This document shows positions 1 to 24,138 of a DNA stretch of 24,138 nt, piece after piece; the first letter of the stretch is position 1, and each line of letters begins with the position of its first letter. The position numbers and the translations under genes are program-made. The notes beneath the pieces are model-generated. The model was not told the DNA's origin and did no database searches. It worked only from the letters and a program-made list of their open reading frames with translations. The stretch spans positions 1-24,138 of the IMG/VR virus record IMGVR_UViG_3300047178_000088; one strand, written 5' to 3'. Origin of the DNA: a virus.

Positions 1-40
1 AATATTTTAAGGGTGAAATAGAGGAATTCGGAGTGCAAAG

Positions 41-541
41 ATGAACTTTGATCCAAGAGCAGTCTATGAAGGTACTAACGGGGAAGTAACTAAAAGCTTT
101 TATCGACACATGGATTCCATCAGTATCCACGGAGAGTTGGCTACAGCCCTATTCCGCGCACAGAAGCGATCCTCAGCCGCAAAGAAGTATCGAGGCAGAA
201 AGTACACAAGTGCCGCGTACGAAGTCAAAGACTATTCGATAGGGGAAATCTGTAGAATCCTGACGCTTATCGATAAGTCAGACTTTGGGCCACCAGCGCC
301 TTATGTCTGGGGGTGGAAGCATGACCCAAGCACTCCCGGATTTGAATGGTTGTTGTATGTAATGCTTCCGCAAGGCGAGGTGTCGTTCCATACTTCAGAA
401 AGAAGGATTGGCCCTGACTACCCCGGAGAGTGGGATGGTACGCACCTAAGTGAGCAAAGGATACTAGCCTTCTGCGACTTCGTACTTGCTACGGAATCAT
501 TCTCTGACGAGCCATCTGCATTAGCTCACGCACGCTTCTAA
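41..541 (+). CDS. Hypothetical protein, 166 aa
   Basis: I do not recognise a function for this gene. It encodes a soluble protein with no signal peptide or membrane helix. The C-terminal half is rich in Trp, Tyr, Pro and Gly (a YVWGWKHDP segment, then a GPDYPGEWDG segment near residues 126-135), which suggests a compact globular fold. The ATG at 41 is preceded by a GGAG about nine bases upstream, so the start is reasonable. It is the only plus-strand gene in the left 21 kb. Its last 53 bases overlap, tail to tail, the 3' end of the minus-strand polyvalent gene, so the two transcripts would be complementary there. It probably begins a different operon that continues or ends to the left of the window. 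Confidence 0.75.
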   Translation: MNFDPRAVYEGTNGEVTKSFYRHMDSISIHGELATALFRAQKRSSAAKKYRGRKYTSAAYEVKDYSIGEICRILTLIDKSDFGPPAPYVWGWKHDPSTPGFEWLLYVMLPQGEVSFHTSERRIGPDYPGEWDGTHLSEQRILAFCDFVLATESFSDEPSALAHARF

Positions 542-1637
542 CTTCTGGCTGCGTGTTGTGGTTTGGATTGAGTCCTGCCGCCATAGCCTTAATCTGGTTA
601 AGCGGCAAAACATTCTTTGTCGGCACAGGAACAGGCGGCACCATCACGGGTGCTGAAGCTAACTGTGTTCCACCTTGTATTGGAAGTACAGTAGTTGGGC
701 CAGTTCCCGTGCTGGCCGCTACTGGCTCTTTCTGCTCCTTGTAGGGAGCAGCATTTTCCGCACTCTCCTCTGAATCAGTATTTGACTCCACACTTGATTG
801 TCCTGCCGCGTTAGGGTTTTCAGGCAACACATCATCTAGTTGCGAAAGATCGTCCTCGCCGGGATGAAAGGATACATCTGCGGCATCATGCCGATCTCCT
901 GTGATGACGTTGTACCCTCCAACCACCCCACCACGAATACCTACGGCAGGCTCATGGTCACTGATCCGAATCGTGGTCGGAAGCTGATCTTCGTCAGGAT
1001 GCTCTACTGTAATGTAGCGAGATGAGTTGTATCTTCCTTTCGAGGTAAAAGTGAACCCACGCTTCGTCAGTTCGTCTTCTACCGCTTTCTGTTTGTCATC
1101 CATGTAAGCGATTTTCTTCTCAAGCTGGCGGTCGTATTCCTCAGACTCTCTTTGCTTTTCCTCTTCTTCCTCGCGCTCTTCGTCTTTCCTGTCTAGGTCA
1201 GATTCGACAGCATCGTGACGCTCCTCTTCGGTCATCTCATCCCATTCGTCCCCGTAGGCGTCTTTCAATTCCTGCTCGGACTCAAGATACTCAGGAGACG
1301 CTTTACGTTTAGCCAAGTTTTCTTCTCTGAGAACTTTTGCGCGCTGCTCTCCTATTTCTCTTGCGCGTTTGGATACCGCAGTGAACGCTTGTGTCCCTTT
1401 GTTGTGAGGAAGTCCTGCGGCCTTCAAAGCCTCTTCAATGTCGCGGTTATAGGTCTTCCCCTTGCTTCCCAACTCCTGCGCGATGCGCTCAAAATCATCC
1501 GCGATAGGACTCTTTCCCTTTAGCGCGATATCAACCTTTTCCCCGTTCTTATCCGACACGGAGATGCTGGTAATAGGGAACGTCTTTCCTGCCGCTTCCT
1601 TCATGCCGGTGTACTTCTTAGCTGCTTCGGGGCGCAC
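489..1637 (-). CDS. C-terminal part of frameshifted polyvalent protein (second 2H motif, coiled coil, RISDHE segment)
   Basis: This frame is the continuation of the giant gene upstream (1666-5502), not an independent gene. The nominal GTG start at 1637 has no ribosome site and lies inside a protein domain. The frame is open back to about 1703 and there encodes EYKPHVTVAYV, the second H-x-T motif expected of a 2H phosphoesterase (HVT at 1647-1655). The rest has a helical region, a very acidic and basic coiled coil (about residues 140-190, with runs of Glu), and a short beta-like segment holding SSRYITVEH and RISDHE, a pattern I associate with phage accessory proteins but cannot name functionally. 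A Pro/Ala/Thr-rich tail follows. The 3' end overlaps the convergent plus-strand gene. If not made by frameshifting, this part is a pseudogene remnant. Confidence 0.7.
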   Translation of the reverse strand: MRPEAAKKYTGMKEAAGKTFPITSISVSDKNGEKVDIALKGKSPIADDFERIAQELGSKGKTYNRDIEEALKAAGLPHNKGTQAFTAVSKRAREIGEQRAKVLREENLAKRKASPEYLESEQELKDAYGDEWDEMTEEERHDAVESDLDRKDEEREEEEEKQRESEEYDRQLEKKIAYMDDKQKAVEDELTKRGFTFTSKGRYNSSRYITVEHPDEDQLPTTIRISDHEPAVGIRGGVVGGYNVITGDRHDAADVSFHPGEDDLSQLDDVLPENPNAAGQSSVESNTDSEESAENAAPYKEQKEPVAASTGTGPTTVLPIQGGTQLASAPVMVPPVPVPTKNVLPLNQIKAMAAGLNPNHNTQPEVRSVRELMQMARQRMIP

Positions 1638-1665
1638 ATATGCGACTGTGACATGCGGCTTGTAC

Positions 1666-4600
1666 TCATCGAAGGACGAAGGCGCAAACTCTCTCTGGTG
1701 ACTCTACATCGGCAACGATAGGCGCGGCACCATCGGAGTGTTCAGATGGTGGAAAGGCTTTTGTAGCTCCAAGGCTTGCTTCAAACGGAGCCTGCGACTC
1801 GATAAATTTCCTAAGCTCTGGAGTGAGGCTCGTCTTCAACCCGTATCGCAAAGTCACATGGGGATCGTCTACATCCTTACCCTTACCTGCCAAATCGGTA
1901 TCAGGGATACTCGACTGCATCGATGTGATAGCACCGTGGGCGGCGCTTTCAGCGGGCAGGTTGATCTGCGTTGATCCGAACTTGTACTTAGTCTCAGGCT
2001 CGTCCTTGTCATTTTTGGTATCGGCGGCAGGACTCTTTTCCCGGTTAAACAAAGCTTCGTCTTTTGGTTCTATTTTTATTCCTCTCCTGCGATCTATGAT
2101 CCATGCTGGAATCGAATCGAATCCCTGATCTTGCCAGTATTTTATGCGATGGTTACCATCGCTAATTTCAACCTTGCCGTTTTGCTTGATGACAATCTTT
2201 GCCGGTGGAACCGGCTTGCGGCCACGGGTTGCTTCCAAATCTTCCCAAGCATAGCTTCCGCCATCCTCGTCTTCCTCTTCCGCCAGCTTAGGCTCTAAGA
2301 TGCTTGGGTCTACATAGGCACGGTAAACCTTGCCCGGTTTACCGCCTCCGTAGTCCTTTAGGATTGAATCTTCATCAACCTTTTTACTCGTGTCCTGAAG
2401 GTCTTCACCGTACCAATCGACCGCAGGAGAAGTTCCCTCCGGCTCACGCTCTCCAAAACGTTCCTTCGAAACAGGAGTCTTGATCTTAGCGCCGATCTTG
2501 AACTTATTTCCCTCTCTGCGGATAGGAATCGAATCAGCAAAAGCCCTGTTAGCTTCCTCTCCTTTGGGCTTGAAAAAGTGAGCGTACTGCTCATCGGATT
2601 GTTGCTTCTTTCGAAACGTCCAGTCTCGCGCTTCCTGCTCACTGTCAAACGTCATGTTCTTTGAATAGTCCGTCCAGTGCTCAATATCCGATTTTCCTTT
2701 CTCCCTATTGAACAGCGGAACTCCCTCTCCTCCTACGCTAGTGGCGCGGAAGCTACCTTTGGCTGGCTTGTGAACATCGGGCGCGTTTTCGGTAGTTATT
2801 CCCGTCCGAGTCTGTCCAAAGGCTTCAATGGGTTTTGCGATACCGTCCTTGGCTAATGACTTCCATATTCCAATTCCCCCCTCGTTTTGGACCCCCTCCC
2901 CTACAATACGTTCTACTCCATGGGCTTTCGCTATCGAGGGTAGCTGCTCGTAAAGTTTTTTGGCTACACCTTTACCCCTCAAGTCTTTGGGAACTAATAT
3001 GCCAGAAGTAAACGCTTCTTTCGGGTCGTTTTCTCCGCCAAAAGAAACCTCCGCTATCTTTCTTCCTTTCCGAAAAGCTCTTACCTCTATTCCGTTTCCT
3101 GTATCTTTACTTTGATAAATAACACCATCAGATTCATGCTGCATTACCGGAGCTTTAGAATCATTCCAGTGCTGGTCTCCACTAGATTCTCCCGCCGCTT
3201 CACGTCTTTCCCTTTCTTCCTTCTTTGATTTCGCATACTCTTTGAATTCATCATCGGACATGCTATCAAAATCAATTTCATCCTGTCCCGCTGGAAGTTG
3301 CGGAGCGCCTTTTTCCCCGATATGCAACGCCTTGACTACTTTATCCAGCATGAACTTTGCGTCTTCGGGGTCGCTAAACCGCTCCGCTGCGGACTTTACC
3401 GCCGACTTCATGACCTCCATCGGATCGTATCCATTCTGTACAGCTAGATCGTATCCGTGGCGAAGTTGGGCCATACGCAGGCGTTCCTTGGGAGTCATGG
3501 TTTCTGGGGCACGCGTTGGGTCACCTACCTGCGAAACGGCCCATTTCAACGATTCTCCTAGTGCCTCGGGACTAGAGTCGTCAAGGCTACTGTAAGCATC
3601 GCGGTACTCTTTCAAGTCTTCTTCCGAGTGGCGTGTATCTCCTATGCCATATAACTTGTTTTGCTGCTCCTTCGTAAGACCAGCTTCCATCGTCAGGAGT
3701 TCATCCGCAGCCTTGTCCGCTTTCTCCATGTCGTAGGAATTATTAGCGGCACGCTGAAGGGCGTTGTACTTCTTAGCTCCTTCTTCCCCAAAAATGTCAA
3801 TTACATCCTGCTTATCGCGGGTTTTTGCCTTTTCATGCTCTTGCTTTATTTCGTCAAGAGTCATCTCATGGAGGGGCTTCTGTAATGATTCAGTGGAAGG
3901 CGCAGGAGCTACTGCTTGGGCGTTTGGTATACCTTCCGCATTCCCTCCTTGCCCCCCTTGAGCCACGCCTGATACAGCGCCGTTATCCTGTCCGCTTCTG
4001 GTACGGACATGTTCTTCGATTGCTCTGGCTTTTGCGTCTGCTGCGATCCCTCTGACATGGTGTAACTCCTGTAGCGCATTTGCGCCGTGTTTGTCTGTTA
4101 CTGAATTAAAGTAGCGGTCAAGGAAATCAACCGCATCATCCTCATCCACGCCAAATCTTTCTGGCCTACCGTCCATCAGCTTCGCGGCAGCTTCCGTAAC
4201 CATCTCTGGGGAGTTGTGGCCTGAGTAGCCATTCTCTACGAGATGTTCATACATTCCGCTAGGAATAGCATGGTAAAGGTCAGTTAACGCCTTGGGGTCT
4301 AGGTGTTGGTTCACGTCGCCATTTGCAAGGGAGCGCTGCCATGTGTGATTCAATTCCTCACGCATGACGTTCACGTTGGACTGTAGCGATCCACGCTTCT
4401 TCCCGATAGCCACGCCACCGTCGCCCGCATTCTTGTGAGCCTCAGACAAAAGCTTTTGCACCTCGCCAAACTGAGGATTAGCCGCCGCCAATTGCGGATC
4501 GTTGGCAAATGCTTCAAGGTGTTCGTTGGCAGGAAGATTCATACCATGTGTTTCCGCAGCATCCTCGCCCGGATACAGCGCGCTCATCAAAGAGTGCCAA

Positions 4601-5502
4601 GCGTCAGGACTCAACCAGACTGCGGGAGCCTGTCCCTTAGCTTGCCTTACTTCTCCTGCCCCGTTACGGTGAAGTACGTTTGTCCTTTCGCGGGCAGGAG
4701 CCTCCGTGACGGGCGTAAACGGATGCTTCGTCAGGGCGTGCTTCCCTGTCAAAAGCGCCATGATTCCAGTCACGCCCATTTCGCCCTGAAGCTTCCGCGC
4801 TTCGTCTAAATTCCCTTCGTCTACGGCCTTTCGGTATTCTTTGTTTTGCTGATACAGGCCATGCAGCATATCGAGGGTAAATCCGCCTGAAACGAGCCGC
4901 GACAATACTCCTGCGGTGACAGGGTTTACGACACCAGCAGTTACTCCTGCCGCTACCGCTGTGCCGCCCATAATAGCAAGGTTTTTTCCGCTAGTAAGGT
5001 TCCCGGCTGCGGTAAGAGCACCCTCCACGCGCTCGCTGTTGGCCTTCGTGTCAAACTCTTTCCTCTCCGCTTCAGGTAAAACCGACCCCGCAACCTTCAT
5101 CGTGACAGGAGTTAGGTACTCAGGCGCTAGAATCTGCCCTTTATGCTGTTCGTAGGTAGGGGAGTTTGACGACTCGGAAGGATGCAGGTTGAGCGCATCC
5201 GCAATCCCCGGAAGCGTAGATTCTAACGAATGTCCGATGGCGCTGTTAGCCACAGAATCACGTAGCTGTTCCAGTACGGATGGGCTGTACGAGCTAAGCA
5301 CGTATCCGGTGGGTGGGACGACAGGCTTAATCTTTTCAGCCTGAGCCTTGACTTCTTTGAGAGGCATAGCTGACTTCTTTGGCGCATCGCTTCTCTTGGA
5401 AGACAGGAGACTGTATCCCTGCGGAAGTTTCATGTCTTCCGTAGGAACTATAGGCTCCCCACTCTCGTCAAGGTAATGCTTTAACGTTGCATTGCTCGCC
5501 AT
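1666..5502 (-). CDS. Giant polyvalent virion-associated protein, N-terminal 1278 aa (zincin-like, GNAT, ParB-like, first half of 2H phosphoesterase)
   Basis: This is a multi-domain protein of the type called a polyvalent protein, likely packaged with and injected alongside phage DNA. Visible parts in order: a Gly/Ala/Val-rich hydrophobic segment at about 174-208; a zincin-like helix REELNHTWQ at 381-389, where the first His of HExxH is missing; a long charged helical region at 545-765; a GNAT acetyltransferase at about 785-900 with the acetyl-CoA loop LRGKGVAKK (841-849); a linker LFNREK at 930-935, repeated at 1151-1156; a ParB-like segment with DGNHR (1115-1119) and IPAWIID (1131-1137); and the start of a 2H phosphoesterase with HVTLRYG (1215-1221). 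The frame then stops early, and the second HVT is in another frame. The ATG at 5502 overlaps the end of the upstream peptidase-like gene by 22 bases, so translation is probably coupled. Individual domain calls are motif-based; the GNAT and 2H calls are the firmest. Confidence 0.8.
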   Translation of the reverse strand: MASNATLKHYLDESGEPIVPTEDMKLPQGYSLLSSKRSDAPKKSAMPLKEVKAQAEKIKPVVPPTGYVLSSYSPSVLEQLRDSVANSAIGHSLESTLPGIADALNLHPSESSNSPTYEQHKGQILAPEYLTPVTMKVAGSVLPEAERKEFDTKANSERVEGALTAAGNLTSGKNLAIMGGTAVAAGVTAGVVNPVTAGVLSRLVSGGFTLDMLHGLYQQNKEYRKAVDEGNLDEARKLQGEMGVTGIMALLTGKHALTKHPFTPVTEAPARERTNVLHRNGAGEVRQAKGQAPAVWLSPDAWHSLMSALYPGEDAAETHGMNLPANEHLEAFANDPQLAAANPQFGEVQKLLSEAHKNAGDGGVAIGKKRGSLQSNVNVMREELNHTWQRSLANGDVNQHLDPKALTDLYHAIPSGMYEHLVENGYSGHNSPEMVTEAAAKLMDGRPERFGVDEDDAVDFLDRYFNSVTDKHGANALQELHHVRGIAADAKARAIEEHVRTRSGQDNGAVSGVAQGGQGGNAEGIPNAQAVAPAPSTESLQKPLHEMTLDEIKQEHEKAKTRDKQDVIDIFGEEGAKKYNALQRAANNSYDMEKADKAADELLTMEAGLTKEQQNKLYGIGDTRHSEEDLKEYRDAYSSLDDSSPEALGESLKWAVSQVGDPTRAPETMTPKERLRMAQLRHGYDLAVQNGYDPMEVMKSAVKSAAERFSDPEDAKFMLDKVVKALHIGEKGAPQLPAGQDEIDFDSMSDDEFKEYAKSKKEERERREAAGESSGDQHWNDSKAPVMQHESDGVIYQSKDTGNGIEVRAFRKGRKIAEVSFGGENDPKEAFTSGILVPKDLRGKGVAKKLYEQLPSIAKAHGVERIVGEGVQNEGGIGIWKSLAKDGIAKPIEAFGQTRTGITTENAPDVHKPAKGSFRATSVGGEGVPLFNREKGKSDIEHWTDYSKNMTFDSEQEARDWTFRKKQQSDEQYAHFFKPKGEEANRAFADSIPIRREGNKFKIGAKIKTPVSKERFGEREPEGTSPAVDWYGEDLQDTSKKVDEDSILKDYGGGKPGKVYRAYVDPSILEPKLAEEEDEDGGSYAWEDLEATRGRKPVPPAKIVIKQNGKVEISDGNHRIKYWQDQGFDSIPAWIIDRRRGIKIEPKDEALFNREKSPAADTKNDKDEPETKYKFGSTQINLPAESAAHGAITSMQSSIPDTDLAGKGKDVDDPHVTLRYGLKTSLTPELRKFIESQAPFEASLGATKAFPPSEHSDGAAPIVADVESPERVCAFVLR
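1689..1696 (-). other. Frameshift site: (CT)4 run joining the two halves of the polyvalent gene
   Basis: The upstream frame is open to 1666 and the downstream frame is open from about 1703, so the shift must fall within 1669-1703. A CT dinucleotide run lies in the middle. One extra CT unit, or loss of one base, would restore a continuous frame reading DVESPE, then EFAPSSFDEYKPHVTVAYV. A change of +1 (one base skipped) is needed. The link between the two motifs looks short for a 2H protein, so a small out-of-frame deletion is another possibility. Confidence 0.75.
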
Positions 5503-6209
5503 CCGTGACCATCCCAGACCCCGATTTTACCATTGACGAAACGTTTGGTTTGGCCAACTTTAGGTGCAACCGACGATCCCAATAGCGGATCAGTCACCAT
5601 GGGCATCCCGGCCACGGTCGCAGGCGGGACACTAGGGGCGGAAGGAGTCAAATCTTGCTGTGTCATCTTTGTCATATCCGCCCCTTTTGGGGGTATGCTC
5701 GCTAGCTGGCTTACAAATGGATGGTAGGCTGCTGTAACTCTTGACAACGCTTTCCTATCTCCCTTATTCAGTGCATCGGCTACAAGGCGTTGGTAATCAG
5801 ACACAATCTGCGCCTGTTGCTCCGCGTTGAAATTCGCAATCGTCTTCCGCTGCTTGATCGCGTTCTCTAGCCCTGAAATGCCATCATAGTCGAGCAATGT
5901 TTCCGCAGTCTTGCCTGCAAAATTTTTGGTATCCATCGCATTGTCTAAAAACCCATCATTCCTGCTGAGTTGATAGATGTGCGTCGATTCGTGCGTCTGC
6001 ACAGGCTGCGTAAACAGTTGTGGTTGGCGCACGCTGATCGTCGTAGGCGAATTAGGATCAACGTCCGCAATAATGGTTGCATTCGCGGAATAAGCTTTGG
6101 GCGGAGCAGGAAGAATCTTTGTATCCGCATTTGCAGGACGTATAAACGCAGGTAGGTTCTGGATTTTATAGTCCGGTGGTGGAGTTGCCTTTACCATGGG
6201 AATTGGCAT
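5481..6209 (-). CDS. HESTH zincin-like metallopeptidase, 242 aa
   Basis: This is a probable zinc metallopeptidase or a structural relative of one. The helix QTHESTHIYQL carries the HExxH signature (His73, Glu74, His77). Further on, at 128-137, NAEQQAQIVSDY resembles the downstream helix that supplies further conserved residues in DUF4157-type zincins; Glu130 could be the third zinc ligand (inference). Before the motif is a Pro-rich stretch, and after residue 170 a Pro-rich linker leads to a short C-terminal segment. It has no signal peptide, so it probably acts in the virion or injected cell. A purine-rich AGGTGGGG lies just before the ATG, and the upstream gene's TAG ends one base before this ATG. 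The next gene starts within its last codons. The target is unknown: peptidoglycan-associated, virion or host proteins are all possible. Confidence 0.7.
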   Translation of the reverse strand: MPIPMVKATPPPDYKIQNLPAFIRPANADTKILPAPPKAYSANATIIADVDPNSPTTISVRQPQLFTQPVQTHESTHIYQLSRNDGFLDNAMDTKNFAGKTAETLLDYDGISGLENAIKQRKTIANFNAEQQAQIVSDYQRLVADALNKGDRKALSRVTAAYHPFVSQLASIPPKGADMTKMTQQDLTPSAPSVPPATVAGMPMVTDPLLGSSVAPKVGQTKRFVNGKIGVWDGHGWRAMQR

Positions 6210-8570
6210 CTACCCCACCTGCTGTCCCGTATTTGGGTCTATCCATATACGCCCATCTCGACTTACTACACGGTGGCCCGTTTCTGGATTCACTGCGGTA
6301 TGGGCGTAAGCAACCTGTCCTTGCGCGGCAGGACTAACTGGAGGTGTAATCGAGGATTGGGGGCCGGGTACTGCACTTTTTGTCAAATCATCTTTGGACT
6401 TTTGTACGTATCCATTGAATTTCTTGTAATATTCTGGACTCATCCTCTTAGTCATGTTGTACGCGACAGGAGGAAGATAGGGAAGTTTCGACGCTATTCC
6501 CCTAGCCATGGTAAGCATTTTAGCAGCCTTGGCTGGATTGACCATTGCCCAAGCGAACGAGCGGGCAACGGCTCCTTCGGTTGCTACTCCACCCAGACCA
6601 ATTAGTGCCCCAGCAGCAAGCCCACTTTCATAGTGCCCATTTCCTATTCCTGCCGCTACAGGCACCGCCGCTGCTATACCGATACCGCCACTTAGCAATT
6701 TCTTCATAATGCCAACGTTTTGCAGCGATGCGCCGCCTCCGCCGCCAAGACCAACCGGGCCATTAATGCGCCCAACAAGTTCGGAAAGCTCTTTGACGTT
6801 CTTCCAATTCGAGCCAAAAATTATCTGCCCACGTTCATCGCCAAGCTTATAAACGTAGTTAGCAAACTTCCCTTCGTCAAACGCTCCGCTCCTCTCGGTG
6901 GCTTTGGCCACTGCATCTTGTAACAGACCACGGCGAACAGGATCATGAAGTTTTTGAGGTAAAGCCTTAAATAGATCGCGGGTCTGCTGTAACCCTATCG
7001 TCTTACCCCCTAACAGGGATGCAATAAATTCTGGATTCTCTGATTCAGCGGCCTTTTCTACCAATTTCTGTTCAAACATTTGATGGCCTTCTGCGGTAAC
7101 CGCGTTTGCCTCGCGCCATCTTTGCTTCAATCCGGGTATACCACTTTTGTCGGCTGCATCTTCAAGAGCTTTGTCCGATAGCTCTGTAAATTTCTTAGCT
7201 AATCCTAATTTACCCCCACCCATAACCTCATCCAAATCTCTGACTTGACTTAGCAGGACGGAACGCATGTCTCTCATTCTTTTGAATGAAACTTCGTTTG
7301 GGTTTTGAAGGATCGTATTGAAAGCCCCACGCGCTTTTTCCGCAGCGTCTGGAGGAAGGAAGTAGGGGGGCTTGTTTATCTTATCCAATTGCTCCTGCGC
7401 AAACCTCTTCAATTCAAGCATTGAAGGCATAACCCGCGTTTTTTCCGGCACTTGAACTGTTTGCATTACGACTTTACCGGAAGCGTTGCGTACAGGAACA
7501 CCGTTCTTTATCACGGGAGCTAACTTGGTCGTAGCAGGAGTTACTACCTGCTCCGTGACATTATCCAGCGCCCCATAGAGCATGTTTTGTTCAGCACGAA
7601 GAGCAGCCTCAGAATCCTCTAGCCCCTTCTGTACCATTAAACCTAGCTGTTCAGGGGTTCCCTTAAAGCTGGAAACGCTGTCCATCAGTTTATTGGCTGC
7701 GGCTAAGGATTCTTTGTTTTGGGCCTCACGGAACTTATCCATGATGCCCTTGGACAGTACCGAACCCTTCAAAAATTCTTCCAGCCATGTAGGGGCTTTG
7801 CCTGCCGCTTCAGACGGTAGCAGACGTACTCCGGCCTTGGCTGATTCGTCCGCTGCAAATCCAAAATAGCGGGCAGCAGCGCCAAGCGGCATCGCGATGA
7901 CTCGCCCACCGACCTCAGACGCTCCGCCTAGCAGCGCTTGCTTACCAATGTTTTTTGCTCTTTCGCCCGGAGTCTGATTTTCACCAAACAAAAAGTGATT
8001 GATTCCCTGTTTTGCCGTCTCTCCAGCCGCGCCACCAGCCGCCGCGCCACCAGCCGCAATAGCCAAGTCTAACGGCCCGGTAGCCGCTCCGGGAACACCC
8101 GTAAGGAGCGCCCCACCCATCGAGCCAATCGTTGGAAGTGAATCAGTAGCCCCGTGCGCGGCTTTTACCGCTCCACGCTTCATGTATTCTTTAGAGCCGG
8201 GTGCGGGAGTGGGGACAACTCCGTAATCCTGAACATTCTGTTCGTCATCGCTTTCGACAGTAGGGGCTTTCCCCTTACCCTGAAGTTCGGTAAATAGGTC
8301 GTGGGCGTATCGCGTATCGTCTCCACTGGTAGGATCAAAAGCAAAACCCTGCTCGCGTGCAGCCTTGATGTTTCCGTAGGGAATCATTATTCCGCTCTTT
8401 ACCTCTGAACCAGAGGGCGGAACCATCCTATATGTTCCCTGCTTTTTGGGATTAGCTGTAAGCGTATCTACCGATGGCGCAGATGATTCGGCTATCCCCG
8501 CATATGGGTCTGACTCCGCGATGCTGGCATACGGATCAGTCGCCGGTGCTTGTTTATTCTTGTCCGCCAT
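6210..8570 (-). CDS. Large putative internal virion / DNA-ejection protein, 786 aa
   Basis: I infer a virion ejection protein from its size, composition and position; there is no catalytic motif I recognise. It opens with two tandem nine-residue repeats, DPYASIAES and DPYAGIAES (12-29). A Gly/Ala-rich hydrophobic region spans about 147-185, long charged helices run through 260-600, and two further hydrophobic Gly/Ala segments lie at about 622-643 and 650-668. A C-terminal tail holds a GHRVVSRDGRIWIDPNTGQ segment. Amphipathic and hydrophobic Gly/Ala regions next to long helices fit a protein that crosses the cell envelope during DNA entry. Its ATG overlaps the upstream stop as TAATG, showing translational coupling. 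It could instead be a tape-measure-like or tail-lumen protein. Confidence 0.7.
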   Translation of the reverse strand: MADKNKQAPATDPYASIAESDPYAGIAESSAPSVDTLTANPKKQGTYRMVPPSGSEVKSGIMIPYGNIKAAREQGFAFDPTSGDDTRYAHDLFTELQGKGKAPTVESDDEQNVQDYGVVPTPAPGSKEYMKRGAVKAAHGATDSLPTIGSMGGALLTGVPGAATGPLDLAIAAGGAAAGGAAGETAKQGINHFLFGENQTPGERAKNIGKQALLGGASEVGGRVIAMPLGAAARYFGFAADESAKAGVRLLPSEAAGKAPTWLEEFLKGSVLSKGIMDKFREAQNKESLAAANKLMDSVSSFKGTPEQLGLMVQKGLEDSEAALRAEQNMLYGALDNVTEQVVTPATTKLAPVIKNGVPVRNASGKVVMQTVQVPEKTRVMPSMLELKRFAQEQLDKINKPPYFLPPDAAEKARGAFNTILQNPNEVSFKRMRDMRSVLLSQVRDLDEVMGGGKLGLAKKFTELSDKALEDAADKSGIPGLKQRWREANAVTAEGHQMFEQKLVEKAAESENPEFIASLLGGKTIGLQQTRDLFKALPQKLHDPVRRGLLQDAVAKATERSGAFDEGKFANYVYKLGDERGQIIFGSNWKNVKELSELVGRINGPVGLGGGGGASLQNVGIMKKLLSGGIGIAAAVPVAAGIGNGHYESGLAAGALIGLGGVATEGAVARSFAWAMVNPAKAAKMLTMARGIASKLPYLPPVAYNMTKRMSPEYYKKFNGYVQKSKDDLTKSAVPGPQSSITPPVSPAAQGQVAYAHTAVNPETGHRVVSRDGRIWIDPNTGQQVG

Positions 8571-10876
8571 TACGGAATAACCTCATAGCCATGAGACTCG
8601 ATTTCTTTCCTTATTTGGTCTTCTGTTTTCCCTTTGTTGGAATCGAGAAGTTTTGCTTTAGCTAGAGATACCTTTTTCTTGGAAGCCACAGATGAAGTGG
8701 ATGCTCCATGTCCTGCGGGTGCCGTGTATCCCGGAGGCATAAACGGAGTATCCATCCCAAACCTTCCAAGAATAGACTGTATCTGTGGAACGCGGTTGTT
8801 GATCTTGCTATTCAGAAGCGTCTTAAAATTATTGATTGCCCCTATAATCTGCTCTTGAAGCTCTGACTGTGTGACATGACCGGCGTTGATAGCCTTTGTA
8901 ATTTCACCCGTATACACCTGAGAAACAACGTCAAAATTGGTTACTGCCGGGTCGCCAAAAGCTGTGGATAGCCCGTTTTGAAGATAGTTTAGACTCCTTG
9001 AATCGTTATTGTGTAACGCGATTGCAGCGCGGCCAAGCTGGTCGGCGTGCTGAAGCGCAGTCCCAAAAGAAACAAACTCGTTTCCAATTGGCCCAGAGGT
9101 GGCATCCTTCAGCATGTTCGTCATGGCCGAGTAATACGCACCATTCGGTGTGTGGAAACCAAGTTTATAAGCTAATCCGGCAGGCACAACAATATTCAAC
9201 CCCGGGTTTTTAGGGTCTGAAACGTCAATCATCCTTGCATTTGCGGCTGCGCTTCCGCGAGCAGCGGCAAGTTGTAAAGCGTTTGCCTGCTTCTTGGCCA
9301 TAAACGCAGCCTGAGAAGCAAACATACCCTTTACGTCGGGAGGAAGATCGGTATCCCAAGGGTTGTAGCGGCGACCGTTTGGGCCACCCTTAATCTGTCC
9401 AGTGTTATTATCCCAAACCAAACCCTTGCCTTCAGACTTACTCCGCTCCAACCACTGAGCAAACGTTCCTTTGTTCGGGCTAGGATCACTTTTATAGTCT
9501 GCCAAGTTTTGCGCAGCCGTACCGCTGGCCTTTGGAGACGGCTTGAAGTTCTCTGGCGGAGTCGAGGAAAGCGAATTATCAGGGCCTTTGTATACGCCTC
9601 GCTTCTTGTCGTAAGAAACACTGTAAGGCTGACCGTTGAGCGTGCCGTCAACGCGCTCCCAATTGCCGATTTGGTTATTCCCCGGCATCAAACTGCTCGC
9701 GTATGCCGAAACTTCTTCCTCGGTCGCGTCAGGATTGATCGCCTTGTAGTTCTGAATTTCTCCCCTGATCTTCGCTAGTTCCCCGGCGTTGGCAGCGTTA
9801 GCGCCCGTGATTACCTGTTGATTTGGAGACGGAGGTGCTCCAGCGGCTAGCAGCTTAGCGTCGTGTTGCGCCTTCTGCATCGCAGCAGCCCTTTGCTTTA
9901 GAACTTGTGCCTGCGCCCACGGGACGTGTGGTGCTGGGGCAGGCGCGGGAGTTTTAGCAACAGTTGTTGGCGCACCAGCGGGGATTGCGGCCTGCGCACC
10001 TACGCTACCCCGGTTGTGAAGAACTTGGGCATAGGCTTCTACATCATCTTCAGCAGTGGGGCCACCGAACTTACCAAGGTGCTGACCTGTCTGCCTGTAG
10101 TGCTGTATTGCCCTCATCTTCAAAGCTTTCCACTCAGGAGAAGCTTTTTGCCATTCCTCATCGTTGTGGGGGACATCGCCGGGAGGCATCTTCCCGTCAG
10201 GGGTCAGGAATTTTCCATCGACAATCAAAGGGATAAGAGCTTGCACTCCTTTATCCTCCCCGATGGAAATTGAAAGCTCGGAACTATGTGTCCCGTTCGC
10301 GTTGAGGACACTAGGTCGGTTCCAGATAGGAATGTTCCCCGGCTGTACCAACCCCTTTGGGTTAGCTACGGCCATCGTTGGCGTAGCTCCCTTGGGCACC
10401 GCAGACATGCCCGGTAGCGTTGCGGATGGCGTTGCTGGCTGTCCTGCATCACCGGGTAGCGCAGGCGTAGTGATGGGCGAAGCTGGGGCATTCAACGTCG
10501 CCGCTGGAGTTTGTGATGTGGCGGTTTGAGGAGCGGCGGCAGGAGCGGATTTTTCCTTCGCTCCGGGAATGCCGTGCATCTTCTCTAAGAGGAAATGCCA
10601 ATCCTTCTGAAGCGCTCCCGGTGCCTTTTCTGGGTGGTAAAGCTCTCCCAAGCCCTGCTGTGCTTGGGTCAGGGATTGGTACGCCTGATTGTACTCATCC
10701 GTCTTCTCACCATTCGGACCGAGTAGGGTAGGTAGCTTGGAAAGGATATTATTGCGCGTGTTGATGAGATCGCTTGCCTTTAGCTGTCGCTCTTGATCCG
10801 ACAACATTTCTTTGCGGTCACGGCTGTGCTGCGCACGTTCCGCTCCTCCAGCCCAACCTTGCGCCCATGCACCCAT
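8570..10876 (-). CDS. Large putative internal virion / ejection protein, about 768 aa
   Basis: The ATG at 10876 is preferred over the adjacent TTG because TAGGAG sits six bases ahead of it. The N-terminal 100 residues are helical. An Ala/Pro/Thr linker follows (110-170), then a compact conserved-looking module at about 175-290: GNIPIWNRPSVLNANG, LIPLIVDGK, AIQHYRQTGQHLGKF and YAQVLH. I have seen this module in large phage structural proteins, but I know no assigned function for it. A second Ala/Pro linker leads to a helical C-terminal half, ending in a KGKTEDQIRKEIESHGYEVIP-type tail whose sequence style is common at phage structural protein ends. The size matches T7 gp15 (747 aa) and the order fits, but no sequence homology to gp15 is claimed. 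No lysozyme or transglycosylase active site was identified. Confidence 0.7.
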   Translation of the reverse strand: MGAWAQGWAGGAERAQHSRDRKEMLSDQERQLKASDLINTRNNILSKLPTLLGPNGEKTDEYNQAYQSLTQAQQGLGELYHPEKAPGALQKDWHFLLEKMHGIPGAKEKSAPAAAPQTATSQTPAATLNAPASPITTPALPGDAGQPATPSATLPGMSAVPKGATPTMAVANPKGLVQPGNIPIWNRPSVLNANGTHSSELSISIGEDKGVQALIPLIVDGKFLTPDGKMPPGDVPHNDEEWQKASPEWKALKMRAIQHYRQTGQHLGKFGGPTAEDDVEAYAQVLHNRGSVGAQAAIPAGAPTTVAKTPAPAPAPHVPWAQAQVLKQRAAAMQKAQHDAKLLAAGAPPSPNQQVITGANAANAGELAKIRGEIQNYKAINPDATEEEVSAYASSLMPGNNQIGNWERVDGTLNGQPYSVSYDKKRGVYKGPDNSLSSTPPENFKPSPKASGTAAQNLADYKSDPSPNKGTFAQWLERSKSEGKGLVWDNNTGQIKGGPNGRRYNPWDTDLPPDVKGMFASQAAFMAKKQANALQLAAARGSAAANARMIDVSDPKNPGLNIVVPAGLAYKLGFHTPNGAYYSAMTNMLKDATSGPIGNEFVSFGTALQHADQLGRAAIALHNNDSRSLNYLQNGLSTAFGDPAVTNFDVVSQVYTGEITKAINAGHVTQSELQEQIIGAINNFKTLLNSKINNRVPQIQSILGRFGMDTPFMPPGYTAPAGHGASTSSVASKKKVSLAKAKLLDSNKGKTEDQIRKEIESHGYEVIP

Positions 10877-10885
10877 CAAACTCTC

Positions 10886-11467
10886 CTAGCTGTTACCTTC
10901 TCCACCTGTAATGCCACCCACAAACCCGCTAGCTCCACCTCCAGCTCCACCTCCACCAATGGCTCCAAGTCCTGCGGACTCCCCGTAAGCTGCGGCACCT
11001 GTTATGCCTTTGCCGAGAATGCTGTTCATCCAGTTCTGCATTTGTTCTTGGCTCATCTGGGCCTGTTGATTATATCCGCCCAGCGCTGTCCCTAAAAGAC
11101 TTTGCCCGGAACTCAATAGTGTACTTGCGGCTCCTCCAGTAAGACTCCCTGTTAGATTCGTGATATCTGAATGAAGCCTATCACTCGCCGCAGCATTGGT
11201 CGCGGCTGTACCGCCCGAACGGTTGCCCATGGTCGCGTTCGTCTTTTGCGTATTCTGGTTAGACACTTTGGCAGCGCTAATTTCGGGGGCAAGCGTCTGT
11301 GCAATCTTCGAGCTATCGCCTGACAATAGGGAACTAAAGAAATTTGAGCCTTGAGTCGTGTTCGACTGTCCGAGAGACGATGCGAAGTCAGAGATTTGGC
11401 CTGTCTTGCCAATCGTAGCGTTCAATGTAGGATTTGAGCCACCGAACAGTGCACCGAAAAATGACAT
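10886..11467 (-). CDS. Small Gly/Ala/Ser-rich putative ejection protein, 193 aa
   Basis: The start is taken as the ATG at 11467 (MSFFGALFGG) and not the upstream one at 11506, because AAGAGG lies five bases before it. The protein begins with a short hydrophobic aromatic segment, is rich in Ser, Thr, Asn and Gln in the middle, and ends in a long Gly/Ala-rich, weakly hydrophobic stretch. It has no enzyme motif. It is the first gene after the palindromic promoter and leads directly into the two large proteins. Its size and position match the smallest of the three T7 internal core proteins (gp14, 196 aa), which forms a pore in the outer membrane; that parallel is inference. The stop codon is embedded in the Shine-Dalgarno of the next gene. 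Confidence 0.65.
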   Translation of the reverse strand: MSFFGALFGGSNPTLNATIGKTGQISDFASSLGQSNTTQGSNFFSSLLSGDSSKIAQTLAPEISAAKVSNQNTQKTNATMGNRSGGTAATNAAASDRLHSDITNLTGSLTGGAASTLLSSGQSLLGTALGGYNQQAQMSQEQMQNWMNSILGKGITGAAAYGESAGLGAIGGGGAGGGASGFVGGITGGEGNS

Positions 11468-11572
11468 GTTAACCTCTTTTTTCCCTGTCGCCTCCCGAAA
11501 CGACAAGCATTACAAAATATTCGATACATCTCACGGTATTCGGATCGTTAAGTGCCAACTCTACCAGAATAC

Positions 11573-11600
11573 ATTATATCCCGTTTCCCATGGATCGCAA
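11573..11600 (-). promoter_or_regulatory. Promoter for the ejection-protein operon (TTGCGA - 16 bp - TATAAT)
   Basis: On the minus strand a perfect TATAAT (11573-11578) is preceded after 16 bases by TTGCGA (11595-11600), a 4/6 match to the -35 consensus. The -35 forms one arm of the palindrome at 11591-11610, so a bound regulator would block or position RNA polymerase. Predicted transcription starts near 11566, giving a leader of about 100 bases before the ATG at 11467. The sequence is clear, but promoter activity is inferred. Confidence 0.6.
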
Positions 11601-11610
11601 TTGCGACCCA
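11591..11610. promoter_or_regulatory. Imperfect 20-bp palindrome, core CGCAATTGCG (candidate operator)
   Basis: The sequence TGGATCGCAATTGCGACCCA is symmetric except for one base pair. It starts immediately after the stop codon of the 58-aa gene and overlaps the -35 of the promoter for the 193-aa protein. The ten-base core is identical to that of the palindrome at 21347-21364. There is no T-run after it on either strand, so it is more likely a protein-binding site than an intrinsic terminator. Confidence 0.55.
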
Positions 11611-11787
11611 CTAGGCATCATAGACTCCGTGCGTCAACAGTTCCAATTGATCTAACGTTAACTGCTCCAGAAAGCTTCCAGCTTCAAGCGGTAAGCCCAT
11701 GTCCTCCACATTTTTGAGGATCGTTTTAATATCGGATAGAGAAAACATCCTCTGCCCCGGACGTAAAGACATCGGATCGTATTCCAT
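11611..11787 (-). CDS. Small hypothetical protein, 58 aa
   Basis: This short gene has a strong GGAGG seven bases before its ATG. The product starts MEYDPMSLRPGQRMFSLSD and is a mostly helical, acidic, soluble peptide with a Leu-rich C-terminal half (LEQLTLDQLELLTHGVYDA). No function is recognised. It sits 30 bases after the tail-fibre-like gene and just before the palindrome and promoter of the ejection block, so it is the last gene of the tail operon. A small virion or assembly chaperone role would fit its place, but nothing in the sequence shows it. Confidence 0.7.
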   Translation of the reverse strand: MEYDPMSLRPGQRMFSLSDIKTILKNVEDMGLPLEAGSFLEQLTLDQLELLTHGVYDA

Positions 11788-11817
11788 TTGCTATCCTCCA
11801 TGATGTTATGCACAATC

Positions 11818-12774
11818 TTATACCGAATACCCCGGAAACTTGTAGACCGTGCCATTGATGCTAATCTCCAAGTAAATTGTAGGGGTAGCCGGGAGTGCAG
11901 ATGCCGCTCCAGCAGTTGCGCTTGTTGCCGTGGTTGCTGCTGTCAACACTGATGGCGATGCCTGTGTCACCGTCCCGGTAAACGTTGGGCTGGCAATTGG
12001 GGCTAGTGGTGCTGTAGCGGATTCAACAAAGGCCGTGCTAGCTATCTGGGTCGTGTTCGTTCCGGGAGCGGCTGTCGGTGTCGTCGGGGTTCCTGTTAGC
12101 GAAGGGGAAGAAAGTGGCGCTAACAGCCCTAATGCAGATGAAAGTCCCGATACGTCAGCTATGGAGGGCTGCGCAGAACTAAATAGTCCTGTCGCCGCAC
12201 TGTAAGCGGTAAGAAACTGGTGGGTGATCGCAGAAAATGATTGCGGAACAATCGAAGTCGTGCAACTCCAGTAATTGATACTGTCGAAGAACACTAAGGC
12301 GAACACGCTGTCCGTAAGCTCTTCGCTTGCCGCGCCATTGATTGTCCCTTGCTGCGGCGTTAGGGTCACCAGTCCTGATCCTTGGTTGATAAAGAAAACC
12401 CAATATGGCGTTGTAACCGAATTGTTAAGCGTAACCGCCACCGCAGCAGTATCGGCCAAAATAACCAGTTTTCCATTATCCATCTGTGAATTTATGTAGG
12501 CTGTAACGCCACTCTGATCGTTAACGCCACCCCCATCTATGGTGTTGTTGATGGTTGTGACGTTCTCCGTAATGGTGGCGGTAGTACCCGAAGTAGTCGA
12601 TGATCCTGTCGCGCTGGTCTTCAAGGAATCTATCTGTGATTTGAGTGCTGGAATAGCGCCCTGAAGGTCGGTAATGGCATTCATCTGTGTACGGATTACC
12701 GTCTGGTGCTCAGGCGGCAACTTCGCTATTTGGGATTCAAAGGCTATACGGAAACTTACAGGGTTTGTACTCAT
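11818..12774 (-). CDS. Tail-fibre-like protein, 318 aa
   Basis: This is a probable tail fibre or fibre-tip protein. The ATG at 12774 (MSTNPVSFRIAF) overlaps the upstream zinc-ribbon stop as ATGA and has AGGGGG upstream. The longer frame from 12849 only reads through that small gene. Residues 1-55 are helical (a likely trimeric coiled coil), followed by a Thr/Ser linker. Residues about 85-180 are beta-rich with aromatic positions. The C-terminal third carries a repeat common in phage fibres: SPSLTGTPTTPTAAPGTNTT then QIASTAFV, with a second degenerate copy SPTFTGTVTQASP. It ends TIYLEISINGTVYKFPGYSV, perhaps the receptor-contacting tip. No chaperone or peptidase domain is visible. Confidence 0.75.
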   Translation of the reverse strand: MSTNPVSFRIAFESQIAKLPPEHQTVIRTQMNAITDLQGAIPALKSQIDSLKTSATGSSTTSGTTATITENVTTINNTIDGGGVNDQSGVTAYINSQMDNGKLVILADTAAVAVTLNNSVTTPYWVFFINQGSGLVTLTPQQGTINGAASEELTDSVFALVFFDSINYWSCTTSIVPQSFSAITHQFLTAYSAATGLFSSAQPSIADVSGLSSALGLLAPLSSPSLTGTPTTPTAAPGTNTTQIASTAFVESATAPLAPIASPTFTGTVTQASPSVLTAATTATSATAGAASALPATPTIYLEISINGTVYKFPGYSV

Positions 12775-12908
12775 TTTTGCGCCCCCTGCCATTTTGTACA
12801 CGACGAGCACATCCCTGTTGGCGGGGGGGTATGCTGTATCGCGCCACACCGCTTACAGCGACGGTTCGTTACCTTTCCTGCCGTGCCGGGGTTGGTTATA
12901 TCCGCCAT
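12771..12908 (-). CDS. Tiny zinc-ribbon protein, 45 aa
   Basis: The translation is MADITNPGTAGKVTNRRCKR followed by a region with CGAIQH, then MCSSCTKW. Two CxxC pairs, CKRC (18-21) and CSSC (34-37), form a four-cysteine zinc ribbon. A GGAGG lies eight bases before the ATG, and its stop overlaps the next ATG (ATGA), so it is translationally linked to the tail-fibre-like gene. It follows the four-repeat tail protein by three bases. The role is unknown. It may stabilise a fibre or be a small adaptor in the virion, or bind nucleic acid, as zinc ribbons often do. The cysteine pattern and spacing make a chance frame unlikely. Confidence 0.75.
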   Translation of the reverse strand: MADITNPGTAGKVTNRRCKRCGAIQHTPPPTGMCSSCTKWQGAQK

Positions 12909-12911
12909 AGG

Positions 12912-14417
12912 TTAAACCTCCGCTCCTGCCGACGCATTCCCGCCAAACGGTTTGATGTTCCGGTAGGCGGGGTCTATACCCCAAGACTTCACCCAAACTT
13001 CTAAATCAGGCTCCCAAAGCGCGAAGGGAGCGGATGATGTTGCCGAAAAGCTAATCAGCTTCCACTTATTGAACGTCACTTCTGTAAATGACTTGGTTTG
13101 CGTTCCACCGCTACTCGGCAAGGTGATGGGGGCAGGAGCTATCGACCCGTTTCCCGTGTCTACTACAAAGTTTATCGTGATGGGGGTGGTAGACAAATAA
13201 GTGATATCCATGTACCGGAGGTGCTGCCACCCCCTACCGCCCAGAGAGGTAACCTCTGATGTCCAGTTGGTTGCCATTTCTGGGTACGGCTCGAATACCC
13301 ATTCCGAAACTCCTTGTCCTATCCCCCCCCACCATATCCGCGCATTTGTCTGCGGCACAAGTTGGATGTCATGGGCAAGAAATGGCACCCAAGAAAAAAC
13401 CAAGGTTTGCTTGCCATTGAACTTTCCCGTAAACGTTGGTCCCACCTGACCCCCATCGTAAAGTATTTGAAACGTTACAGGCTGATTTCCCGTGTCGGCA
13501 ATAAGCTTGACACCTTGAAAGAACTTATTATCAGGCCCACTCAATTCCATGATTGGCGTATACTCTGGGATAATTTCGGGATACTGGTCAAAGTCCCAAC
13601 GAATTTCCGAATCCCACACGCCCGCAGTTTCGGTATCCATCTGAATCTGTACATAATGCGCAATAATTGGTGGGTCAAAAGCGAACGAAACGGTAGTTTT
13701 TACTGCCGTAGGCGTGGTCGCCGTAAACGATACGCTCTGTCCATCCGAAGTAACAACCGTTATCGTCGCCGGAATCCCCTGCGTATCCATGGGCATGACT
13801 AATCCGCGAATGTACTTGGCTCCCTGAAAACCAAAATTCGACCACGCGCTTCGCAGCGTTGCATACTCCACCCAAGGATCAGTGATCCAAGCAAGGTTCC
13901 ATCCGCCATCGGGTCCGTGCTGCCACGCCACTCCATCTGTGCTCGTAATACGAACATTGTGCGCTACAAATGGAGGGTTAAATGCAAAAGCCTTGATTAC
14001 CTGCTTACTCGTCGTAGCAGGAGACTCGCTTGGCGTGAAGAACGCCGCATCCTCTGATCTTTGAACTTGTATTGTCTTAGCATTCCCGAAAGAATTCATC
14101 TCCAAAACGAAACCACGAATCAGTTTGTTTCCGGGGCTTCCGGCATTATCCCAAGGAGTTGCACGGTCATATGTATTCTCAGGATAAGGCTCTACGGATG
14201 GTTGCCAAACGTACAGGACTGTTCCTGCCGATATGGGCCAGCTAAAGGCAGTTTCTATATCCCTAGAATTTAGACCTTCACCCTGATTGAAGTCTAAGAC
14301 GCTTTCTGTCCTCCCCTGCGCCGTACTGCTGGAGACAACAATATTCGCATCGCTCAATTGATTAGTATAAAGCGCCGAATAAATATCCGCTTGGAGTGAT
14401 ATTCCTATGAGTGCCAT
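12912..14417 (-). CDS. Tail structural protein with four beta repeats, 501 aa
   Basis: After a 65-residue N-terminal part, the protein is built from about four repeats of 95-105 residues: roughly 68-167, 173-268, 273-363 and 371-468. Each begins with a Trp plus PYPE-type turn (EPYPE, DPWVEY, DQYPE, EPYPE). A G-x-K-x-I-R-G strand and a D-T-G turn follow, then an F-x-F-x-P-P-x-x-A-H segment and a Trp-rich end. The fourth copy is the most divergent. Such tandem beta sandwiches are typical of fibre shafts or carbohydrate-binding modules, so a role in receptor binding or in the tail tip is likely. There are no enzyme residues. Its ATG lies nine bases after the stop of the 1077-aa protein; the ribosome site (AAAGGC) is weak. 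Confidence 0.7.
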   Translation of the reverse strand: MALIGISLQADIYSALYTNQLSDANIVVSSSTAQGRTESVLDFNQGEGLNSRDIETAFSWPISAGTVLYVWQPSVEPYPENTYDRATPWDNAGSPGNKLIRGFVLEMNSFGNAKTIQVQRSEDAAFFTPSESPATTSKQVIKAFAFNPPFVAHNVRITSTDGVAWQHGPDGGWNLAWITDPWVEYATLRSAWSNFGFQGAKYIRGLVMPMDTQGIPATITVVTSDGQSVSFTATTPTAVKTTVSFAFDPPIIAHYVQIQMDTETAGVWDSEIRWDFDQYPEIIPEYTPIMELSGPDNKFFQGVKLIADTGNQPVTFQILYDGGQVGPTFTGKFNGKQTLVFSWVPFLAHDIQLVPQTNARIWWGGIGQGVSEWVFEPYPEMATNWTSEVTSLGGRGWQHLRYMDITYLSTTPITINFVVDTGNGSIAPAPITLPSSGGTQTKSFTEVTFNKWKLISFSATSSAPFALWEPDLEVWVKSWGIDPAYRNIKPFGGNASAGAEV

Positions 14418-14426
14418 GTCATGCCT

Positions 14427-17400
14427 TTATGGGCTTGTGCTTTCAATATACAAATCGCCAAATTTTTTTGTTGAACGGGTGTCCCCCGCGTCGAACGCCG
14501 GAGTTAGAAGTACGGCTGTCGCTGTTTCCGTTCCTGCACTACTCAATAGTCTCACACTGCCATCATTACATCCGACCAGTGTGCCTTGAGAACTTTGACC
14601 TTCGTCAGCAGCATGGATGGTTGCATAAGGAGTGTATATGTCCCAAACCCATCCCTTTGCCTGATAGTCATATACGAGCGTATGCGGGTAGCCGTCTGTG
14701 CCTTGGTAGTCATAGTACATATAGTCCTTGTCGCCGCTAAAACGCTGTAGCTGTGGAAGCGAATCATCTGGAGGATAAATAGTGTATCCAGCAATCGTTA
14801 TCGGCTGAGGGGCTGACGATCCAGTGCCCGGAGATTCGTGAGGGAATAATGGGTATATATCATCGTCGGTAATGGATTCCGATGCTGAACCATGATTTGA
14901 AACATGGATACCATCGTCCACGCGGAAGAATATAAGACCTCCGCCAGTAACCCATAGGCAGCGTGGCATATATAAACCACGAGTTATAGATGACTCCTGT
15001 AGGCTCCAAGTCGAGCCTGTAGTCCCTGTGGCCGTAGCTGTCGCGTTGAAAAAGTTTGGCAGGATCAACCACGCACGCTTTATGGAAAAGAGGACACCCA
15101 AGCCACCAGCAATCGCGCCGTTGACTAGCGGTTCGGCTGGATCAGTTACATCCTGCTGATTTGTGTCCGGGGCGGAATCTAAATTCGATCCCTCACACCA
15201 GTACAGAGTTCCCGGTCTTAATGGGTCGCCTACCGCATAGACAAAGTTTATGTTGTCGGTCGGCCCCCACATGTAAGGAAGCGGCTGGTTTGCTAGGATC
15301 GGCTCAGGAATCTCATATGCTAAATTCGTCCCATCTGGAACTCCCGGAATTGTTACGGAAGTGGTCGAAGTGGGTCGAGCAATGAAAGTATAAGCTAGAG
15401 ATGTCGGAGACCCGATAAGTATTTCGGTTCCCGCTAGCCACCGGACATTGAACCCTGCCGAACTGCCCCCAATTGCACCTCCAGACACCCAAGTTATTAC
15501 TCCGCCAGATACGCTGCACACCCCTTTTTGCGGCAGATCAATCGAAGGGAACGGCTCGAAATTGTCGTAACTAATAATCTGATCGCCAAGTTCGGTATCT
15601 GTTAAGGAATCGGTAACCGGAGTATTTGTCCCGCCTCCAGCATTATCGTTTGGACCTGTCGAAACATAGGTAAAGTTTGAAGTGACAGAATCTAAGCGAT
15701 AGTAATCAACCACGTCTATTTGTGGGTCGGGGGACCACAGAGAAGTTATCGTATTGGAAGCAACCGGAAGCGTGATCGCTGCGGACTCTGGAGACGGGTT
15801 GGAAGTAGCTCCAGTCGCGGAAGAACGATATACGTAACGGTATTGCACCTGCTGCCTCTGGTTTGCCGCTCCTGTTGGAATGATCGCGGGAGAGCGTCCG
15901 GGCGAGGGAGATGCCATCAGCAAAAGAATTCTTCCCGAGTGATACCAGTAGTCATAGTCTATTTCTATGCCATATATTCCTGCTGAGGCAAAGGATGCTA
16001 CCACCGTGGTCTGCGCATAGTTACCCCCACTACCGCTGGTGTAGTTCTGCCTCGGCAATAGGGAATAACCCTTGACAACGGTGATCGTTTGTCCAAAATC
16101 TGATTTTGCTACACCGCCACCCTCTCCACTACCAGAAGCCGTGGCTGAAATAAGCGTTGCCCCTTCGATACCCCAAATACAGTCATCGTGGCTCGTAAGG
16201 ACAAACGTGTAATTTCCCGCCACAGGAATATAAATGCTCCCATATAGGCAAAAGTTGAAATTGGAGGTATTATTCGGCGCAACAGCTATAGTCCCGCTTA
16301 CCGACTCGTTCGGGTTTAGCTGAGACCAAACCATCGGCGCAGAAGGGCTTCCGATTCCGGGGAGGCCGGGGATTCCAGATGTAAATGTTGCGTCAAATAT
16401 AAAGGAATTTCCCGAATAGCTTCCGATTGCGTTCGATATACTACGCGCCGTTCCTCCGCCCGGATCGTCTGGGTTGCACCAAATATAGGAGCCTGTGGGT
16501 CCAGAAGTAGGCGAGTCGCCCCAGTAGTAAAGGGTGAGGTTGCCTATTATCCCCATCACCGGAGAAAGCGCATCTGTAGTTACGGTGACAGTCAAGCCAA
16601 ATGACCCAGAGTTGGCAGAGAATGTGTTCCCCGTAGAGTTTATGCCGATCTGGAATGAAACCGCCCCCGTAGGAACCGTAATTGGTCCTGCCGCCGCACC
16701 CACGTCAACTACGGAAGGTATATAGAGGGGGGCAACCCCGGCAGGAATAACATTTCCTGACCCGTCTGTAAATGCCCCAATTACCACGGTGGCCGTGGCG
16801 GGGGGGGTAGTTCCAGACCCAGACTCCATTACATAATGTCCGGGGTTCGTTGAAGACGCAGGCGATGGGCCTAGCGATGTCGGACTTTTGGTTCCTCCGT
16901 TAATCGTTGCCGATCCCGTAAGGGAAGTAATTGTAACGGTAGTTGCGTTTAAAACACTTACTGAAAAAGGGGCTGTACCATCAGGTGTCGGGGAGGGGAG
17001 ACCATTCGATTCCCCGTAATTGTAATCAGGGTTTGCGCCTCCATAGTTTGTCCACGGAATCGCTGTCGCAAGTAGTGTCCCTGTCGTTACGTTACTTGTG
17101 TTTTCTGTAGACACAACTGGGGCTAACTGCGGTTCCTTGACCCCCATTTTCCAACATGTGCCTAACGGAGTGCTCGCGACCTTGAACATCCCATTTGACA
17201 CAAAATCTACCGTAGCTCCACTAATTAGATACTTGGTGTGCAGAGTTACAGCCCCCTGCGCTGCGCTATCGGCCACAAAGCCAAATGGTCGGACAGAAGC
17301 ATTTGGGCGGAACGGGATAATCGAAACTGGATTACCACTCAATCCATCCGCAACATCCACCACTCCGTCTGTAGAATTCCAAACAGATATACGTGCTCCC

Positions 17401-17660
17401 GCCCCGTTGATAATCGAGTAGCCAGAGGAAGGTCCGGCTGGGGTAGAGTCATTCAACCTGCGGATCGAATGTACCGCTGCCGCAAGCGTATACAACGCAT
17501 TGGCAAGTAGACTGCGCCCTTTGACAGCACCCTTTAGATAGGCGCGTATATTTTGGGCAAATGGCACACGACCGTTCGGAATCGCATCCACTGGATGTAC
17601 AAGATCGATTCCTGTGAAATTTAATCTAGCGCCGCCCTTGTTGCGCTCAAAGTTACTCAT
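14427..17660 (-). CDS. Very large tail (nozzle-type) protein with PA14-like insertion, 1077 aa
   Basis: The ATG at 17660 (MSNFERNKGG) is preferred to the one at 17687 because GGTGGGG is positioned before it and it overlaps the upstream stop by eight bases. The N-terminal 170 residues (NGRVPFAQNIRAYLKGAVKG and following) look like the start of phage tail beta-propeller or nozzle proteins. Thr/Ser/Gly-rich beta domains follow to about 430. Residues about 440-590 resemble a PA14 domain, with IPVAGNYTFVLTSHDDCIW and later GIYGIEIDYDYWYHSGRILL. A fibronectin-like strand (QYRYVYRSSATGATSNPSPE) and a beta-propeller-like C-terminal half come next, with MYYDYQGTDGYPHTLVYDY-type blades. Its place after the adaptor gene matches the T7 gp12 nozzle. 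PA14 domains bind glycans, so this protein may contact the cell surface. Confidence 0.7.
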   Translation of the reverse strand: MSNFERNKGGARLNFTGIDLVHPVDAIPNGRVPFAQNIRAYLKGAVKGRSLLANALYTLAAAVHSIRRLNDSTPAGPSSGYSIINGAGARISVWNSTDGVVDVADGLSGNPVSIIPFRPNASVRPFGFVADSAAQGAVTLHTKYLISGATVDFVSNGMFKVASTPLGTCWKMGVKEPQLAPVVSTENTSNVTTGTLLATAIPWTNYGGANPDYNYGESNGLPSPTPDGTAPFSVSVLNATTVTITSLTGSATINGGTKSPTSLGPSPASSTNPGHYVMESGSGTTPPATATVVIGAFTDGSGNVIPAGVAPLYIPSVVDVGAAAGPITVPTGAVSFQIGINSTGNTFSANSGSFGLTVTVTTDALSPVMGIIGNLTLYYWGDSPTSGPTGSYIWCNPDDPGGGTARSISNAIGSYSGNSFIFDATFTSGIPGLPGIGSPSAPMVWSQLNPNESVSGTIAVAPNNTSNFNFCLYGSIYIPVAGNYTFVLTSHDDCIWGIEGATLISATASGSGEGGGVAKSDFGQTITVVKGYSLLPRQNYTSGSGGNYAQTTVVASFASAGIYGIEIDYDYWYHSGRILLLMASPSPGRSPAIIPTGAANQRQQVQYRYVYRSSATGATSNPSPESAAITLPVASNTITSLWSPDPQIDVVDYYRLDSVTSNFTYVSTGPNDNAGGGTNTPVTDSLTDTELGDQIISYDNFEPFPSIDLPQKGVCSVSGGVITWVSGGAIGGSSAGFNVRWLAGTEILIGSPTSLAYTFIARPTSTTSVTIPGVPDGTNLAYEIPEPILANQPLPYMWGPTDNINFVYAVGDPLRPGTLYWCEGSNLDSAPDTNQQDVTDPAEPLVNGAIAGGLGVLFSIKRAWLILPNFFNATATATGTTGSTWSLQESSITRGLYMPRCLWVTGGGLIFFRVDDGIHVSNHGSASESITDDDIYPLFPHESPGTGSSAPQPITIAGYTIYPPDDSLPQLQRFSGDKDYMYYDYQGTDGYPHTLVYDYQAKGWVWDIYTPYATIHAADEGQSSQGTLVGCNDGSVRLLSSAGTETATAVLLTPAFDAGDTRSTKKFGDLYIESTSP

Positions 17661-19173
17661 TGTTTGCCCCACCCTTATCTCGGGCATTGTACCTATTCAT
17701 CGACCTATCTTGCGATGTACCTCGCTGGATAAGGATATCGCTAAAACTTCCAGTTGACCTCAAGCGAGAATTCTCCGCGCTACAGAACTTTATAGCCCTA
17801 TCTTCTAACTCCAATGCTTGTTTCCATTCACCCCCGCCCAGCTTGAAGGAACTTAGTGCCTGTGCAAGATCAAGCACCGTATCCCACTGGTCGCGAGACA
17901 CCTGCAAAAATGAAGATGTTGATGCATCCAATAGCGGAGCATTTCCCAGCACGGTAACACCCACGGAAGACCCGACCGGAGCCGCGATAAAATCGATTCC
18001 TGCTGTGACGATGACTGGGCCGAAGGAGCTTGGGTTAAAATCCCAACCCACTGAGTATCTGTCCGTATCTTCCAAAGAATCAATATTGCACGCCACGCCA
18101 TCGACGTTACCGAGCATGATCCACGGGGTCTTGGTGAGCAGGTTGAGACCGTCCTGATATCGCTTCATGGCGTAAGCAGACCGTTCGCGATCAGTGGCCT
18201 CAGATTCTCTCCCCAGCAAATCAGCCAAAGCCCCGTATTCAAGAACCCAAGCAAAATCGTTTGGTATTCCTAGTGGTGTGGCCGCAGGAGGAGCAAACGG
18301 TGCCCCTGATTGTAGCGTAATGGCTTCATACGTCCCCGTCTGCGCTGGAGCAATATCCACATCAAATGATAGTGGCGGCTCCGACGACAGTTGAAACGTC
18401 TGCGGGGTTCCTGATGGCAGTTGATATAGAGGAGACTCATACCACTCCAACGCAACCGTGTCGTCACGATACAGAGTTGTAGGCGAGTAAAAGGTTATGA
18501 CACCAGACACCGTTCCGCTATTCGCTATGGACAGATTAACCGTATTTCCCGAAACGCTCGAAACTATGGCCCACGGAGCTATGCCCGTGCCTGAAGCTAA
18601 TTGTCCTGCTGTGATTCCATATGCATACGAAACATTTATCGATACCCCCCCAGCCGTACCTGTCGCATTAGGGGAAGCCTGCAAAGCCAAATACCGCACC
18701 CTTGGCACATCCAATACCGTATCGCTAAGGTATGTCCTCCGCGTGTTTGGTATAACGGGGATATTCTGAAGCAGCACATCATTGCAGGCGCTTATCTGTA
18801 GCATCTCGTTCCTCCGCGTCTGCAAGGCATTTACGAGGTCAGATAGGGAAAATTGCGTCGTCCCCGTCCACACGCCGACAGAAGGCGGCTCCATCAGCAT
18901 ATATTGAATCTGTGTATAGGATTGGATGTCTGTCGCGCTGCGAAGCCTTGGGCTATTCGATAACGAACCCAGAGAATTCCATAAGTTGTCAGATGTGAAT
19001 TGAAAATCAGTCTTCCACGTATTTGTCAGGCAATTGAACTGCTGGAGAGCGCGGTAAATGTACAACTGTAATTCTGCGCTCGTCCAAAAGATATTATTCG
19101 GATCAGCAAGCCTAGCAGCTAGCTGTGCAACTCCCTGCGCAAGTGTGAGCCATCCGTAAGTACCGTTTGCCAT
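17653..19173 (-). CDS. Neck/adaptor-like structural protein, 506 aa
   Basis: This is probably a head-tail adaptor or tail-tube-A-type protein. The N-terminus (GWLTLAQGVAQLAARLADP, FWTSAELQLYIYRALQQFN) and the later helices (NDFAWVLEYGALADLLGRESEATDR) form a helical core. Two beta-rich insertions interrupt it (about 155-245 and 370-420). In adaptor proteins such as T7 gp11 an opening helix pair of this kind frames a beta insertion. It precedes the nozzle-like protein, as the adaptor does in T7-type phages. The ribosome site is weak (AGGA is about 16 bases upstream of the ATG), so start selection may depend on translation of the upstream 84-aa gene, whose stop lies nine bases before. The assignment is by architecture and context. 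Confidence 0.6.
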   Translation of the reverse strand: MANGTYGWLTLAQGVAQLAARLADPNNIFWTSAELQLYIYRALQQFNCLTNTWKTDFQFTSDNLWNSLGSLSNSPRLRSATDIQSYTQIQYMLMEPPSVGVWTGTTQFSLSDLVNALQTRRNEMLQISACNDVLLQNIPVIPNTRRTYLSDTVLDVPRVRYLALQASPNATGTAGGVSINVSYAYGITAGQLASGTGIAPWAIVSSVSGNTVNLSIANSGTVSGVITFYSPTTLYRDDTVALEWYESPLYQLPSGTPQTFQLSSEPPLSFDVDIAPAQTGTYEAITLQSGAPFAPPAATPLGIPNDFAWVLEYGALADLLGRESEATDRERSAYAMKRYQDGLNLLTKTPWIMLGNVDGVACNIDSLEDTDRYSVGWDFNPSSFGPVIVTAGIDFIAAPVGSSVGVTVLGNAPLLDASTSSFLQVSRDQWDTVLDLAQALSSFKLGGGEWKQALELEDRAIKFCSAENSRLRSTGSFSDILIQRGTSQDRSMNRYNARDKGGANNE

Positions 19174-19182
19174 GTAGACATC

Positions 19183-19437
19183 TTAAGCTTTCCTGAAAGA
19201 AATCTTCTTCTTTCCACTTTTTTTCTTGCTCCCTTTACGGCTACCGCCGATGTCGGGGAACTTCGCATGGACTTTCTTGCGGACAGTCGCTTTTTCCGCT
19301 TCCGTTCCATGCTGAGCCACGCGAGAAAGAGCGGCCTTCGCGTGATTCCGGTCGGGTATCGGGTATTTCCTTTTACCGGGTTCCGCAAAGGCCGAGGATT
19401 TTAGACTGTTACGCTGCTTCGACGTGAGCTTGGCCAC
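19183..19437 (-). CDS. DUF6582-like small basic protein, 84 aa
   Basis: The protein has the pattern KLTSKQRNSLKSSAFAEPGK, then RKYPIPDRNHAKAALSRVAQ, followed by HG and a KVHAKFPDI segment. This is a family of small basic proteins common in phages and in bacterial genomes (DUF6582-like, from memory), with no clear function. The C-terminal 20 residues are almost entirely Lys, Ser, Gly and Arg. The start is a GTG at 19437 with TAGGAG six bases before it; that Shine-Dalgarno overlaps the stop codon of the preceding 45-aa gene. It is the third of three tiny basic genes leading the structural operon. Members of this family are often encoded next to head genes, which agrees with a virion or DNA-associated role. 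Confidence 0.8.
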   Translation of the reverse strand: MAKLTSKQRNSLKSSAFAEPGKRKYPIPDRNHAKAALSRVAQHGTEAEKATVRKKVHAKFPDIGGSRKGSKKKSGKKKISFRKA

Positions 19438-19446
19438 AGCAGGCTC

Positions 19447-19584
19447 CTAGACCTTCACCATGACCTTCTTGCTTCCGCGTTTGCCGCGCTTGCCGCCTTT
19501 TTCAACCACGTGTTTGCTGGAAGGGTGATGAGCAATTTTCTTTGTGCTTGCCGACATAACGAGCTTCGTCTTTTTCTTTTCCAT
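19447..19584 (-). CDS. Tiny basic protein, 45 aa
   Basis: The translation starts MEKKKTKLVMSASTKKIAHH and ends in a Gly/Lys/Arg-rich tail (GGKRGKRGSKKVMVKV). About one residue in three is Lys or Arg. An AGGAG lies seven bases before the ATG. It is placed between two other small basic genes with close spacing, and its stop codon forms part of the next ribosome site. Such a composition suggests DNA or RNA binding or neutralising charge inside the capsid. I recognise no family. Confidence 0.7.
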   Translation of the reverse strand: MEKKKTKLVMSASTKKIAHHPSSKHVVEKGGKRGKRGSKKVMVKV

Positions 19585-19609
19585 GATGACTCTCCTGTTC
19601 CGGTTGGGA

Positions 19610-19780
19610 TTACTTCTTGGAAACCTTTTTGTGATGAGCCTTCTTGCCCTTCTTGTGCTTCTTGCCCTTCTTCTTGGTGGCTTCCCCTTGAGCAGAAATC
19701 AGCTTGCGCTTCTTCTTGCCTATCTTCATATCCCCACCATCATACTCGCCCGTCAATTCCTTCTCGTCACCACTGTCCAT
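19610..19780 (-). CDS. Tiny Lys-rich protein, 56 aa, first gene of structural operon
   Basis: The start is the ATG at 19780 (MDSGDEKELTGEYDGGD), with AAGGAG seven bases before; the upstream ATG at 19822 lies inside the terminator hairpin. The N-terminal third is acidic and the remainder is extremely basic, ending GKKHKKGKKAHHKKVSKK. Such a bipolar acidic-basic peptide could pair with itself or with nucleic acid. The codons are dominated by AAG, so the DNA itself is a low-complexity CTT-rich stretch. It begins just 20 bases after the terminator T-run, so its expression depends on readthrough of that hairpin. The function is unknown. Confidence 0.7.
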   Translation of the reverse strand: MDSGDEKELTGEYDGGDMKIGKKKRKLISAQGEATKKKGKKHKKGKKAHHKKVSKK

Positions 19781-19801
19781 AATCGTTCTCCTTTTGCGGC
19801 A

Positions 19802-19836
19802 AAAGAAAAAGGCCCAAACCATAAAGGTTTGAGCCT
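19802..19836 (-). terminator. Intrinsic terminator (11-bp stem, T-rich tail)
   Basis: On the minus strand AGGCTCAAACC, a five-base loop (TTTAT) and GGTTTGGGCCT form an 11-bp stem with one G-T wobble (19810-19836). TTTTCTTTT follows at once. This is a standard intrinsic terminator for transcripts coming from the right. A second imperfect hairpin (AAACCC against GGGTTT, 19837-19862) lies just before it. It stands between a candidate promoter and the first gene of the structural operon. Confidence 0.8.
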
Positions 19837-19879
19837 AAACCCTATCCCAATTAGGGGGGTTTGAATCTCATTTGGGTAT

Positions 19880-19908
19880 ATTACATCACAGCCTAAAGCC
19901 TTACGCAA
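19880..19908 (-). promoter_or_regulatory. Candidate late promoter (TTGCGT - 17 bp - TGTAAT)
   Basis: On the minus strand TTGCGT (19903-19908) is followed after 17 bases by TGTAAT (19880-19885), a 5/6 match to the -10. Transcription would start near 19873 and meet the terminator at 19836-19802 before the first ribosome site. TAATAT, two bases further, is an alternative -10 with a 19-base spacer. No better promoter is visible between here and the structural genes. Confidence 0.45.
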
Positions 19909-19920
19909 GGGTTATTGCGC

Positions 19921-20274
19921 TTAAACGATAGGAGTAACAGGGGTCAATTGTGAAGCATCGTAACCCTTCGTAGCGACGGCCAAGGAAGCGGTAAGTCCGT
20001 CCTGAGCCGCAGCCAAGTACGTGTCCAGCTTGGCGAGCACGTCTGGAGAGATTCCGGGTACTGACTTCAGGGTATTGATAAGCGCGATCATGGCTCCAAA
20101 TCCCGCAAGGATATTCGAGGTCGTTGTTGAGCCGGTCATGAGCGAGGTTAGCAGGGGGTTGATACCTGCCTCAAGCGCTGCGGCGAGCGGAGCAAATGCG
20201 GCGGTTGTCGGGATCGCTGCGAGCGTTACGTTCGCCGCTAGTTCGATGAGAGAAGTTACCTGTAAAGGATTCAT
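19921..20274 (-). CDS. Hydrophobic Ala/Leu-rich protein, 117 aa
   Basis: It starts MNPLQVTSLIELAANVTLAA and has long Ala, Leu, Ile and Thr-rich helices at about 10-40 and 52-68, then an amphipathic helix and a short Thr/Pro tail. GGGAG lies eight bases before the ATG, which overlaps the lipoprotein stop (TAATG), so the two are coupled. The same frame is open far upstream to 20844, but the local ribosome site makes this start the likely one. It may be a small membrane-associated or virion protein; a lysis role is possible from its neighbours, but no holin family is recognised. Confidence 0.65.
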   Translation of the reverse strand: MNPLQVTSLIELAANVTLAAIPTTAAFAPLAAALEAGINPLLTSLMTGSTTTSNILAGFGAMIALINTLKSVPGISPDVLAKLDTYLAAAQDGLTASLAVATKGYDASQLTPVTPIV

Positions 20275-20844
20275 TATTTGACTCCCGTGCTGAGGGTATT
20301 TTGTAGTGTTGTCTGCTGAGTTGAAACGCTGTCCACTGCTGCCTGAGCCTGTGCTTGTGTTGCCGTCCCGTTGTGGAATGCAAGGTAGATCACTTGTGCC
20401 GCATTCAACGCCGTTCCGAAGTTGTTCAGCGCCGTCTTTTCCGTAGCTGATGGCGCGTAGGTTCCCGCCGCTATCTTTGCTTGGATGTCCGTGTAAAAGG
20501 TCTTCGCCCCCACTAGAACCTGATCCATCGTCTGATCGGCTTGGTTGGAGAATCCCGGCGCTAGTGCCACCGGAGTTGTCGCTGTTGAGTGTGTGCAGCC
20601 CGTCAACGGAAGGGCTAGCGGAAGGGATAACGCTAGGCTGAGTATGAGACGATTCATTGATATTCTCCTGTACTGGCGGATGGTAAACGGTGTCAACGGG
20701 CAAATGATTGAGCGCTTCCAGTTGTGCAGCATGGTCATAAGTCAAGGCTGGTTTGCTTTGAGAATTTTTCCATGCAATATGGTCTTTCCATTGCTTAAGC
20801 CTGTCATTAGGCTTCCAGTTGAGCCAACTAAACGGGTTCCACAT
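19921..20844 (-). CDS. 307-codon open frame whose first ~62 residues precede the nested lipoprotein gene
   Basis: The ATG at 20844 overlaps the stop of the two-helix membrane protein (TAATG), so translation is probably initiated here. The first 62 residues (MWNPFSWLNWKPNDRLKQWK, then a charged helix and a Pro-rich segment) look like a real small protein with a Trp-rich start. From 20657 the frame runs through the lipoprotein gene in a different register and there becomes Ser/Gly-rich, as an off-frame shadow would. It ends in frame with the 117-aa protein. Either a fused 307-aa protein is made, or a small gene has lost its stop. I judge the first part likely to be translated and the full fusion uncertain. 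Confidence 0.4.
   Translation of the reverse strand: MWNPFSWLNWKPNDRLKQWKDHIAWKNSQSKPALTYDHAAQLEALNHLPVDTVYHPPVQENINESSHTQPSVIPSASPSVDGLHTLNSDNSGGTSAGILQPSRSDDGSGSSGGEDLLHGHPSKDSGGNLRAISYGKDGAEQLRNGVECGTSDLPCIPQRDGNTSTGSGSSGQRFNSADNTTKYPQHGSQIMNPLQVTSLIELAANVTLAAIPTTAAFAPLAAALEAGINPLLTSLMTGSTTTSNILAGFGAMIALINTLKSVPGISPDVLAKLDTYLAAAQDGLTASLAVATKGYDASQLTPVTPIV
20274..20657 (-). CDS. Putative phage lipoprotein, 127 aa
   Basis: The N-terminus MNRLILSLALSLPLALPLTG followed by Cys21 is a signal peptide with a lipobox (LTGC), so the mature protein would be lipid-anchored. The mature part is helical, with Ala, Gln and Thr-rich helices (about 45-120). The ATG at 20657 has AGGAGA seven bases before it, clearly better than the upstream ATG at 20738. 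The gene lies entirely within a second open frame, 19921-20844. The stop overlaps the next ATG. Possible roles are a spanin-like outer-membrane subunit or a superinfection-exclusion lipoprotein. Spanin lipoproteins are often nested, but they are usually shorter and Pro-rich, so I do not assign it. Confidence 0.75.
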   Translation of the reverse strand: MNRLILSLALSLPLALPLTGCTHSTATTPVALAPGFSNQADQTMDQVLVGAKTFYTDIQAKIAAGTYAPSATEKTALNNFGTALNAAQVIYLAFHNGTATQAQAQAAVDSVSTQQTTLQNTLSTGVK

Positions 20845-21152
20845 TACTTTTTTGGTTCCACGACCGTTTCTGTCGAAGTCGTCGTTACTGGGGGAATAGA
20901 TGCTGTTTTAATCACGGATGTATCCGTTGTTACGGTTCCGGGAGGAATGTCGGCAGGATCACGCTTCGTCACATCTTTCCCTGTCAAAAGAGTTGAGGCA
21001 ATTGCCAGCATACCTGCTACCGTTCCTGTCGCAGACACCAGCATGGCAATTCGAAGGCTTGGGTCGTTTCGGGAGGCTGCAAAAAGGTACATACTCATTC
21101 CCGATACAACCAGTAAAAGGAAGAACGCAATTGTGTTGGGCTTCATTTCCAT
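20844..21152 (-). CDS. Two-helix membrane protein, holin-like, 102 aa
   Basis: Two hydrophobic helices are visible: TIAFFLLLVVSGMSMYLFAA (7-26) and about 34-57 (RIAMLVSATGTVAGMLAIAS and following). A Thr/Val/Pro-rich polar tail of about 45 residues ends EPKK. Short two-helix membrane proteins with a charged tail are typical of class II holins, but no family motif confirms it. The start codon ATG at 21152 has GGAGAGG before it; a second Met two codons later is possible. It opens a minus-strand cluster of four overlapping genes. It is divergent, with only 39 bases between its start and that of the plus-strand zinc-binding gene, so the two promoters must be nearly back to back. Confidence 0.65.
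   Translation of the reverse strand: MEMKPNTIAFFLLLVVSGMSMYLFAASRNDPSLRIAMLVSATGTVAGMLAIASTLLTGKDVTKRDPADIPPGTVTTDTSVIKTASIPPVTTTSTETVVEPKK
21124..21137. promoter_or_regulatory. Half-conserved palindrome AACGCAATTGTGTT
   Basis: Inside codons 5-9 of the membrane-protein gene lies a 14-bp near-palindrome sharing the CGCAATTG core of the sites at 11591 and 21347. It sits about 30 bases upstream of the leaderless promoter. It may be a third operator or a chance match within coding sequence. Confidence 0.25.
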
Positions 21153-21155
21153 TAC

Positions 21156-21185
21156 TTGCCTCTCCTAATGCAACTGCACTATACT
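21156..21185 (+). promoter_or_regulatory. Promoter giving a leaderless transcript (TTGCCT - 18 bp - TATACT)
   Basis: TATACT (21180-21185) ends six bases before the ATG of the zinc-binding gene, so transcription should start at or next to the ATG. TTGCCT lies 18 bases upstream. No Shine-Dalgarno precedes that ATG, which agrees with leaderless translation. The sequence is clear; activity is inferred. Confidence 0.5.
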
Positions 21186-21191
21186 ACCACA

Positions 21192-21350
21192 ATGGGTAAG
21201 TATACCAAATCAAAAACGTGTGTGCGAGGCCACGAGTACAACGAAAAAAATACTTATATCAAGCCTGACGGCCACCGAGACTGCAAGACGTGTCGGGCAA
21301 TGAGGGCGGCGGAGTTCAGGAAAAAGGCAAAACTACGCTTGACCAAGTAA
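21192..21350 (+). CDS. Small zinc-binding protein (CxxGH / CxxC), 52 aa
   Basis: The protein reads MGKYTKSKTCVRGHEYNEKN, then a YIKPDGHRDCKTCRAMRAAE region and a basic helix. The four probable zinc ligands are Cys10 with His14 (CxxGH) and the CKTC pair near 32-35. This pattern is known as the zinc-binding head of many phage HNH-like and DNA-binding proteins; here only the zinc module and a basic tail are present, with no HNH catalytic part, so I call it a nucleic-acid-binding protein. The ATG at 21192 is preferred over 21156 because it lies exactly where the promoter would start the transcript. Its stop codon is inside an 18-bp palindrome. Confidence 0.7.
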   Translation: MGKYTKSKTCVRGHEYNEKNTYIKPDGHRDCKTCRAMRAAEFRKKAKLRLTK

Positions 21351-21364
21351 CGCAATTGCGTTAC
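21347..21364. promoter_or_regulatory. Perfect 18-bp palindrome GTAACGCAATTGCGTTAC
   Basis: This perfect inverted repeat without a loop overlaps the TAA of the zinc-binding gene. It precedes a strong ribosome site (GGGAGGAG) of the next microgene. Its ten-base core CGCAATTGCG is the same as at 11591-11610. No T-run follows on either strand, so it looks like an operator for a dimeric regulator and not a terminator. An RNA hairpin affecting translation of the next genes is an alternative. Confidence 0.6.
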
Positions 21365-21390
21365 GCTCTTTAGGCAGGGAGGAGAACACG

Positions 21391-21447
21391 ATGGGACAGT
21401 ATGAAATGAAGCACCTTCAGCATGTAGTCAGACAAGGGGCGATGTGA
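21391..21447 (+). CDS. Microprotein or leader peptide, 18 aa
   Basis: GGGAGGAG is placed six bases before an ATG encoding MGQYEMKHLQHVVRQGAM. Its stop overlaps the next ATG (TGATG), so its translation would deliver ribosomes to the 45-aa membrane gene. It may act only as a coupling leader peptide. The strong ribosome site is the main support. Confidence 0.45.
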   Translation: MGQYEMKHLQHVVRQGAM

Positions 21448-21584
21448 TGAGCAATTTGTCTATGGCTTTTCTTGCGCTGGCTTACGCGATTGCGACGATG
21501 GTATGCGCATCAATCGTATGCGCGGCATTGGATGGGATAGCTAGAGCCATCCGCGACCTGAAGGATAAGGGAGATGAAAAATGA
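21447..21584 (+). CDS. One-helix membrane protein, 45 aa
   Basis: The translation starts MSNLSMAFLALAYAIATMVC and continues ASIVCAALDG into a charged helix (RAIRDLKDKGDEK). It has one membrane-spanning helix (about 5-30) with two Cys in it, an outside N-terminus and a cytoplasmic basic tail by the positive-inside rule. The start follows AAGGGGC and overlaps the stop of the 18-aa frame, and its own stop overlaps the next ATG (ATGA). Small phage proteins like this include holins, antiholins and exclusion factors; nothing here decides among them. Confidence 0.65.
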   Translation: MSNLSMAFLALAYAIATMVCASIVCAALDGIARAIRDLKDKGDEK

Positions 21585-21802
21585 GCGAACCAAACTTGCT
21601 TGACGATGAGCGCGTGAAAGAGATTCACGACCTATACGAGCGCGGCAAAGTGCTACAGGCGCAGTTTGATGAGGCGATCCGGCAGCGGGACGAGGCGAGG
21701 GCGCTGCTTAGTCAGACGGCGGATGCGTTGCGGCTTTCTCCTTCAGCTTGGGATGACGCAATATCCAGTACATTTGAAGAAGAGAACCGGAATGGAGATT
21801 AA
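21581..21802 (+). CDS. Coiled-coil protein, 73 aa
   Basis: The protein is acidic and nearly all helical. Residues 10-48 (VKEIHDLYERGKVLQAQFDE, then a charged heptad-like stretch) form a likely coiled coil, and the rest is a short amphipathic end. It has no membrane helix and no catalytic motif. The ATG at 21581 overlaps the preceding stop by four bases with AAGGGAG upstream, and the TAA touches the next ATG. It may dimerise or bind a partner encoded beside it; the function is unknown. Confidence 0.7.
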   Translation: MSEPNLLDDERVKEIHDLYERGKVLQAQFDEAIRQRDEARALLSQTADALRLSPSAWDDAISSTFEEENRNGD

Positions 21803-22603
21803 ATGAGGATCGTAGATATAGCAATCGCGCTTGCGTTGATTACCGGCTGTGCGGCGGGTCAGGTCTCGCCTAATTCGCTGCCGGATAAGACAACAATAAT
21901 TTCCACCAAGCCGATACATGTCAAGGGTGTTTTTCAGATAGTCCCGTTCGACCCTGATACATTCGCGTGCCCTGCTGGTTGGGTGCGCCGGATCAGCGAT
22001 GACCGCAAATATGGCGAATGCCTGCGCACCGGCCAGTGGGCAGAACGTCTGACGCAGCCGGAGGCCAACAGTCTGGATGGGGCGGCCCGCTCAACGGCAT
22101 TGCAGACAAGAAACAAAGTTATCTCCGCTCACAAAGATGCCGATGCGCGGCAAGACGAAGAGACGCGGAAGAAAGCCATCGCCAAGTGCAAGGCGGAACT
22201 TGCCCAAAAACCCAGTTCTGATGCGTTGTGCGCAACAACGTTTATAGTCGGTTACCCTTTTTACGGCAAGCCGGAAATCATCGGCACATGGGTAAGGATG
22301 TCGTGGGGCGACTATGAGCCGCTAACCGAGGATGAGATAGGCAAGATAGATAACGCGGATAGGGATGTTGCTCGCGTCGAGGTCGAAATAGCTAAGGCAC
22401 ATGGAGTGGATGTCAGCGGGCGCGTAGCAAGTGTGTGCAAGCGATATCCCGATACAATTATTACTATTTATCCATTGGCTTGTGTCGAATGGGATGGTGC
22501 TCCAAACGATCCCGGCAAGCCTGCTGACCGCTGGCGCATAGAAGGCGGTTGGCTTCTGGTGAATTTTCCGGACGAGCAATCCAACCCAGCACCACGCAGG
22601 TAA
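21803..22603 (+). CDS. Secreted lipoprotein-like protein, 266 aa
   Basis: The N-terminus MRIVDIAIALALITG followed by Cys16 is a short signal peptide with a lipobox (ITGC), so export and lipid anchoring are likely. The mature part carries seven more Cys (for instance in FACPAGWVR, GECLRTGQ, AKCKAEL, LCATTF, VCKRYP, LACVEW), which could form disulfides in the periplasm or outside the cell. It has no known enzyme motif. The start is immediately after the coiled-coil stop, with GGAG seven bases upstream. It is the longest gene of the plus-strand cassette. Lipoproteins on phages often alter the host surface or block superinfection; that is a possibility only. Confidence 0.7.
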   Translation: MRIVDIAIALALITGCAAGQVSPNSLPDKTTIISTKPIHVKGVFQIVPFDPDTFACPAGWVRRISDDRKYGECLRTGQWAERLTQPEANSLDGAARSTALQTRNKVISAHKDADARQDEETRKKAIAKCKAELAQKPSSDALCATTFIVGYPFYGKPEIIGTWVRMSWGDYEPLTEDEIGKIDNADRDVARVEVEIAKAHGVDVSGRVASVCKRYPDTIITIYPLACVEWDGAPNDPGKPADRWRIEGGWLLVNFPDEQSNPAPRR

Positions 22604-22693
22604 AACACAAGTCTTCGCGCATATGGCGCAGGTATCAACATCGCAAGAGAACAGCACCCACGCAGCCTAAGCCTGCACAGAAGGAGGACGGAC

Positions 22694-22747
22694 ATGGACG
22701 ACCGAAATCCGATTGAAATACCTCTCACCAAAGAACTTGCCGCATAG
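22694..22747 (+). CDS. Possible microprotein, 17 aa
   Basis: AAGGAGG is well placed before an ATG that opens 17 codons (MDDRNPIEIPLTKELAA). It lies in the 270-base stretch between two genes that otherwise shows nothing convincing. The strong ribosome site is the only support; it may be a decayed gene start. Confidence 0.3.
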   Translation: MDDRNPIEIPLTKELAA

Positions 22748-22875
22748 TATGCCAAAGAGCCGTACAGCGATCTCCAATCGGTGCGAAAATCTAGGCTGCT
22801 TTTGGGTTTACGTCACATAGGCACAGTGCTGGGTCATTTCGGAAACTGGCATGGATGGTCTGGCGGAGTCGGCGC

Positions 22876-23103
22876 ATGAACTGCTCCGCCCTCACCATCC
22901 ACCACGGCATCTTCGCCCGCTGCACCCGCCCTCCGCACCAGCCGCACGAGTTCCACAGCGCCTCGGAGATCGTAGGCGGCGTGGCGCACTTCATCACATG
23001 GCGGGATGGGAGCGTGACGTTTATCCGAGCAATGGAAGAGATGGAACGCACCACCGCAAAGGCGGCGCTTGCGGAGTTGTGTGCGGGATTCAAGCGAGGG
23101 TGA
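22876..23103 (+). CDS. Hypothetical protein, 75 aa
   Basis: This frame has the most protein-like composition among several open frames here. It reads MNCSALTIHHGIFARCTRPP, then an HEFHSASEIVGG region and FITWRDGSVTFI, and ends in a helix with ERTTAKAALAEL. Cys and His are spaced so that metal binding is possible (Cys3, His10, His11, Cys16, then His21 and His24). GGAG lies eight bases before the ATG at 22876; the upstream Met at 22855 has no such site. It is followed by an overlapping stop-start (TGATG) into a 21-codon frame leading to the next gene. No family is recognised. Confidence 0.6.
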   Translation: MNCSALTIHHGIFARCTRPPHQPHEFHSASEIVGGVAHFITWRDGSVTFIRAMEEMERTTAKAALAELCAGFKRG

Positions 23104-23168
23104 TGTTGCGGATACAACACATGCAGCATACCCCAACGTCACACGAACGGAAGGAGGTGAAATTATGA
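23103..23168 (+). CDS. Possible coupling microframe, 21 aa
   Basis: The ATG overlaps the stop of the 75-aa gene (TGATG), and the stop overlaps the ATG at 23165 (ATGA). The product (MLRIQHMQHTPTSHERKEVK and Leu) has no evident function. Its last codons contain a near-perfect AAGGAGGTGA ribosome site for the next start, so it may only pass ribosomes on. Confidence 0.3.
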   Translation: MLRIQHMQHTPTSHERKEVKL

Positions 23169-23404
23169 CATCCAACTATATTCGGAGCCGATACTTGTTA
23201 TTGATAAGCAGCCTTTCGTTATCGACGATATGCCTTCCCATCTGCCATATCACTATGAATGCCCAGATGGGAAGCATCTCGCCACGCTACCTGATACCGA
23301 CAAGCAAACCTGTCAACCAAACCCCGGCTCCGATTGATCCGCGCACCGTATGGCCGTATCGGTGGCGGCATGTTTTTACGGCCAATCCTAAACTGGAAGT
23401 GTAA
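23165..23404 (+). CDS. Small gene of uncertain frame, 79 aa (possible early frameshift)
   Basis: A very strong ribosome site (AAGGAGGTGA) precedes the ATG at 23165. The frame from that ATG gives MTSNYIRSRYLLLISSLSLS and so on, Leu/Ser-rich at first, ending HVFTANPKLEV at 23404. A second frame, open from 23161 to 23337 but without a start, looks more protein-like: EPILVIDKQPFVIDDMPSHL, followed by PYHYECPDGKH and TLPDTDKQTCQ. One extra base just after the ATG would join the strong start to that frame. The 3' end overlaps the convergent endolysin gene by 17 bases. Confidence 0.4.
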   Translation: MTSNYIRSRYLLLISSLSLSTICLPICHITMNAQMGSISPRYLIPTSKPVNQTPAPIDPRTVWPYRWRHVFTANPKLEV

Positions 23405-23777
23405 GCAAGTCTTCAGTCAACAACGTGTCTTGAGATAGTCCGGTTGCGTTAGCGACGAATGCGACGTAACCGGCAGTATTGTTTTCGGATGGAGGAGCGA
23501 ACCTGTTGATGGCCTGTTCGATGGTCGCTCCTAGATACCCGCCAATCAGATTCCCTGAAGAATCAAACCTCGCTGGCACGCTGAACCAACCCTGCAATGC
23601 CTTCCACCCTGTTTCTGCATCAGGGAAGATTGCGAACCTCCCATCGGTGCCTGTGGCTCCGAAACGGATTGCCTCTGAGCTGTAAACGAGATCGCCAGGA
23701 TTGTTGTTGCGCTGCGGACGGCTTCCCACAACGTAAAAGCCTTCCATCTGTGCGATCGCTTCGAGGAATGTCTTCAT
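23388..23777 (-). CDS. Lysozyme-like endolysin, 129 aa
   Basis: The ATG at 23777 overlaps the preceding stop as TGATG with GGGGAA upstream. The start MKTFLEAIAQMEGFYVVGSR is followed by a PQRNNNPGDL segment and later FGATGTDGRFAIFPDAETGW. An Glu-Gly pair (12-13), the NNNPGD turn (24-29) and the aromatic GRFAIFP segment match a group of small phage lysozyme-like muramidases; Glu12 is the likely acid catalyst. It would cleave the glycan chains of peptidoglycan at the end of infection. It has no signal peptide, so it needs a holin for release; the upstream membrane-anchored protein is the natural candidate. It could also be a virion-borne hydrolase. Confidence 0.7.
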   Translation of the reverse strand: MKTFLEAIAQMEGFYVVGSRPQRNNNPGDLVYSSEAIRFGATGTDGRFAIFPDAETGWKALQGWFSVPARFDSSGNLIGGYLGATIEQAINRFAPPSENNTAGYVAFVANATGLSQDTLLTEDLLTLPV

Positions 23778-24103
23778 CAAATTCCCCACAAATGAAAGTG
23801 CTTGGCTATCCACCCGACTATGCCTCCTAGCAAGCCGGTTCCTAACACCCCTTTGATGATCTTGCCGTTTGCGTCATCCTTGCCATCGCTGCGGCCCTGC
23901 TTATCAACTATTCCCATCAAGAGAGCGCGAATGTCTTTCAGGTCTGATTTCTGCTCATCTTGAGATTTGATAATGAATTCGTTCTGCGCTACAGCCTTGA
24001 CTGCGACGTTGTACGCATTTTCAAACCGCGTGCGGTTTTCTGCGTGATCGCGGCGAACCTCACTGCGTACATCATCGACAAGTGCCGTTGCAGATGCCAT
24101 CAT
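23777..24103 (-). CDS. XhlA-like coiled-coil membrane protein, 108 aa
   Basis: An N-terminal charged coiled coil (about 5-65, with RSEVRRDHAENRTRFENAYN and DEQKSDLKDIRALLMG) leads to a Gly-rich linker and one C-terminal hydrophobic helix (about 82-103, IIKGVLGTGLLGGIVGWIA). This is the layout of XhlA-type holin helper proteins, in which a cytoplasmic coiled coil is tethered to the membrane. It directly precedes and overlaps the endolysin gene, as lysis pairs do. GAGG lies five bases before the first ATG; the adjacent second ATG is also possible. No homology beyond architecture can be shown. Confidence 0.65.
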   Translation of the reverse strand: MMASATALVDDVRSEVRRDHAENRTRFENAYNVAVKAVAQNEFIIKSQDEQKSDLKDIRALLMGIVDKQGRSDGKDDANGKIIKGVLGTGLLGGIVGWIAKHFHLWGI

Positions 24104-24138
24104 CCGTTCCTCGGACTTGGATAGTGCCGGGGCGAGTT

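Follow-up and report, generated by a model that had tools for sequence, protein, structure and literature searches.

Our analysis indicates that positions 489–5502 on the minus strand of IMG/VR virus record IMGVR_UViG_3300047178_000088—24,138 bases, analyzed at full length and termed here the window—encode a polyvalent cargo protein, in a phage from soil with relatives among the phages of Acidobacteriota. In the reading that we favor, with a probability of roughly 0.75, this protein would be ejected together with the phage DNA and would carry, between fixed ends, exchangeable enzymes, one of which, a 2H phosphoesterase, is broken in this contig. Gene context suggests that synthesis would be late, that the protein would be packaged alongside the ejection proteins encoded in its operon and that it would enter the cell as infection begins. 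A leader with a variant zincin-like domain, together with a tail, would enclose the GNAT, ParB-like and 2H cargo, with LFNREK peptides at the module joints. Judging from family knowledge, acetylation of host proteins would fall to the GNAT domain and binding or cleavage of nucleic acid to the ParB-like part; the 2H domain would hydrolyze cyclic-nucleotide signals or RNA 2',3' ends. The first-pass annotation had located the region correctly and had described it as one chain of about 1670 residues; this length holds only if the DNA is read across a frameshift, the region consisting of two open reading frames (ORFs) of 1278 and 382 aa in different frames (Table 1). Because the 2H domain is destroyed by a 35-bp deletion plus the frameshift, the chain expected to be intact in this contig would extend only up to the GNAT and ParB-like domains.

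Table 1. Positions, strand and basis of the features described in the text (window coordinates).
Feature	Positions	Strand	Basis or remark
ORF 1, 1278 aa: leader, zincin-like domain, helical segment, GNAT, ParB-like segment, first 2H half	1666–5502	-	
Constant N-terminal region, aa 8–527	3922–5481	-	58% identical to G001, most cargo behind it differs
Zincin-like domain, aa 273–500	4003–4686	-	AF2 model and weak structural matches
EExxH motif (EELNH), aa 382–386	4345–4359	-	Seven-copy alignment
Helix-rich segment, aa about 540–770	3193–3885	-	Helix content by eye
GNAT acetyltransferase core, aa 804–874	2881–3093	-	Pfam and Foldseek
LFNREK linker copy 1, aa 930–935	2698–2715	-	After GNAT
ParB-like segment, aa about 1058–1138, DGNHR motif	2089–2331	-	Match to a PF02195 protein
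LFNREK linker copy 2, aa 1151–1156	2035–2052	-	Before 2H module
2H phosphoesterase module, split by frameshift	1497–1986	-	PF13563 profile across break
First 2H motif, HVTLRYG	1840–1860	-	ORF 1
Junction of 35-bp deletion and frameshift, in (AG)n run	1691–1692	-	Relative to intact sister gene
Second 2H motif, HVTVAYV	1635–1655	-	Only in ORF 2 frame
ORF 2, 382 aa from GTG: 2H end, acidic coil, RISDHEP/HPGE domain, constant C-tail	489–1637	-	Frame other than ORF 1
Acidic E/K-rich coil-like stretch	In ORF 2	-	By eye
C-terminal domain with RISDHEP and HPGE motifs	813–1019	-	
Constant C-terminal tail	498–713	-	Common to G001 and L069
Adjoining ORF, 242 aa, canonical HExxH (THESTH)	5481–6209	-	Weak match to P22 injectosome/ejection families
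Adjoining ORF, 786 aa, DNA transfer protein-like	6210–8570	-	PHROG 770, E=1.1e-5

The layout of the protein emerges from its comparison with two relatives, the sister protein G001 (IMGVR_UViG_3300010233_001233; 1680 aa) and L069 (2482 aa). Its leader is 58% identical to that of G001 over 527 aa and 46% identical to that of L069 over 329 aa, while the tail shares 41% identity with L069 (156 aa) and 36% with G001 (98 aa). Between these ends, the GNAT and ParB-like segments of the window protein are replaced by an LPD-type domain and an ADP-ribosyltransferase (ART) in G001, and by several zincin-like and ART modules in L069; the 2H module is shared with G001 at 70% identity and is intact there, in a single frame, such that ART and 2H lie in one chain. 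The comparison of these three proteins thus showed a conserved leader and tail flanking cargo that is exchanged, and the conservation and genomic context of both ends led us to infer a role in delivery. If correct, this yields a small group of related genes that differ in the cargo placed between constant ends; with them, one could ask which parts bring about entry into capsid and cell, and whether processing takes place at the short linkers. The single chain of the L069 relative (L069:5816-13261) has EExxH domains and ART domains, two of each, along with a separate HExxH motif. ORF 1 of the window by itself holds the GNAT domain, the ParB-like segment and the zincin-like domain, i.e., at least two unrelated catalytic or binding domains. 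Searches of IMG/VR by a peptide-pattern method, with either the whole protein or its GNAT-ParB part, found no relatives.

The zincin-like domain is represented by seven copies in six proteins, and no copy departs from R-E-E-x-x-H-x-x-Q or from a glutamate further on (E165 of the aligned segment). The putative zinc site therefore reads EExxH rather than HExxH in 7/7 copies. An AF2 model of the domain reached a pLDDT of 83.2 and its PDB matches included anthrax lethal factor, IrrE/PprI and other zincins—with Z scores of only 2.9–4.1 and amid unrelated entries. Foldseek gave no significant match for this model in PDB or among viral models, and no meaningful PDB sequence match was obtained with the domain alignment. 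Given the variant site and these low Z scores, we describe the weakly matching domain as zincin-like and claim no peptidase activity for it; the zincin-like part proposed from the first reading persists as a candidate fold, but not as a canonical HExxH peptidase. The canonical HExxH is located in the neighboring gene. Such a motif was found in the gene adjoining the polyvalent gene in three of three phages, the window and both sister phages (window 5481-6209, L037:9790-10674 and L079:11900-12673), and the three proteins share PPP[DG]Y at the N-terminus and KRFxNxKIGxWDGHGW at the C-terminus.

Among the cargo segments, the GNAT identification is well supported at the levels of sequence and predicted structure, as had been anticipated: the PF00583 match (E=2.3e-5, 25.1 bits) lies above its cut-off of 20.7, and Foldseek assigned probabilities of 0.97–1.0 to GNAT structures, starting from a model of low overall confidence. 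For the ParB-like segment, no profile matched directly, PF02195 included; phage searches returned nothing at E≤0.01, and sequence searches of the PDB were likewise empty. Its best phage match was gp284 of Bacillus phage G, with E=0.3 within the collection and 3e-8 in the pairwise comparison; gp284 is annotated as a ParB-like nuclease and itself matches PF02195 with E=3e-9. The proposed ParB-like identity is thus moderately supported, via this relationship and the DGNHR motif, and lacks a profile match of its own. The single-sequence model of the GNAT-ParB part was poor (pLDDT 47), and its ParB portion was therefore not taken as evidence. No profile match above cut-off was found for the helix-rich segment, and none for the domain with the RISDHEP and HPGE motifs. 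The coiled coil that had been suggested corresponds, by eye, to an acidic, E/K-rich stretch in ORF 2. PADLOC returned no result.

The evidence for a 2H module in the window DNA is likewise strong at the level of homology. Read across the break, the module matches PF13563 with E=8.6e-7 (29.6 bits against a cut-off of 27)—a score that indicates descent, not function—and its counterpart in G001 does so with E=1.2e-10. Both HxT motifs lie in one frame in all 25 2H loci found in IMG/VR, G001 among them, whereas in the window they fall in different frames, such that no single folded domain would contain both HxT/S motifs; no hits came from searching genome contigs with the 2H alignment. Relative to the G001 gene, 35 bp are absent between VESPE and the strand bearing the second HxT, and the frame is shifted as well, such that about 12 residues are lost just ahead of that strand. 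ORF 1 stops inside the 2H domain, soon past the deletion, and ORF 2 has GTG as its only start, with no purine-rich ribosome site visible upstream of it. The 2H assignment of the first-pass annotation consequently stands as homology and is not supported as a functional domain in the sequence as written. Divergence from the sister gene by codon position amounts to 15/12/59 before the break and 10/10/35 after it; as it is concentrated in third positions on both sides, the lesion is, on this codon signature, either recent or an assembly error.

The latter option comes close to an even prospect: the break would be a sequencing or assembly artefact, and the phage would in reality produce a single intact chain of ~1,680 residues with an active 2H domain. 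The evidence derives from one metagenome contig, the sister protein and other 2H relatives are intact and the codon-position bias continues past the break, all of which fits an artefact. However, a clean loss of 35 bp at a short AG repeat resembles a replication deletion more than a base-calling error, and no further frame break was seen in the contig wherever sister proteins match it. For the window phage, 2H activity cannot be assumed on the present sequence. The 2H domain would be the likeliest of the modules to act against cyclic-nucleotide defence or RNA damage, yet it is the sole broken module in the contig—a warning that a contig can carry a predicted anti-defence enzyme in broken form although the rest of the chain appears intact.

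The repeated LFNREK linker noted at first reading was confirmed, with exactly two copies starting at aa 930 and 1151. The broader pattern [FR]N[RK]E[KQ] occurs 2, 3 and 5 times in the window protein, G001 and L069, respectively, whereas shuffles gave an expectation of 0.009 for the window protein and about 0.01 per protein overall. Outside these three proteins, one stray match was detected among the 577,144 residues in open frames of the collected loci, and none of the 64 other ORFs of the 59-kb L069 phage carried the linker. The codons vary between copies, which argues that selection acts on the peptide; DNA homology of the linker as a recombination site was rejected on the same grounds. We also rejected LFNRE as a general ART ending, since a loose pattern fits only 7 of 78 ART ends; a related ending, NPDIR[FY]S, occurs often among them. 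A credible, if less favored, candidate is that LFNREK would be the natural end of certain domain families, carried along with them, and neither a joint nor a processing site. That many ART-PolyVal domains finish in the related NPDIR[FY]S sequence is in line with it, but the same FNRE[KQ] is found, with varied codons, beside modules as unlike as GNAT, ParB-like, zincin-like, LPD and ART. A more elaborate proposal, which we consider rather unlikely, is a delivery platform with constant leader and tail and interchangeable effectors, in which the LFNRE[KQ] linkers would be cut, perhaps by the adjoining HExxH zincin, thereby freeing the effectors in the host.

The reading as an ejected cargo protein draws on the gene neighborhood. 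Upstream of the polyvalent gene, and in the same direction, lie the 242-aa HExxH ORF, the DNA-transfer-like gene and a tail-fibre-like gene, the last two placing this phage-borne gene near virion and ejection functions, as is typical of polyvalent proteins. The 242-aa ORF weakly matches PHROG 917 (E=0.0022), and the families involved are described as freed from the phage upon infection. Because the protein sits beside ejection-type genes, its injection into bacteria along with the DNA is likely. Homology and genomic position thus back the earlier view that this is a phage protein of the polyvalent kind, probably ejected, in which GNAT, 2H and ParB-like parts are combined. Moreover, a 1086-aa virion-type protein of the window has relatives with about 30% identity in Tunturiibacter phages 1-3, which have podovirus morphology (PMC11924767); on this basis, the host is probably an Acidobacteriota bacterium and the phage is probably podovirus-like. 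No tRNA genes were found in the 24,138-base window. The same setting could hold a late protein of the structural or ejection type, its enzyme-like modules being relics devoid of anti-defence function, as the variant EExxH site, the broken 2H domain and the large low-complexity parts might suggest. We regard this as distinctly improbable: EExxH itself is invariant in seven copies, 2H modules with both catalytic motifs preserved recur in phages that are unrelated, and the cargo is exchanged, not decayed. Finally, a programmed ribosomal frameshift joining ORF 1 and ORF 2 is hardly credible, despite the codon-position bias kept in both frames and the (AG)n run at the junction, as relatives require no shift and the 2H domain of the shifted product would still lack the ~12 residues ahead of the second HxT and thus be damaged.

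Iyer et al. 2017 (PMC5512222) described polyvalent proteins of phages and conjugative elements that include MPTase, GNAT, ParB and 2H domains, and proposed that such domains counter host defences, including nucleotide-activated systems; the anti-defence reading of the domains is therefore plausible here, but not new. Like those proteins, the cargo protein is a large multi-domain chain encoded near virion or ejection genes, and its MPTase/zincin-like, GNAT, ParB and 2H classes, as well as ART, all appear in that paper; it differs in having EExxH in place of HExxH. The domain combination had been put forward as undescribed. This holds for the exact set, GNAT plus ParB-like plus 2H between conserved ends, which does not occur in the part of PMC5512222 covered here, and not for the domain classes listed there. 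Nor does that part make any mention of a repeated FNRE[KQ] linker, and the word 'linker' is absent from the main text. Turning to 2H enzymes, Acb1 is an anti-CBASS 2H nuclease with HxT motifs (PMC9117128). It shares the 2H fold and two HxT motifs with the module described here, and the intact G001 protein gave a match to the Acb1 profile that stayed below threshold (23.1 bits, the cut-off being 27; E=6.5e-5). Acb1, however, forms a protein by itself, and the best family for the present module is PF13563. As both polyvalent domains and 2H anti-CBASS enzymes were already described, the combination shuffles known parts anew, and the fresh part is the layout of linkers and constant ends. The Tunturiibacter phage protein Tunturi_5 gp321 (XOB77764.1) also unites a SprT-like zincin, 2H and GNAT in one protein, with a 2H region 36% identical to that of the window. 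It differs in containing ADP-ribosyltransferases as well, in lacking LFNRE linkers, in its other leader and in belonging to a jumbo myovirus. This protein (L002:2573-6661) is annotated as a MutT/NUDIX hydrolase; Pfam detected a SprT-like zincin (just below cut-off), 2H, ART-PolyVal stretches and GNAT, and the protein is apparently a misannotated polyvalent protein.

Additional features of these loci were observed. In four relatives, the gene that comes after the polyvalent gene is conserved and ~305–330 aa long (L037:3809-4726, L039:6140-7126, L040:8869-9792 and L079:3522-4451), and its C-terminal cysteines resemble, by eye, those of Cas4-type nucleases; it was not seen in the window, which ends shortly after the polyvalent gene. 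Several proteins of the ejection operons (L041, L042, L070, L071 and L072) have in common an N-terminal motif of the type LVKVxxLGxVxFPxxMPDExI, which is possibly a packaging or delivery signal. In addition, several operon proteins (window, L037, L039 and L040) contain a short LxELRxxAxxRxP-type motif, helix-like in character and often close to an end.
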